A stretch of DNA of 64,000 nt from Steroidobacter sp. (GCA_025929585.1 JAICPY010000006.1:1-64000), one strand, 5' to 3'. Counted from the first letter of the stretch, positions 1-64,000 are shown. Translations and numbers: made by a program. The notes: generated by a model not told the origin, from the letters alone.

Positions 1-701
1 ACCTTGTACTCGCCAATGCCCAGTTGAGGAAATGGGTTGCCGCGAGTCGAGGTCTGCCCGCTGACACCTCCTCGCAGCACGTAATTCTTCTGTCCCACTC
101 CGTCGATGAATACGTTCACGCCGTTGGCGGCCTGTGCCCCACTGCGAATCTCGCTGGTTTCGCCGTTGGGGCTGGTAACAAACTGCACGCCTGGAACCGT
201 ATCGGCAAATGCCAAGAAGTTACGTGAGCCTTGGGGCAACGCTTCGATCTGGCGAGTGGAAACGTAGGTGGCAATTTCCGAGGTGCGGGTCTCGAAAAGT
301 TGGCTTGCCTCGACTACCACCGATTCGATGGTTTCTTCCGCTGGAGCCGGTGCAGTTCCTAGGTCTAGGCTGGCCGTTTGACCGACTTGGAGTGTAACCA
401 GCTGCGCTATTTTTTCGCCTTCTGCTTGCACCTCGACCCGATAGGTGCCAGGCGGCAGCCCTCCTAGAACATAGTTTCCACCTTCGCCTATCTGCGCTGT
501 GCGCGCGAAGCCAGTCTTAGTATTCGTCGCGGTAATGCGTGCGCCACTCGCAGGTGTAGTTCCGGTCGTGACTTGACCCTTCAGCGTAGCGCTCGATGAT
601 TGCGCGTGAACACTCGCGCCAGACGCGAGTAGACAAGTGCTAATGGCTGCAGCGACCAGGTGGCGGTGCATAGCACCGCTCGCCCGCTTTGAGTAACCCA
701 T
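1..701 (-). CDS. TonB-dependent receptor with N-terminal carboxypeptidase-regulatory-like domain (5' part, runs off window)
   Basis: Own minus-strand translation from ATG at 701: MGYSKRASGAMHRHLVAAAISTCLLASGASVHAQSSSATLKGQVTTGTTPASGARITATNTKTGFARTAQIGEGGNYVLGGLPPGTYRVEVQAEG; signal peptide plus CarbopepD_reg-like domain typical of Oar/TonB receptors. Confidence 0.7.
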   Translation of the reverse strand, partial: MGYSKRASGAMHRHLVAAAISTCLLASGASVHAQSSSATLKGQVTTGTTPASGARITATNTKTGFARTAQIGEGGNYVLGGLPPGTYRVEVQAEGEKIAQLVTLQVGQTASLDLGTAPAPAEETIESVVVEASQLFETRTSEIATYVSTRQIEALPQGSRNFLAFADTVPGVQFVTSPNGETSEIRSGAQAANGVNVFIDGVGQKNYVLRGGVSGQTSTRGNPFPQLGIGEYK

Positions 702-892
702 GGCGCATTCCTTCTTTGGTCTGATCCTATGACCTTGCGCGTAGTGAACTGGCAGGTGAACTACGATTTTACCGCAGTCGAGATGGTGCCATCACACGAG
801 CGGCGCACGATCGTGTAACCCTTTCAGGGAAGGGTCGCATTGCAACGTAAGATCGAACCAGAGAGTTCCAGGATGGAGAAGAGAGAAGCAGT

Positions 893-1030
893 TGGCGATT
901 GGCGGTTAGCGGTTAGTTCGCAAGCGCCCTCGCTGCGCCCATCTCTGATCATCGATATCCATACAAGTGGGGCGACTCTGTTAGTTCACGCTCATCTGAC
1001 TATCCCCTATCGCCTATCCTCTATCCGCTT
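893..1030. repeat. Inverted tandem-heptamer element A
   Basis: Left GTTGGCGATTGGCGGTTAGCGGTTAGTT (891-918); right CTATCCCCTATCGCCTATCCTCTATCCG (1000-1027), with AGAGAGAAGC / GCTTCTCTCT at the outer ends. Confidence 0.8.
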
Positions 1031-1038
1031 CTCTCTTA

Positions 1039-1770
1039 CTAATGGTGATGCATCGCTTCGTCGAGCGGCATCCAATCATGCAAAGCAGACATCAAGGACG
1101 CCAGCCAAGGGCCGCTCAGTGTGAGTATGGCGCAGATCACTAACAGCGATCCCGCAACATGCCCCGCGGTCGGTTTCGCAACGAATCCGGCGAGCCGGTG
1201 TGCACTGAACGAGGCGATGAGCAACGCGGGCGCCGTTCCTAGACCGAACGCAGCCATGGTCATCGCGCCGCGAGCCGCATCTAACTGAAGTGTTGCGATC
1301 AACAGCACGGCATAGACAAATCCACATGGCATCCAGCCCCACACCATGCCGAAGGCGAACGCACGCGGCACGCTCGTGATGGGGAACAACCGACGGCCGA
1401 ACGCCGAAAGCTTTGGCCACAGGCGAAAGCCGATGGCGTAGCCCGGATCGCGTACGCGCCCGAACACGACTAGCGCTCCCAGCAGCAAGGCGAGCGCCGA
1501 TAGCGCACGCAAGGTTCTGCGCACCGCTTCGATATCCAGCACCGCGACGACTCCGCCAAGAATACCGGCGAACAACAGGCCGGCCAGCGCATACGAGGTG
1601 ATGCGCCCTAGCTGGTAGCAGCTCAACAGCGTTGCACGAGGACGACCGGTACGGTCTTTGGCGGTCGCAAGCCCCAATGCGGAGGAAATGCCGCCGCACA
1701 TCACTAGGCAATGACCGCTTGCGGCAAGACCGAGCAAGCAGGCCGCGCCGAGTGTGAGCACATAGGTCAT
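1039..1770 (-). CDS. Sulfite exporter TauE/SafE-family (UreH/DsbD-like) membrane protein downstream of ccoS
   Basis: Polytopic protein with GHCLVMCGGISSALG and MVWGWMPCGFVYAVL motifs, typical of the protein that follows ccoIS. Confidence 0.8.
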   Translation of the reverse strand: MTYVLTLGAACLLGLAASGHCLVMCGGISSALGLATAKDRTGRPRATLLSCYQLGRITSYALAGLLFAGILGGVVAVLDIEAVRRTLRALSALALLLGALVVFGRVRDPGYAIGFRLWPKLSAFGRRLFPITSVPRAFAFGMVWGWMPCGFVYAVLLIATLQLDAARGAMTMAAFGLGTAPALLIASFSAHRLAGFVAKPTAGHVAGSLLVICAILTLSGPWLASLMSALHDWMPLDEAMHHH

Positions 1771-1943
1771 CGTCGAAGCTCCTCGCCCGCAATGGGCTGC
1801 CGGACAGGATTATCATCCAGCGCCAGCAAGCTCGGCGTATCCATATCGTCGAACTGATCGTGATTCACGGCCCAAAAGAACGCGGCCACCGCGCCGATGA
1901 GCAGCACGATAGACAATGGAATCATCACGAGGAGGATGTTCAT
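1767..1943 (-). CDS. ccoS: cbb3-type cytochrome oxidase assembly protein CcoS
   Basis: MNILLVMIPLSIVLLIGAVAAFFWAVNHDQFDDMDTPSLLALDD; small TM protein directly after ccoI. Confidence 0.9.
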   Translation of the reverse strand: MNILLVMIPLSIVLLIGAVAAFFWAVNHDQFDDMDTPSLLALDDNPVRQPIAGEELRR

Positions 1944-4432
1944 GCCACACCCGCCCGAAGCTCGGCGCGTGCGCCGTTGCCACTCGGCCTCAGATGCGCC
2001 GCAGCCTGCCGCCCGATGCGTAGCGCATTGAGAATCACGCACAGCGAGCTGAACGACATGCCGAGCGCCGCGAGCCACGGGTGTACGAAACCCAATGCTG
2101 CTAACGGCATCGCCACGAGATTGTAGAACAGCGACCAGCGCTGATTCTGTCGCACGACGAGCAGAGTATGCCGCGCAATCGCACGCGCGGGTGCGAGCGT
2201 ATCGAGCCGCTCACCCGCTAGCACGATATCGCTGCTGGCCTGCGCCAACTCCGCACCACCGGCCAGCGCGATCGCCACATCGGCTCCCGCCAGCACCGGC
2301 GCATCATTGATGCCGTCGCCCACCGCAATGACGCGCGCGCCTCCGGCACGCAACGCCTTGAGTAGCGCGAGCTTGTCGCTCGGTAACTGCCTGGCATGCC
2401 AGTCAACAAGGCCGAGGCGTGCGGCAACATCCGCGACTTTTCCTGCCGAGTCGCCGCTCGCTATGATGATTTTCAATCCCTGGACCTGCAGCGACTCGAC
2501 TGCCTCGCGCGCACCTGGCCTCAGCCGCTCGCTCAAGCGGAACGCAGCAATCGGTCCAGCATCGTCAGCGAGCAATACTGCGTCATCGCAATCTGGTCGC
2601 CCAGACGAAAGCTCGAGCAAATCCTCGGACGAAAATAGTGGGAGTGCGAAATCGGCACGGCCTAATCGCATCTGCCGGCCGCCCGCCTTTGCGCTTACGC
2701 CGAGGCCGGCGTGAGATTGCACATCGACCGCTGCGTCGAGTTGCTTGTCCGCGCACGCGCCTGCAATGGCGCGAGCCGCCGGATGATGACTTTCGCGCGC
2801 GATCGATGCCGCAAGTTTCAGTGCCGCTTCGCGCGACACGCCATTGAAGGTTTCGATGTCGGCGAGTGCCAGCTCGGGCTCGGTAAGCGTGCCCGTTTTG
2901 TCGAACACGACATGGGTCGCTGCGGCCAATGCCTCAATGGCATCCGGCTTCACGACCAGCACACCGCGGCGCGCCAACACGGCCAATGCACGAGTGATCG
3001 CGGCCGGAATGGCGAGTGCGAACGCACACGGGCAGGACACTACCAGCACGGCGAGCGCAGCCGTGAATGCCCGAGCGGGATCGACAAAACTCCACACAAC
3101 AACAGTAAGCGCGGTCAACGCGAGCACACGCGCTACGAAACGAGTCGCAGCGCGCTCGCCGGCGCGTGCTAGTTGGGGCCGTTCCGCCTGCGCACGCCCT
3201 ACCAGCGCTGCAATACCCGCGAGCGTCGTGTCGGCACCGACTCGTTCGATGCGCAACTGCGCCGGGCCATCGATCAGGATGCTGCCCGCGATCAGCGCAT
3301 CGTGACGCTGCTTGTTCACCGGTGCGGATTCGCCGCTGAGCAGCGCTTCGTTCACGCGACAGCGTTCGTCGAGCAGCACGCCATCGGCGGGTACGATGCC
3401 GCCTTCGGCCACCTGCACTCGGTCGCCTACCTGCAACTCATGAATGCCGATACGCTCGAGTACACCGTCATCGCGGCGGCGTTGCGCGAACGGTGGCGTC
3501 AAGCACGCCAGTGCATCCGTTAAGTCGCCGGCGCGATGACGCGCACGCATCTCCAGATAGCGTCCGACGAGCAAGAAGAACACGAACATCGATACCGAAT
3601 CGAAGTAGACATGGCCTTCACCACTCAGCGCTTCGATCAGGCTCGCGCCATAGATCATCGCGACGGCAAGCGCGACCGGTACATCCATACCGAGCCGATG
3701 CGCCCTAAGGTAACGGAGCGCGCCGGCAAAGAACGGGCGCGCTGAGTAAAATACGACGGGCGTTGCGACGAGAAACCCCAGCCAGCGAAACAACTCGTGC
3801 GTCGTCGGCTCGAGAGTATCGGTACCGCCGAGGTATAACACCGCGGCATACATCATTGCCTGCATCGCGCCGAAGCCCGCCACGAGCAATCGCTTCAGAG
3901 CATCGCGCGATTCGCGCCGGCGAACATCGTCCAGCGCTCGTGCGTCGAGGGGCAACGCGCGGTAACCGGCACGGGAAAGCACCGCAAGGATCTGCGGCAA
4001 CGTGATTTCGGCATCGCGCCAGATCACGCGCGCGCGGCGCGAGGCAGCGTTGACTTGCACGCTGAGGACGCCGGGCATGCTACCTAGCGCGCGCTCGATC
4101 AACCACACGCATGCAGCGCAGCGCACGCCATCGATCAACATCATGGTTTCGCGGCGGCCCGTGCTCAGGTTGCGAGTCACATGACGCGCAATCTCGGGTC
4201 GCCGCCATGCGGCATGGTCTGCGTACGTGTCGGGATTGGGATCCGGCTTCTGCGCCGGCTGTTTGCGCAGCCGGTAGTAATCACCCAGGCCGAGCTGTTC
4301 GATCCATTCGGCGGCGCCGCGACATCCCTGGCAGCACATCGGACGCAACTCACCGCCGATGCGTGCGTGAATGACATTAGCTGCAGGCAGCGGTTCGCCG
4401 CAATGCCAGCAGCTAGTATCGTCCCTGTTCAC
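1940..4432 (-). CDS. ccoI: Cation-translocating P-type ATPase CcoI/FixI
   Basis: CXXC metal-binding site (GVRCAACVWLIE), CPC motif (VVSCPCAFALAIP), DKTGTLTEPE, GDGINDAPVLAGADVAIA. Confidence 0.93.
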   Translation of the reverse strand: MNRDDTSCWHCGEPLPAANVIHARIGGELRPMCCQGCRGAAEWIEQLGLGDYYRLRKQPAQKPDPNPDTYADHAAWRRPEIARHVTRNLSTGRRETMMLIDGVRCAACVWLIERALGSMPGVLSVQVNAASRRARVIWRDAEITLPQILAVLSRAGYRALPLDARALDDVRRRESRDALKRLLVAGFGAMQAMMYAAVLYLGGTDTLEPTTHELFRWLGFLVATPVVFYSARPFFAGALRYLRAHRLGMDVPVALAVAMIYGASLIEALSGEGHVYFDSVSMFVFFLLVGRYLEMRARHRAGDLTDALACLTPPFAQRRRDDGVLERIGIHELQVGDRVQVAEGGIVPADGVLLDERCRVNEALLSGESAPVNKQRHDALIAGSILIDGPAQLRIERVGADTTLAGIAALVGRAQAERPQLARAGERAATRFVARVLALTALTVVVWSFVDPARAFTAALAVLVVSCPCAFALAIPAAITRALAVLARRGVLVVKPDAIEALAAATHVVFDKTGTLTEPELALADIETFNGVSREAALKLAASIARESHHPAARAIAGACADKQLDAAVDVQSHAGLGVSAKAGGRQMRLGRADFALPLFSSEDLLELSSGRPDCDDAVLLADDAGPIAAFRLSERLRPGAREAVESLQVQGLKIIIASGDSAGKVADVAARLGLVDWHARQLPSDKLALLKALRAGGARVIAVGDGINDAPVLAGADVAIALAGGAELAQASSDIVLAGERLDTLAPARAIARHTLLVVRQNQRWSLFYNLVAMPLAALGFVHPWLAALGMSFSSLCVILNALRIGRQAAAHLRPSGNGARAELRAGVA

Positions 4433-4623
4433 TGCGGGGATTCCGGCTCGCGAAACGTTGGCATCTTCAGCAGTTGCTCGCCGGCGGCCGGCAGCGGCTC
4501 GTCAGGATATCGCGAGCCGAGTACGACCATGAGTACACAGCCGGCGATGGACGTGAGCAAGATCGCAGCACCGAGCCACAGAATCGGCAGTTTGTACCAA
4601 CGCTCGTGCGCCGCGGTCCTCAT
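4429..4623 (-). CDS. Short membrane protein in the CcoH/FixH position
   Basis: MRTAAHERWYKLPILWLGAAILLTSIAGCVLMVVLGSRYPDEPLP...; one TM, overlaps the ccoI start, between ccoP and ccoI. Confidence 0.6.
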   Translation of the reverse strand: MRTAAHERWYKLPILWLGAAILLTSIAGCVLMVVLGSRYPDEPLPAAGEQLLKMPTFREPESPQ

Positions 4624-5564
4624 CAGCTTGTCGGTTTCGCATGACCGTTCTGGTGAATGCGGCCGCCTGCAGGAACACGCTGCGCAACGAGCCACGCGGC
4701 AATCGTCCGTACCTCATCCTCGCTCAATCGCTCGCGCCAACTCGGCATCACTCCGGTGCGGCCATCCCGGATCGTCTCCGTGACGCGCGCGAAGTCATCG
4801 CCATGGAGCCAGCTTCGGTCGGTAAGATTCGGCGCGCCGAGCTGCGAATTGCCGCGGCCCTCGATACCATGACAAGCAGTGCACATCGTCTCGTAGCGCG
4901 TCTTTCCGGCTGCGACCCAATCTGCAGGTGCGTTCACGCCGCTCAGGCTCACGACGTAAGCCGCCACTTCGTTGACGCCTTTGCGACCTAGCGCAGTACC
5001 CCACGCAGGCATGACGCCGTTGCGGCCATCCAGAATGCTGGTGAGGATGCTTTGCAGGTCGCCGCCGTACAACCAATCGTCATCGATGAGATTAGGCGCG
5101 CCCAGCACTGGATTGCCGAGCGCCTCGCCGCCATGACAGGCAGCGCAATTGTCTAGATAGAGACGATGGCCTATCTCGACAGCCGCTGTATTGCCGGCCC
5201 ATTTCTCCAGGCTCTCCCCGCGATGCCGCTGAAGCACCGCCTCAATCTTCGCGTTGTTAGCTTGCACGTCGCGCTGCAATTCCTCGGCGGACGTCCAGCC
5301 CAGAACGCCTTTGAATCCGCCGAACCCGGGATACAGTGTGAGATAGATAAATCCGGCGATGAACATCGCTGCCGACAACAGCGCCCACCACAGCGGCAAC
5401 TTGCGTACGCCCTCGCGCAGCACACCGTGTGCCCAGACGTGGCCGGTCGTCCCATCGGCTTGCGTCGGAATCTTGATCCGCAGCGCCATGATGAACAGAA
5501 AGAAGGTGATGCCCAGATTGATCACCACCAAGAGCTTCACCCAGCCCGACCAGAACCCGCTCAT
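4623..5564 (-). CDS. ccoP: cbb3-type cytochrome c oxidase subunit III (CcoP), dihaem
   Basis: Two CXXCH motifs (CAACHGGEALG, CTACHGIEGRG), N-terminal TM. Confidence 0.93.
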   Translation of the reverse strand: MSGFWSGWVKLLVVINLGITFFLFIMALRIKIPTQADGTTGHVWAHGVLREGVRKLPLWWALLSAAMFIAGFIYLTLYPGFGGFKGVLGWTSAEELQRDVQANNAKIEAVLQRHRGESLEKWAGNTAAVEIGHRLYLDNCAACHGGEALGNPVLGAPNLIDDDWLYGGDLQSILTSILDGRNGVMPAWGTALGRKGVNEVAAYVVSLSGVNAPADWVAAGKTRYETMCTACHGIEGRGNSQLGAPNLTDRSWLHGDDFARVTETIRDGRTGVMPSWRERLSEDEVRTIAAWLVAQRVPAGGRIHQNGHAKPTS

Positions 5565-5752
5565 TGCGCCCTGCCCTCATCGCTGGCTGCATCCGGCGCA
5601 TCGTCATCCATCGGAATGCGCGCCAAGGTATCGAAACTGTTCTTGTGATACGGCAGCCACGCCCACAGCCAGATTCCGATAAACACCAACATCAAGACGA
5701 GAATCATCACGCCGACGCTGTTCGCCCACACGGAGCTCATCGCGTCACTCAT
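5561..5752 (-). CDS. ccoQ: cbb3-type oxidase subunit CcoQ
   Basis: Small TM protein MSDAMSSVWANSVGVMILVLMLVFIGIWLWAW between ccoP and ccoO. Confidence 0.85.
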   Translation of the reverse strand: MSDAMSSVWANSVGVMILVLMLVFIGIWLWAWLPYHKNSFDTLARIPMDDDAPDAASDEGRAQ

Positions 5753-6395
5753 GATCTTGCTCCGCTACGTTCTTCGAGGCCGACACATTGGCGGCGCCGA
5801 GGCCTTGCAGGTAGGCAACGATCGCGTCGAGCTCGGTTTTACCGACGACGGCGGCCGCTGCCGCGTGGATCTCCTCATCGCTGTATGGATCGCCGAGCAT
5901 CTGCAACACGCGCATGCGCGCTCGAATGTCTTCGCCGTCGATCTGCGCGTTCTCCAACCACGGATAGTTCGGCATGTTCGATTCGGGCACGACAGAGCGC
6001 GGGCTCACGAGATGCAATCGCTGCCACGCGTCCGAGTATTTGCCGCCGACGCGCGCGAGATCCGGTCCAGTGCGCTTCGAGCCCCACTGGAACGGGCGGT
6101 CGTAGACCGATTCGCTCGCGACCGAATGCTTGCCATAGCGCTGTGTTTCGAAACGCAGGCTGCGAATCATCTGCGAGTGGCACAGATAGCATCCTTCGCG
6201 CACGTAGATATCTTTGCCGGCTAGCCGCAGCGCGTCGTAAGGCTTGAAGCCAGGCGCCGCCTCCACCGTGTGCGCCTTGATGAATAGCGGTGTGATTTCG
6301 GCGAGGCCGCCGAGCGACACCATTATCGCGATCAGCACGCCCAATAGACCCGCATGCTTCTCGATCTTCTCGAAATGTTTGTAGCGTAGCGGCAT
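5745..6395 (-). CDS. ccoO: cbb3-type cytochrome c oxidase subunit II (CcoO)
   Basis: From internal Met MPLRYKHFEKIEKHAGLL; REGCYLCHSQMIR haem motif, WGSKRTGPDLARVG. Confidence 0.92.
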   Translation of the reverse strand: MPLRYKHFEKIEKHAGLLGVLIAIMVSLGGLAEITPLFIKAHTVEAAPGFKPYDALRLAGKDIYVREGCYLCHSQMIRSLRFETQRYGKHSVASESVYDRPFQWGSKRTGPDLARVGGKYSDAWQRLHLVSPRSVVPESNMPNYPWLENAQIDGEDIRARMRVLQMLGDPYSDEEIHAAAAAVVGKTELDAIVAYLQGLGAANVSASKNVAEQDHE

Positions 6396-6402
6396 AGCTT
6401 CC

Positions 6403-7881
6403 TCAGGCTCGTGCCGGCAGTGGCGCCGGAATCTGATCCTCGACCGGCTCAGGAATCTTCTCGGGGATCGGCACCAGAATCGGTTTGATGCGATTGGCAC
6501 GCGCCTCCGCAGCCGTGTGCCAAAGATTCCATGCCATCACCACCATGCCGCTAAGAACGAACAGCCCGCCGAGAAGACGGATCACATAGAACGGTTTGAT
6601 GGCGATCAGGCTTGCGAGAAAGCTGTAAGTGAGCGAGCCGTCGGGATTCGTCGCGCGCCACATGAGTCCTTCGGTCACCCCGGCGGCCCACATCGCCGCG
6701 ACGTACAGCAGCAACCCTGCGGTGTGCAACCAGAAATGCAATTCCATTGCGCCGTGCGAATGCATCGCCGGACGATCCAGTGCGCGCGGCGCCATCGCGT
6801 ACAGCGAGCCGATCGTGATCATCGCGACCCAACCGATCGAACCGGAATGTACGTGCGCGATAGTCCAGTCGGTGTAGTGGGACAGAGAGTTTGCCGACTT
6901 GATGGCCAGCATCGAGCCTTCGAACGTAGAAGCGGCGTAGAACACCAGCGCGAGCACCATGAATTTCGCGGCAGGATCGGTTCTGAGCTTGCCCCATGAA
7001 CCGTTGAACGTAAGCAGACCGTTCGCCGCCGAGCCGAGGCTCGGCATCAGCAGCACCAACGAGAATGCCATGCCGACGGATTGCACCCAGTCGGGCAACG
7101 CGCTGTACAGCAAATGATGCGAGCCCGCCCACATGTACACCGAGATCAGCGCCCAGAAGTTCACGATCGAGAAGCGATAACTCCACAGCGGCTGTTGCGC
7201 TTGGCGAGGCACGAAGTAGTACATCATTCCGAGGAAGCCGGCCGTGAGGAAGAATGCGACAGCGTTATGGCCATACCACCATTGCACCATCGCATCGACG
7301 ACGCCGGAGTAGATCGGATAGGACTTGAACAGCGATACCGGAACGGCAAGGTTGTTGACGATGTGCAGCAGGCCGACAGCGATGATGAACGCGCCGTAGT
7401 ACCAATTCGCGACGTAGATATGCCGGATTCGACGCCGTGCGAGCGTCGCGAAGAACACGACACCGAACGACACCCACACCACGGCGATCAGCAGATCGAT
7501 GAGCCATTCGGGCTCGGCGTATTCTTTGGCTTGGGTGATGCCGAACGGCATCGTCGCCATAGCCAAAAGCAGCGCGAGCTGCCAGCCCCAGAACGTGAAC
7601 ATCGCGAGCCGCCCTAACGCGAGCCGCGTGTGACCCGTGCGCTGCGCGACGTAGTAGCACGTACCCATCAGCGCCGAGCCGCCGAAGGCGAAGATCACTC
7701 CGAACGTATGATTGGCGCGGATGCGGCTGAAGGTCAGCCAAGAAACATCGAAGTTGAGCGCCGGCCACGCGAGCTGCGCGGCGGCAAACACGCCGATCGA
7801 CATGCCCACGATGCCCCACACAGCAGCGGCAAGCAGGAAGAGTCGAACGATATGATCATTGTAGGTTTCTGCTTTTTGCAT
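6403..7881 (-). CDS. ccoN: cbb3-type cytochrome c oxidase subunit I (CcoN)
   Basis: 492 aa polytopic protein with CcoN signatures [33 protein letters not shown] and [16 protein letters not shown]. Confidence 0.95.
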
Positions 7882-8302
7882 TGAATGATCGGCAGCGCTG
7901 TAGCGTACGAAGCGCTGCGAACATAGACGAAGGTCTGCAGCGGCTCACTAAGGGGAGCCCGAGAAGAGATCCGCGGCAACACGCAGAAGAATTTGTTGTT
8001 GGCTCGGAGCAAGCGGTGCAAACGCTTCTCGTCTCTGCGAATCAGGATCCGCCTCAGGCCGCTCGAGGTCTTCGCCTTATGTCTCGCCGTGATGCCCAGC
8101 CAGTTCTTTGCTCCGTCGTCGCAGTTGCTCAGGCGCGACCGCATCCGGAAAGCGAGCGCAAGATAGGCCCTCGCCTGCGCAAGGGCGACGAAAGGGGTGC
8201 CACTCGGTGTCGATACCTATGTTCCGAAGCAGAGGGCAGCATCTGACGCGGACAAGAAGAAGCCCCGCGATGACGGATATAAAATCTATTGAGCTTGGTT
8301 AA

Positions 8303-8321
8303 CTCCCGCTGTAAGCGGGAG
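8303..8321. terminator. Hairpin CTCCCGCTGTAAGCGGGAG
   Basis: Perfect inverted repeat between ccoN and tRNA-Pro. Confidence 0.45.
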
Positions 8322-8392
8322 GGGCTTCACGCGCTACTGGCGAGATTGGCCACAGACGTGGCCACAATGACCTTAACTAAACGCTCGTGAAT

Positions 8393-8469
8393 TGGTCGGG
8401 ACGAGAGGATTCGAACCTCCGACCCCTTGCACCCCATGCAAGTGCGCTACCAGGCTGCGCCACGTCCCG
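8393..8469 (-). tRNA. tRNA-Pro(GGG), CCA encoded
   Basis: Minus strand cgggacgtggcgcagcctggtagcgcacttgcatggggtgcaaggggtcggaggttcgaatcctctcgtcccgacca; anticodon loop ATGGGGT. Confidence 0.93.
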
Positions 8470-8640
8470 ACATGTGAAGATGAACCGATGCGGTTCGATG
8501 AAGGTGGTAATGATATGCGAGGCGGCGCATGAAGGCCACCCAGTGTGTGGAGGTCGACTCGTGTAGGGCCGGGATGAGACTCCTCCCACACACCTCTGCA
8601 CATTACACCTCGAACACCAGTCCGTTGGCTCGAAGCCGAT

Positions 8641-8997
8641 CTACCGCCGCAAAATCCTCAAGATCTCCTCGAGCTCTCCCCTAATCTGCCGCACGATCTG
8701 CTGCGCCTGCGTCAGATCGTCGCGAGCGTCTTCGCCTTGGAGGCGATTGCGCGCGCCACCGATCGTGAAACCCTGTTCGTACAGGAGCGTGCGAATCTGG
8801 CGGATGACGAGAACATCCTGTCGTTGATAGTAGCGCCGGTTACCTCGCCGCTTGACGGGTTTGAGTTGGGGAAACTCCTGCTCCCAATAGCGCAGCACAT
8901 GCGGCTTTACGCCACATAGATCGCTCACCTCGCCGATAGTGAAGTAGCGTTTACCCGGAATCGCCGGTAGTTCGCTGTTATTGCCTGGTTCCAGCAT
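8641..8997 (-). CDS. MerR-family transcriptional regulator downstream of ihfA
   Basis: [68 protein letters not shown]. Confidence 0.92.
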
Positions 8998-9277
8998 ATG
9001 CCTCGACTCGTGCCTTCAGCTTTTGTCCCGGCCTGAATGTCACCACGCGGCGTGCGCTGATGGGGATCTCTTCACCCGTTTTCGGATTTCGGCCGGGCCG
9101 TTGGTTCTTGTCGCGAAGATCGAAGTTGCCGAAACCGGAAAGTTTCACCTGCTCGCCTGTCGAAAGCGATGCTCGCAGCTCCTCGAAGAATAGATCCACG
9201 AGCTCGCGTGCTTCGCGTTTATTCAGCCCAAGCTGATCGAACAAGGCTTCCGCAATTTCAGCTTTCGTCAGTGCCAT
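8978..9277 (-). CDS. ihfA: Integration host factor subunit alpha
   Basis: [38 protein letters not shown]...[27 protein letters not shown], downstream of pheT. Confidence 0.95.
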
Positions 9278-9279
9278 GT

Positions 9280-11664
9280 TTATTTGTCTCGGATCGTGGC
9301 ATTGAGCTGTCGGCTCAATCTCTCGATGATCTGCGCCGCGATGGCATCAGCATCGGCGTCCGCCAGGGTTCGTGAAGTATCCTGTAAATTCATTCCTAAG
9401 GCTATGCTCTTCTTACCTTTCTCGATTTGTTGACCGCGATAGACAGACAGCACCACCAAGTCTTGCAACAAGGATCCGGCGCAGTCCGTAATGACGCCGC
9501 TCAGCGACGCCACCGGAACGGATTCATCGACGATCACCGCAATATCCCGACGGATGGCCGGGAATTTGGATATCTCCGTATATAGCGGAATGCGCGCGGT
9601 GAGACCTGTCCTCGTCTCGATCTCGAAAAGAATCGCTGGATATGTCAAATCGAGACGACGCACGTGTTGCGGATGGAGCGCGCCAATCCAGCCGACAGCC
9701 TGGTCGGAACGATAGATTCGAGCGGACTGCCCCGGATGTAGCGCTGGATGGATTTCGGGAACGAATCGAAATTCGCTCGACGTTCCGGTCAATGCGACGA
9801 GCGCTTCGATGTCTGCCTTCACATCGAAGAAATCGACATTTGAGGATTCGACAGCCCACTGCTCAACTACGCGCCGCCCGGCCGCTAGGCCGGCGATCAC
9901 CTCAGTTTCGCGGCCGGTATCAGAAGCATAGCGACGCCCGACTTCGAACAATCGCACGCGAGATTGCTGCCGACGTTGATTCTCCCGCAGCGCCTGAAGC
10001 AGTCCGGGCCACAAAGAAACGCGCATTGCGCCCATCTCTGCGGAAATCGGATTGCTCAGCGATAGTCCGGCGTCTGCGCAGAGTGCGGCTTGCGCCTCGG
10101 CATCAGTGAACGTGTACGTAATCGCTTCTTGATAACCTCGATCGACCAGCAGGTCCGCAGCACGTTCGTTGCGAACCTGCGCTTCGGTGTAGCTCACGAT
10201 CGATTGGGGTGCGCGTGCATCGATCTCTGGAATGTTGTCGTAGCCGTACAGCCGCGCGACTTCCTCGATCAAGTCCTCTTCGATCCGCAAGTCGAAACGC
10301 CATGACGGCGGCTTCGCGGTCCAGGACGAGTTCTTCTGCGGAAGATCGGATGATTGCAGCGTTATTCCGAGCCTTTGCAGACAGTCGACGACATCAGAGC
10401 TCGAAACCGACACTCCGAGCACGCGCTGCACTCGCGCGTGACGCAGCCGAATTTCATCGCGTCGGCCGCTTGCACCTTCGGTGCGAACGACCTGAATCGG
10501 ACCTGCCTTGCCGCCAGCGCATTCGAGCAGCAATTGTGTCGCGCGTTCGATTGCGGACTCTTGCAGTTTCGGGTCCACACCGCGTTCGAAGCGTTGCGAA
10601 GCATCGGTGATGAGCCCGTAGCGCCGACCGCGGCCCGCGATAGTGTCAGGATCGAAATACGCGACTTCCAAGAAAATGTCGGCGGTGGAATCGCTGATGC
10701 CTGAATCTTCTCCGCCCATCACGCCGGCCATCCCTAAGGTCTTCGTCTCATCGGCAATGACGAGCACGTCCGGCGTCAATTCGATCGTCCTGCCATCGAG
10801 CAATTTCAAAGTTTCATTCGAACGAGCGTAGCGCACGACGATCGCGCCCCGGAGCATCGCCGAATCGTACGCATGCATCGGCTGCCCCAACTCGAGCATC
10901 ACGTAGTTGGTGATATCGACGATCGCGTTGATCGGACGAAGGCCGGCACGGCGCAGGCGTTCCTGCAGCCAGAATGGCGACTTGGTACTTCCATTCACAC
11001 CTTTGATCAGGCGCCCCACGAACTTCGGGCAGCCGGCGGCTGCTTCCAACCGAATCGGAAAACTATCGGAAATCGCCGGGGCAATGGCGGGACGTGCCGC
11101 GGGCTTCAGTGTTTGCTTGCGAATAGCGGCCACTTCCCGTGCGACGCCTAGAACACTCATGCAATCGCCGCGATTCGGAGTGAGATTGACCTCGAAGATC
11201 GTGTCGTCGAGCGAAAGCGCGGTGGCTAAGGCCTCTCCACGGGGCAACTCACTGGGTAAGTCGTAAAGGCCACTCGATTCCTCGGCGATTCCAAGTTCTT
11301 TTGCCGAGCAAAGCATTCCAAAGGATTCCACACCCCTGAGCTTTGCCTTTTTGATTTCGGTGCCGTTAGGCAAAATCGCGCCGATCTTTGCAAGCGGAGC
11401 TTTCATGCCCGCGCGCACGTTCGCCGCCCCACACACGATCTGAACCTCTTCGTGTCCATCGGTGACGCGGCAAACATTGAGCTTCTCGGCATCCGGATGC
11501 TTCTGAACCGCCAGCACTTCCCCGACCACGATTCCCTTCAATTCCGGACCCGCGCGATAAACGCCCTCGATCTCGAGCCCGGCCATCGTGAGCGCGTGCG
11601 CAAGCCCGCGCACGTCATCGCCCGTATCGACCCATTCGCGAAGCCAGTTGAGGCTTACTTTCAT
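9280..11664 (-). CDS. pheT: Phenylalanyl-tRNA synthetase beta subunit
   Basis: 794 aa; [15 protein letters not shown]..., B3/B4 and FDX-ACB domains. Confidence 0.96.
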
Positions 11665-11665
11665 A

Positions 11666-11800
11666 GAAGCGGTTAGCGGTTAGCGGTTAGCGGATAGTCA
11701 GGAAAATGGCGTTTCGCCATCGCACAACAAACGAAGCTCCACGCTGCCGGATTCGGCTCCGAACTAACCGCTAACCGCCAACCGCTAACCGCTTCACTCT
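11666..11800. repeat. Inverted tandem-heptamer element B (pheS-pheT gap)
   Basis: Left arm AAGCGGTTAGCGGTTAGCGGTTAGCGGATAGT; right arm (rc) AAGCGGTTAGCGGTTGGCGGTTAGCGGTTAGT. Confidence 0.9.
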
Positions 11801-11803
11801 TAC

Positions 11804-12853
<1,050 letters not shown>

Positions 12854-12891
12854 TCAGCTCGTGCGAACCGAGCGCGGACCTAAGAACAGGC

Positions 12892-12998
12892 ATTCCCATC
12901 TTGGCTGGGAATTAAGGCGTAGGCATTGGCGCCGGTTTCATCGGCGCCGACTCGTAGTGTGGATCTGCTGCACTGACCGGCTCGGGTCAGTGCAGCAG
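12892..12998 (-). promoter_or_regulatory. Three consecutive hairpins in the rplT-pheS gap (candidate pheST leader or terminator region)
   Basis: CTGCTGCACTGACC-GGCTCG-GGTCAGTGCAGCAG (12965-12998, 14-bp perfect stem); GGCGCC...GGCGCC (~12927-12949); ATTCCCA...TGGGAAT (12892-12912). Confidence 0.6.
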
Positions 12999-13007
12999 AG
13001 CGGTCGG

Positions 13008-13376
13008 TTAGGCGGCTGCCTTGAGCAAGCTGTCTTTCGCCTTCTGCGCAATCACGCCAAACGCTGCCGGATCGTGAAATGCCAGGTCCGCAAGTACCTT
13101 GCGATCGATGGTCAATCCAGCCGCATTCAAGCCTGCGATCAGCTTGCTGTAGGACAAGCCGTGAACGCGTGCTTCGGCGTTGATACGCGTGATCCACAAC
13201 GCACGCATGTTGCGCTTGTTGGTCTTGCGATCGCGATAAGCATATTGGCCGGCCTTGATGACCGCCTGCTTCGCCGCGCGGAAAACTTTGCGACGGGCGT
13301 TGTAGTAGCCCTTCGCCTTCTTGAGAATTTTCTTGTGTCGGGCGCCCGCAATGACGCCTCTCTTAACGCGTGCCAT
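13008..13376 (-). CDS. rplT: 50S ribosomal protein L20
   Basis: [51 protein letters not shown]. Confidence 0.97.
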
Positions 13377-13386
13377 GTGTCACTCC

Positions 13387-13584
13387 TTACTTGGCGTGGG
13401 GGAGCAATTGCTCCATCCGCACGAGATCTTGTTTCGCCACCATGCTCGGCGCACGCAGCTGACGCTTACGCTTGCTCGGCTTTTTGGTGAGGATGTGACG
13501 ACGATGGGATTGGGATCGCTTGAATCCGTTGGCAGTCTTGCGAAAACGCTTCGCCGCTGCCCGGTTGGTTTTCAACTTAGGCAT
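13387..13584 (-). CDS. rpmI: 50S ribosomal protein L35
   Basis: [44 protein letters not shown]. Confidence 0.97.
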
Positions 13585-13710
13585 AAATAAAAGAGCTCCT
13601 GGCTCTGCTTGTATAGCCTTTTAGGAATGTCGTGCGCAGCGAAGAGCTGCGTCGTACACCCTGTCGGGCGGGACAACGCGTCGTTATGATGCGTTGCTCA
13701 CTTTTTGTTT

Positions 13711-13933
13711 GCTCGCCTGCGGCGAGCAAGTGCATGACGTGTAAGGTGCAAAACGTGTATGGCAAGAAAACGCTACCGCGCCTTTTCCCTTACACCTCTA
13801 TACCTCTTACATCTTCACACTAGCGCTCGCCTGCAGCGAGCAGTGCACGACGTGTAACGTGTAAGCGTGTATCGCAAGGAGCGCTACTGCGCCTCTTTCG
13901 TTACACCTCTACACCTCTACACGTTCAACACCT
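13711..13933. repeat. Tandem-duplicated ~110-bp inverted-repeat element H in the rpmI-infC gap
   Basis: Two diverged copies (~13711-13820, ~13825-13933), each GCTCGCCTGC[GA]GCGAGC ... GACGTGTAA..GTG..CGTGTAT.GCAAG ... CGCTAC.GCGCC ... TTACACCTCTA.ACCTCT. Confidence 0.8.
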
Positions 13934-13957
13934 TCACATGAAGGAGTAAGCAAGAGC

Positions 13958-14482
13958 TTACTTCTTCTTCGGTCCGAACATCATCACCATCTGCCGCCCT
14001 TCCATCAGCGGGTTTTGCTCGACCTGCGCGTACGGCGCCAGATCGTTTTGCACCCGCCCTAGAAGCTCGCGACCGACTTCTTGATGCGCCATTTCGCGAC
14101 CACGAAATCTCATGGTCACCTTGGCCTTGTCTCCCTCCTGGAGGAAGCGAATCAGGTTTCGTAACTTCACCTGATAGTCGCCCTCTTCCGTGCCGGGACG
14201 GAATTTCACTTCCTTAATTTGAATCTGCTTCTGCTTTCGCTTCGCTGCATGCGCCTTCTTGTTCTGCTCGAACAAGAATTTGCCGAAGTCCATGATGCGA
14301 CACACCGGCGGCTCCGCCATCGGCGAGACCTCGACGAGATCCAGCTCGGCGGCCTGCGCCATCTGCAGTGCTTCGAATCGGCTGATCACGCCGACCTGGT
14401 GGCCCTCGGCGTCGATCACTCGCAACTGCGGCGATGTGATGTCTTCATTGCGCCTGATGCGCTTACTAATGGGAGCAGCGAT
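13958..14482 (-). CDS. infC: Translation initiation factor IF-3, probable AUC start
   Basis: IF-3 protein (...[44 protein letters not shown]...[14 protein letters not shown]). In-frame reading upstream of the track's TTG start gives (M)[18 protein letters not shown], bounded by the thrS TGA; GGAGGT 7 nt before ATC. Confidence 0.9.
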
Positions 14483-14485
14483 GCG

Positions 14486-16411
14486 TCATACCTCCAAAAT
14501 AGTCCGGCCGCGGCTCGCGACTTCCCGGGCAAGTTTCTCGGCGAGCGTCTCCACTGACATCGCTCCGAGATCTTTGCCACTGCGCGTGCGCACGGCCAGA
14601 GAGTGAGAACCTGCTTCGCGATCGCCAGCTACCAATAGGTAAGGAACGCGCTGCAGCGTGTGTTCGCGGATCTTAAAGCCGACCTTTTCATTCCGCAAGT
14701 CTGACTCGACCCGAAGCCCCTGATTTTTCAGGGTTTCAGTGACCTCAAGCACATAGTCAGCCTGTTTATCGGTGATGTTGAGCACAACAGCCTGCACCGG
14801 CGCGAGCCAAGTGGGGAAGGCGCCCGCGTGCTCCTCGATGAGGATGCCGAGAAACCGCTCGAGCGAGCCGAATATGGCCCGATGCAGCATGACGGGCACC
14901 TGTTTGGAGCCATCCTGCGCGACGTATTGAGCATCCAACCGACCAGGCATCGAGAAATCGACCTGCAAAGTGCCGCATTGCCATAGCCGTCCGATCGAGT
15001 CTTTCAAGGTGAACTCGATCTTCGGGCCGTAGAACGCTCCCTCGCCTGGCTTCTCCTGCCACGGTAGCTTGCGGCTGTCCATCGCCAAGGCGAGTGCCTT
15101 TTCAGCCTTGTCCCAAACCTCGTCCGCGCCGATCCGGTCCTTAGGCCGCGTCGCAAGTTTGTAGCTTATCTCTTTGAATCCGAAATCGTCGTACACCTGA
15201 TGTAGTAGATCGATAAAGGTTGTCGCCTCCCCTTCGATCTGATCTTCCAAGCAGAAGATGTGAGCATCGTCCTGCACGAACGACCGCACGCGCATCAACC
15301 CATGAAGTGCGCCAGAGGCCTCATTGCGATGGCATGAGCCGAATTCCGCCAACCGGAGCGGGAGGTCGCGGTAGCTTTTCACGCCTTGATTGAACACCTG
15401 AATGTGGCATGGGCAGTTCATCGGCTTCACGGCGAAAGTCCGCTTCTCGGACTCCGTGATGAACATGTCCTCGTGGAAGTTCGCCCAGTGGCCCGACTTC
15501 TCCCACAGCGAGCGGTCGACGAGCTGCGGCGTGCGAATCTCGCGATAGCCGTTCTTCCGCCAGATCTCACTCATGTATTGAGTGATGGTTTGGTACAGCC
15601 GCCAGCCCTTCTCGTGCCAGAAGACCATGCCCGGGGCTTCTTCCTGCATATGAAACAGATCGAGCGCGCGCCCCACCTTGCGATGATCTCGCTTATCTGC
15701 TTCTTCGATCCGGGTGAGATAAGCCTTCAGGCTTTTCTCATCCGCCCATGCGGTGCCGTAGATTCGCTGCAGCATCTCGTTGCGCGAATCGCCACGCCAA
15801 TACGCGCCGGCGAGCTTCGTCAGTTTGAAAGCGCGCAAGAAACGGGTATTGGGCACGTGCGGGCCACGGCACATGTCCACGTATTCTTCGTGGTGATACA
15901 AGCCCATCGCTTTCTCATCGGGCATGTCTTCGATGAGCCGCAGCTTGTAGTCCTCGCCACGTTGTTTGAACGTTTCGATGACTTCTGCGCGGGGCGTCAT
16001 GCGCTTGATGACGTCGTAGTCCTTTGCAATCAGCTCGCGCATCCGAGTTTCGATTGCCTCGATGTCATCGGGCGTAAAGGGCCGCTCGTAAGCGATGTCG
16101 TAATAGAAGCCGTCTTCGATCACCGGGCCGATGACCATCTTCGCGCTCGGATAAAGCTGCTTGATCGCGTGACCCATCAAGTGCGCGAAAGAGTGCCGGA
16201 TGATTTCCAGCCCCTCATGATCCTTCGGCGTAATGATTTGCAGCGAAGCATCGCGGTCGATGGTGTCGGATAAATCGACCAACTTGCCGTCGACCTTTCC
16301 GGCGACAGCCGCCTTCGCGAGCCCGGGACCGATGTCCGCGGCAACTTTCGCAGTGGTGACTGCTTCGCTATAAGTTCGCTGGCTGCCGTCGGGCAGAGTG
16401 ATGACTGGCAT
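14486..16411 (-). CDS. thrS: Threonyl-tRNA synthetase
   Basis: 641 aa; TGS, tRNA-SAD and class II catalytic domains. Confidence 0.97.
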
Positions 16412-16424
16412 GGCAAAGAGGGAA

Positions 16425-16565
16425 GCGGTTGGCGGTTAGCGGTTAGGGGTTAGCAGGAGAGATCCTTGAGAGATCTCACCGGCAGCAAGAGATGGCAACC
16501 AGGGACGACTCCACGATTCAAACCGGGCTGTATTCTGAAACTAACCGCTATCCGCCAGCCGCTTC
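16425..16565. repeat. Inverted tandem-heptamer element C (thrS upstream / tRNA-Val)
   Basis: Left arm AAGCGGTTGGCGGTTAGCGGTTAGGGGTTAGC; right arm (rc) AAGCGGCTGGCGGATAGCGGTTAGT. Confidence 0.88.
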
Positions 16566-16574
16566 TAAGAAGAT

Positions 16575-16649
16575 TGGTGCGCGCGACAGGGATCGAACCT
16601 GTGACCCCCACCATGTCAAGGTGATGCTCTACCGCTGAGCTACGCGCGC
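16575..16649 (-). tRNA. tRNA-Val(GAC), CCA encoded
   Basis: gcgcgcgtagctcagcggtagagcatcaccttgacatggtgggggtcacaggttcgatccctgtcgcgcgcacca. Confidence 0.94.
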
Positions 16650-16717
16650 GCCGAAAAAGGCGGGCAAGGATAGCGGCGCCTGCGAGCGCAGGCAAGGACC
16701 CGATATCCGATCGGGTC

Positions 16718-16843
16718 GTGATGGGGTGACGAAGTGACGGGGTCAGAACCGGGACGAGCCCGAATTTCCTACCATTTACGCCGCCGCAACGGGCCGCTCC
16801 GCTCTGACGTCGTCACTTCGTCACCCCGTCACTGCGTCACTTC
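16718..16843. repeat. Inverted tandem-octamer element I (uvrB 3' side)
   Basis: Left TGATGGGGTGACGAAGTGACGGGGTCAGA; right TCTGACGTCGTCACTTCGTCACCCCGTCACTGCGTCACTT. Confidence 0.88.
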
Positions 16844-16849
16844 TCTCGG

Positions 16850-18874
16850 TCACCCTACCCTGGCTAGCCCCAATTCCACCTTTCTCAGCTTCTGCACCTC
16901 ATCCCTGATCTTTGCAGCTTCCTCGAATTCCAGGTTTCGGGCGTGCTTGAGCATTTCCTGCTCCAGCTTTTTGATACGGCGCACCACCTGTTCGGGCGTG
17001 AGCTTCGAATAGTCGACACCGCCTTCGGCGATCTTCAATGTGCCGCCGCGATCGCTGCCCGAATACGCGCCTTCCATGATGTCCGCGACGGCTTTCTTGA
17101 TGCCGCGCGGGGTGATGCCGTGCTTTTCGTTGTACTCGATCTGTTTCGCGCGTCGACGATTCGTTTCATCGATCGCGCGCTGGATCGATCCGGTGATCTG
17201 GTCTGCGTAGAGAATGGCTCGTCCGCTCAAGTTGCGAGCTGCGCGTCCGATCGTTTGAATGAGCGAGTTCTCCGAGCGCAGGAAGCCTTCCTTGTCAGCA
17301 TCGAGGATTGCGACCAGCGATACCTCGGGCATGTCCAATCCTTCGCGCAGCAAGTTGATGCCGACGATGACATCGAACTTACCCAGGCGCAGGTCGCGAA
17401 TGATCTCCATGCGCTCGACCGTATCGATGTCGGAGTGCAGATAGCGGACCTTCACGCCGTGCTCTTCGAGGTATTCAGTGAGATCCTCGGACATGCGTTT
17501 GGTCAAAGTTGTGATGAGCACGCGCTCATCGAGCTCGGCACAGCGTTTGATCTCCGAGAGAACATCATCGACCTGCGTGCGTACGGGACGGATCTCGACT
17601 TCCGGATCGATCAGTCCGGTAGGACGCACGAGTTGCTCGACGATCTGACCGGAACGCTGCAACTCATATTGTCCAGGCGTGGCCGAAACGAAAATGGCCT
17701 GTGGAGCAAGCCGCTCCCATTCATCAAAACGCAGCGGACGATTGTCCAGTGCGGATGGCAGCCTAAATCCGTATTCGACCAGTGTTTCCTTCCTCGATCG
17801 ATCGCCGCGATACATCGCACCCAACTGCGGAATCGTTTGATGGCTTTCATCGACGACCAGTAATGCGTTCGCAGGCAGGTAGTCGAACAAGCAAGGCGGC
17901 GGCTCGCCCGAGGAGCGTCCCGACAAGTACCGCGAATAGTTTTCGATGCCATTGCAGTAGCCGACTTCTCGCATCATTTCGATATCGAAGCGCGTGCGCT
18001 GTTCGAGACGCTGTGCTTCGAGCAGCTTGCCGGCATTCTTCAGCTCGATCAGTCGCGCATGCAGCTCCTCACGGATCTCCTCCACCGCGTTGACCAGACG
18101 ATCGCGGGGAGTCACGTAGTGGGATGAGGGGAATACCGTAAATCGAGGTACTTTGCGCCGCACTTCGCCGGTAAGCGGATCGAACAGCATCAACGAGTCG
18201 ACCTCATCGTCGAAGAGCTCCACGCGGATCGCCTCGCGTTCGGATTCCGCCGGGAAGATATCGATGACATCGCCGCGAACCCGATACGTTCCTTGTGTGA
18301 GGTCCATTTCGTTCCGTGTGTATTGCATGTCCGTCAAGCGGCGCAGGAGCTTGCGTTGATCGATCCGATCGCCTCGGGAAAGATGCAGCACCATCGACAG
18401 ATAAGCTTGCGGATCGCCCAGGCCGTAGATTGCGGAAACCGTCGCCACGATGATGGAGTCGGATCGCTCGAGCAGCGCTTTGGTCGCCGACAAGCGCATC
18501 TGCTCGATGTGCTCGTTGATCGAGGAATCCTTCTCGATATAGGTGTCCGATGAGGGCACGTACGCTTCGGGCTGGTAGTAGTCGTAATACGAGACGAAAT
18601 ACTCCACCGCGTTATGTGGAAAGAATTCCTTGAACTCACCGTAGAGCTGCGCCGCCAACGTTTTGTTGTGTGCGAGCACCATGGTCGGACGCTGTATTTT
18701 CTGAATGACGTTCGCGATCGTGAACGTCTTGCCTGAACCGGTGACGCCGAGCAGAGTTTGGTGCGTCAAGCCTGAGTCGATGCCATCGACGAGCTTGGCA
18801 ATCGCCTCGGGCTGATCGCCGGAAGGCTTGTAGTCTCCGATCAAATCGAAACGGATTGGATTGGATTCAGACAT
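16850..18874 (-). CDS. uvrB: Excinuclease ABC subunit B
   Basis: [39 protein letters not shown]-terminal UVR motif. Confidence 0.97.
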
Positions 18875-19082
18875 GCGGACGGTCTTGAGAGTGAGGAGTG
18901 ATCATGTGAATGGGGGCGAGATTCGAAATTCCCATTCGGTTGCAGAGCGAGAACACTCCACGCGGTGCAGGCCGTCTCACTGGTGTTCCGGTCGGATCGC
19001 AGCCCTTTTTGCGGTGGATGTGGAGGCAGAACGCGTTTTTCCCTAGAATGAACGTCGTCCAAATTCCTCCACCGGTGCCCTC

Positions 19083-20279
19083 GTGAGTCTACCAGTTTCA
19101 AAGCGCGTCCAGCGCGTCAAGCCCTCCCCGACCGTCGCTCTCACCGGCCGCGTGGCCCAGCTCAAAGCGGAAGGCAAAGACATCATTGGATTGGGCGCGG
19201 GCGAGCCGGATTTCGACACGCCGACGCATATTGCCGATGCAGGCGTAGAGGCGATTCGCAAAGGCCACACACGCTACACAGCGGTGGAAGGAACGGCCGA
19301 TCTGAAGGACGCGATCATTGCGAAGTTCAAGCGCGAGAATGGCTTGGACTATAAGCGCAATCAGATTCTAGTTTCGACCGGCGCGAAGCAGACGATCTTC
19401 AACTTGATTCTTGCGCTCATCGACTCTGGCGATGAAGTCGTCATCCCAGCGCCTTATTGGGTTTCGTATCCGGATATGGTGATGCTCGCCGAGGGCATTC
19501 CGGTCATGCCCTACGCTGGGCCTGAACAAGGCTACAAGATCACTCCCGCGCAGCTGGAGGCGGCGATTACTCCGAAGACGCGCCTCTTCATTCTCAACAG
19601 TCCAAGCAACCCGACCGGCGCCGCCTATACGAAAGCCGAGCTGCGCGCGCTTGGCGAAGTGCTGATGAAGTATCCGAAGATCGTGATCTGCACGGATGAT
19701 ATGTATGAGCACATCTATTGGGCGAACGAACCTTTCGTCAGTCTCGCAAGCGTCTGCCCAGAGCTGTACGAGCGCATCGTGACGACGAACGGCGTTTCGA
19801 AGGCGTATGCGATGACAGGCTGGCGCATCGGCTACTGCGGCGGGCCGGTCGAGCTCGTGACTGCAATGGCGACCATCCAAGGTCAGAGCACTTCCAATGC
19901 TTCCTCAATCGCGCAAAAGGCCGCGGTCGCCGCATTGAATGGCAGCCAGGATTGCGTGCGAGAGATGAACAAACATTTCAAGCAGCGCCACGACTTCATT
20001 GTCGCCGGCCTCAACAAACTACCCGGAGTCTCGTGTCTTTCAGGTGCCGGAACGTTCTACGCATTCGCGAACATCGAGCAAGCGATGAAGTTGATGGGCG
20101 TGAAGGACGACAACTCATTCGCGGAGCATCTGTTGGTTCACGGCGGTGTTGCCGTCGTCCCAGGCAGCGGCTTTGGAGCGCCCGGCCACATGCGCTTGTC
20201 GTTCGCGTGCAGCATGCAGACACTCGAGGAGGCCTTGCGGCGCATGGATAAGGTCTTGAAGACCGCCCAAGCCGCGTGA
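19083..20279 (+). CDS. Pyridoxal-phosphate aminotransferase (class I, aspartate aminotransferase-like)
   Basis: FILNSPSNPTGAAYTKAEL, GVSKAYAMTGWRIGYCGGP. Confidence 0.93.
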   Translation: MSLPVSKRVQRVKPSPTVALTGRVAQLKAEGKDIIGLGAGEPDFDTPTHIADAGVEAIRKGHTRYTAVEGTADLKDAIIAKFKRENGLDYKRNQILVSTGAKQTIFNLILALIDSGDEVVIPAPYWVSYPDMVMLAEGIPVMPYAGPEQGYKITPAQLEAAITPKTRLFILNSPSNPTGAAYTKAELRALGEVLMKYPKIVICTDDMYEHIYWANEPFVSLASVCPELYERIVTTNGVSKAYAMTGWRIGYCGGPVELVTAMATIQGQSTSNASSIAQKAAVAALNGSQDCVREMNKHFKQRHDFIVAGLNKLPGVSCLSGAGTFYAFANIEQAMKLMGVKDDNSFAEHLLVHGGVAVVPGSGFGAPGHMRLSFACSMQTLEEALRRMDKVLKTAQAA

Positions 20280-20303
20280 GGAACAGACTGTAAGCGGTTG
20301 ATA

Positions 20304-20331
20304 ATGGGCTGCACCGGCAGCCCATTTTTTT
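20304..20331 (+). terminator. Rho-independent terminator
   Basis: ATGGGCTGCACCGGCAGCCCATTTTTTT after the aminotransferase stop. Confidence 0.85.
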
Positions 20332-20640
20332 GCGTAATCTCCTTCAGGGGATGCCTGCTGCCACGTCCCTCCTTCTCCCAGCGGCAATGTTTTGCCGCTC
20401 CCACTACTGTAGCGATGCGGCACGGAGCCGTCGGCACAGCATCTCGCCTCGATGTTCAGAAGAAATCAACGCCCTCCCTCCACCTACGCATTAACGGTCT
20501 GGAACCTGGTTGCTCGTCGCGGCCTGACTCCTTCCGTTGCAGCCAGGCAGCTCGAGACGAGCACTTGGCGCGTCGAGCGCATCGTCGTCGGCGTGAGCCG
20601 GCGAAACGCGAGCAAGTGGTAGGGGAAGAGAAGAGAAAGA

Positions 20641-20762
20641 GTCTGCAGTCTGTAGTCCATAATCCGTAGCCAGAGAAGAAGACAAATCCGGTGGGGAGCG
20701 CTTGAATTCGTAGCCTCGGGCTCTTGTCTCGCTACGGACCGTGGACTGCAGACTGTAGACTC
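20641..20762. repeat. Inverted tandem-heptamer element D
   Basis: Left GTCTGCAGTCTGTAGTCCATAATCCGTAGC; right (rc) GTCTACAGTCTGCAGTCCACGGTCCGTAGC. Confidence 0.9.
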
Positions 20763-20838
20763 TCTGTCTTCCTTCCTTGACACCCTCGGCCGCGCTCAGC
20801 AAAATCGCGGCCCTTCGATTGAGCCCCTTCTTACGTGT

Positions 20839-20913
20839 TCCCCGGTAGCTCAGTGGTAGAGCGACGGACTGTTAATCCGTTGGTCGCTGGTTCGAGTCCG
20901 GCCCGGGGAGCCA
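20839..20913 (+). tRNA. tRNA-Asn(GTT), CCA encoded
   Basis: tccccggtagctcagtggtagagcgacggactgttaatccgttggtcgctggttcgagtccggcccggggagcca. Confidence 0.95.
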
Positions 20914-20959
20914 CTTCAGCATCGTTTTCTGCACGCGGCGGACAGCCGGTGTAACCGAT

Positions 20960-21739
20960 CTACAACGTCTTTGGCGGTGCTGAAGCATCCGGTTGTAGTC
21001 GCGATGGAAGGTGCTTTCCGATGAGGCCGATGCGTCCGATCAGCGGCAGCTTCAAGCTGAGGCGACGAGGATCGATGCCGAAAGTCAGGCCGAGCACATT
21101 CACTTCAAACCCTTCCCTCCAGCCCAACAACACGCCGATCAATCCAAGGACGTTGAGCTGTAGACCCGTGCCGCTTGGGGTTCTCATCAAAACGCGGTTA
21201 CCCAAATAGTCTTTCCCGATGGCGGTCGCGGGCAGGTCTGCGCGCAGTTTCGGCGCATGACGTAATACCCAGGCGACAAAGGTGTTTGAATTCGGACCCG
21301 GCCAGACTCGATACCGATCTGCATAGGGATAGCTGCGAACGCCGGCCTGGATATCGGTGATGAGTTGGTCCACGCCCTCGCCTCGCACGTCACTCAGCAA
21401 TTCAGGCTTCGCGCCAAACCAGTATCCGTCCGGATGTCGATTGCTGGCCGCGACGACGTTGCCTGATCGGATGCGATAGCCGATGACTTCATAGACGGTG
21501 AACTGTCGGGCTTCGGCTCGCTTAACGGCTATCCAAGTGTGAACACCGATATAGCCACGCCACCCGACCGTTCTCGCTGCGTAAACCTGGACGACGGCTT
21601 CGGGTGTTGTTCTGGGGTCCGGTGCAAAGCCAGCGGGTTCGCGGCTCGCGGTCCACCATTCGCTAGTACTGACGGAGCGGGAGAAATTCAAATACAGAAC
21701 CGCGATGACGCAGTAGCCGAAGAAAGCAAGAGCGAACAA
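20960..21739 (-). CDS. DUF3750-like membrane protein
   Basis: AARTVGWRGYIGVHTWIAVKRAEARQFTVYEVIGYR...PGPNSNTFVAWVLRHAPKLRADLPATAIGKDYLG. Confidence 0.7.
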   Translation of the reverse strand: MFALAFFGYCVIAVLYLNFSRSVSTSEWWTASREPAGFAPDPRTTPEAVVQVYAARTVGWRGYIGVHTWIAVKRAEARQFTVYEVIGYRIRSGNVVAASNRHPDGYWFGAKPELLSDVRGEGVDQLITDIQAGVRSYPYADRYRVWPGPNSNTFVAWVLRHAPKLRADLPATAIGKDYLGNRVLMRTPSGTGLQLNVLGLIGVLLGWREGFEVNVLGLTFGIDPRRLSLKLPLIGRIGLIGKHLPSRLQPDASAPPKTL

Positions 21740-21813
21740 GTTTCAACCTCGTGACGCGAAAGCCAAAGAGAGCCTAACGATGTGCTGGATCGATCGAAAA
21801 ACAAGGCCGTTCT

Positions 21814-21931
21814 GTTAGTCCATAAGTCCACAGTCCGTAGTCCGCAGCCAGACACGAGCACTAGCGGCTGGAAGCCTTCACTCATATCTTCTGCTCTGGC
21901 TACGGACTGCGGACTGCAGACTATGGACTGC
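21814..21931. repeat. Inverted tandem-heptamer element E
   Basis: Left TTAGTCCATAAGTCCACAGTCCGTAGTCCGCAGCCAG; right (rc) GGCAGTCCATAGTCTGCAGTCCGCAGTCCGTAGCCAGAG. Confidence 0.9.
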
Positions 21932-22150
21932 CCGCCGCTTACAAGATCAATCCACCGCCCGCCGTAACAACTGTCTGCGATTTGAGTCGCTTCGTGCCCT
22001 GCCGCGTCGAGACGCGGCGGGGTGACACTCAGTGTCACTTCTAACTACATGAGGAGTAAATAATAACTTATTGATTTTACTACTGTACTGACATGGCACA
22101 GGCGTTGCAAAGCACTGTGGTATCAAACGCAAATAGGGTGCGACGCCGTA

Positions 22151-22390
22151 ATGAAAGCCACATGCGAAGTAATCGGTTGGGTGCTTGTCGATCCAGATCG
22201 GACCGAGGTGTTAGTACGCGAGGCAAACGGAAAGGTGCGCACGCAGAAGGCGAACCCGGAAAGCGAGGCCGGTGCACGTGCGATCCAGACTGGCGCGTTT
22301 CGACGCGGCAAGCGGATCATCGATCCCGTGACACTTGAAACGCTGGGTTACGAAATGCAGAGATTGCTCGATCCGTATCTGGTGGTGTGA
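22151..22390 (+). CDS. Hypothetical protein (79 aa)
   Basis: MKATCEVIGWVLVDPDRTEVLVREANGKVRTQKANPE...; plausible length and composition. Confidence 0.5.
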   Translation: MKATCEVIGWVLVDPDRTEVLVREANGKVRTQKANPESEAGARAIQTGAFRRGKRIIDPVTLETLGYEMQRLLDPYLVV

Positions 22391-22480
22391 AGCAAGTGAC
22401 GATCGCCCACCCAGCACGATTCCGCGCTTAGGTGGACTGCTCCGACAAGGTCGCGTCCGTTGCGGGCAATTTCGAACGCG

Positions 22481-22804
22481 TTAAGCGGACGCGCGAGATA
22501 ACTCCGCCTGATCTTTGCGGCGCTGTTGTTCGTTGAGGACGTCTTCGAGCGTCAAATGTGTCTGCTCCGCGATCACTAGGAGCAGTGGGTGCGATGCAGA
22601 TACCGGCAAGCGCAACGCATGCAAGCGTTCCCAAACCCCGATGCGCCGTTGAGCGTTGTTGTGAATCGACGTTTGCTCATCGAGCTCCAGCCGACGCGCT
22701 TCATTGCGCTCCTGCTCCAGCCTTTGTGCGGCCGCGCGGCTCTCCGCCGGGGTTGCTCTGAATAGTGCGGTAGGGTCGAAATCGGGCTTGCTGTTCATCA
22801 ACAT
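22481..22804 (-). CDS. Hypothetical protein (107 aa)
   Basis: Charged helical protein, plausible codon use. Confidence 0.5.
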   Translation of the reverse strand: MLMNSKPDFDPTALFRATPAESRAAAQRLEQERNEARRLELDEQTSIHNNAQRRIGVWERLHALRLPVSASHPLLLVIAEQTHLTLEDVLNEQQRRKDQAELSRASA

Positions 22805-23078
22805 CTCCTATCGTCGCAGGTCGGCACTTGAGCGCGGATGCGTCAAATGTGCTTTCGAGCGGCGAGCCAGACAGCGAAACGTGCTGCCGACGTCGGTTCG
22901 TAACAGTTCGGTTTACTCGCGCTGCCGCCCGCGAGACGGGCAACGAAAGGAGCTAAAAGGAAAAGAGCGAGCCAACCTCACTATACAGCGTCAGCCTGGT
23001 GTCCGCGTAACGAAGTGCGGCGAGACGCGATAGAGGTAGAACTCGCTGACATCGTCACCAGCGAGTTTTAGTGGCAGA

Positions 23079-24257
23079 TTAAGCTCGCGCCAAGGCGGCG
23101 CCGCGCATCGCTCGCGCATAGTCCTGAAGGACGACCAGTCCGCTTGCCTCCGCATCTGCAATCCATGCCTTGAAATGCTGCAGAAGCCGCTCGTTACTAA
23201 GATGTGCACCACTCCAAAGTACGTTCAGGCGCTCGCGGAATTCATAGACCGTTTTCAGCGTTGCGTTGGATGCCAATAACTCGCTCAATGAGCGTTGCGC
23301 ATTGTGATCCAGCAGCAATTTTTCGCGCACTAGCAGCCGTTTAGCTACACGCAATCCGTTGCCCGCGGCGCCCCGAAGCTGCTCGCGGCAGACCGGAACG
23401 GTCACGTTCTTCGCGTAGTCTCGCAACACGTGCATGCGATTGATCAGTACTGCTCGCAACGTTTCCACATCGATCTCGTGGCGACCTGTCACTCGAGCGA
23501 GCTCCGGAGCAACCTTGCGTACTTTCGCGAGCCCCAGAGTCTTGAACACGGTGATGTAAAGCCAACCCATGTCGAACTCCCACTTGCGCAACGAGAACTT
23601 TGCGGAGGAAGGAAACGCGTGGTGATTGTTATGTAATTCCTCGCCGGCAACCAGCAAGCCCCAAGGAAACACGTTACGCGCGGCGTCCGGGCATTCGAAG
23701 TTCCGATAGCCGGTGTGATGACCCAGGCCATTGATCACGCCCGCAGCCATCAAAGGCGTCGCAAGCATCTGAGCCGAAATAATGAGGATGCCGGGTACAC
23801 CGAATAGCACGAGGTCCAATACGACCATCAGCACGATGCCTAGTGGCCGGTGACGACGGTAAAGGTTGCGCTCGATCCAATCGTCGGGGGTGCCGCGACC
23901 ATACTTCGCTACCAGCTCCGGATCGGACGCTGCAACCTTATAAAGCTCCGCACCTTCGAGTAGTACTTTCTTCAACCCATAGATGACTGGGCTGTGGGGA
24001 TCTTCTTCTGTTTCACAGCGCGCATGGTGCTTGCGGTGCACAGCGACCCACTCGCTGGTGAGCATGCCGGTCGACATCCACAACCAGAACCGGAAGATGT
24101 GTCGCAGCACGGGATGCAAGTCGAGGCTTCGGTGAGTCGCATCACGGTGCAAGTACAACGTGATGCCCATGAAAGTGAATTGAACCATCAGGAACGCGAC
24201 GAGCACGTAGCCCCAAAAGCTCAAATCGATCAGGCCGTACAAAAAATCAAGGTTCAT
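23079..24257 (-). CDS. Acyl-CoA/fatty-acid desaturase (DesA/stearoyl-CoA desaturase family)
   Basis: His boxes HRDATH, HRKHHA, HNNHHAFPSSAKFS. Confidence 0.92.
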   Translation of the reverse strand: MNLDFLYGLIDLSFWGYVLVAFLMVQFTFMGITLYLHRDATHRSLDLHPVLRHIFRFWLWMSTGMLTSEWVAVHRKHHARCETEEDPHSPVIYGLKKVLLEGAELYKVAASDPELVAKYGRGTPDDWIERNLYRRHRPLGIVLMVVLDLVLFGVPGILIISAQMLATPLMAAGVINGLGHHTGYRNFECPDAARNVFPWGLLVAGEELHNNHHAFPSSAKFSLRKWEFDMGWLYITVFKTLGLAKVRKVAPELARVTGRHEIDVETLRAVLINRMHVLRDYAKNVTVPVCREQLRGAAGNGLRVAKRLLVREKLLLDHNAQRSLSELLASNATLKTVYEFRERLNVLWSGAHLSNERLLQHFKAWIADAEASGLVVLQDYARAMRGAALARA

Positions 24258-24306
24258 CGTTCATTCCTATCGTTAAACGTGCACTGCTCAGGACTCATCT
24301 CAGTGC

Positions 24307-24696
24307 TCAGTCTTGTTCGTGAGTGGCGGCGGCGGCCTTCGCCTTGGCGAGTGCAAAGTTGACGCTCGTGCCGAAGCCCCGTTCGATTGCTTTCTCGCGC
24401 ACGTCGTCGCGACGGCGATGGAGCTGACCGGCAATCCGCATGACGATTTCGTCAGCGTGTTGCCAACTCTTCGCCACCTGCCCTTCCAAATGCGAATCAA
24501 GCTCGGTGAGCTCGTGCGATTGCCACTGGCCGCCAGCTTCGTCATCAAGCAGCCGACGCGTATCGTCCGATTGTTGCTTGCGAAGCGCGTCCGTCAACGC
24601 CTCGATAACAGTAGCTTTGTGCCCGGCTGGGAGATCGCTACCGACGATATATTGCAGCGTCGAGCGAATCGCCGCCGGAGTGTGTACGTCTCTCAT
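24307..24696 (-). CDS. Hypothetical protein
   Basis: From internal Met MRDVHTPAAIRSTLQYIVGSDLPAGHKATVIEALTDALRKQQ. Confidence 0.5.
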   Translation of the reverse strand: MRDVHTPAAIRSTLQYIVGSDLPAGHKATVIEALTDALRKQQSDDTRRLLDDEAGGQWQSHELTELDSHLEGQVAKSWQHADEIVMRIAGQLHRRRDDVREKAIERGFGTSVNFALAKAKAAAATHEQD

Positions 24697-24916
24697 AACC
24701 AGAACGCCCTGTAAGCGCGAATGACGCAATGGTGAAGGATAGCCTATCGGCACCGCACAGTGCGGGTTTCACCGCCCGTTTCGAGGAAGAAACGCCTGAA
24801 AAACGCTGAGCGATGCCCCTACGCTCTCAGGTTCACGTACTCGGCTTGAAGGGGCGCTCACAAACGGCGACCGCCGTAACACGATTGAGTGACAAACGGA
24901 GCTTGAATGCGGGAAA

Positions 24917-24943
24917 GCGTGAGCCGATATTTCGGCTCACGCT
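24917..24943. terminator. Hairpin AGCGTGAGCCGATATTTCGGCTCACGC
   Basis: Long inverted repeat downstream of the 24983-25363 minus-strand ORF. Confidence 0.55.
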
Positions 24944-24982
24944 CCGATCGACAGAACTCACGGATCGTCAAATTCAGTCGGC

Positions 24983-25363
24983 TCAACCCGCCGGCATCTC
25001 GGTTTTCGATTTCATTTGGCTCGAGCAATTCTTCATCGCCTGCTGCTGCGTCGTCGCGGAATCCTTGGCGCGTTCCTTCGAAACACAATCCTTCATCATC
25101 TGGTCATGACTCTTGGCCTTATCGGCGGTCTTCGTTGCTTGGCGCTGATGAGGTGTCGAGCTCGACGAAGGTTCTGTAGCCGTCGTCGTCGGCGATTCCG
25201 CAGCATCCGTCTCAGTGGTTTGTCGCTGATGAGGACTGGACGCGGCTTCAGGAGCTGTCTCGTCGGGTTGCGAGGGCGTGGTCGTCTGTGCAAAGGCACA
25301 TGATGCGGAGACAAACGTCAGCAACGCGAACAACGTAAATCTGGGATGAGTGGCCATAAGCAA
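24983..25363 (-). CDS. Secreted low-complexity hypothetical protein
   Basis: Signal peptide MATHPRFTLFALLTFVSASCAFAQ then T/S/A/P/E-rich region with repeated SPHQRQTTETDA / STPHQRQATKTAD. Confidence 0.6.
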   Translation of the reverse strand: MLMATHPRFTLFALLTFVSASCAFAQTTTPSQPDETAPEAASSPHQRQTTETDAAESPTTTATEPSSSSTPHQRQATKTADKAKSHDQMMKDCVSKERAKDSATTQQQAMKNCSSQMKSKTEMPAG

Positions 25364-25627
25364 TCTCCTTCGATCGATTCTGCGAAAGAATCCTTGTTAG
25401 GGGCGAGAGCGTGTTCGCCAGTAAACGAGCAGGCGCGCACGCGTCGGTTGCCTGATCAACCGATGAGAACCTCATTCAGTTCCTACGTAGGGATTTGACT
25501 TGCTTGTCGGTGCAGCCGTACGTCGTCCCGGCACCCACTTCTCGGTCGAAGCCAAGTGGAACTGACGAAAGAGCTGGGATATTTAGCTCAAGGTTCCCCA
25601 TGATCGAATCCATGCAGGAGAGCTGCC

Positions 25628-26056
25628 GTGAACACACGCATGTTTGCCCGCGTCTTCGGAATTATCTTTCTTGTTGTCGGCATCGGCGGATTCATCCCTG
25701 GGCTCACTCAACCGCATGATCATCCCAATCTCGCCGTCGAGGCCGCCTCCGGAATGGAGCTCGGGTTGTTCCCGGTGAACGTCCTGCACAATCTCGTGCA
25801 TATTGCTTTCGGAATCTGGGGACTTATCGCCGCCCGCAGTATGAGTGCCGCACGTGGCTACGCGCAGGTCGTTGCGATCGCTTATGCGGTGCTCACCATC
25901 CTCGGGCTCATACCTGCAACGAATACGACATTCGGTTTAGTGCCCATTTACGGTCACGACATCTGGCTGCATGCGTTGCTAGCGGGCGTGGCTGCGTACT
26001 TCGGATTCGTAAGACACGACACCGAAGTGAGAAGCACACCGCATCTGACCGCCTAG
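25628..26056 (+). CDS. DUF4383-family membrane protein
   Basis: MNTRMFARVFGIIFLVVGIGGFIPGL...NVLHNLVHIAFGIWGLIAAR. Confidence 0.8.
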   Translation: MNTRMFARVFGIIFLVVGIGGFIPGLTQPHDHPNLAVEAASGMELGLFPVNVLHNLVHIAFGIWGLIAARSMSAARGYAQVVAIAYAVLTILGLIPATNTTFGLVPIYGHDIWLHALLAGVAAYFGFVRHDTEVRSTPHLTA

Positions 26057-26145
26057 GTCCTGGGCCAGCAGACGAGCTGCGTCGTGGGTACACGGCGCGG
26101 CTCCAGAAGAGTACCGGGTGAATTCTCGTCCGCGGGCAACCGCAG

Positions 26146-27870
26146 CTATCGCGCCAGCAGCATGATGATGATCACGAGGAGGAATATCAGCGCGAGTGCC
26201 CTCCAGAAGGCAACAGGATTGCGTTCCAGGATCGGTGGACGAGTCTTGCTTAGATAAGTTGCATTCGGATGCCGCAGGTCATACATGAACTCGGAAAGCT
26301 CCTGATATCGCTTCTCGGGATCGGGGTGAGTCGCTTTCCTGAGCACCTCGTCGATCCAAGCAGGGATTTCTCGATTCTCATCGAGCACTGAGCGATAGGT
26401 TAGCTTTCGTTGAGCGCTTCGCGTTCTTGCTTTGGGTACTTCGGCTCCGAAAGGCAACCTCCCGGAAAGCATCTGATAGGCGATAACGCCGAGCGACCAA
26501 ATATCCGATCGGGTGCTCCCCGCCTCGCCGAGGAAATATTCCGGCGCCGTGTACTGCGCGGTGCCCAACAAGCTGTGGCGTTGCGTGGCACTTTCGATCT
26601 CCATCACCCCTGCAACATAGGTGGACCCGAAATCGATGATCTTAACCGTGCCACTACTGTCGATCATCACGTTATCGGGGCGCAGATCCTGATGCAGCAT
26701 TTCGAGGCGATGTAACGCAAGCAGCCCTCTCGCGAGTTGCTCGATGATGCCGCGAACGGTTTCGAGCTGAGGCTTCGGATGATCGATCATCCATTGCGTC
26801 AAGGTTTGACCCTCGATGTACTCCATTACCGTGTAGAGAAAGTTTCGCTTGCGCCCTTGTGCACATGCTTTCAAGACGTGCGCGCTATTGATGCGCTGTG
26901 CAATCCAGTCTTCCATCAGGAATCGCTCGAGGTATGCCGGATCTCCGCGCAAATCCGTGGAGGGAACCTTCAAGACGACGCGGTTCGAGCTCTCCTCATC
27001 GACCGCGAGATAAACATGGCTTCGACTGCTCGAATGCAGCTCTCGAACGATCTGATAGCCATCGAACTTCACTCGCGCCGCTAGCTCGGGCGGAAAAGGC
27101 AATTCGTTTAGCTGCTGCTGAAACTCATTCACGTCCTGAGTCGGGACCTCTTCGATCCGGACAATCTGCACTGTTAGATTGTCGTTGCTCCCTTGTGCAT
27201 AGGCCTCCTGAACGATGATCCTTGCCGCGCCATCGAGATCGCTCGAGTGGTCCCTGATCGTCTGGAGAATGAATTGATCGTTGGCGAACTCGTAGACTCC
27301 GTCCGTTGCGAGCACAAACATGTCGCCCGGATCGACGCCTAGCTGCCGATAGTCGATTTCCAAGTGAGGATTGATGCCCACCGCGCGACTGAGATAGCTT
27401 TCCTCCTGCGATAGCCGGAGTCGATGATCGCTCGTCAGTTGCTCCATCGCATTCTCGTGCAAGCGATACACGCGGCTATCGCCGACGTGGAAGAGATGCG
27501 CAGTCGTCGACTTTAAAACGATGGCACTCAACGTGCAGACATAGCCGCGATCCTTGTCATAGCGAAACTGGCTTTGACGAGTTTGCGAGTGAAGCCATGA
27601 GTTGATGGCCATCAATACCCGCTGGGCGGACTTCTTGACGGACCATGCTTGTGAAGTGCAGTAGTAATCCTCCAGCAGCGCCTTCACGGTCGCTTCGCTC
27701 GCGATACGGCTCACACTGCTACTGCTGATGCCATCGGCAAGCGCAATTGCGATGCCTTTGGTACTCAGCTGCGGTTCCTTCGGGATGTAGGCGCCATAAA
27801 AATCTTGATTCGTTTCTTTTCGGCCTTTGTCGGAGTGTTGCCCCAAGGAGATTTTCAACTGCAAGGGCAT
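26146..27870 (-). CDS. Bifunctional PP2C-type phosphatase / Ser-Thr protein kinase, C-terminal TM
   Basis: N-terminal PP2C (ALADGISSSSVSRIASE, VGDSRVYRL, LATDGVYEF) and kinase (LHQDLRPDNVMID, IIDFGST, SDIWSLGVIAYQMLSGRLPF). Confidence 0.9.
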   Translation of the reverse strand: MPLQLKISLGQHSDKGRKETNQDFYGAYIPKEPQLSTKGIAIALADGISSSSVSRIASEATVKALLEDYYCTSQAWSVKKSAQRVLMAINSWLHSQTRQSQFRYDKDRGYVCTLSAIVLKSTTAHLFHVGDSRVYRLHENAMEQLTSDHRLRLSQEESYLSRAVGINPHLEIDYRQLGVDPGDMFVLATDGVYEFANDQFILQTIRDHSSDLDGAARIIVQEAYAQGSNDNLTVQIVRIEEVPTQDVNEFQQQLNELPFPPELAARVKFDGYQIVRELHSSSRSHVYLAVDEESSNRVVLKVPSTDLRGDPAYLERFLMEDWIAQRINSAHVLKACAQGRKRNFLYTVMEYIEGQTLTQWMIDHPKPQLETVRGIIEQLARGLLALHRLEMLHQDLRPDNVMIDSSGTVKIIDFGSTYVAGVMEIESATQRHSLLGTAQYTAPEYFLGEAGSTRSDIWSLGVIAYQMLSGRLPFGAEVPKARTRSAQRKLTYRSVLDENREIPAWIDEVLRKATHPDPEKRYQELSEFMYDLRHPNATYLSKTRPPILERNPVAFWRALALIFLLVIIIMLLAR

Positions 27871-27927
27871 CGGGCTATTCCTAGTGAGTAGAACCTCGGC
27901 CCGAAGGGGCCGAGGTTCCGCGGGACG

Positions 27928-28740
27928 CTATTTGAACGATCGCTTTGGCGCCGTCTTCAAGTGCGTCGAGTATAGCGTGAGCCCGGTGAAGGCCAGGCCG
28001 CCGACCAGGTTGCCGACTACCGTCGGAATCTCGTTCCACACCAGATAGTCCATTACGGAAAAATTGCCGCCCATGATCAAAGCGGATGGGAACAGGAACA
28101 TGTTGACAACGGAGTGCTCGAACGCCATCGCAAAGAACAACATGATCGGCATCCACATCGCGATAACTTTTCCGCTGACCGTGGTCGAGATCATTGCGCC
28201 GACGACGCCTGCGGAGACCATCCAATTACACAGAACGCCTCTAATGAAGAGCGTAAGCATTCCAGCGGCCCCATATTCTTTGTAACCAATGGTTCGCGCT
28301 TCGCCGATCCCGGCAATCACTTTGCCTACCTCATTGGGTTCGTTGGAGAATCCGTTGGTGAAGACAATCGCCATCATCACCGCGACAGTGACCGCGCCTG
28401 CAAAATTACCTGTGAACACGAGGCCCCAATTCTTCAGGACGCCGCCGAGTGTCACGCCCGGACGTTTGTCGATCAGCGCGAGGGGCGACAAAACGAGAAC
28501 GCCGGTCAGCAGATCGAAGCCGAACAAATAGAGCATACAGACTCCGACTGGAAACAGGATCGCGCCGACGATCGGAACGCCCGTCTGTTGGGTCACCGTG
28601 ACGGCAAATACCGCCGCCAATGCGAGAATCGCTCCAGCCATATATGCGCGAATCAACGTGTCGCGCACGGACATGAAGATTTTCGACTCACCCGCATCGA
28701 CCATCTTGGTCACGAACTCCGAGGGCGCCAAATAAGACAT
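27928..28740 (-). CDS. Formate/nitrite transporter family protein
   Basis: FNT fold: RDTLIRAYMAGAILALAAVFA, FFAMAFEHSVVNMFLFPSALIMG. Confidence 0.9.
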   Translation of the reverse strand: MSYLAPSEFVTKMVDAGESKIFMSVRDTLIRAYMAGAILALAAVFAVTVTQQTGVPIVGAILFPVGVCMLYLFGFDLLTGVLVLSPLALIDKRPGVTLGGVLKNWGLVFTGNFAGAVTVAVMMAIVFTNGFSNEPNEVGKVIAGIGEARTIGYKEYGAAGMLTLFIRGVLCNWMVSAGVVGAMISTTVSGKVIAMWMPIMLFFAMAFEHSVVNMFLFPSALIMGGNFSVMDYLVWNEIPTVVGNLVGGLAFTGLTLYSTHLKTAPKRSFK

Positions 28741-29132
28741 GCTGTTCTATTCCTCTATGGTTGGGATCTAACGCAGAACGCCTCCTTCGGACTCGTGAGT
28801 GTCCGAGGCACGTTACTGCAGCAACACCGATGCTTTAGTGATCTCGGTTCACGATGTGCGGTCGCGCGAGAACGCATGACCACCGATGCGGTAGAGATGC
28901 TTTCTTTACAGTCACGCCATCCCCCAAACCCGAGACGTCTAGAGCGTCGATCGCCAGCTATTGAAATGCTCTTTGTAGAGGCGGCTTCATTGCTGAAGTG
29001 CCGGCGATCGCGCTGAGAGAGGAAGCAAACGCTATGCCAGAAGCGCCGAACGTATACATGCGCCGAAATAGCGCTGTTTTGGTAGCGGATAGACTGCGGC
29101 TGCGAGTTGGCTGGGCAGTCAGACGCGCTAAG

Positions 29133-29165
29133 TTAGTGCGCGCCGGACATCTGGGCGCGCACTAA
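29133..29165. terminator. Strong hairpin TTAGTGCGCGCC...GGGCGCGCACTAA
   Basis: Near-perfect inverted repeat just past the stop of the 29188 minus-strand CDS. Confidence 0.6.
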
Positions 29166-29187
29166 TGGGTCACGACAGATCCGCACT

Positions 29188-31206
29188 CTATTGCTTCACT
29201 GATCCCTGCAGTGACGTCCAGGGAAACGTGTCCACCCATTGGGTTCGGCATTGGCGCACTTGCGTGCCGACGCCGTGCCAGCAAGTGCGAAACACATAGC
29301 GCACATGTTGATGCCCTGTATCGACCGTAAAGCCCCAGTCTTTCTTGAAATACACATGTTGGTTGGCGAGAAGCCGATGCTCGCCATGCGGGAAATTCCA
29401 GTATCCCTTGATATCGCCAAGTCCGCTTGCTGCTGCTGTCCCCACGCTGGTGAGCTTGACGCTCTCGATCTCGATCGCGCGATTGCTCCTGTTCTGCAGC
29501 GTGACTCCAAAATGGCTGTGATCGAATACCTTTGTCCCATTCACTTCGATGACACCGCTCGCTTCAAAGTTGGGCACATTTGGATCGAAGAACAGCCACA
29601 CTGGTTCTGCGCGGCGCAAGCCATCGTTTTCCAGAGCATCAATGGTTTGGGTCACGTCCAGGGACTCTTCTGCGTTCCCTAGCCGCTGCGCCAACGTGCG
29701 CATTCTGCGCAGCGCTGGAAGGTCGTATGGGTTTTCATCAAGGGCCTTGCGCACCCAGCGGCGTGCATTCTCGAAATCCTCGATCTCGTAATAGGCATCG
29801 GCCACGGACAACTCCACACCACTGCCGACGCCTTCCAGTAGTTCGATAGCGAGCTCAGGAAACCCCAAGTACGAAGCACGGTCACCGAAGAGCTGCAACA
29901 TCAACGGATCCTTCGGTGCTGCGCGCCGAGCTTCTTCATACGCCAAGAAAGCTTGAGGAAAAACGAAACAGTCTCGAAACCAAATCTCTGCTCGATACAG
30001 AGAGGCCACCGCTTCCGACCGAGCTTCCAGTTTGGAGAGGAGCTGCTCGATCGATCCATCGAAGAACCTGCCGCCAGCAATATCGTGGTAGCCGCCACGA
30101 CCAAACTGCGCCAAGCCGAACGCGTAGGGTGTGTTGTTGTTGCGTAGGTAGTAGTTTCCTTCTCTGTCATAGAAAAGGTTCTTCCACGTTTCCACCAGGT
30201 CGACGCGCCATACTCCTTCGTCTCGCCTCAGCAGAATCGGCAGGAACCCGTGCGCTGGCTTCTTGCTCGTGACGACTGCGCGATCCTCCCGGATCAAGTA
30301 CTCCAGCGGCATGGAAGCTTCGATTCTCTCCGCACGCTTGATCTCCTCGAAGGGCGCGAGCGGATAGTGTGCACGCATCAGACGGGATCCTTCGGTGAAT
30401 AGGTCGAGAGATGGATCGCCAGCGAAATCTTGGGTCGCGCGCAAGAAAGCAGCTACGGATTCTGCAACCTCGCTCGAGGGTCGGTACGACTCGCGCTCTG
30501 CGGCGGAAAGCTCGCGTTTGAAGTCGGCGTCCAACGGTACGGAGGACAACAAGCTCTTGGCACCCGCGCCGCTCGATGCGTATGACACGAATTCCTGATA
30601 GGTCGGATGATCCTTATAGCGATCGAACAACTGGAGATTGCCGATTGCCGCTGCCGCGTAGACGTGATCGCGCAGGTAGTGCAGTACATCCATGACGGCC
30701 ATTCCCGCTGCGCCATACGATGCATAGGGTGCAAGCTGATCCCGAGCAATGCGACCCATGTGCAGGTCGGTGAGCGCCCCCTCCAGAGAGTAACCTACTT
30801 GGATTCGAGCTTGCTTCAGCCTCGGATTGAGGATGATTAGCACGCCTCCAGTGGGGGCATCCAGTCCAATCCGTTTATGCTCGAAGATCGTATCGGATTG
30901 CGCCTCGATCGATCCGAGCTCGTCGTTCAGAGTTACGATTCGAAGATCGATCCCAAGATCTTCCTGAAACGCGTCTGCCATGCGCCCTAGACGCGGCCCA
31001 AATGGGCTCAGAATGCCTATCTCATCTTCAATGCGTGAATGCTGTGGGGTGGTGACCGTCTTTGCGAGATGAGGCGCCGTCTGTGGATTCTGGTCTGCGA
31101 CGGCAACTGATTGCGTCGCGGGGAGCTGTGCATCGAGATGCAATTTGAACGCCAGACCGCCCGATAGGAACAACAGGGCTAGTAACAAAAGTATTCGCAA
31201 ACGCAT
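29188..31206 (-). CDS. TPM-domain protein with C-terminal TPR-like region
   Basis: GILSPFGPRLGRMADAFQEDLGIDLRIVTL...GGVLIILNPRLKQARIQVGYSLEGALTD (TPM); later TPR-like repeats. Confidence 0.7.
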   Translation of the reverse strand: MRLRILLLLALLFLSGGLAFKLHLDAQLPATQSVAVADQNPQTAPHLAKTVTTPQHSRIEDEIGILSPFGPRLGRMADAFQEDLGIDLRIVTLNDELGSIEAQSDTIFEHKRIGLDAPTGGVLIILNPRLKQARIQVGYSLEGALTDLHMGRIARDQLAPYASYGAAGMAVMDVLHYLRDHVYAAAAIGNLQLFDRYKDHPTYQEFVSYASSGAGAKSLLSSVPLDADFKRELSAAERESYRPSSEVAESVAAFLRATQDFAGDPSLDLFTEGSRLMRAHYPLAPFEEIKRAERIEASMPLEYLIREDRAVVTSKKPAHGFLPILLRRDEGVWRVDLVETWKNLFYDREGNYYLRNNNTPYAFGLAQFGRGGYHDIAGGRFFDGSIEQLLSKLEARSEAVASLYRAEIWFRDCFVFPQAFLAYEEARRAAPKDPLMLQLFGDRASYLGFPELAIELLEGVGSGVELSVADAYYEIEDFENARRWVRKALDENPYDLPALRRMRTLAQRLGNAEESLDVTQTIDALENDGLRRAEPVWLFFDPNVPNFEASGVIEVNGTKVFDHSHFGVTLQNRSNRAIEIESVKLTSVGTAAASGLGDIKGYWNFPHGEHRLLANQHVYFKKDWGFTVDTGHQHVRYVFRTCWHGVGTQVRQCRTQWVDTFPWTSLQGSVKQ

Positions 31207-31408
31207 GGTATTCCCTGCCCACTGTCGCGCGGGCCTACGCCTTCACACCGGAGCGAATCGTGAAGGCGACTAGCGATGAGCGAACGTCGGTTTCGTCACA
31301 CTTCTGCTATCTAAATGATGCTCAGGAGAGATTAGCTGCCTCGGCTGCGTCATCGAGGGTACCGGCCATGCTCCGGCGAATGCTTAGATCCGCATTCGCA
31401 TGAGACAG

Positions 31409-33211
31409 TCAACTCAGCGTCGCTTCCTTGGTCCAACGAGGAGGCTCGGCGGTGAATGTCATCGTTTGATTCTGTACAGGGTGTGTGAAAGTGAGCTCCC
31501 ACGCATGCAAGCAAAGAGGTGCCGCATCCACATCGAGTGTCTGACTTTCTCCGAGAACATTGCCGATCAAATACGCCGGATCGCCACAGACCGGCAATCC
31601 GAGATGCCACAGATGCACGCGGATCTGATTCGTTCGTCCTGTCAGTGGCCGTGCTTCCAATAACGTCGTGCCGTCTGCAAAACGCTGCAGAACCTTGAAT
31701 TCCGTTCGTGCTCGCTGACCTGAGATTTCATCGACGATTCGTGAGCCGAGCTTGTGCGCTTCGACACTGATCGCAGCGTCGCATGCAAACTCATCCTGCG
31801 CGGGATTGCCTTGAACGCGTACCAAGTAGCGCTTTTGAACTTCGCCACGCGCGAACTGAGGCTGAATTAACCCGGCGAAATGTCTGGTGCGCGCAACGAC
31901 CACGACACCAGTCGTGTTCGCGTCCAATCGGTGCGAAGGCGCCGGCTTCTGCGGCCGATACAGCGCATCGAGAACGTATTTGAGCGTGTTGCGATAAAAG
32001 CGCCCTGCTCCATGCATCGGAAGCGGCGCGGGCTTGTTCAACACGATCAACGCTTCATCCTCGTGCAGGATCTCGATCCGCATGTTGACGTCAGGCTCGA
32101 TGACGCTGGGCAGCTTATGCAGGAATCGCTCGCCGCTTCGGACGATATGGTTGGCAGGTACCGGTACTCTTTCTGAGCTCAAAACCAAGCCGTGCGCGCA
32201 GCGTCGCTCCCATTCTTCGACAGGAATATGGCGCACGACGCGGCTCAGTGCATCGATCAACCTCTGGCCGTCGCACTCGGCGGGCACGTTGATCGGCTTG
32301 AAGTGATCGTGCGGCACGCTGCCCGGCAGCGGTACGATCAGCTCGCGCATCTCCTGATGGCGACGAGCAATCGTTGCCGCCATCTGCTCAGCCGGCGTCT
32401 TGAAGCAGTACGGACAACTCTTTCCAGGAACGAATCGCTCGTGCTGCTGCTCCTGCGGTGTCAGTGGACTACGACAATTCAAGCACTGCACGGAGCGGGT
32501 CTGATGCAGGCTAGGATCGAGCCCGGTCCGCTGATCGAACACGAAACATTCGCCGTCATAGTGCGCCCCGCCGCACTCCTCGAAGTACTTGAGAATGCCG
32601 CCTTCGAGCTGAAAGACATTCTTGAAGCCCACGCTCTCCATGAAGGGACCAGCCTTCTCGCAGCGAATGCCGCCGGTGCAGAACATGACCAGTGGTCGTT
32701 CTTTGAGCTCCGGCGATAGCTTGCTGACTGCTTCGGGAAATTCGCGGAAGTGATCGACGCCGATCGGCAATGCGTGCTTGAACGTCCCGAGCTTCACTTC
32801 GTAGTTGTTGCGAGTATCCAGCAACGTGATCTCGCGCCCTTCGTCGAGCCAGCGCTTGAGCTCCTTCGGCGGTAACTTAGGCGAGGTCCGGCGCGCCGGT
32901 TCGATGCCTTCGATACCGAACGCAATGATCTCCTTCTTCAAACGCACGAGCATGCGACGAAACGGCTGATGATCCGTTTCCGAGTACTTCGCTTGCAAAT
33001 CCTCGAGCCCCGGCCAGCTGCGGAACTCCTCGAGCAACGACTCGATGCGCGGCGCATCTCCAGCAACGAATAGATTGATGCCCTCCGGGCTCAGAAGAAT
33101 GGTGCCTTTGAGATCCCATTCCTTACAGCGCGCTTGCAGATGCGCTCGCTTCAGCTTCAGGTCCGACAGCGGTAGGAATCTGTATGCAGCAATATTGATC
33201 GTGGGCTTCAT
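31409..33211 (-). CDS. Fusion: rhodanese-type tRNA uridine(34) hydroxylase-like (TrhO/YceA) + RluA-family pseudouridine synthase
   Basis: N-terminal ...VMFCTGGIRCEKAGPFMESVGFKNVFQLEGGILKYFEECGG; Cys-rich CLNC/CPYC; C-terminal PSHRLDANTTGVVVVARTR...RPLTGRTNQIRVHLWHLGLPVCGDPAY. Confidence 0.92.
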   Translation of the reverse strand: MKPTINIAAYRFLPLSDLKLKRAHLQARCKEWDLKGTILLSPEGINLFVAGDAPRIESLLEEFRSWPGLEDLQAKYSETDHQPFRRMLVRLKKEIIAFGIEGIEPARRTSPKLPPKELKRWLDEGREITLLDTRNNYEVKLGTFKHALPIGVDHFREFPEAVSKLSPELKERPLVMFCTGGIRCEKAGPFMESVGFKNVFQLEGGILKYFEECGGAHYDGECFVFDQRTGLDPSLHQTRSVQCLNCRSPLTPQEQQHERFVPGKSCPYCFKTPAEQMAATIARRHQEMRELIVPLPGSVPHDHFKPINVPAECDGQRLIDALSRVVRHIPVEEWERRCAHGLVLSSERVPVPANHIVRSGERFLHKLPSVIEPDVNMRIEILHEDEALIVLNKPAPLPMHGAGRFYRNTLKYVLDALYRPQKPAPSHRLDANTTGVVVVARTRHFAGLIQPQFARGEVQKRYLVRVQGNPAQDEFACDAAISVEAHKLGSRIVDEISGQRARTEFKVLQRFADGTTLLEARPLTGRTNQIRVHLWHLGLPVCGDPAYLIGNVLGESQTLDVDAAPLCLHAWELTFTHPVQNQTMTFTAEPPRWTKEATLS

Positions 33212-33346
33212 CAGTAAACCGGGCCGGGGACGCTCATTCGTACGAAAAGGCCGGCATTCTATTGTGGTTCGGCTGACACAGCTATCAACCAGATCCCCAA
33301 AACGGCCGAATGCTCCAAAGGTACGCCATCGTTTGGATTCGGCCCG

Positions 33347-34705
33347 CTATTCACCACCCCAATGCGCAGTGGGAGTTTCGACAGCGCTCTGTGACTTGAA
33401 GACCTCCCCGCCCTTCATCACGAACTCCACGTTCTCGAGGACGCGAATATCTGCGAGCGGGTCGCCCCGCACGGCAATGAGATCCGCATACTGATCAACG
33501 GCGATCGCGCCTAGCTCGTGCTTCATTCCCAATGCATCCGCGCCATTGATAGTCGCCGCTTGGATCGCTTGCATGGGAGTCATCCCGTAGCGAATCATGA
33601 TCGCGAGTTGCTTCGGGCTATCCCCGTGGCGATGCACGCCGGTGTCCGTGCCCATCGTTAGTTTGATGCCAAGGTCCACCGCTTTGCGAAAACTCTCGCG
33701 CTGAATTTCGGCGATCTCACGATCTTTGCGCAGGAATTCTTCGAGCTCGCCGCGCTTCGGTCCCTCGCGCTGCGTATATTCGGTATTGTAAATATCCATA
33801 GACAAGTAGGTACCAGCTTGCTTTGCGAGCTTCAGTCCCTCAGCGTCGATCAAGCTTGCGTGTTCAACGGTATCCACACCTGCGCGAATCGCGACTTTGA
33901 TGCCATCGGCGCCATGCGCATGTACGGCCACTTTGCGTCCGTGCATATGTGCTTCGTCGACCAATGCCTCCACTTCCGCTGCCGTGTATTGTTGGCCACC
34001 GACTTTTGTGCCTTTCGAGAACACCCCGCCCGTTCCGCAGTATTTGATCAGATCGGCACCGTACTTCACGTTGCGCCGAACCGCGCGACGAACACCCTCG
34101 ATGCCATCGGCGACCCCGTCGGATGAATGTGCGAACTCGGGTGCCAACATGTTGTCATCGCAGTGTCCGCCGGTAATGCCAAGCGAAGGACCTGCGACGA
34201 ACATGCGAGGTCCTGGCACATCGCCCGCATTGATTGCATCTCGAAGCGCAACATCCGTAAAGCCTTCAGCGCCGACATCTCGAATCGTGGTCACCCCGGC
34301 GAGCAATGTCTTACGCGCGTTGGCAGCGCCAATCAGTGCCACCCGCGGCAAAGACAAACCGTATGCGTGATATGGAGGAAGCTCTGGATCGACCGTCACG
34401 TGAGTGTGGGTGTCGATCAGGCCGGGCAGTACCGTATACGAGGAGAGATCGATGATCTGCGCGCCACTCGGCAACGGCACCTCTTCAGCCGATCCCACCG
34501 CCTGGATGCGATCGTTGCGAATCACAATGATCTGATTCTCCAAGATGCGTCCGCTATTCACATCGACCATTCGACCGGCTCGAAGGACACGAATTGTGGC
34601 GGCTTCGGACGCATGTGATGCCGATGCGAGCAAGGCGCTCGTTGCGACGAGAGCAAAGAGGATCGAGTGCATGCTACGAGACTCCGTACGAGGTGCTGCG
34701 ATCAT
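33347..34705 (-). CDS. Secreted amidohydrolase (imidazolonepropionase-like / Xaa-Pro dipeptidase-type)
   Basis: Signal peptide; LPGLIDTHTHV, KVAVHAHGADGIKVAIRAGVDTVEHAS, LTMGTDTGVHRHGD. Confidence 0.88.
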   Translation of the reverse strand: MIAAPRTESRSMHSILFALVATSALLASASHASEAATIRVLRAGRMVDVNSGRILENQIIVIRNDRIQAVGSAEEVPLPSGAQIIDLSSYTVLPGLIDTHTHVTVDPELPPYHAYGLSLPRVALIGAANARKTLLAGVTTIRDVGAEGFTDVALRDAINAGDVPGPRMFVAGPSLGITGGHCDDNMLAPEFAHSSDGVADGIEGVRRAVRRNVKYGADLIKYCGTGGVFSKGTKVGGQQYTAAEVEALVDEAHMHGRKVAVHAHGADGIKVAIRAGVDTVEHASLIDAEGLKLAKQAGTYLSMDIYNTEYTQREGPKRGELEEFLRKDREIAEIQRESFRKAVDLGIKLTMGTDTGVHRHGDSPKQLAIMIRYGMTPMQAIQAATINGADALGMKHELGAIAVDQYADLIAVRGDPLADIRVLENVEFVMKGGEVFKSQSAVETPTAHWGGE

Positions 34706-34740
34706 ACTTGAGCTCTGCGGTACGCACGTATCGGCGTCGA

Positions 34741-35139
34741 TCAGGGGCTTTGGATGTCACCATCCACATAGAGCCACCTTCCACTCTCCAGGACGAAGCG
34801 GCTGCGTTCATGCAGGCGCCGGGCTGAAGCACCCCCGATACGATAACGTGCGACGAACTCCACCTCTGCGGATGTTTCGCTCGTCGAGCGAGCGTCGAGT
34901 ATTCGTAACCCTAGCCACTTTTGAAAGCGGTCGAACTCGCAGGATGGCGGGCGTGTATCCGGGTGCCAAGTGTCGAGTAGGTAGCGTTCGTTGCACATCA
35001 CGAAGGCGCAATAGCGCGATCGCATCAATGCTTGTGCGCTCGTTGCGGATTCACCCGCATGCAAACGAGCACAGCATGCCTGGTACGATAGATTCGATCC
35101 GCAAGGGCATTGAATGTTCGCATTCACCACTGCAGTCAA
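34741..35139 (-). CDS. YchJ-family protein (SEC-C motif)
   Basis: CPCGSNLSYQACCARLHAGE...ALMRSRYCAFVMCNERYLLDTWHPDTRP. Confidence 0.9.
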   Translation of the reverse strand: MTAVVNANIQCPCGSNLSYQACCARLHAGESATSAQALMRSRYCAFVMCNERYLLDTWHPDTRPPSCEFDRFQKWLGLRILDARSTSETSAEVEFVARYRIGGASARRLHERSRFVLESGRWLYVDGDIQSP

Positions 35140-35243
35140 CTACGCGCGAATCTTCGATGCAAGCTCAGATGCTCTTTGCGACCCGGATAGCTCGAGCGCG
35201 ATACTAGCTTCCCGAGTGCATGAAACGCAGCAGGAAACTTGCC

Positions 35244-35594
35244 ATGGCCACGTTCACCATCTACCACAATCCACGATGCAGCAAGAGCCGCGCAACCCTC
35301 GCGCTGCTGCAAGAGCACGGCATCGAGCCACGCGTGGTCGAATACCTGAAAGCTCCGCCAAGCGCAGCAGAGCTCAAGAAGATACTTGGGTATCTAGACA
35401 TGAAGCCTGAGCAGCTGGTACGTAAGAGCGAGGAGATCTACAAGGCGAACTTCGCGCGCAAAACGCTGACGGACACACAGTGGATCGACGCGATGGTCGC
35501 GCATCCGATACTCATCGAACGACCGATCGTGGTCAGCGATCGAAAGGCCGTTCTGGGTCGCCCACCTGAAAATGTGCTGGCGCTTCTGGAATAA
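35244..35594 (+). CDS. Arsenate reductase (glutaredoxin)-like, ArsC/YfgD family
   Basis: MATFTIYHNPRCSKSRATLALLQEHGIEPRVVEYLK...HPILIERPIVVSDRKAVLGRPPE. Confidence 0.92.
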   Translation: MATFTIYHNPRCSKSRATLALLQEHGIEPRVVEYLKAPPSAAELKKILGYLDMKPEQLVRKSEEIYKANFARKTLTDTQWIDAMVAHPILIERPIVVSDRKAVLGRPPENVLALLE

Positions 35595-35675
35595 ACGACT
35601 TCAGGCGATCTCCGATAGGGAACTACGCCGCACCTTCAACGTTCAAGTAGCGTCGGCTCTCAACCGAGGTGCAAC

Positions 35676-36062
35676 ATGCGTCGTGCAACTGTGTTCCTCA
35701 GCTGGGCCACGGCATCGGCCCTCACAATCGGATCGGTGGGTGAAGGCTTTGCCGCAGAGCCCGGTCAGGTGACCTTCAACAATCGCTGCCGGACCTGCCA
35801 TTCAGTACGAGAAGGCGATAATCGGCTCGGACCTTCGCTCCACAACATCTTCGGCGCCAAGGCCGGTTCGTCCTCCGGCTTCCAAGCGTACTCGCAGGCA
35901 ATGCGCAACTCCGGCATCGTCTGGAACGAGGAGACGTTGAACAAGTTCATCGAGAATCCCGATGCTCTCGTTCCGGGCAACAACATGAAACCCTACCCTG
36001 GCATTCAAGACGAAGCAGAGCGCAAGGAAATCGTGAACTACTTGAAGGCGGCGAAGGAGTGA
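35676..36062 (+). CDS. Periplasmic class I cytochrome c
   Basis: Signal peptide; CRTCHSVREGDNRLGPSLHNIFG...GNNMKPYPGI. Confidence 0.92.
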   Translation: MRRATVFLSWATASALTIGSVGEGFAAEPGQVTFNNRCRTCHSVREGDNRLGPSLHNIFGAKAGSSSGFQAYSQAMRNSGIVWNEETLNKFIENPDALVPGNNMKPYPGIQDEAERKEIVNYLKAAKE

Positions 36063-36066
36063 CGAT

Positions 36067-36423
36067 CTAAAAGATTGCACGCACCAGCCATTCCCCCAGC
36101 GTGCCAATCGCGGACATCATCAACGCGCCGCCCAATGCCCATCCAAAGCTATCGATCTTCAGATGGTCGGTCAGCTTATCCGTCAGTACCAGCAGAATGG
36201 CATTGATGATCCAGCGAGTAATGAAGGCCAGGAGCCACGCAATACCCAACGTCGCGACCGTGAACACGGCGAACAACAGCCAGCCCAGCAAGAAGTTCAA
36301 CACGCCGAAGATCGCCGCTACCAATAACGCGCTTTTCGGTCCTTTGACGTGAAACCCGGGCAGCAATGCGTCCGTCACCCAGACGGCAAGCGAAAGAATC
36401 AACCACGAGAGAATCAAGCTCAT
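36067..36423 (-). CDS. Phage holin family (DUF, four-TM) membrane protein
   Basis: MSLILSWLILSLAVWVTDALLPGFHVKGPKSALLVAAIFGVLNFLLGWLL. Confidence 0.75.
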   Translation of the reverse strand: MSLILSWLILSLAVWVTDALLPGFHVKGPKSALLVAAIFGVLNFLLGWLLFAVFTVATLGIAWLLAFITRWIINAILLVLTDKLTDHLKIDSFGWALGGALMMSAIGTLGEWLVRAIF

Positions 36424-36438
36424 TGTTGGTGCTCCTTC

Positions 36439-37653
36439 TTACTGAGCCATAGTCCGGAAGTGCAGCTTTGGACCATCACCCCTTCTGTTCTCGGAGGCGT
36501 AGACCGATCCTGTTAGAGCGCCTAACGGTCGGATGAGAAGTCCTTTGGTCCTTCCATCGAGAAGGCGCTGCATCGTAGGCCGTTGCAAGGTGAAGTACGC
36601 CTTCTCCCCGGGTTTGGCTGCCAGCTCGAGGTCGATAGCCATCTGAGTATTGAATACGTCTTCGTAATTGCGTCCCTGCATTAGGCTCTCGTAGGTCACG
36701 CTCTTCTGATCCCAGTTTTCATCGCCGCCGATGATTTCGATCACGCGGACTTTGCCGAATTCCTCGCCCAAATCCTTGCCGATGCCTTCGACGTAATTGC
36801 CACCGATCGGAAGGGAGTGCGTCGTGAGCTCCAACAAGCCCGGGCCCTCGACCATCGAGCCACGCTGCTTCGCCAAATCCCATCTCAATACGATCCATTG
36901 ATTGGAAGCGACCGTCAGCACCTGAGCTGATCCATCGCGTTCTTCTACGCGCCAATCGTTGAAATTGACCTGCGGGAAATCCAAATTGATTACGCTATCG
37001 TGGGCCACATCGAGGTGATTGGTATACGTAGTCAGGGCAGGAATATCGGGATGATAGATTAGCGGCTCGCCTTTATCCGGCCTCGCCTGATCGCGGCGGA
37101 CGACGTCGGCTCGATAATAGTCGACATCGACGTAGTACTCGCCAGGCCCCCAATCGGTCACGCAGAATTGCACGAATACGGTATCGCCCGGCACCGCATC
37201 GAAATCCTTCGTCGTCATGCTGATGGTGTGCCAATCAGATGTGTTCGCCAGTTCGTACTCGCGCAGGTGTTCGTGATAGTTCGTCGTGCGCTGCGTGTTG
37301 ATCATGAAGTTAACGCGTCGCGGTGCATGGCTGCCGCGCACACGTGCTTCGACGCGTAATTCGTAAGCAGGGTCGGCCAGTTTTTTCATGTCCAACGAGG
37401 CAGTGATGTCGCGCTTGATGAATGTCCACCAAACGCCGTACTTATCCGTCGTTGCATCCACCTTGTAGCGTATGAACCCTTCCTTCTGCTCGATCTGCAT
37501 CGTAGGCGTGCCATCGCCCGTCACCTGAAACCAACCCTCGAGTTTGGGTCCATCGAACTGATCGATGAACTGTGCTTGCACGAGCGTTGGAGATGCAAGA
37601 AGGAACAGCACAAACAAGAAACAGCGTGAATTGGATGGCATCGTTATCGTCAC
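36439..37653 (-). CDS. Secreted hypothetical protein
   Basis: Signal peptide (FVLFLLASPTLVQAQ) plus beta-rich sequence IDQFDGPKLEGWFQVTGDGTPTMQIEQKEGFIRYKVDA. Confidence 0.65.
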   Translation of the reverse strand: MTITMPSNSRCFLFVLFLLASPTLVQAQFIDQFDGPKLEGWFQVTGDGTPTMQIEQKEGFIRYKVDATTDKYGVWWTFIKRDITASLDMKKLADPAYELRVEARVRGSHAPRRVNFMINTQRTTNYHEHLREYELANTSDWHTISMTTKDFDAVPGDTVFVQFCVTDWGPGEYYVDVDYYRADVVRRDQARPDKGEPLIYHPDIPALTTYTNHLDVAHDSVINLDFPQVNFNDWRVEERDGSAQVLTVASNQWIVLRWDLAKQRGSMVEGPGLLELTTHSLPIGGNYVEGIGKDLGEEFGKVRVIEIIGGDENWDQKSVTYESLMQGRNYEDVFNTQMAIDLELAAKPGEKAYFTLQRPTMQRLLDGRTKGLLIRPLGALTGSVYASENRRGDGPKLHFRTMAQ

Positions 37654-37815
37654 GAATCAAGGTGGAGTCCGAAGGGTAACACTCGGCATCCGTAGACTCA
37701 CCAAGCTCGAGCCAACTATGGGCAGGAGTCGTATCCTGCAGGGGGCCCGCACCATTTGTGACACGAGAACACCGCTGCCATCGAAAGGGCGGCGTTCGAG
37801 CGCGATCTGCTACCG

Positions 37816-38868
37816 TCAATCGAGTACGCGATGCACTTGCACAGGCGCCGGGCTTCTTTCCGCGAACATGCCATTCCAATAAGGATAGTAGGGATACGGC
37901 GGTGTGACTTCGCTCGCCTTGTCGAGCTTCGCCACTTGGGCGGGCGTCAGTGACCAGCCGACCGCGCCCAAGTTATCCGTGAGTTGAGTTTCATTGCGTG
38001 CACCTATGAGGACCGTCGATACCGTCGGTCGCCGCAGCAGCCAGTTGATCGCCACTTGCGGAATGCTTTTCGAGACCTCCTCGGCCACTTCATCGAGCGT
38101 CTCGACCACTCGATAGAGCAACTCCTGATCTACTGGAGGAGCGAACCTCTGAGTTTCGTGCAAGCGGCTGAATGCGGGCAATGGCTGGCCGCGTCGAATC
38201 TTACCTGTGAGCCTTCCCCAGCCGAGTGGGCTCCAGACCACTGCACCCACGCCCTGATCCAGTGCGAGCGGCATGAGCTCCCATTCGTAGTCTCGTCCTA
38301 AGAGAGAATAGTAGGTCTGATGAGCAACGATGGGTTCCAGTCCCCGGTGCGCCGAAATGCCCATCGCCTTCATGAGCTGCCACCCTGAAAAGTTGGATGC
38401 ACCGATGTATCGGACCTTACCCGAACGCACCAAAGTATCGAGCGTGCTCATCATCGTCTCGAGGCGAGTCATCGCATCGAACTGATGGATTTGAAGCAAA
38501 TCGATGTAATCGGTGTCGAGGCGTCGCAATGCCTGCTCGACGCCACGCACAAGATGGTGCCGCGATGCGCCGGCATCGTTTGCCCCAGCGCCGACTCGCA
38601 ATCCGATCTTGCTCGAGATGATCGCCTCTTGGCGCCGGCCTTTCAGCGCCGCGCCGAGAATCTCTTCGGATGCGCCGTCCGAGTAGACATCCGCCGTGTC
38701 GAAGAAAGTCGCACCTGCTTCGAGGGCCAGGCTCACCAAACCTCGCGCCTGCTCGACATCCGTTTTTCCCCAAGCGCTGAACAGCGGGCCCTTTCCGCCG
38801 AACGTACCGGTTCCAAAGCCCAGAGCCGGCACTTTGAATCCGGAGGTTCCGAGATACCGATATTCCAT
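37816..38868 (-). CDS. Aldo/keto reductase
   Basis: MEYRYLGTSGFKVPALGFGTGTFGG, FFDTADVYSDGASEEILG, DYIDLLQIHQFD. Confidence 0.94.
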   Translation of the reverse strand: MEYRYLGTSGFKVPALGFGTGTFGGKGPLFSAWGKTDVEQARGLVSLALEAGATFFDTADVYSDGASEEILGAALKGRRQEAIISSKIGLRVGAGANDAGASRHHLVRGVEQALRRLDTDYIDLLQIHQFDAMTRLETMMSTLDTLVRSGKVRYIGASNFSGWQLMKAMGISAHRGLEPIVAHQTYYSLLGRDYEWELMPLALDQGVGAVVWSPLGWGRLTGKIRRGQPLPAFSRLHETQRFAPPVDQELLYRVVETLDEVAEEVSKSIPQVAINWLLRRPTVSTVLIGARNETQLTDNLGAVGWSLTPAQVAKLDKASEVTPPYPYYPYWNGMFAERSPAPVQVHRVLD

Positions 38869-38977
38869 ATACGCTCCTCAATAACGACGTGGTTCGATGA
38901 GGCGAAAACTACGGCCTATCGCAGCGTGATAAAAGAACGGCACTGAAGAATCAGTTTTTGCATTTCATTGAAGATCC

Positions 38978-39922
38978 ATGGATCGCATCGAAGACTTCCG
39001 CTTGTTTTTGCGCGTACTCGATCTAGGGTCGATCAGTGGCGCCGCGCGCAGCCTCGATATCTCCGCCGCGGCCGCAAGCCAAAGGCTCAAGCGGCTCGAG
39101 GCAGCGTTGGGCGTGCGTCTGTTTCATCGCACGACACGTCAATTGCGAGTCACCGTCGATGGTATTGCACTCGCTGAGCAAGGACGTTCACTGATCGAGG
39201 ATCTGGAAGCACTCACCAGCGGTCTTCGCAAGAGTGCGCTCGACGTTGCAGGTACCTTGCGAGTGACCGTGCCGGCCGCTTTCGGCCGGCAATATCTCTC
39301 GCCGCGATTGCCTGGATTTCTCGCGCGTCATCCTAATTTGAAGCTGGCGATGGATTTGAATGACCAAATACAAGACCTGGTGGGTGAAGGATTCGACGTC
39401 GCCATCCGCATTGGCCAAGTCGATGCGCCGAATCTGATCGCTCGGCGACTGGCGAGCAATCGCCGCGTCCTATGCGCTTCGCCGGATTACCTGAAGAAGC
39501 GCGGCACGCCGCAACGGCCTCAGGATCTCGTAGAGCACGATTGTTTGCTGATGTTCGGAAACAAAGGCGTGCGCGATACCTGGATATTTCGCGGGAACGA
39601 TGGCAAGCAGATTACCGTGCGAGTACGAGGCCGCATCGAGACCAACATGGGCGAAGTCGTTCGCGATGCCGCACTGGCGGGGCTGGGTATCTCGCTGCAT
39701 TCCACTTGGCATATCTGCGAGGATCTAACGGCTGGACGTCTGCGGATCGTGCTACCCGAATACGAACTCCCCGAAAGTGCCATTTACGCGGTCATGCCGC
39801 CTAGACGTCTCGTGCTACCGCGTGTGAGAGCGTTCATCGATGATCTGACCGAGTACTTGGGTGATGTACCTCCGTGGGAGCGCAAGCTCAAGCAGCGAGT
39901 GCGATCGAAAATCGCTCGATAA
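38978..39922 (+). CDS. LysR-family transcriptional regulator
   Basis: MDRIEDFRLFLRVLDLGSISGAARSLDISAAAASQRLKRLEAALGVRLFHRTTR; divergent from the aldo/keto reductase. Confidence 0.94.
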   Translation: MDRIEDFRLFLRVLDLGSISGAARSLDISAAAASQRLKRLEAALGVRLFHRTTRQLRVTVDGIALAEQGRSLIEDLEALTSGLRKSALDVAGTLRVTVPAAFGRQYLSPRLPGFLARHPNLKLAMDLNDQIQDLVGEGFDVAIRIGQVDAPNLIARRLASNRRVLCASPDYLKKRGTPQRPQDLVEHDCLLMFGNKGVRDTWIFRGNDGKQITVRVRGRIETNMGEVVRDAALAGLGISLHSTWHICEDLTAGRLRIVLPEYELPESAIYAVMPPRRLVLPRVRAFIDDLTEYLGDVPPWERKLKQRVRSKIAR

Positions 39923-40064
39923 GGGAGGCGCCGCCGAAGTGCCCCGTTACTTAACGACTCACTGCCGGTGCCCGATCATGAATCCCAATGTGCCATGTCG
40001 ATTTGAACGTCTCTGCTTCGTATAAGAGGTGACCTTTCGAGTCCAACCCATCCATGGAGCATCG

Positions 40065-40418
40065 ATGAAAAAATACTTACTGAGTATCTATCAACCGGGC
40101 GATGGATCCCCTCCTCCGCCAGAAGTCTTAGGACCCGTGATGAAAAGGATCTATGCACTACACGATGAGATGAAGGACGCAGGGACCCTCGTGTTCACCG
40201 GGGGACTTCACGCTCCGAGCACTGCTACCGTGCTGCATGAAAAGAACGGTGAGATGCTAATCACCGATGGTCCATACATCGAAGGTAAGGAGCACTTGGG
40301 CGGCTTCACGATCATCCAAGCTCCGGATCTCGACTCAGCTCTAGAATGGGGCCGAAAACTAGCTGCGGCTGTGACGCTTCCGGTCGAAGTCCGCCCGCTT
40401 CACGAATCGGCCGGCTGA
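40065..40418 (+). CDS. YCII-related (DGPF-domain) protein
   Basis: [13 protein letters not shown]...[37 protein letters not shown]. Confidence 0.9.
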
Positions 40419-40425
40419 TCTTTGC

Positions 40426-41655
40426 ATGGGCAGCGAGGTCAGTCTCGATCTGATCGAGCAGGTCTTCCAACAGGAGTACGGCCGCGCCGTATCGGTTCTA
40501 GTGCGCGTGTGCGGCAACATCGACGATGCCCAAGAGGCTGTCCAAGATGCCTTCGCAGAAGCGGTACAACGCTGGCCCACTATGGGCGTGCCACCCAGTC
40601 CCGCCGGCTGGATCATCACGACTGCACGCAATCGTGCGATCGATCGCCATCGCCGAGATGCGTCGCGTGATGCAAGACATGCTCAGGCAATGCTGTTGCA
40701 GGAGTCACTGGGCTCACCTGATGACGAAGATCTGATGCGCGATGACTATCTTCGATTGATCTTCACCTGCTGCCATCCCGCCTTGGCGATGAACGCTCAA
40801 GTGGCGCTCACACTGAGATTGATCGGTGGACTCACAACAGCTGAGATCGCTCGTGCTTTTCTGTTACCGGAGCCAACGATGGCGCAGCGTCTCGTCCGCG
40901 CAAAGGGCAAAATTCGAGACGCCGGTATTCCGTATCGCGTCCCACTGGCAACCGATCTTCCGGCGCGCCTTCATTCGGTGCTCGCTGTCATCTATCTGAT
41001 ATTCAATGAAGGCTACACGGCAAGCGCAGGTCCGCAACTAGTGCGAGAGCAGTTGTGCGGCGAAGCGATTCGATTAGGTCGTCTCTTGGCCGATCTCATG
41101 CCGCAAGAACCCGAGGTGCTTGGCTTATTGGCGCTCATGCTGCTCAATGAGGCTCGTCGCTTTGCGCGCGTCGGCGCACAGGGTGAGCTCGTACCGCTAG
41201 CGGATCAGGACCGCACCCGTTGGGATCGAGGTCTGATCGATGAAGGTCAAGCAATCGTTCGACACTGCGTGCGCCGCAATCAACCGGGGATTTACCAGCT
41301 TCAAGCGGCGATTGCCGCAGTGCATTGCAGCGCGCCGAATGTACGAGCGACTGACTGGAAGTCGATCCTGAACATGTACGACCAACTGCTTGCCATCGGC
41401 CCAAATCCGATCGTCGCCTTGAATCGCGCCGTCGTAGTCGCTGAGCTCGAAGGTCCAGCGGCCGCTTTATCGATCATCGAAAGCCACCCACTCACGCACT
41501 ACTACCTCTACCACGCCATTCGCGCCGACCTGCTCCGACGACTGGGCCGCGATTCGGAAGCTGCTCTCGCCTACGATACGGCCATTGCAAGCACGCAGAA
41601 CAGTGCAGAACGTGACTTTCTAAGTCGCCGCCGCAACGTGATCGCTGACTCTTAG
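40426..41655 (+). CDS. ECF sigma factor with long C-terminal domain (ECF42-like)
   Basis: [90 protein letters not shown]-terminal domain. Confidence 0.92.
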
Positions 41656-41771
41656 TTCTTTACTCACCTTTCGTTCCCTCACTGGTTGCCGTCATATCGA
41701 GGCGATGTCGATCTTCGCGTTTGCCGTTCGTATAAGGATCAGATCGGGCAGATCTGCGATCGGAGAGAGGA

Positions 41772-42419
41772 ATGAAACGCAGAGATTTCTTACTCGCATC
41801 ATCCATGTTTGCCGCATCGATGATGCAGATCGGGAGTACGACTCAATCTGAGGACAGAAGCATGCGCAAACTGACTGTATTCAATAACGTTTCGCTGGAC
41901 GGTTACTTCACTGATGCGAGCGGTGACATGAGTTGGGCTCACAAGCAGGACGCCGAGTGGGCGGACTTCACCTCGGAGAATGCGGGCGGAGACGCGGAGC
42001 TCGTGTTCGGCAGAGTGACCTACGACATGATGGCAAGCTTTTGGCCGACACCTCAGGCCATGCAGATTGCTCCAACGGTCGCTGCAGCCATGAATCGCAT
42101 GCGAAAATCCGTCTTCTCACGCACCTTAGAGAAAGCCTCATGGCAAAACACCCGCCTCATCAAAGGGGACCTTGCTATGGAAGTACACAAGATGAAGCTG
42201 GAGTCCGGTCCGGATCTGCTCATCATGGGCAGCGGACAAATCATCGCTCAGCTCACCGACCTTCGCTTGATCGATGAGTATCAAATCGTTGTCACCTCCA
42301 CCGTGCTCGGACGCGGACGCACGATGTTCGAAGGCGTCGCGGGCAGGCCGACCTTGAAGCTCACGAAGACACGAGCATTTGGCAATGGCAACGTGGTTCT
42401 CTGGTATCAACTCGCATGA
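41772..42419 (+). CDS. Dihydrofolate reductase-family protein (RibD C-terminal-like) with Tat-like N-terminus
   Basis: MKRRDFLLASSMFAASMMQ...RKLTVFNNVSLDGYFTDASGDMSW...LVFGRVTYDMMASFWPT; alternative start 41862. Confidence 0.88.
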   Translation: MKRRDFLLASSMFAASMMQIGSTTQSEDRSMRKLTVFNNVSLDGYFTDASGDMSWAHKQDAEWADFTSENAGGDAELVFGRVTYDMMASFWPTPQAMQIAPTVAAAMNRMRKSVFSRTLEKASWQNTRLIKGDLAMEVHKMKLESGPDLLIMGSGQIIAQLTDLRLIDEYQIVVTSTVLGRGRTMFEGVAGRPTLKLTKTRAFGNGNVVLWYQLA

Positions 42420-42533
42420 GCCTATATCGGCGAGCTGATTTGGAACTCAGATTGCGAATCTTAGTTGCCGCTGACATTGTTCGTTGCAACCCAGGCAATA
42501 TCGTGACCAGCAACTGTCACATGGAGCGATCTC

Positions 42534-43271
42534 ATGACTGTAAAGCGCACTGGGTTAAACCGCCGCCGATTCGTGCACCTAACCGCGACTTCCGCCACGC
42601 TGCTGGCGTTAGGAAGTTTTACGCGGATCGGTCTCGCTGCGGATGAGTCGAAGACCAAGATCGGCATCATCGGATCGGGAAATGTGGGCAGTGCTCTGGG
42701 CCGCGCTTGGGCGAAGGCGGGTCACCAAGTGATGTTCTCTTCGCGTCACATGGCGCAGGACAAAGTCCTGGCGGATGAGATCGGAGCCAATGCGAGCGCC
42801 GGCTCGCCGCGAGACGCCGCGGAATTTGGTGAGGTTGTTGTGCTCGCGGTGCCCTATCGCGCTCTACCCGAGATTGGTAAAAGCCTGGCGGGCCAGCTCA
42901 AAGGGAAAGTCGTGATCGACGCGTGCAACCCCTTTCCTTCCCGTGATGGGGATATCGCGAATTGGGCTCGCGAAAGAGGTGCGGGGTTAGCATCCGCGGA
43001 GCTCCTGCCTGGGGCGCGCATCGTTCGTGCCTTCAACGCGATCGGCGCCGCTCGCATGGGATCGGCGCATGAAGAATCCGGCCGAATCGGGATGCCGATC
43101 GCTGGCGATGATGCTGAAGCTATCGAAGTTGCATCGCGCCTGATTCGCGACATCGGCTACGAGCCAGTGCTCGTTGGCAATCTCAGCATGGGCAAATACC
43201 TGATGCCCGGAACGCCGCTTGCAGGCGAGCACACTCCCGCAGAGATCAAAGAGATCGCACGCAAGCTTTAG
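42534..43271 (+). CDS. NADPH-dependent F420 reductase-like protein with Tat signal
   Basis: NRRRFVHLTATSATLLALGSFTRIGLAADESKTKIGIIGSGNVGSALGRAWAKAGHQVMFSSRH. Confidence 0.88.
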   Translation: MTVKRTGLNRRRFVHLTATSATLLALGSFTRIGLAADESKTKIGIIGSGNVGSALGRAWAKAGHQVMFSSRHMAQDKVLADEIGANASAGSPRDAAEFGEVVVLAVPYRALPEIGKSLAGQLKGKVVIDACNPFPSRDGDIANWARERGAGLASAELLPGARIVRAFNAIGAARMGSAHEESGRIGMPIAGDDAEAIEVASRLIRDIGYEPVLVGNLSMGKYLMPGTPLAGEHTPAEIKEIARKL

Positions 43272-43332
43272 CTATCAGCCCGCACGCTGAGCATGGAATC
43301 CATGACGGCGTACATTCGAGTGCACGTGTGCT

Positions 43333-44049
43333 CTAACCCGACGTGCCTCTGCCGTGCTGCTCGTTCTGCGCCTGTGTTACGAACCGATCCAAGATGTTCG
43401 GGATGAATCGTTCGGAGAATCCGGCGAGGAATGCCCATAGGATTGCCTTCGCCGCATCCAAGTTAGTGGCTGGGCGAACGTCTTGGAGAAGCGCTCCGAT
43501 TCCGGAATAGACATTGGTGGCACTCTCAAAGTCAGGGAATAGAGCTCCGTCGAGAAAATTAGACAGGCACAGGATGTACATCACCACGCCCAACGCCCCG
43601 GATATCAGAAACGAGACGTAGAACTGCATGATGATGACAACGCTATTAACCGTCGAAGATTGCGCGGTTGCCTGGTCGGCAGAGATCTTCGCTAGTCGAT
43701 AGTAGTTATTGACCACTGCGCCTACCGAGCCGGCAACGAAAACGAGCACTCCGATATCGATCCCGTTGTCCAGGCGAGCCGAGATGAACACGAGGGTGAA
43801 GCCCCCGAATGCCAGTAAGGCCGTCAGTGCAAGATGGACATAGAGACGAAGGAACGGGATGTTTCGTGAGGCCGCGGGCAGCGGCGAAGGTCCGGCAGGC
43901 GTTGCGATCTGCGTCTGCTGTACAGGCTCAGACGCCGGTGGCCGGGATGTCGTCGGTGCATCGATGCTTACAACCATGGCGTCGGCTCGACTGTTCGGAC
44001 CAGCAGCGTGTGGATCAAGATCAATCGGACAAGATAAGCAAGATCGCAA
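43333..44049 (-). CDS. Hypothetical membrane protein
   Basis: Four predicted hydrophobic helices, Pro/Ala-rich cytosolic N-terminus. Confidence 0.6.
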   Translation of the reverse strand: MRSCLSCPIDLDPHAAGPNSRADAMVVSIDAPTTSRPPASEPVQQTQIATPAGPSPLPAASRNIPFLRLYVHLALTALLAFGGFTLVFISARLDNGIDIGVLVFVAGSVGAVVNNYYRLAKISADQATAQSSTVNSVVIIMQFYVSFLISGALGVVMYILCLSNFLDGALFPDFESATNVYSGIGALLQDVRPATNLDAAKAILWAFLAGFSERFIPNILDRFVTQAQNEQHGRGTSG

Positions 44050-44176
44050 CCATCGGAGTCAAAGGGTCTGCTGCCTGGTTCGCACGGTCAATCGTACCGA
44101 AGTCACGCATATGCATCTCGGCGATTCAAGGTGAATCGCCTTTCAGGCGAGCGATATCGGGCCGTGCTACTTGAAC

Positions 44177-45796
44177 CTATCTTGTCGGCCGTGCCGGAGG
44201 CAATCCGATCATGGGCCCTGCCACTCGTGCGCGTTGCAGGAGCGGCGTAGGCAGGAACGGATTCGGATTCGCGGGACATATCGTTCCCTTGCGCGGCAAC
44301 GTTCCATCTAACAAATAGTTGATCACGTATTCGGTTACACAATCGCTGCGGCCGAATGCCGTGTGTCCCCAGCCGGCATAACTCAGCAAACGACTGTTCT
44401 TGAGCAAACGGCTGCTTGCCACTGCGCCCGCATAATCCGTCACACCATCGAAGAAATTTCCGACGACGAGTACCGGTGCGGAGGTGCGCGTAGACCAAGG
44501 CCCAGCGTAGCGATCGGATGAAGTTGGCCACTTCGCGCAGGCGGCATTGCCCCACCACCAATAAGGACCGAAGATCGATCCGCGCTCCGCGAACTCGCCG
44601 ACGGCATCGTATGCCTCAAACGAGACAGGATAGGCCGCGTCAGCGCAATGATTGCCATAGTAGGCATCGAGACCATTGTCGTAGTCGGCACGCGTGGGCC
44701 GAGCCGCATTCAAGCGTTCTTGAATACCCCGACGAGTCTCCGCTGCGTCACTTGCCGGAGCACTGTCGAGCACTGCTTGTGCCAATGCGTCGAACAAGGC
44801 CGCGTAACCATCGGGTCCACCCCAGAACTCAGGCACATACATTGCACTTACGGTATCAGCTACGAGAAAATCGTAGGTATAGAGAAAGTCGCCCAGATCG
44901 AGCGGAGACTTGCGCAGGGCCGCAGCGAGTGCCCAATACCTCGTTGCAGCTCCACCTGGACGATACAAGGCACACTCCTCGCGAGCTTCATCGCATAACC
45001 GTAGGAACTCTTCGAACTCCTCGGCTGTAGCCGTGCGATCGGAGACGATCTGCAGGCTCTGCGACCAGAGCCGCGGATCCAGAACACCATCGATAGCAAG
45101 TGCGCGGACCTTGTGCGGATAGACATTCGCGTACGTATTACCAATGTACGAGCCGTATGAGAACCCTAGATAAGTCAGGCGAGCATCACCAACTGCCTGC
45201 CGCAGCAGATCGAGGTCTCTCACTACGTCGGCGGTGCTCATGTGCTTGATGACTCGCTGCATTTGGCCGAAGCACTGCCCGGCGAGCCCGCGATAGACGT
45301 GATAGAACGGCCGCTCCTGACTGCGCTTATATGGAAAGAGCGGGACGTCGGCGAAGTAGGCATCCAATGCCTCCAGACTGTCGAAACAATGTAGAGGTGT
45401 CGATTGGCCGACTCCGCGAGGATCGAATCCGATTACATCGAAGCGACCTTGCAGCGCCGCAGCGAGGAAATCGCCGAAGCCAAACAGCGCTAGATCGACG
45501 CCTGAAGCGCCAGGTCCGCCTGGATTCAGAAACACACTGCCGATTCTGTTCGAGGGATCAGCGGCAGGAATTCGCGCAAGGGCAATAGTCGTCTTCGCAC
45601 CGTGCGGATGATCATAGTCGAGCGGCACGATTGCCGAAGCGCACTCGGCAGTTGGAAACTCTTCGCCGCAGGGTGCCCAGGTGATCGTCGGAACTTGTGC
45701 TCCACCGCGCGCATCCTTCGCAAGCAACGGGCTCAGAGGACTGGTCGTCGCTGCAACGCACAGCGCAACGGCTATGCCCCATCGATGTAGGTTCAT
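44177..45796 (-). CDS. Secreted alpha/beta hydrolase (tripeptidyl aminopeptidase-like, TAP C-terminal)
   Basis: LNPGGPGASGVD, RGVGQSTPLHC, LGFSYGSYIGNTYANVYP, APVLVVGNFFDGVTDYAGAV. Confidence 0.9.
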   Translation of the reverse strand: MNLHRWGIAVALCVAATTSPLSPLLAKDARGGAQVPTITWAPCGEEFPTAECASAIVPLDYDHPHGAKTTIALARIPAADPSNRIGSVFLNPGGPGASGVDLALFGFGDFLAAALQGRFDVIGFDPRGVGQSTPLHCFDSLEALDAYFADVPLFPYKRSQERPFYHVYRGLAGQCFGQMQRVIKHMSTADVVRDLDLLRQAVGDARLTYLGFSYGSYIGNTYANVYPHKVRALAIDGVLDPRLWSQSLQIVSDRTATAEEFEEFLRLCDEAREECALYRPGGAATRYWALAAALRKSPLDLGDFLYTYDFLVADTVSAMYVPEFWGGPDGYAALFDALAQAVLDSAPASDAAETRRGIQERLNAARPTRADYDNGLDAYYGNHCADAAYPVSFEAYDAVGEFAERGSIFGPYWWWGNAACAKWPTSSDRYAGPWSTRTSAPVLVVGNFFDGVTDYAGAVASSRLLKNSRLLSYAGWGHTAFGRSDCVTEYVINYLLDGTLPRKGTICPANPNPFLPTPLLQRARVAGPMIGLPPARPTR

Positions 45797-46106
45797 GACG
45801 GCTCCTTCTCCATCCTCGGATCGGCGGCGTCATAGCCTCTGCCATGTATTCAGCTATCGCAATCGGTACGTAGCGCAGCCAGCGTGGATCGAAAGATCGC
45901 TACGCTTCAGCGGTTAGGCTCGTGCTGACGTACGAAGTCAAGGAAACCGCTTGGTGCTGTGCGCGATGGAGGATCCGGCCAAAGAAGATGCGCGAGAGCA
46001 GGCCGTCTCATCGATTGGTTCGAGCACCTCGCGTCTAGGCAATAGAGCAGGACGTTGAGATTCGCGCACAGTCACACTGGCGAAGGACAGCTCTTCACCG
46101 AGTCTC

Positions 46107-46823
46107 CTAACGACCGGTAATAGGCGGCTCGGTTCGATCCCCTTCCAGCACGGCTTTATATAGGAAGCCCGCGGCTGCGGCGCCGATCAACGGTGCAATC
46201 CAAAAGAGCCAAAGCTGCTGCAAAGCCCAGCCACCTACGAAGAGGGCCGGTCCGGTGCTGCGCGCGGGGTTCACGGATGTATTCGTGACTGGAATGCTGA
46301 TCAAGTGAATCAGCGTCAACGCAAGCCCGATCGCAATCCCCGCAAAACCAACGGGAGCTCGTTGATGAGTTGCTCCAAGGATCACGATCAGAAACATGAA
46401 CGTCATGACGAGCTCGCTGATCAGCCCTGCTGTGAGCGAATATCCGCCGGGTGAATGCGCGCCATAGCCATTGGAAGCGAATCCGCCAGCCAAACTGAAA
46501 TCCGATTTGCCGCTTGCGATGAGATAAAGAATGCCCGCGCCTACGATGCCCCCCGCGACTTGCACGGCGATATAAGGCAGCAATTGCGAGCTTGGGAACC
46601 GTCCGCCGGCCCACAGGCCGACAGACACAGCGGGATTGAAATGAGCGCCTGAGATTGGCCCCAGCGCATAGGCACCGGTCAGGACCGTGAGACCGAAGGC
46701 GAGCGCGACTCCCGCGAAGCCGATTCCCAACTCGGGAAAGGCCGCGGCAAGCACCGCGCTGCCACAGCCACCCAGTACCAACCACAAAGTGCCGATGAAT
46801 TCGGCGGTGAGCTTCGCAAACAT
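46107..46823 (-). CDS. aqpZ: Aquaporin Z-type MIP channel
   Basis: [18 protein letters not shown] and [19 protein letters not shown] motifs; start at [14 protein letters not shown]. Confidence 0.93.
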
Positions 46824-46965
46824 GGAGGACCTCGTTGTTCGACTGTTTGGCCCATAGATATCGGAAGTCGGCATTCTGCCGAGCGCTCAACGATTGCACA
46901 TCGTGGCTTGCCGTACGCCGCCAGGTGAAGACGACGCGGGCAGCGCGCCGTCTCCGCTCAAGTCC

Positions 46966-48339
46966 TCAAGCAGCTGATTGCCCTGCAGTGCTCTGGATTG
47001 TTTCGATCTTCGCACGCCAGCGCGGCAAGCTCTGCGGATGATTCGCTTGTAGATAGGCAATCAGCTTCTCGCGGACCTCACAGCGCAAATCCCAAGCGGC
47101 ACTAGCGTCGTTTGCGCTCGCCAGCGCTCGAATCTCCAGCGTATGTTCTTTCGCATCGGTGACCTGTAGCACGTTGACCTTGCGGTTCCACAATGGAGAG
47201 CCTTCGAGAATCCGCGTGAGCTCCGCGCGTAGACGATCGAGCGGTACGTTGTAGTCGACGTGCAGGAAGACCGTGCCAAGAATATCCGCCGACGTTCGAG
47301 TCCAATTCTGAAAAGGTGTCTCGATGAAGTATGTAATCGGTAGCACCAAGCGCCTCAGATCCCAAATGCGTACGACGACATACGTCAACGTGATCTCTTC
47401 GATGCGGCCCCATTCGTTCTCGACGATGACGACATCGTCGATTCGAATCGGCTGCGTCAGCGCAATTTGAAAGCCCGCGAGCAGCGTTGCAATGCTCTTC
47501 TGTGCCGCGAAGCCGATGATGATGCCGGCGACGCCAGCGGAGGCGATGATGGCAGTGCCGAACTGTCTCACCGATTGAAACACCATCAACATCGAGGCGA
47601 TCGCAAAGACGCCGATTACCACCGCGGCAATCTTCTTCAGCACCATAACCTGCGTGTAGATGGCACGTGCACGGCGATTATCCGCTACATCGATGCGATG
47701 CCCCTGCAGTACGAGTTGTGCAATCACATCGACGAACTGCAAAAGGATGAATCCGATAGTGCCTATCAGCAGCAGGCTGACCGCGTTCTGTATTACTGCC
47801 TCCATGTCCGCGGACACCGCCAGTGCAGGCGTGCCGAGAATAACGGCTAGCAGCGGCAACGTCAGACGTAGCGCTTTTCCCGCGAATGGCGCCAGCACGT
47901 CATCCCAGCTATTGCCGCTGCGCGAAGAAAGTGTGAGTAATAGTGCCTCCAGCGTGCGGCCGGCTCGCGAAAGCAGCCAGGCAAGGCCGACGAGCACGCC
48001 GAAGCCTTGCAGCCAATTCCCAATTGCAAGCGCGCGAAGCGTCCACTCACTACTCTCGAAGCCCGAAAGCAAATTGGAGATCGCGAAGTGCAGACCGTGC
48101 ACCCATAACAAGAAAGCCAATGGAGGCACGGCATCGCTCAAGCCGCGTGCGATCCAATACCGAGCGGTGGGTGTTTCCCCTGAAACTCGAGCGGAGTTTA
48201 TTTCTTCTTCTCTACGCACTCTGCGCCGTGCCCACCAGCGCAAAAGAAAATGCGCCACTGCGAGAAGCAGAACCGTGAGCACACCCGTGGCCCATGTCGT
48301 CAGAGTCAGGCCGAAGAACTCCGAGCTCATATCCAGCAT
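46966..48339 (-). CDS. Mechanosensitive ion channel (MscS family)
   Basis: GVAGIIIGFAAQKSIATLLAGFQIALTQPIRIDDVVIVENEWGRIEEITLTYVVVRIWDLRRLVLP. Confidence 0.93.
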   Translation of the reverse strand: MLDMSSEFFGLTLTTWATGVLTVLLLAVAHFLLRWWARRRVRREEEINSARVSGETPTARYWIARGLSDAVPPLAFLLWVHGLHFAISNLLSGFESSEWTLRALAIGNWLQGFGVLVGLAWLLSRAGRTLEALLLTLSSRSGNSWDDVLAPFAGKALRLTLPLLAVILGTPALAVSADMEAVIQNAVSLLLIGTIGFILLQFVDVIAQLVLQGHRIDVADNRRARAIYTQVMVLKKIAAVVIGVFAIASMLMVFQSVRQFGTAIIASAGVAGIIIGFAAQKSIATLLAGFQIALTQPIRIDDVVIVENEWGRIEEITLTYVVVRIWDLRRLVLPITYFIETPFQNWTRTSADILGTVFLHVDYNVPLDRLRAELTRILEGSPLWNRKVNVLQVTDAKEHTLEIRALASANDASAAWDLRCEVREKLIAYLQANHPQSLPRWRAKIETIQSTAGQSAA

Positions 48340-48475
48340 TCAAATCCCTCCAATCTACAGGAGATCGATTAACGATCGCCGTTCACGGATCAGAGGACTA
48401 CATACCGCATTTGAGCGCAGAGCAACACCCCAAGGCTTAAGGCTCTGAACACGCCGACGTGGTCGAAGCGAGGAG

Positions 48476-49924
48476 TTACTCGTGAGATGCGGCCGCGGGA
48501 AGCGGCGGCGGCCCATCCGGCAGATAGGCCTTGAATCGTACATCTCCTCTCTTCTTCTCGAACTCAGCGCGCACATCTTTCAACGAGGCTGGCCGTTCAT
48601 AGAGATCGACCATCGTCGCCGCCAATGTTTTCGCCGCGAACAGCATGCCTTTGTGACCGATCGACATACCACCCGTCGCGACGACCGGCCATGCATGTGA
48701 TGGTGTGCCCCTCGGCGCGGTCGCAACCGTGAGATGCAGCGTCGGTGCAACCCAACTTACATCGCCTACATCTGTCGAACCACCTTCGGGCTCCTGTCCT
48801 TCGAGCGATTCGATACTTGCGCTCATCCCCATTACGTCGGTGCCCGTCGCGCGCTGGATTGCACGCGCGAACTGATCTTCTTCCGCGCTGTACTTCGGTA
48901 TGCCCAACCATTGCAGGTTGTCGTTCAACAATCGTGCGCCCGCCAGATTGGTGAGGAGCTCCCAACTACCGGCCTGTACGCTCAGCGATGAGGAAGTCTC
49001 AGTCATGATCGCCGCACCCTCGGCAAGTTTGCGGACACGTGCAAGAAGATCTTCGACCTCCGTGCGCTGCCAGTCTCGAGCCCACAGCCACACCTTCGCA
49101 TTCTCCGGCACGACGTTGGGGACGTCTCCTCCTGCGACGATCGAGTAATGTAGACGCGAGCTAGGTTTGATGTGCTCGCGCATGAGATTCACGCCATGCA
49201 GGAACACCTCGACTCCATCCAGTGCGCTTCGTCCGTTCCATGGATCGTAAGCGGCGTGCGCCGAGCGGCCTTTGAATTCAACGATGACATCGACCATTGC
49301 CTGGGAGGACACGGTGTCCGCCATCGTTCTGTCTCCCGGGTGCCAGGCAAGCATCACATCGACATCATCGAAGACCCCGTCGCGTGCCATATACGTTTTG
49401 CCGCCTACGGCTTCTTCCGCCGGCGTTCCGTAGTAACGAATGGTTCCCTTCAGCTTGCCCGCTTCGATCTGCTCCTTGATCGCGAGCGCCGCTCCTAGGC
49501 TGCCGGCACCAAACATGTTGTGGCCGCATCCATGACCCGGCGCGCCTTGAACGAGAGGTGCCTTGGTCGCTGTCGCCTGCTGCGACAGGCCCGGTAACGC
49601 GTCGTACTCGCCCATGATGCCGATGATCGGCTTGCCTTCTCCAAAGCTTGCGAGGAATGCCGTTGGCATTCCTGAAATACCGCGTTCGACGCGAAATCCC
49701 TGTGCTTGCGCATAGCCAGCAAGCAGCTCCGCGGAGCGATGCTCGCGCAATGCCGTTTCCGCAAACGCCCATACTTGATCGGATAGGTGGATGATCTCTG
49801 CCGAATGCCGATCGATGGACGCGACGGCTGCGCGCTTTACCACACTCGGATTAGCGGCCTGCACGGACCCGACGTGCAACAGCAAACAAAGCATTGTCAC
49901 AGTGACGGCAACAAATCGCCTCAT
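48476..49924 (-). CDS. Secreted M20 amidohydrolase (AbgB/p-aminobenzoyl-glutamate hydrolase-like)
   Basis: IIGIMGEYDALPGLSQ, GHGCGHNMFGAGSLGAALAIKEQ, EFKGRSAHAAYDPWNGRSALDG. Confidence 0.9.
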   Translation of the reverse strand: MRRFVAVTVTMLCLLLHVGSVQAANPSVVKRAAVASIDRHSAEIIHLSDQVWAFAETALREHRSAELLAGYAQAQGFRVERGISGMPTAFLASFGEGKPIIGIMGEYDALPGLSQQATATKAPLVQGAPGHGCGHNMFGAGSLGAALAIKEQIEAGKLKGTIRYYGTPAEEAVGGKTYMARDGVFDDVDVMLAWHPGDRTMADTVSSQAMVDVIVEFKGRSAHAAYDPWNGRSALDGVEVFLHGVNLMREHIKPSSRLHYSIVAGGDVPNVVPENAKVWLWARDWQRTEVEDLLARVRKLAEGAAIMTETSSSLSVQAGSWELLTNLAGARLLNDNLQWLGIPKYSAEEDQFARAIQRATGTDVMGMSASIESLEGQEPEGGSTDVGDVSWVAPTLHLTVATAPRGTPSHAWPVVATGGMSIGHKGMLFAAKTLAATMVDLYERPASLKDVRAEFEKKRGDVRFKAYLPDGPPPLPAAASHE

Positions 49925-50170
49925 CGATGCACTCCCCAGCCTGATTTGTTTTGGAATAGAGCGAAGGCTACTTTGCGCCTCAACGATGCACCGGACAATG
50001 CTTCCGTGCATTTCGCCTCCACTTCAGCATTTGCAGACTCCGAGCCATCGTACAGGCTGCCCCCTTCTTCGCCGACAGGAACTTCAGCTGCCCGATAGCG
50101 TTGAAGCGCGATACGTGTCGTATTCGCTGTCGGTGGTCTGCAACCGCAACGCCAGGGAGGATTTAGGACA

Positions 50171-51274
50171 ATGCAACCATCTCATATCTTCGCCGCTGCC
50201 CTACTCCTCGCGAGCTCCGCGGTATCGGCAGAGCAAACGGTCGGTGATGTCTATGTCGTTCCCCAGCTCGGTTACACATGGCTCGACAACGATCGGTCCG
50301 CGGACGATAACTTCACCTATGGCATCGCCATAGGTAAGCATTTCAGCGACGCGATCAGCCTCGAGCTCGGCATCTCGAGGGGGCGATACGAGCTGCCGCT
50401 AGATGCCAATCTCGATCTCACCGCGCTGTCGATCGATGCACTACATATTTTCGCACGTGATTCCGCGGTTTCACCCTTCGTGAGCATCGGAGTCGGGGCA
50501 CTCGATACGAATCCGGACTTCGCAGAGGGCCACGTACATCCGATTGGTCAAGCAGGACTGGGACTCATGATTCAAGCTGCGGAGAAAGAGAATGGAGCAT
50601 TGAAGTTCAGCTTCCGTCCGGAGATCAAAGCTCGCTGGGCCTTACCTCGAGATAACGATCCACAAGACAAGTTTCTGGATTACGTCGCGATGCTGGGTTT
50701 TCAGTTCGCCTTTGGCGAGCCGCGACGCGAACCTACTCCTGTCGCCGCCGAGCCCGCGCCTGCTCCCGCGCCGCCACCGGCACCACCGCCGGCGCCAAAG
50801 GATTCGGATGGTGACGGCGTCACGGACGATCGCGATCAATGTCCGGGAACGCCGCGCGGAGTCGCTGTCGATGCCAACGGCTGCCCGCGAAAAGGCTCGA
50901 TCACGCTGCAGGGCGTAACCTTCGAGTTCAATTCCGCCAATCTCACTCCCGACTCTCGTCCTATCCTGGACGAAGTCGCAGCCGATCTGACGAAGCATCC
51001 GCGTCTGAAAGTCGAGCTCCAGGGCCATACCGATAGCGTCGGCGCGGATGCCTACAATTTGCAGCTTTCAGATAAGCGCGCGGACTTCGTGCGCCGATAC
51101 TTGATCGAGCAGGGAGTATCTCCCTCGCAATTGGTATCGAAAGGTTATGGAGAAACTCAGCCGGTATCGGACAACAAGACAGAGGAAGGTCGCGCACAGA
51201 ATCGTCGCGTAGACATGGCCGTACTAGAGAATCCAGGCGAGGTCGATGTGGAGATCGAGCCAGCGGCGAACTAA
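50171..51274 (+). CDS. OmpA-family outer membrane protein with TSP3-type linker
   Basis: beta-barrel N-terminus, PAPAPAPPPAPPPAPKDSDGDGVTDDRDQCPGTPRG, OmpA C-domain LKVELQGHTDSVGADAYNLQLSDKRADFVRRYL. Confidence 0.93.
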   Translation: MQPSHIFAAALLLASSAVSAEQTVGDVYVVPQLGYTWLDNDRSADDNFTYGIAIGKHFSDAISLELGISRGRYELPLDANLDLTALSIDALHIFARDSAVSPFVSIGVGALDTNPDFAEGHVHPIGQAGLGLMIQAAEKENGALKFSFRPEIKARWALPRDNDPQDKFLDYVAMLGFQFAFGEPRREPTPVAAEPAPAPAPPPAPPPAPKDSDGDGVTDDRDQCPGTPRGVAVDANGCPRKGSITLQGVTFEFNSANLTPDSRPILDEVAADLTKHPRLKVELQGHTDSVGADAYNLQLSDKRADFVRRYLIEQGVSPSQLVSKGYGETQPVSDNKTEEGRAQNRRVDMAVLENPGEVDVEIEPAAN

Positions 51275-51744
51275 TAAGACTCTGGGGTGTGGGCTGACCG
51301 CGGCACGCGTACCGACGTCGCATCGAAACGCGTCGTGCGCTGCCGCTAATTCTCTCGTCGAGTGGCCCATCGAACACCAACCAGGCATACAGCGCATATC
51401 CAACGGTGGGCGCGCGTAAAATCTTCGCTCGTTGATGAAGCAACGCAGCAAACGATAAGCACTTTCCCATACGCGTATTGACAGCGCTGTCTTGTGAAGT
51501 AGTGTGAGCGCCCAGCTCGATCTCCGCGAGCTGAACACACGCGCGATCTCGCAATGATGCGAGCGAACCGGCACAGGCAGGAGGTGTGCAGAAAGTTCAT
51601 ACCAGAAGCTCATCTTCCTTGCGCAGCCAATACTTTCGGAGCAGTCCGCGAGAGCAGCTGCTCGAGAGAAGTTTGTTTAGCTGAAAAAAGACATCGTTAG
51701 TTGGCTGACGGAATAAGCGGCAAGGCTGTCGCGGGAGAGATGCC

Positions 51745-54207
51745 ATGTATCGATCATTGAACGGAACCTTCAATCCACACGCACTGTGGCTATGGCGAGG
51801 CCTATCTGGCCACACGTTTCGAATTACCTCTCTAGCTCTCATACTCTGGATATGTTTCGTCGCAAGCGCTAGCGCGCAAACGGCGAGCTGCCAGGTGACC
51901 TACACGAAGGCATGGGAAGGTGGCAATGGCTTCGGCGCGAACATCGCGATTCAGAACACGGGACCTGCGATCACGAATGGTTGGACGTTGATCTTTAGTT
52001 TTCCCAACGGTCAGCGATTACAAAATGGTTGGCCAGTCTCCTTTACTCAGCCCGCCAATAGCGCGCAGGTCACGGTAGCGAGCAACGCGCAGTGGAACCA
52101 AAGCATCGGGAGCGGCGCGACGTTCACGGTCGGCTTCAACGGTACGTTTAGCGGCGCAAATAATGCGCCTACTGCCTTCACACTCAACGGCGTCGCCTGC
52201 AATGGCGGAGGACCGCAGAACACGCCCCCTGCTGTGAGCCTGACGAGTCCGACGAGTGGTCAATCTTTTCCCGCCGGTTCTAGTGTGACGCTCAGTGCAA
52301 CTGCGAGCGATCCCGGTGGCGCGATTAGCCAAGTCGAGTTCCGAGTAGATGGCACGTTGGTGAGTACCGATACGACATCGCCATACAGCTTTACAGCAAC
52401 CGGTCTCGCTTCGGGAAGTCATACTGCGCAGGCAACCGCGTTCGACAATGGCACGCCAGCGCTGAGTACCTCAACTGCTGCCGTCCCATTCACCATTCAA
52501 GGCAGCACGCCGCAATCAATTACCGCGACACCCACGACCCTATCTTTGGTCGGAGGCACCAGCGGCACCTCGACGATTCGCCTCAGTGCCGCGCCTGCCA
52601 GTTCAGTGACAGTGACGATCGCGCGTTCGGGTAGTACAGCGATCACACACACACCGACGAGTGTCACGATGAACGGCACGAACTGGAGTACGGGTGTCGT
52701 TGTGACGTTCGCGGCAGCAGCCGGAACGGCACCCGCAACATCCACGTTCGCAGCGACTGCGACGGGCTACACGTCCGCATCGATCTCTGTATCGAGAACG
52801 ACGGCATCCGGCGCGGTTTTCCGCGTCGATCCCACGGGCACGATTACGAAGAACGGTGAGCCCTTCCCCATCCGCTGCGGGTCTTGGTTTGGGTTGGAAG
52901 GCCGGCACGAACCGTCGGATGATCCTCAGAACCCGAGCGGTGCTCCAATGGAGCTGTATATTGGCAACACGTTCTGGGCGAATGGTGGTGCGGGCACTGG
53001 ACGCACGATTCAACAAACCATGACTGAGATCACCGGCATGGGCATCAATGTCGTGAGATTGCCGGTCGTGCCGCAGACACTGAACGCGAACGACCCGCAG
53101 GGCGCCGGCAGCGTATTGAAGAATCATCCGTCAGTGCGTGTACCGAATTCGCGTCAAGCGCTCGAGGAGTTCATTCAACTCGCAGATCAAAACAACATCG
53201 AAGTGATGCTCGATGTGCATTCCTGTTCGAACTACATCGGTTGGCGAGCGGGACGTTTGGATGCCCGGCCACCCTACACCGATGCGACGCGGGACAATTA
53301 TGATTTCACTCGAGAGAACTACTCTTGTGCAGCTAGCGGCAATCCGAGCTCCGTCACCACCGTTCATCCGTACAATCAAACCGCGTGGCTCGATGATCTG
53401 CGAACCCTTGCGGGCTTAGGTCAGCAGCTCGGGGTGGATAACATCATCGGGATCGACATCTTCAACGAGCCTTGGGACTACACCTGGCAGCAATGGAAAA
53501 CGCTGACCGAGGCTGCGTACACGGCCATCAATGAAGTGAATCCCAATACTTTGCTGTTCGTTCAAGGCATTTCCGCAACCGCCAACAATCAAGATGGCAG
53601 TCCGACGACCATCACTCAGGTACCTCACGGGGACGAGGCTTCCAATCCAAATTGGGGCGAGAACCTCTTCGAGGCGGGTAGCAATCCGATCGACATGCCG
53701 AAGGAACGCCTCGTGTTCTCGCCGCACACGTATGGTCCATCGGTGTTCGTGCAGAAGATGTTCATGGATCCAGCGCAACCGGAGTGCACAGGACTGGAAG
53801 GCGACGCTGCCGGCGATGCCGACTGCAACATCGTGATCAATCCCGCGTTGCTTGAAGCGGGTTGGGAAGAGCACTTCGGCTATTTGCGAGATCAAGGATA
53901 CGCGGTGGTGGTCGGCGAGTTCGGTGGCAATTTGGATTGGCCACAGGGTCAAGCCAGCTTGCGAGATCGAGAACGCTGGAGTCACATCACACCAGGTATC
54001 GATGGGCAATGGCAGAACGCCTTTGTAGATTACATGGTCGAGAACAACATCGAAGGCTGTTACTGGTCCATCAATCCGGAATCCGGCGACACCGCAGGTT
54101 GGTATGGACACGCCTACGATCCGGTATCGAACACGGCCGGCTGGGGTGAGTGGCTAAATTTCGACCAGAGAAAAACCAACCTGTTGAATAGGCTCTGGGG
54201 ACAATAA
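51745..54207 (+). CDS. Secreted multidomain cellulase: CBM2 + Ig-like + GH5
   Basis: CBM2: CQVTYTKAWEGGNGFGANIAIQNTGPAITNGWTLIFSFPNGQ; GH5: NNIIGIDIFNEPWDYTWQQW, VVVGEFGGNLDW. Confidence 0.9.
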   Translation: MYRSLNGTFNPHALWLWRGLSGHTFRITSLALILWICFVASASAQTASCQVTYTKAWEGGNGFGANIAIQNTGPAITNGWTLIFSFPNGQRLQNGWPVSFTQPANSAQVTVASNAQWNQSIGSGATFTVGFNGTFSGANNAPTAFTLNGVACNGGGPQNTPPAVSLTSPTSGQSFPAGSSVTLSATASDPGGAISQVEFRVDGTLVSTDTTSPYSFTATGLASGSHTAQATAFDNGTPALSTSTAAVPFTIQGSTPQSITATPTTLSLVGGTSGTSTIRLSAAPASSVTVTIARSGSTAITHTPTSVTMNGTNWSTGVVVTFAAAAGTAPATSTFAATATGYTSASISVSRTTASGAVFRVDPTGTITKNGEPFPIRCGSWFGLEGRHEPSDDPQNPSGAPMELYIGNTFWANGGAGTGRTIQQTMTEITGMGINVVRLPVVPQTLNANDPQGAGSVLKNHPSVRVPNSRQALEEFIQLADQNNIEVMLDVHSCSNYIGWRAGRLDARPPYTDATRDNYDFTRENYSCAASGNPSSVTTVHPYNQTAWLDDLRTLAGLGQQLGVDNIIGIDIFNEPWDYTWQQWKTLTEAAYTAINEVNPNTLLFVQGISATANNQDGSPTTITQVPHGDEASNPNWGENLFEAGSNPIDMPKERLVFSPHTYGPSVFVQKMFMDPAQPECTGLEGDAAGDADCNIVINPALLEAGWEEHFGYLRDQGYAVVVGEFGGNLDWPQGQASLRDRERWSHITPGIDGQWQNAFVDYMVENNIEGCYWSINPESGDTAGWYGHAYDPVSNTAGWGEWLNFDQRKTNLLNRLWGQ

Positions 54208-54225
54208 CTACTGAGTTCCATTTAC

Positions 54226-54253
54226 ACCGAGACTGGCCTTCGCCAGTCTCGGT
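54226..54253 (+). terminator. Hairpin ACCGAGACTGGCcttcGCCAGTCTCGGT
   Basis: 12-bp perfect stem just after the cellulase stop. Confidence 0.85.
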
Positions 54254-54327
54254 TCCTTTGCCGCTCAAGACCAAGAGTGGCGACTGCAAGCTCGTGGTAG
54301 TGACTCAACGTTGGGCGGGCCTGCCGC

Positions 54328-54419
54328 CAGAACTTGTTTGTTGGGACCGGCGTGAATCCATCCATGGAGCCTTCCACAAAAACGTCCTGTTTTTCGAGGC
54401 TCCCAACAAACAAGTTCTG
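54328..54419. repeat. ~92-bp element bounded by perfect 19-bp inverted repeats
   Basis: CAGAACTTGTTTGTTGGGA ... TCCCAACAAACAAGTTCTG. Confidence 0.9.
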
Positions 54420-54646
54420 ACGTCAGCCCCGCTCACCACATCAACCGGCAACGAAGAGTAAGGCAACAGAGAAGAATCACGAGAGGAAGTGCCTCACACC
54501 AAACGTGAGCGCAGTGCCCAGGGGGCTCAGTGGCTTGCTGCCTACTCTGGCCTGCCGCGTCCTCGCGGCTTGCTTGCTCTCGGCTCGCTTGCCGCTAGGC
54601 TTGCCTGCACGCGTGGCTTGCTCCGCCTCCGCCGACCAACATGCGA

Positions 54647-56659
54647 TCACGGTCGCTCCGCGAGTGCTTCGTAGCTCGCGACATAGTCGTCGCTGGCAAT
54701 GGGCGATCGCAGAATGGTGTTCGGAATATCGAATGCGGTGGCCAACTCTAAAGCGGAAGGCCGTAGCGTCTTGCAGGAGCGATCGACGCATTGACGAAAG
54801 GTCTTCACTTCGTCTCGAGTAATGAGATCTTCAGCAAGAAAGTAGCCTAAGAGCGGTGAGATCTCCTGATAGATGAACAGCCTGAAGAGCTCCGTAAACG
54901 GATGCTCGTTCGGAAAGTCTGCGGCGCGCAGCCACAGCGAATCGGCGGCGAGCCGGGATGCATGAGCCGTGGCTGTCTCGATCGCGAGATTGATGTTGTC
55001 GTTCCAGAGCTCGAACAAATCTTGACCGGGAATCTGGGCAGGCAGCATGTTGCGGCGTAGCTCCTTCAACAATTTGCGCTCGCGCTCGTGCATCAGGGTA
55101 AGCAAGCGAGAGGCATCACGCAGCGATCCCGATACGCTCGCAGCTTTCTTCAATGGCTCATAGCCCTGCTGCTGGAGCATCTGTCTGGCGATCTTGATGA
55201 GCGCGATCTGATTATCTGCTTCGGCTGTGATCATGCCAGGGCATTGAGAGGCGTACACCGATATCCGATTCTGCTCGAACAGGCCGGCCGCTCCACAGCG
55301 CTCGCGGCATAAACGGATCCCCCGCTCCGCCGCATATGACACATGAACTTTTGTCGCGCTGGTGATTCGAAATAGGTAATCGTGATTCTCGTCGCTGCAG
55401 TGCTCATACTTCCCGAGGGCATCATTGACCATCATGCGGCTTGCATAAGTACTCGCCAAGGTGAAGAACAAGTCCCGCTGATGATTACGATACTCGATGA
55501 CATTCACATCGCTGTGCCGAGGCGCGAACGTGCGCCGCTGTTCGGCGTACCTGAGTGCGATGAACGAGCTGGCTGCGGCAGCCGTGGTGCTGACTGCGCT
55601 TAGACACAATCTTCCGAGTTGCACTTGCTCGAGCGATAGCAGAAAGCGCTCTCGACGGCTTCCTATGTCGCTCGTGAACATACCTTCATCGCTCAATCGA
55701 CTGTGCTCCCCCAGCAGCAAGCAGTGCTTCGGCACTCGCACGCCTTGAAAGCTCGTCATCGCATTGTCGAGGGCATACCCTGGCTTATCTCCGAGCGGCA
55801 CGATGCTCACACCCGGACAAGTAGCGCTCTGCGTACGTAATCGCACGATCACCGGAAACACACCGCAATCGCGCTCGTCGATCGTCAATCGCGCCATGAC
55901 CACGCCGAGCTTCGGCACGCCTTCTAATCCGGTGTTCGGCATGAACTTTCGCGCCTGCGCGCTGGGTGTGGAAATCACCAACTCCTGCGTGCGTGCGTCG
56001 TAATCCGCGCGTGTTTGCAAGGCAACTACGTTGTTGCCGTACCCAAGCTCGGTAACGAGGAAGGTGCCGATCGCTTGTAGCGAATCGAGCTCATCGATAT
56101 AGCTTTCGATCTCGGCCGAGGCTCCGCCATGACGAAGCAGCGAGCCTCCACAGAGACAATAGTGAATGCTCATGACCGTAAACAACGTGCCGTCGATCGT
56201 CCCGATGAGCTCGAGCGCCGTCGCAAGTCGGGTAGGACGGTATTGGACATCCCTGATCCGCAGGTCGAGCTCATCGCGTAGACGCTTGAACCGTCCATAG
56301 CTCAGTTGCGCTTGCTCGGCGATCGTAAGTCCTTCGCGCGGCGCGAAGTACGGATCGGCGAGTAATGCCTTTACCTGCTCACGGAAGCGCCGATCTTCTT
56401 CAGACAGGGGATAGAGAAGATCGGTGATATTGGCGGCGTCAACTGCGGTCACGCCAAGTTGCGGAGTATCCGTTGGAGGGTCCGGGAGGCGTTCGGATCC
56501 TCGCGAGTCTCGAACACCGAGGCGCTCGGCAAACGGAAGGCCCTGGACCAATGAAAGCTGGCTCAAAGCCAGTACGTGTCGAAGCGCGAGCCGAATCCCA
56601 AATGCCATGCGATTCTCCGTACAGATGAAAGCATCTGCACGTTGTGTAACCACTCGCAC
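54647..56659 (-). CDS. Acyl-CoA dehydrogenase/oxidase family protein
   Basis: Peroxisomal ACOX-like: HYCLCGGSLLRHG, TELGYGNNV, TPSAQARKFMPNTGL...VIVRLR; start may be 56608. Confidence 0.82.
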   Translation of the reverse strand: MRVVTQRADAFICTENRMAFGIRLALRHVLALSQLSLVQGLPFAERLGVRDSRGSERLPDPPTDTPQLGVTAVDAANITDLLYPLSEEDRRFREQVKALLADPYFAPREGLTIAEQAQLSYGRFKRLRDELDLRIRDVQYRPTRLATALELIGTIDGTLFTVMSIHYCLCGGSLLRHGGASAEIESYIDELDSLQAIGTFLVTELGYGNNVVALQTRADYDARTQELVISTPSAQARKFMPNTGLEGVPKLGVVMARLTIDERDCGVFPVIVRLRTQSATCPGVSIVPLGDKPGYALDNAMTSFQGVRVPKHCLLLGEHSRLSDEGMFTSDIGSRRERFLLSLEQVQLGRLCLSAVSTTAAAASSFIALRYAEQRRTFAPRHSDVNVIEYRNHQRDLFFTLASTYASRMMVNDALGKYEHCSDENHDYLFRITSATKVHVSYAAERGIRLCRERCGAAGLFEQNRISVYASQCPGMITAEADNQIALIKIARQMLQQQGYEPLKKAASVSGSLRDASRLLTLMHERERKLLKELRRNMLPAQIPGQDLFELWNDNINLAIETATAHASRLAADSLWLRAADFPNEHPFTELFRLFIYQEISPLLGYFLAEDLITRDEVKTFRQCVDRSCKTLRPSALELATAFDIPNTILRSPIASDDYVASYEALAERP

Positions 56660-56777
56660 TCCTTAGGTTCCATACGCGCCTCATCAGTTGAAGGTGCGCT
56701 GTTCCTTATTTACAGCAAGCAAGGCTCGGCAGTACTGTCCAAACCTGGAAAATTGCCGTTCAGCGGGAGGGTGCGTC

Positions 56778-57431
56778 ATGACTTCCTGGGAGATTCAAGG
56801 TCGCGAGCTCGTCAACTGCAACTGCTCGTACGGCTGCCCTTGCCAGTTCAACGCACTGCCGACCAAGGGATTCTGCGAAGCGATGGCCTGTTACATCGTA
56901 GATAAAGGCTACTATGGTGAGGTGCGTCTCGACGGCTTGACGGCCGGTATGGCAGTGCAATGGCCTGGACCGATTCACGAGGGCAAAGGCAAATGCCAGC
57001 CTTTCATCGACATCAAGGCCGATGCGCCGCAGCGAGAAGCGCTGCTTAAGATTATCTTAGGTCAGGATACGGATCCGTTAGCGACCGTATTTGCGGTGTT
57101 CGCAACGACGTTCGAGCGAGTGTTCGAGCCGATATTCGCACCGTTCGAGATCGCGATCGACATCGAAGCACGCCGGGGCAAAGTGCGAATCCCAGATGCC
57201 GTCGAAGGGCTGGCTGAGCCGATCCGCAATCCGGTAACCGGCGCGGAGCATCGAGTGCGAATCGATCTGCCGCATGGTTTCGAGTACGAGCTCGCGGAGA
57301 TCGGCTCGGGTTCGACGGGCACGAGCGGCAACGTGAAGCTGCAACTCAAGGACAGCTACGCACAGTTCGCTTACATTCACATGAACAATCACGGACTGAT
57401 TAGGCATCGCCAAAGCGCACAAGCGGCGTGA
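56778..57431 (+). CDS. DUF1326-family protein
   Basis: MTSWEIQGRELVNCNCSYGCPCQFNALPTKGFCEAMACYIVDKGYYGEVRLDGL. Confidence 0.88.
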   Translation: MTSWEIQGRELVNCNCSYGCPCQFNALPTKGFCEAMACYIVDKGYYGEVRLDGLTAGMAVQWPGPIHEGKGKCQPFIDIKADAPQREALLKIILGQDTDPLATVFAVFATTFERVFEPIFAPFEIAIDIEARRGKVRIPDAVEGLAEPIRNPVTGAEHRVRIDLPHGFEYELAEIGSGSTGTSGNVKLQLKDSYAQFAYIHMNNHGLIRHRQSAQAA

Positions 57432-57469
57432 GTTCCAGCCATCCGGCTCGAGTCCGTGGCTCGAGCTGG

Positions 57470-57895
57470 CTAGCGCGCGCTAGCGACTGACCGCTCGCGC
57501 TCCTTTGCACGCTCGATCAATAGTTGACCGACGATTTCGCGTGCTTCGTCTTCGGTCAACCCCGGCTGCAGTTCGAAAACTTCGGTCTCATCGAATGGAT
57601 TTGCGAAGAGCGTCGCGTGCGATTCAGCACTAGCGCTTCGCTGCGAGTCCGAATACTTATAGTGCACGCCCATCACACAGCCCAAGATGATCGCCAAGCC
57701 AAGAGCGCCAGCCATGCGCTTCGCAAGTAGCGACATCGCGGTAGGAGCAACGTGCGCTGGGTGCGTCAAGGAAGGAAGTGCTGGGCCGTCCGGGGATTCT
57801 CGGCCAGCCGTGGGCTCGGGCGTTCTCATCGGTATGGCTAGAGGAAACGGCACTCCCGCGCTAGCCTGATCGGAAAAATTCTCTCCATGCGCCAT
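57470..57895 (-). CDS. Membrane-anchored protein, paralog A (NPFDE-EVFEL C-terminal motif)
   Basis: One TM; C-terminus ANPFDETEVFELQPGLTEDEAREIVGQLLIERAKERERSVASAR. Confidence 0.75.
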   Translation of the reverse strand: MAHGENFSDQASAGVPFPLAIPMRTPEPTAGRESPDGPALPSLTHPAHVAPTAMSLLAKRMAGALGLAIILGCVMGVHYKYSDSQRSASAESHATLFANPFDETEVFELQPGLTEDEAREIVGQLLIERAKERERSVASAR

Positions 57896-57938
57896 GCGAC
57901 ACCTCGTTAGCTCGTCAAGCTAAACGATGCTGGCGAGC

Positions 57939-57999
57939 TCTCCAATGGAGTTATGTAATCAAGAGCTCACTGAATGCAAGTAACGTGATTTGAATCACG
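57939..57999 (-). promoter_or_regulatory. Promoter region of paralog A: CGTGA-N6-TCACG dyad and TTACATAA/TCCATTGGAGA block
   Basis: CGTGATTTGAATCACG at 57984-57999 and TCTCCAATGGAGTTATGTAA at 57939-57958; both recur at the same offsets upstream of paralog B. Confidence 0.6.
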
Positions 58000-58175
58000 C
58001 TACGGCGAGTCGTTAACGTTCGCCACGTCCTCTAGTCGACTGCTTGATTGCGACGTGCGCGACGAAGTTCCTAGGGTCATCGACTCAGCATTACGGTCGG
58101 TTGGTACTTCGGTCCGATTCTCTGCTAACCAATCCATGGCGCACCCTTCTCCTCAGCCGATAGGAGTGGATTGTT

Positions 58176-58637
58176 ATGGAACAGCGATCAGAGTACGCAA
58201 ACCAGGATTCGACACTGACCATTCGCTCTCGGGCGGATCTACGATTGCTCGGCCCGTACCATCGCGCCACGGGACGCAGGATCAGGGACATCAAGCTAGT
58301 CATACCTAGCCAGCCGCCCGCGGACGTCGAAGCGAGGCAATCGCGGCTCAAGCAATTGATGTTTGCATGCGGCTGCGGCGAAGCCACAGCCTTCGGGATC
58401 ATCGCTGCCGTTGGATTCGTCACTTATTTGTTCTTGCATACGGGCATCGGTCGATGGTCATGGATGGATCTCGCGCGTCTTTTGTTGGTGTTCTTCTTAG
58501 CTTCCGGGCTTGGCAAATGGATCGGACGCTCGCGAGCAAAACAAGCCCTGCGGCGGGAAATCCGGGATCTTGAAAGATTTTTTCCGGAAGAGCCGCCTTC
58601 CGGGCCACGTGTGCCCTGCGCAGTCGGACATCGCTAA
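58176..58637 (+). CDS. Small membrane protein (153 aa) with CGCGEA motif
   Basis: Two hydrophobic segments: ACGCGEATAFGIIAAVGFVTYLFL and WMDLARLLLVFFLASGLGKWIG. Confidence 0.7.
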   Translation: MEQRSEYANQDSTLTIRSRADLRLLGPYHRATGRRIRDIKLVIPSQPPADVEARQSRLKQLMFACGCGEATAFGIIAAVGFVTYLFLHTGIGRWSWMDLARLLLVFFLASGLGKWIGRSRAKQALRREIRDLERFFPEEPPSGPRVPCAVGHR

Positions 58638-58662
58638 CTGAGAATGGAGCAAGGAGATCACC

Positions 58663-59616
58663 ATGTCGCTCGAGGTATGCGTCGACTGGGCCGAGGAAAG
58701 TTACGAGGAATGCTCGGAGTGGGCCGATCAAGGTTACAGCGCCTGCGATGATTGGGATGATCGTTGCTGCGATTGGTGGCCTTGCTCTTGGGCTTGCAAG
58801 ATCATCACCTGGGTTTGCGTTGGGTGGGTATGGGTATCGAACGTCGTGTGCGTCGCGTGGACGACGATCGTCACCGTCGTGTGCGTCGCATGGGAAGTCG
58901 TTACGGTGATTCTCACACCGATCACCTGGCTCATCGAGGTCATCCTCTCCATCCCCATCATCGGACGATTGATTGGCGAGCTGATCAATCTCGGTACGAG
59001 CATCATCTGGCGCATTGTCGGCCTTGCCGATGCGGTGCTGACGATCATCGGCATTCGGCCGCTGAAGAAACTTCGCGTGTGTATCATCATTCTGCGCGAT
59101 GAAAGAGGCTCGGCGACAAGCTCCCAAACCATCCTGCAGCCCCAGATCGACGCGGCTCGGCAGATTTTTCGCGAGCAAGCCAACATCGAGTTGCTCGTCG
59201 AAGCCATACACACGGTGGATGATCCCAGCCCCACTCACTCGCTCGATGTGGAATGCAATGCCGCCGCTTGGGGTGAGGATCTGTGGTTACCTGGCACCTA
59301 TTTCGGAACGACTAGTGCGTGGCAGTGCCCCACAGGCGGGCTTGGACGCATCACAGGATTTGCAAACCCCGTCGTGGTCTTCTGCGTCCGCAACATTCCC
59401 GGGAGCACTGCGGGTTGCGCACTCGGACCGTTGACGGACTATCTAACGATCGAAGGCCAGAACCCGATCTGCCTCGCACACGAGATCGGGCACAAGGTGG
59501 GCCTATGGCACTGCTGCGATGGGACCAACCTTGCGAATGGCACGTGTGGCGGCACGCAGCTGGATTGGTGGCAGATTACGATCGCGCGTAACTCGGAGTT
59601 CGTGACCTATATCTGA
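58663..59616 (+). CDS. CxxW hendecad-repeat membrane protein with C-terminal metzincin-like metalloprotease motif
   Basis: CVDWAEESYEECSEWADQGYSACDDWDDRCCDWWPCSWACKIITWVCVGWVWVSNVVCVAWTTIVTVVCVAWEVV; HEIGHKVGLWH at 59479-59511. Confidence 0.82.
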   Translation: MSLEVCVDWAEESYEECSEWADQGYSACDDWDDRCCDWWPCSWACKIITWVCVGWVWVSNVVCVAWTTIVTVVCVAWEVVTVILTPITWLIEVILSIPIIGRLIGELINLGTSIIWRIVGLADAVLTIIGIRPLKKLRVCIIILRDERGSATSSQTILQPQIDAARQIFREQANIELLVEAIHTVDDPSPTHSLDVECNAAAWGEDLWLPGTYFGTTSAWQCPTGGLGRITGFANPVVVFCVRNIPGSTAGCALGPLTDYLTIEGQNPICLAHEIGHKVGLWHCCDGTNLANGTCGGTQLDWWQITIARNSEFVTYI

Positions 59617-59643
59617 TGCCGCTCGGTTGAGCGGCAGATGGAC

Positions 59644-59719
59644 CGTTGGCGGTTGACGGTTGACAGCAGGAGGCGGGCGATCTTTCCGGCCGTCAACTGC
59701 CAACAGTCAACCGTCAACA
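59644..59719. repeat. Inverted tandem-heptamer element F
   Basis: Left GTTGGCGGTTGACGGTTGACAG; right (rc) GTTGACGGTTGACTGTTGGCAGTTGACGG. Confidence 0.88.
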
Positions 59720-59726
59720 CCTTCAA

Positions 59727-60266
59727 TCAACGCGCGCTACGCTGCCGCGCACGTTCAATGAGAAGGTCGGCCACGATAGCGCGCGCTTCGTCTTGGCTCA
59801 GACCGGGAGCCAACTCGAAAACTTCACTCTCATCGAAAGGATTTCGATAGAGAGTGGGCGGTGCGGGCGCCGGCTCTTCTTCTTCGACGACTTGCGCCGG
59901 TCTTTCAGGCAGCGGTGTCCATGCACGAGTGGCAATTTGGGCAGGCGGCTCGGAGCTCGTGAATGTGTAGTGCGCGCCTAAAGCAATGCTTCCGACAAGC
60001 GCAATACTGAGCACGCCGATCATGTGCAGTTTGTACGATTGGATCGTCGTTCGAGCAGCAAGGTGTGGCGCAGCTTCGACCGAGGCCGGCTGCTGCCGTA
60101 GTGCCCTTACGACCCCTACTGACGTCTCAGTATTTCTCTGAGCGTGTGAATCTGCGACTGGCGAAGCCACGCCTAATAGGTCCGCAGCACTCAACTCGGC
60201 CAGATCGGCAGCGCTCAGCTCCACTTCCGGTATCACTTCCATCGACGGGTGGTCCTCAGACTTCAT
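59727..60266 (-). CDS. Membrane-anchored protein, paralog B (NPFDE-EVFEL C-terminal motif)
   Basis: One TM (MIGVLSIALVGSIALGAHYTF); C-terminus RNPFDESEVFELAPGLSQDEARAIVADLLIERARQRSAR. Confidence 0.75.
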   Translation of the reverse strand: MKSEDHPSMEVIPEVELSAADLAELSAADLLGVASPVADSHAQRNTETSVGVVRALRQQPASVEAAPHLAARTTIQSYKLHMIGVLSIALVGSIALGAHYTFTSSEPPAQIATRAWTPLPERPAQVVEEEEPAPAPPTLYRNPFDESEVFELAPGLSQDEARAIVADLLIERARQRSAR

Positions 60267-60310
60267 TGCACACCTCTCTCAACCGAGCAACCTAGTCGAT
60301 CTATACGCGA

Positions 60311-60371
60311 TCTCCAATGGACTTATGTAAATCGTCTCAGGTTGATTTGCCGGAGCGTGAGCCCGGTCACG
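60311..60371 (-). promoter_or_regulatory. Promoter region of paralog B: CGTGA-N6-TCACG dyad and TTACATAA/TCCATTGGAGA block
   Basis: CGTGAGCCCGGTCACG at 60356-60371 and TCTCCAATGGACTTATGTAA at 60311-60330. Confidence 0.6.
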
Positions 60372-60547
60372 CTGCCGAGCGAGCCCGGGGCGGGCAACGT
60401 GAAACTTGGAGCTGTCGTACTGCAAACGGCCTTGAGATTCGATCCGGCTCGCGCGCTCGGACGACGACGCTCGAGTGGCCAACGTCGGTGTCCTGCGTCG
60501 ATCGTTGACGCTTCTGATCTTTCACAATCGGTGTTCATCCCAGTACA

Positions 60548-61558
60548 GTGCGTCTGGTTGGAGATCCAGCTCGCATGGCCAGTCTGATCTCTTGTCGAAG
60601 AAGCCAATTTGGGGGTCCGTTGAAGAACATTTCCAGTGGCAACGTCCGCCGCAGCCTTCGCGGCGCGGCCCTGCTCCTGCTTGCATTCGCGATGCTCGGA
60701 TCGCTGCCCGCGCCCGCGGTTGCGCAAACGAAGAAAATCCTTTTCCTCGCCGGACCCCGCGATCACGGCATGCCAGGCCGCCATGAATACGAACGCGATC
60801 TGCGCACTTTGGCGGAGTCATTCGACAACGCATCGAACTTGAACGACATCACGACTCAAGTGATCGTCGGCCGGCTTTCAAGGGATCTCACTCCCATCAA
60901 GGACGCGGCCGTCATCGTCATCAACAGCAGCTCGGATCGTGCCGGAGATGAAACGCACCCTCTGTTCCCGCCCGATCCCTCGACGGACCATCATGGCTAC
61001 GATCCCGAGACGATGGCCTATCTCAAATCGCTCGAGGATCTGCTCAAGCAGGAGAAGATCGGCGTTGTGGTCTTGCACTACGCACTCTGGGCCGAGAACT
61101 GGAGAGCACGCGAGTACTACATGAACTGGCTTGGCGGCTTGTGGGTACAGATCGGCTCGAAGAATCCGACCGACGAATGGTCAATGACGCTCGAGAACGA
61201 GAGCCACCCGATTCTGCGCGGCGTCAAACCCTGGACGTATCGTGACGAAGTATTCTGTCGCTTTCTGCTTCCGAGCGATGCGCGGCGCACGAACCTGATC
61301 CTCGCAACACCGAAGCAGGACAAAGGGGCTATCGGTCCGCAAATCGCATCGTGGGCCTATGAACGCGACGATGGCGGCCGTGGCTTCGCCTTCGGCGGCG
61401 CGGACTTCCGCGACAATCTCGCGCGCGAGGACTATCGCCGCTTCCTCATGAATGGCATCGCGTGGGCGGCGCGCATTGAGATCCCTCGCGAAGGCATTCA
61501 GTCCCCCACGCCCGATGTCAGCGAAGTGTCACCCGCGTCGCACCCTCGCTCGAAGTAA
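60548..61558 (+). CDS. ThuA-like domain protein with signal peptide
   Basis: SLRGAALLLLAFAMLGSLPAPAVAQTKKILFLAGPRDHG...GVVVLHYALW...SHPILRGVKPWTYRDEVFCRFLLP; exact start uncertain. Confidence 0.8.
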   Translation: MRLVGDPARMASLISCRRSQFGGPLKNISSGNVRRSLRGAALLLLAFAMLGSLPAPAVAQTKKILFLAGPRDHGMPGRHEYERDLRTLAESFDNASNLNDITTQVIVGRLSRDLTPIKDAAVIVINSSSDRAGDETHPLFPPDPSTDHHGYDPETMAYLKSLEDLLKQEKIGVVVLHYALWAENWRAREYYMNWLGGLWVQIGSKNPTDEWSMTLENESHPILRGVKPWTYRDEVFCRFLLPSDARRTNLILATPKQDKGAIGPQIASWAYERDDGGRGFAFGGADFRDNLAREDYRRFLMNGIAWAARIEIPREGIQSPTPDVSEVSPASHPRSK

Positions 61559-61601
61559 CCGATGGTCCGATCGGTGCGAGTCGACGCTCGTATGCGCTCC
61601 G

Positions 61602-61632
61602 ACTATCCCCTATCCCGTATCCCCTATCCCCT
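61602..61632 (+). repeat. Single tandem-heptamer arm G
   Basis: CTATCCCCTATCCCGTATCCCCTATCCCCTT directly before the PQQ-protein ATG; no opposing arm found. Confidence 0.75.
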
Positions 61633-61643
61633 TCCTCTCTAAC

Positions 61644-63902
61644 ATGACCATTCGTTCATTCTGCGCGATGCTCGCGCTGTGCTTCGGCTCTGTTTGTTAC
61701 GGCGGATCTTGGAAGGATTACGGTGGATCGCCCGATCAATCGAAGTTCGTGGAGCTCTCCGACATCACGAAGGAAAATGTCGGCGATCTCGAGGTCGCGT
61801 GGACTTATCCGACGAGCGATGAGCGCGCGTATCAGTTCAATCCCATCATCGTCGACAACGTGATGTATGTGTTGGCGAAAAACAGCTCGCTCGTCGCGAT
61901 CGACGTCGTTACGCGTAAAGAAATTTGGATTCACGCCAATCTGCGGGGTATCACCAATCGAGGCATCAACTATTGGGAAAGCCCCGACGGCAAACAACGG
62001 CGGCTGCTCTTCACGCTTGAAGATACTCTGCAGGCCATCGACGCTCGAACAGGAAAATCCATTTCGTCTTTCGGCAAGAACGGACTCGTGGATCTGCGCG
62101 AAGGCTTGGGGAGAGATCCGCGATCCGTTCGACGCGTGAGCTCCTCGACGCCGGGGCGCATCTTCGGGGATCTCTTGATCCTTGGAAGCTCGCCTGGCGA
62201 AGGATACTTTTCCGCGCCCGGGCATATCCGTGCGTACAACGTCATCACCGGCGCGCTCGCCTGGACATTCCATACCATTCCGCAGCCGGGCGAATTTGGC
62301 TACGACACCTGGCCGAAAGATGCCTATAAATACGTAGGCGGCGCGAATGTCTGGGGTGAGATCACACTCGATGCAAATCGGGGCATCGCCTATTTCCCGG
62401 TATCTTCGCCAACCTACGACTATTACGGCGCCGATCGGCACGGCGCAAATCTGTTCAGCGATTGTCTACTCGCGCTGGATGCTCGCACCGGCAAGCGCCT
62501 GTGGCATTTCCAGATGGTCCATCACGATCTGTGGGACTACGATCCAACGGCCGCGCCGCAACTGCTCACGGTACGCAAAGACGGCAAGACGATCGACGCG
62601 GTGGCTCAAGCGACCAAACAGGGCTTCGTGTTCGTGTTCGATCGTGTGAGCGGCGAACCGGTGTGGCCAATCGAAGAGCGTGCCGTCCCAAAAAGCGATG
62701 TGCCCGGCGAGCAAGCATGGCCGACGCAACCGTTCTCGCTTCTCGAGCCAACCGCGCGCCAAGTCGTGAAGCCGGATGATCTTACTCCCTATCTCATCAA
62801 CGACGCCGAGCGTGCGGAATGGCGCGAGCGCATCGCGAAAGCACGTACTGGACTGTTCACTCCACCTGCTCTAGTAGAAACCGCGACGATCCCTGGCGCC
62901 GTCGGTGGCACCAATTGGGGTAACACCGCTGCCAATCCCGATGCAGGCATTCTGTATCTACTGAATCAAGACTTTCCCTCGTTCTACAAACTGCAAGTGC
63001 AGGATGATCGTGGTGTCGCCGGCGGTCGTAATCGTTTCGGCCCACCCGATCCTGCCGCCGTGCAGCGCGGAGCGGATCTTTATAAGCAGAGCTGTGCCGC
63101 ATGTCATGGAGAAGATCGCGGCGGAACACCTGCCGCCCCTTCACTTCTGACGGTCGGCAGTCGCATCGGCTTTCCGCAACTCCGCCGTACGATCCTCTAC
63201 GGCACAGGCCGCATGCCGCCGATCGGTCACATCAATGACGACCAGATCGGTGATCTCTTGGCGCTTCTTGGCGGCGGCGCTCGTCGACGCGGAAACGATC
63301 CCACCGCACCTATCGTGATGCCGACAGGACCTGTGGTCGCTTCGGGCGGCGCACCGCGCCAACCCGTTGCAGCTGGTACGTCAATGGAAACGTATCCGGA
63401 AGGTGTGCCCGCCCCCTCGCAGCGCTATTACACCGACTATGGGCTGGGTTATCCGTATCTCATGGCGCCACCCTGGTCGACGATCATCGCTTACGATCTG
63501 AATCGCGGTGTCATCAAATGGAAGAAGCCGCTCGGACAAGATCGCGATGTCACTGAAGCCGGTGGCAAAAACACAGGTGTTCCCCGCGGTTCACAACGGC
63601 AAGGAATGATCGTCACATCCACCGGCATCGTGTTCTCTACTGCGCGAGATGGAAAGTTCTACGCCTTCGATGCAGACAACGGCAACGTGCTTTGGTCGAG
63701 CGATCTACCCATGGGGACCGAGGGCCTGCCGGCAATCTACGAAGTGAAGGGCCAACACTACATCGTCGTGAATGCGACGACTCCGCTCACCTGGGGCTTG
63801 AATTCCCGGGAAAGCGGCATCGGATCTCCGGATCCTTTGGGGCGCGGCGGGTATGTGATTTTTTCGATGCCTCGGAAGTCACTGGGCAAAGATCGCACGT
63901 AA
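61644..63902 (+). CDS. PQQ-dependent dehydrogenase (glucose dehydrogenase-like propeller) with internal cytochrome c domain
   Basis: Propeller motifs (GSWKDYGGSPDQSKFVELSDITKENVGDLEVAWTY, WHFQMVHHDLWDYD) and ADLYKQSCAACHGEDRGG between propeller segments. Confidence 0.9.
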   Translation: MTIRSFCAMLALCFGSVCYGGSWKDYGGSPDQSKFVELSDITKENVGDLEVAWTYPTSDERAYQFNPIIVDNVMYVLAKNSSLVAIDVVTRKEIWIHANLRGITNRGINYWESPDGKQRRLLFTLEDTLQAIDARTGKSISSFGKNGLVDLREGLGRDPRSVRRVSSSTPGRIFGDLLILGSSPGEGYFSAPGHIRAYNVITGALAWTFHTIPQPGEFGYDTWPKDAYKYVGGANVWGEITLDANRGIAYFPVSSPTYDYYGADRHGANLFSDCLLALDARTGKRLWHFQMVHHDLWDYDPTAAPQLLTVRKDGKTIDAVAQATKQGFVFVFDRVSGEPVWPIEERAVPKSDVPGEQAWPTQPFSLLEPTARQVVKPDDLTPYLINDAERAEWRERIAKARTGLFTPPALVETATIPGAVGGTNWGNTAANPDAGILYLLNQDFPSFYKLQVQDDRGVAGGRNRFGPPDPAAVQRGADLYKQSCAACHGEDRGGTPAAPSLLTVGSRIGFPQLRRTILYGTGRMPPIGHINDDQIGDLLALLGGGARRRGNDPTAPIVMPTGPVVASGGAPRQPVAAGTSMETYPEGVPAPSQRYYTDYGLGYPYLMAPPWSTIIAYDLNRGVIKWKKPLGQDRDVTEAGGKNTGVPRGSQRQGMIVTSTGIVFSTARDGKFYAFDADNGNVLWSSDLPMGTEGLPAIYEVKGQHYIVVNATTPLTWGLNSRESGIGSPDPLGRGGYVIFSMPRKSLGKDRT

Positions 63903-64000
63903 CGAATCGCACGATTGTCGTGCGGTCGATCGGGCGATCGAGTTTCGGATAGGCTTTCACAATCTACGATAAACGTGTCGCTCGCTTCCATCGAATGCAG

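What the first reader, a model, noticed from the sequence alone, without database searches (positions are those of the whole stretch)
57470..60371. Candidate undescribed module: CxxW-hendecad metzincin-like protein plus small membrane protein, bracketed by two co-regulated paralogs
Seen: two plus-strand genes (58176-58637 and 58663-59616, 25 nt apart) lie between two minus-strand paralogs (57470-57895 and 59727-60266) sharing NPFDE[ST]EVFEL[QA]PGL[TS][EQ]DEAR[EA]IV..LLIERA[KR][EQ]R. All four products have hydrophobic, membrane-type segments and one carries a protease-like motif. Inference: a cell-envelope system in which the HExxHxxGxxH protein acts on or with the partners, the NPFDE tail being a candidate interaction or cleavage motif. 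I know of no characterised system with this composition.
Basis: partly seen in the sequence, partly recalled or inferred. Interest (0 to 1): 0.85.

Follow-up and report, generated by a model that had tools for sequence, protein, structure and literature searches.

The report
Membrane-anchored metalloprotease with obligate partner
Two neighbouring bacterial genes make a metal-dependent protease carried on an unusual 11-residue-repeat membrane stem and a small membrane protein that accompanies that stem in every unrelated genome where we found it; the pair belongs to no described family, and the two look-alike genes around it are only bystanders.

Summary
In detail: ORFs, 25-nt spacing, NPFDE paralogs, CxxW hendecads and the HExxHxxGxxH motif are as described. 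The four-gene interpretation fails. NPFDE-tail genes are ordinary genus genes (10 of 13 congeners have one; none of those has the metzincin) with a conserved CRP-type promoter, and are absent from the other genomes tested that carry the two plus-strand genes. The two plus-strand genes do form a real, undescribed module. Eleven loci (Pseudomonadota, Bacteroidota, Armatimonadota and a Bacillus cereus plasmid) pair a CxxW-head zincin protein with the small CGC, two-TM partner on the same strand, in either order. Leave-one-out profiles recover all 11 partners (E 6e-13 to 2e-31). Each of the ten chromosomal genomes has exactly one partner gene; a genome with a headless relative has none. Catalytic domains differ (three zincin types) and head/catalytic combinations are shuffled, so the partner follows the head, not the protease. 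Neither head nor partner matches Pfam, NCBIfam, PADLOC or PHROGs. Best explanation: head and partner form a membrane assembly holding an interchangeable zincin effector at the membrane. Pairing and modularity are shown; complex formation, proteolysis, topology and role are inferred.

The parts
58176..58637 (+). Partner gene, 153 aa: small N-terminal alpha/beta part, membrane-interface CGC motif, two-TM helical hairpin with conserved GK..G
   Evidence: ORF; AF2 mean pLDDT 78 with helices 67-89 and 96-133; invariant C65 G66 C67 K114 G117 L125 in 11 homologs; recovered by leave-one-out profile, E=2.4e-23
58663..59616 (+). Head-zincin gene, 317 aa: CxxW-hendecad head plus C-terminal reprolysin-like domain
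   Evidence: ORF; Pfam Reprolysin_5 E=1.2e-7; five homologs in genome contigs; Foldseek to reprolysin/ADAM/PAPP-A folds, best E 2.6e-4
58678..58767 (+). Acidic soluble hendecads of the head (CxxW at residues 6, 17, 28)
   Evidence: AF2 helix 3-32
58765..58815 (+). CCDWWPC Cys/Trp junction between soluble and membrane hendecads (residues 35-51); C35, W38, C45 and W50 are invariant in the seven-sequence alignment
58816..58932 (+). Hydrophobic hendecads (CxxW at residues 52, 63, 74); also visible as a 33-nt DNA repeat
   Evidence: (D2, spacing 33); AF2 helix 41-95
58933..59067 (+). Second hydrophobic helix (IPxxGxLI...N), linker to the catalytic domain
   Evidence: AF2 helix 98-128; invariant I97 P98 G101 N109
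59065..59613 (+). Zincin (reprolysin-like) catalytic domain with C140, C198, C222, C252 invariant in the seven-sequence alignment
59479..59511 (+). HEIGHKVGLWH zinc-binding motif (residues 273-283)
57470..57895 (-). NPFDE-tail paralog 1, a genus gene; bystander, not part of the module
59727..60266 (-). NPFDE-tail paralog 2, a genus gene; bystander, not part of the module

Best explanation
Genes 58176-58637 and 58663-59616 encode a self-contained two-component membrane protease module. The larger protein has a head of CxxW 11-residue repeats that run from a soluble acidic stretch into a hydrophobic membrane stretch, followed by a zinc-metalloprotease (zincin) domain. The smaller protein is a two-TM hairpin with an invariant CGC motif at the membrane interface. 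Most likely the small protein binds the head, stabilises or inserts it, and the two assemble in the cytoplasmic membrane; the head (probably an oligomer packed along its Cys/Trp face) places the zincin domain at the membrane, where it cleaves membrane-proximal or incoming proteins. The catalytic domain is the exchangeable effector; head plus partner is the constant device. Shown: existence, pairing, gene-order freedom, modular shuffling, patchy spread. Inferred: physical complex, oligomerisation, proteolytic activity, topology, conflict or stress role. The NPFDE genes are not involved.
For: Pairing: partner next to the head gene in 11 of 11 loci, same strand, upstream in 6 (gap -17 to 29 nt) and downstream in 5 (9 to 467 nt). 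All 11 partners recovered by leave-one-out profiles, E 6e-13 to 2e-31. Each of ten head-bearing genomes has exactly one partner; the genome with a headless homolog (G379) has none. A partner search of 395 genomes of the class of G062 finds only G062 itself, where it sits beside the head gene. No third gene is shared between flanks beyond generic SDR/ABC-like families. Partner tracks the head: catalytic types differ (Reprolysin_5-like; longer Matrixin-like in L026/L051; M6-like HEAGHMFGNVDEY in L052), and L007 combines a head closest to L024/L051 (distance 0.52/0.55) with a catalytic domain closest to window/L003 (0.49/0.49). Membrane: continuous hydrophobic head and two-TM partner. Zincin: Pfam, Foldseek.
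Against: No experiment. AF2 of the large protein is weak (pLDDT 66.7; residues 283-304, after the zinc motif, below 50). The Met-turn Met is Ala in the window and its three nearest homologs, and third-ligand spacing is irregular in L007 and L014, so activity may be lost in some members. Mirror-tree correlation of the partner with the head (r=0.49) is barely above that with the catalytic domain (r=0.45), so the claim that the partner follows the head rests on shuffling and on few headless homologs. Only 11 loci, two of them (L004, L005) sharing one ancestral locus. Genome searches score only a limited number of candidates per genome, so frequencies are lower bounds.
Confidence: 0.55

Rival explanations
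1. Protease plus dedicated inhibitor or immunity protein: the small protein protects the producer from the zincin.
For: Tight two-gene linkage in either order resembles effector-immunity pairs; a metzincin with a TIMP-like partner is known in Listeria (PMC8235301); zincin domains occur as toxins in polymorphic toxin systems (PMC3482391).
Against: One partner family serves three different catalytic types, and the headless homolog has no partner: an inhibitor should follow the catalytic domain. The partner's conserved residues lie in its membrane part.
Confidence: 0.15
2. Pore-forming or membrane-perturbing head with a holin-like partner, the protease serving to activate it (conflict or abortive infection).
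For: Weak Pfam similarity of the partner to Phage_holin_3_6 (E=0.012, below cut-off); long hydrophobic hendecads exceed one membrane crossing; patchy distribution, a plasmid copy and one copy beside McrBC-like and IS genes.
Against: No PADLOC match and no significant PHROGs match; no phage or viral-contig homologs in several searches; most copies sit among metabolic genes.
Confidence: 0.15
3. Thiol/disulfide or metal device: the partner CGC motif forms or isomerises disulfides in the Cys-rich head and zincin domain, maturing an exported protease.
For: Invariant CGC in all 11 partners; invariant head cysteines C28, C35, C63; catalytic-domain cysteines 198/222/252 invariant in the seven-sequence alignment, while the headless homolog has a single Cys.
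Against: L026 has no Cys in its last 190 residues yet has a partner; the partner has no thioredoxin-like fold and no PDB relative. Compatible with the best explanation rather than exclusive of it.
Confidence: 0.1
4. Four-gene cell-envelope system with the NPFDE tail as interaction or cleavage motif.
For: Physical bracketing in this one genome and the shared promoter element of the two paralogs.
Against: NPFDE genes and the pair occur apart: 10 of 13 congeners have NPFDE without the metzincin, and the other tested genomes with the pair have no significant NPFDE gene.
Confidence: 0.02

Closest known systems
Reprolysin/ADAM-type metzincins (Pfam PF13688 Reprolysin_5; MEROPS M12B-like)
   Same: Zincin fold, HExxHxxGxxH, Foldseek matches to PAPP-A, ADAM and venom reprolysins
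   Different: Fused to an N-terminal CxxW hendecad membrane head; no signal peptide evident by eye; Met-turn Met replaced by Ala in the window clade; accompanied by a CGC two-TM partner
mtz-tim pair of Listeria (PMC8235301)
   Same: Adjacent metzincin plus small membrane-associated protein acting at the envelope
   Different: There a secreted metzincin cleaves a TIMP-like lipoprotein, phage-derived; here the protease itself is membrane-stemmed, the partner is a two-TM protein, and no phage link was found
Polymorphic toxin systems with zincin domains (PMC3482391)
   Same: Constant N-terminal module with variable C-terminal zincin and an adjacent small gene; the L052 catalytic domain matches Streptomyces plasmid proteins annotated with EndoU and glutaminase-type domains
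   Different: No secretion-system or RHS context seen; only zincin C-termini seen; the adjacent gene follows the constant N-terminus, not the C-terminus
Hendecad coiled coils (general class; own knowledge)
   Same: 11-residue periodicity over several repeats, predicted helical
   Different: CxxW in each repeat, and one repeat type crossing from acidic soluble to hydrophobic sequence; no described family was found in the searches done, though a survey of hendecad families that I recall is not held

Membership tests
Metzincin (reprolysin-like) protease | HExxHxxGxxH/D zinc motif | tested here: met
   HEIGHKVGLWH, residues 273-283
Metzincin (reprolysin-like) protease | Zincin/reprolysin fold | tested here: met
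   Pfam above cut-off (32.6 vs 27 bits); Foldseek PDB prob 1.00, E 2.6e-4, on a medium-confidence model
Metzincin (reprolysin-like) protease | Met-turn methionine | tested here: not met
   TNLAN in window, L003-L005; NLM/NVM in L006, L007, L014, L024. Therefore called metzincin-like, not a canonical metzincin
Metzincin (reprolysin-like) protease | Zinc-dependent proteolysis | not testable with these tools
   -
Effector-immunity pair | Partner specific to the C-terminal toxic domain | tested here: not met
   Same partner family with three zincin types; none with the headless homolog
Effector-immunity pair | Toxicity relieved by partner | not testable with these tools
   -
Phage holin / lysis module | Homologs in phages or lysis cassettes | tested here: not met
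Known anti-phage defence system | Match to a PADLOC model | tested here: not met
mtz-tim type metzincin/TIMP pair | Partner is a TIMP-like lipoprotein | tested here: not met
   Partner is a two-TM helical protein with no fold match
Hendecad coiled coil | Significant 11-residue periodicity without strand prediction | tested here: met
   Offset-11 self-identity exceeds all 2000 shuffles in window, L003-L006 and L052; AF2 helical. Weaker in L007, L014, L024, L026, L051

The most novel reading that the evidence does not exclude
Head plus CGC partner is a previously undescribed membrane device, an oligomeric CxxW-hendecad stem assembled by a dedicated two-TM factor, that serves as a general platform for membrane-tethered zincin effectors in horizontally moving conflict or stress modules across at least four phyla.
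Probability: 0.3. Interest if true: 0.8.

Novelty: new variant of a known kind. Interest (0 to 1): 0.6.

Why it matters
It defines two protein families (the CxxW-hendecad membrane head and its CGC two-TM partner) that the family libraries searched do not contain, and gives a clear, testable rule: the partner goes with the head, whatever protease hangs from it. If the head is a hendecad helix running from water into the membrane, it would be a natural test case for how 11-residue coiled coils cross membranes, and a new way to hold a protease at the membrane.

Tried and rejected
NPFDE genes as module members. Phage or viral origin: plasmid and phage tblastn and five viral-contig scans gave only the B. 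cereus plasmid for the full protein or head. Defence-system membership. Contractile-injection or secretion context: the ten window proteins checked were metabolic, regulatory, transport or hydrolase families or unmatched. PDB relatives of the partner: none. Viral fold library for the zincin: nothing below E 0.016. A mirror-tree test does not separate head from catalytic domain. Composition does not mark the module as foreign: GC 57.6 and 58.2% against 57.9% for the window. Literature: nothing found in the held library for CxxW repeats or membrane hendecads with a metzincin; a hendecad survey that I recall is not held.

Full report
WHAT WAS CLAIMED AND WHAT IS THERE. The four ORFs are at the stated coordinates. 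58176-58637 and 58663-59616 lie on the plus strand 25 nt apart; 57470-57895 and 59727-60266 lie on the minus strand and share the NPFDE tail, 26 of 38 positions identical. The CxxW hendecad is statistically real: self-identity at offset 11 is 30, against a mean of 10.4 and maximum of 22 in 2000 shuffles, with CxxW starting at residues 6, 17, 28 (acidic, soluble) and again at 52, 63, 74 (hydrophobic). The large protein's C-terminus is a reprolysin-like zincin (Pfam Reprolysin_5, 32.6 bits against a cut-off of 27; Foldseek to PAPP-A, ADAM and venom reprolysins, best E 2.6e-4, on a model of mean pLDDT 66.7). Unusually for a metzincin, the Met-turn Met is Ala (TNLAN) in the window and its three nearest homologs.

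THE NPFDE GENES ARE BYSTANDERS. The tail occurs twice in this genome, both times here. Ten of 13 congeners have one such gene each (and one genome of another genus has two), while the metzincin was found in none of the 60 genomes searched apart from the window's own. In the five congeners inspected the NPFDE gene sits among unrelated genes. In five other genomes and one plasmid that do carry the plus-strand pair, the tail profile finds only chance-level matches or none (best E 0.0076 over 17 residues). The gene has its own conserved promoter: a CRP/FNR-like palindrome CGTGA-N6-TCACG whose centre lies 32-33 nt before a T[TG]ACATAA box, upstream of both window copies and of congener copies L046 and L048. 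That spacing fits a class II CRP-type promoter (from general knowledge of CRP promoters; inference). So 'co-regulated paralogs' is right, but they belong to the genus, not to the module.

THE PLUS-STRAND PAIR IS A REAL MODULE. A scan of GTDB species genomes with the large protein found five homologs: a Rhodospirillales MAG, Marimonas, Aquicoccus, an Armatimonadota MAG and Flagellimonas. In all five, translation of the flanks showed a homolog of the small protein next to it, upstream in four and downstream in the Armatimonadota MAG. A Bacillus cereus plasmid has the same pair, overlapping by 17 nt. Profile searches of further groups added G135 (L024), G362 (L026), G922 (L030/L052) and G1257 (L051). 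A partner profile built without L024, L026 and L030 found the partner beside each of them (E 7e-20 to 2e-24), and full leave-one-out recovered all 11 (E 6e-13 to 2e-31). Genome-wide, each of the ten chromosomal genomes has exactly one partner gene, at that locus. In 395 genomes of the class of G062, the only partner found is in G062, next to its head gene. Gene order flips and spacing varies, and no third gene is shared by the flanks beyond generic families. Marimonas and Aquicoccus share one ancestral locus, so there are about ten independent contexts.

THE PARTNER GOES WITH THE HEAD. The catalytic domains fall into three types: reprolysin-like (window, L003-L007, L014, L024), a longer protein with HE[IL]GHY[YF]GL[NC]H and a conserved IM (L026, L051), and an M6-like domain with HEAGHMFGNVDEY (L052). 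L007 combines a head close to L024/L051 (distances 0.52/0.55; 0.62 to window) with a catalytic domain closest to window/L003 (0.49; 0.68-0.77 to L024/L051), which indicates shuffling. A headless relative in G379 (L025), which keeps only the linker and catalytic domain, has no partner anywhere in its genome, and it has a single Cys, lacking the catalytic-domain cysteines conserved in the paired members of its type. A headless relative of the L052 catalytic domain on a Paraburkholderia plasmid has no significant partner match nearby. A mirror-tree test was significant but did not discriminate (r 0.49 for head, 0.45 for catalytic domain), so the argument rests on shuffling and the headless cases.

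MECHANISM. The head is predicted helical (3-32, 41-95, 98-128); in L052 CxxW recurs at 11-residue steps eleven times over one register with one gap, from charged to hydrophobic sequence. The partner is predicted as a small alpha/beta part, a helix, then a two-TM hairpin with CGC at the membrane edge (pLDDT 78); its invariant residues are C65, G66, C67, K114, G117, L125. I therefore propose that the partner binds and stabilises the head in the membrane, and the head displays the zincin there. Shown: pairing, modularity, membrane-type sequence, zincin motif. Inferred: complex, oligomer, proteolysis, side of the membrane, biological role. The rarity (only its own genome among the 60 searched first, 2 of 399 in the phylum, 2 of 298 and 3 of 301 in two families, 1 of 43 in the Armatimonadota search) and cross-phylum spread point to horizontal transfer and an accessory role. 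One copy lies beside McrBC-like and IS genes and one on a plasmid, but most lie among metabolic genes, so a defence role is only a possibility.

NOVELTY. Head and partner match nothing significant in Pfam, NCBIfam, PADLOC or PHROGs or the PDB, and no paper found in the held library describes them. The zincin end is a known kind. I rate the whole as a new variant of a known kind (a modular membrane-tethered zincin); the stronger reading, a new membrane device, is not excluded. A published hendecad survey that I recall is not held and may list the head.

Noticed in passing
57939-57958(-), 60311-60330(-) and about 41 nt further upstream of each: Both NPFDE genes carry a CRP/FNR-like palindrome (CGTGA-N6-TCACG) centred 33 nt before TTACATAA; two congener copies have the same layout, suggesting a genus-conserved class II CRP-type promoter. 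These are the only such palindrome-plus-box sites in the window.
   Followed up: partly
57470-57895(-), 59727-60266(-): NPFDE-tail single-TM family of this genus: N-terminal EVELSA.DL-like motif (clear in the 59727 gene and congeners) and C-terminal NPFD..EVFE..PG...EAR; function unknown, one copy in most congeners but two here.
   Followed up: partly
59640-59722: Intergenic inverted repeat between the zincin gene and NPFDE2 (GTTGACGGTTGAC ... GTCAACCGTCAAC), possibly a REP-like element or terminator (read).
   Followed up: no
L007:1715-4784: The Flagellimonas copy of the module sits next to what look like McrB/McrC-type restriction genes and IS elements (read translations).
   Followed up: no
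L052:8584-9603 and L065:5743-6465: The HEAGHMFGNVDEY-type zincin domain recurs without the CxxW head on a Paraburkholderia plasmid and in Streptomyces plasmid proteins annotated with EndoU or protein-glutaminase domains.
   Followed up: partly
L025:8810-9526: Headless reprolysin-like homolog without the Cys set, partnerless, upstream of a response-regulator-like gene.
   Followed up: partly
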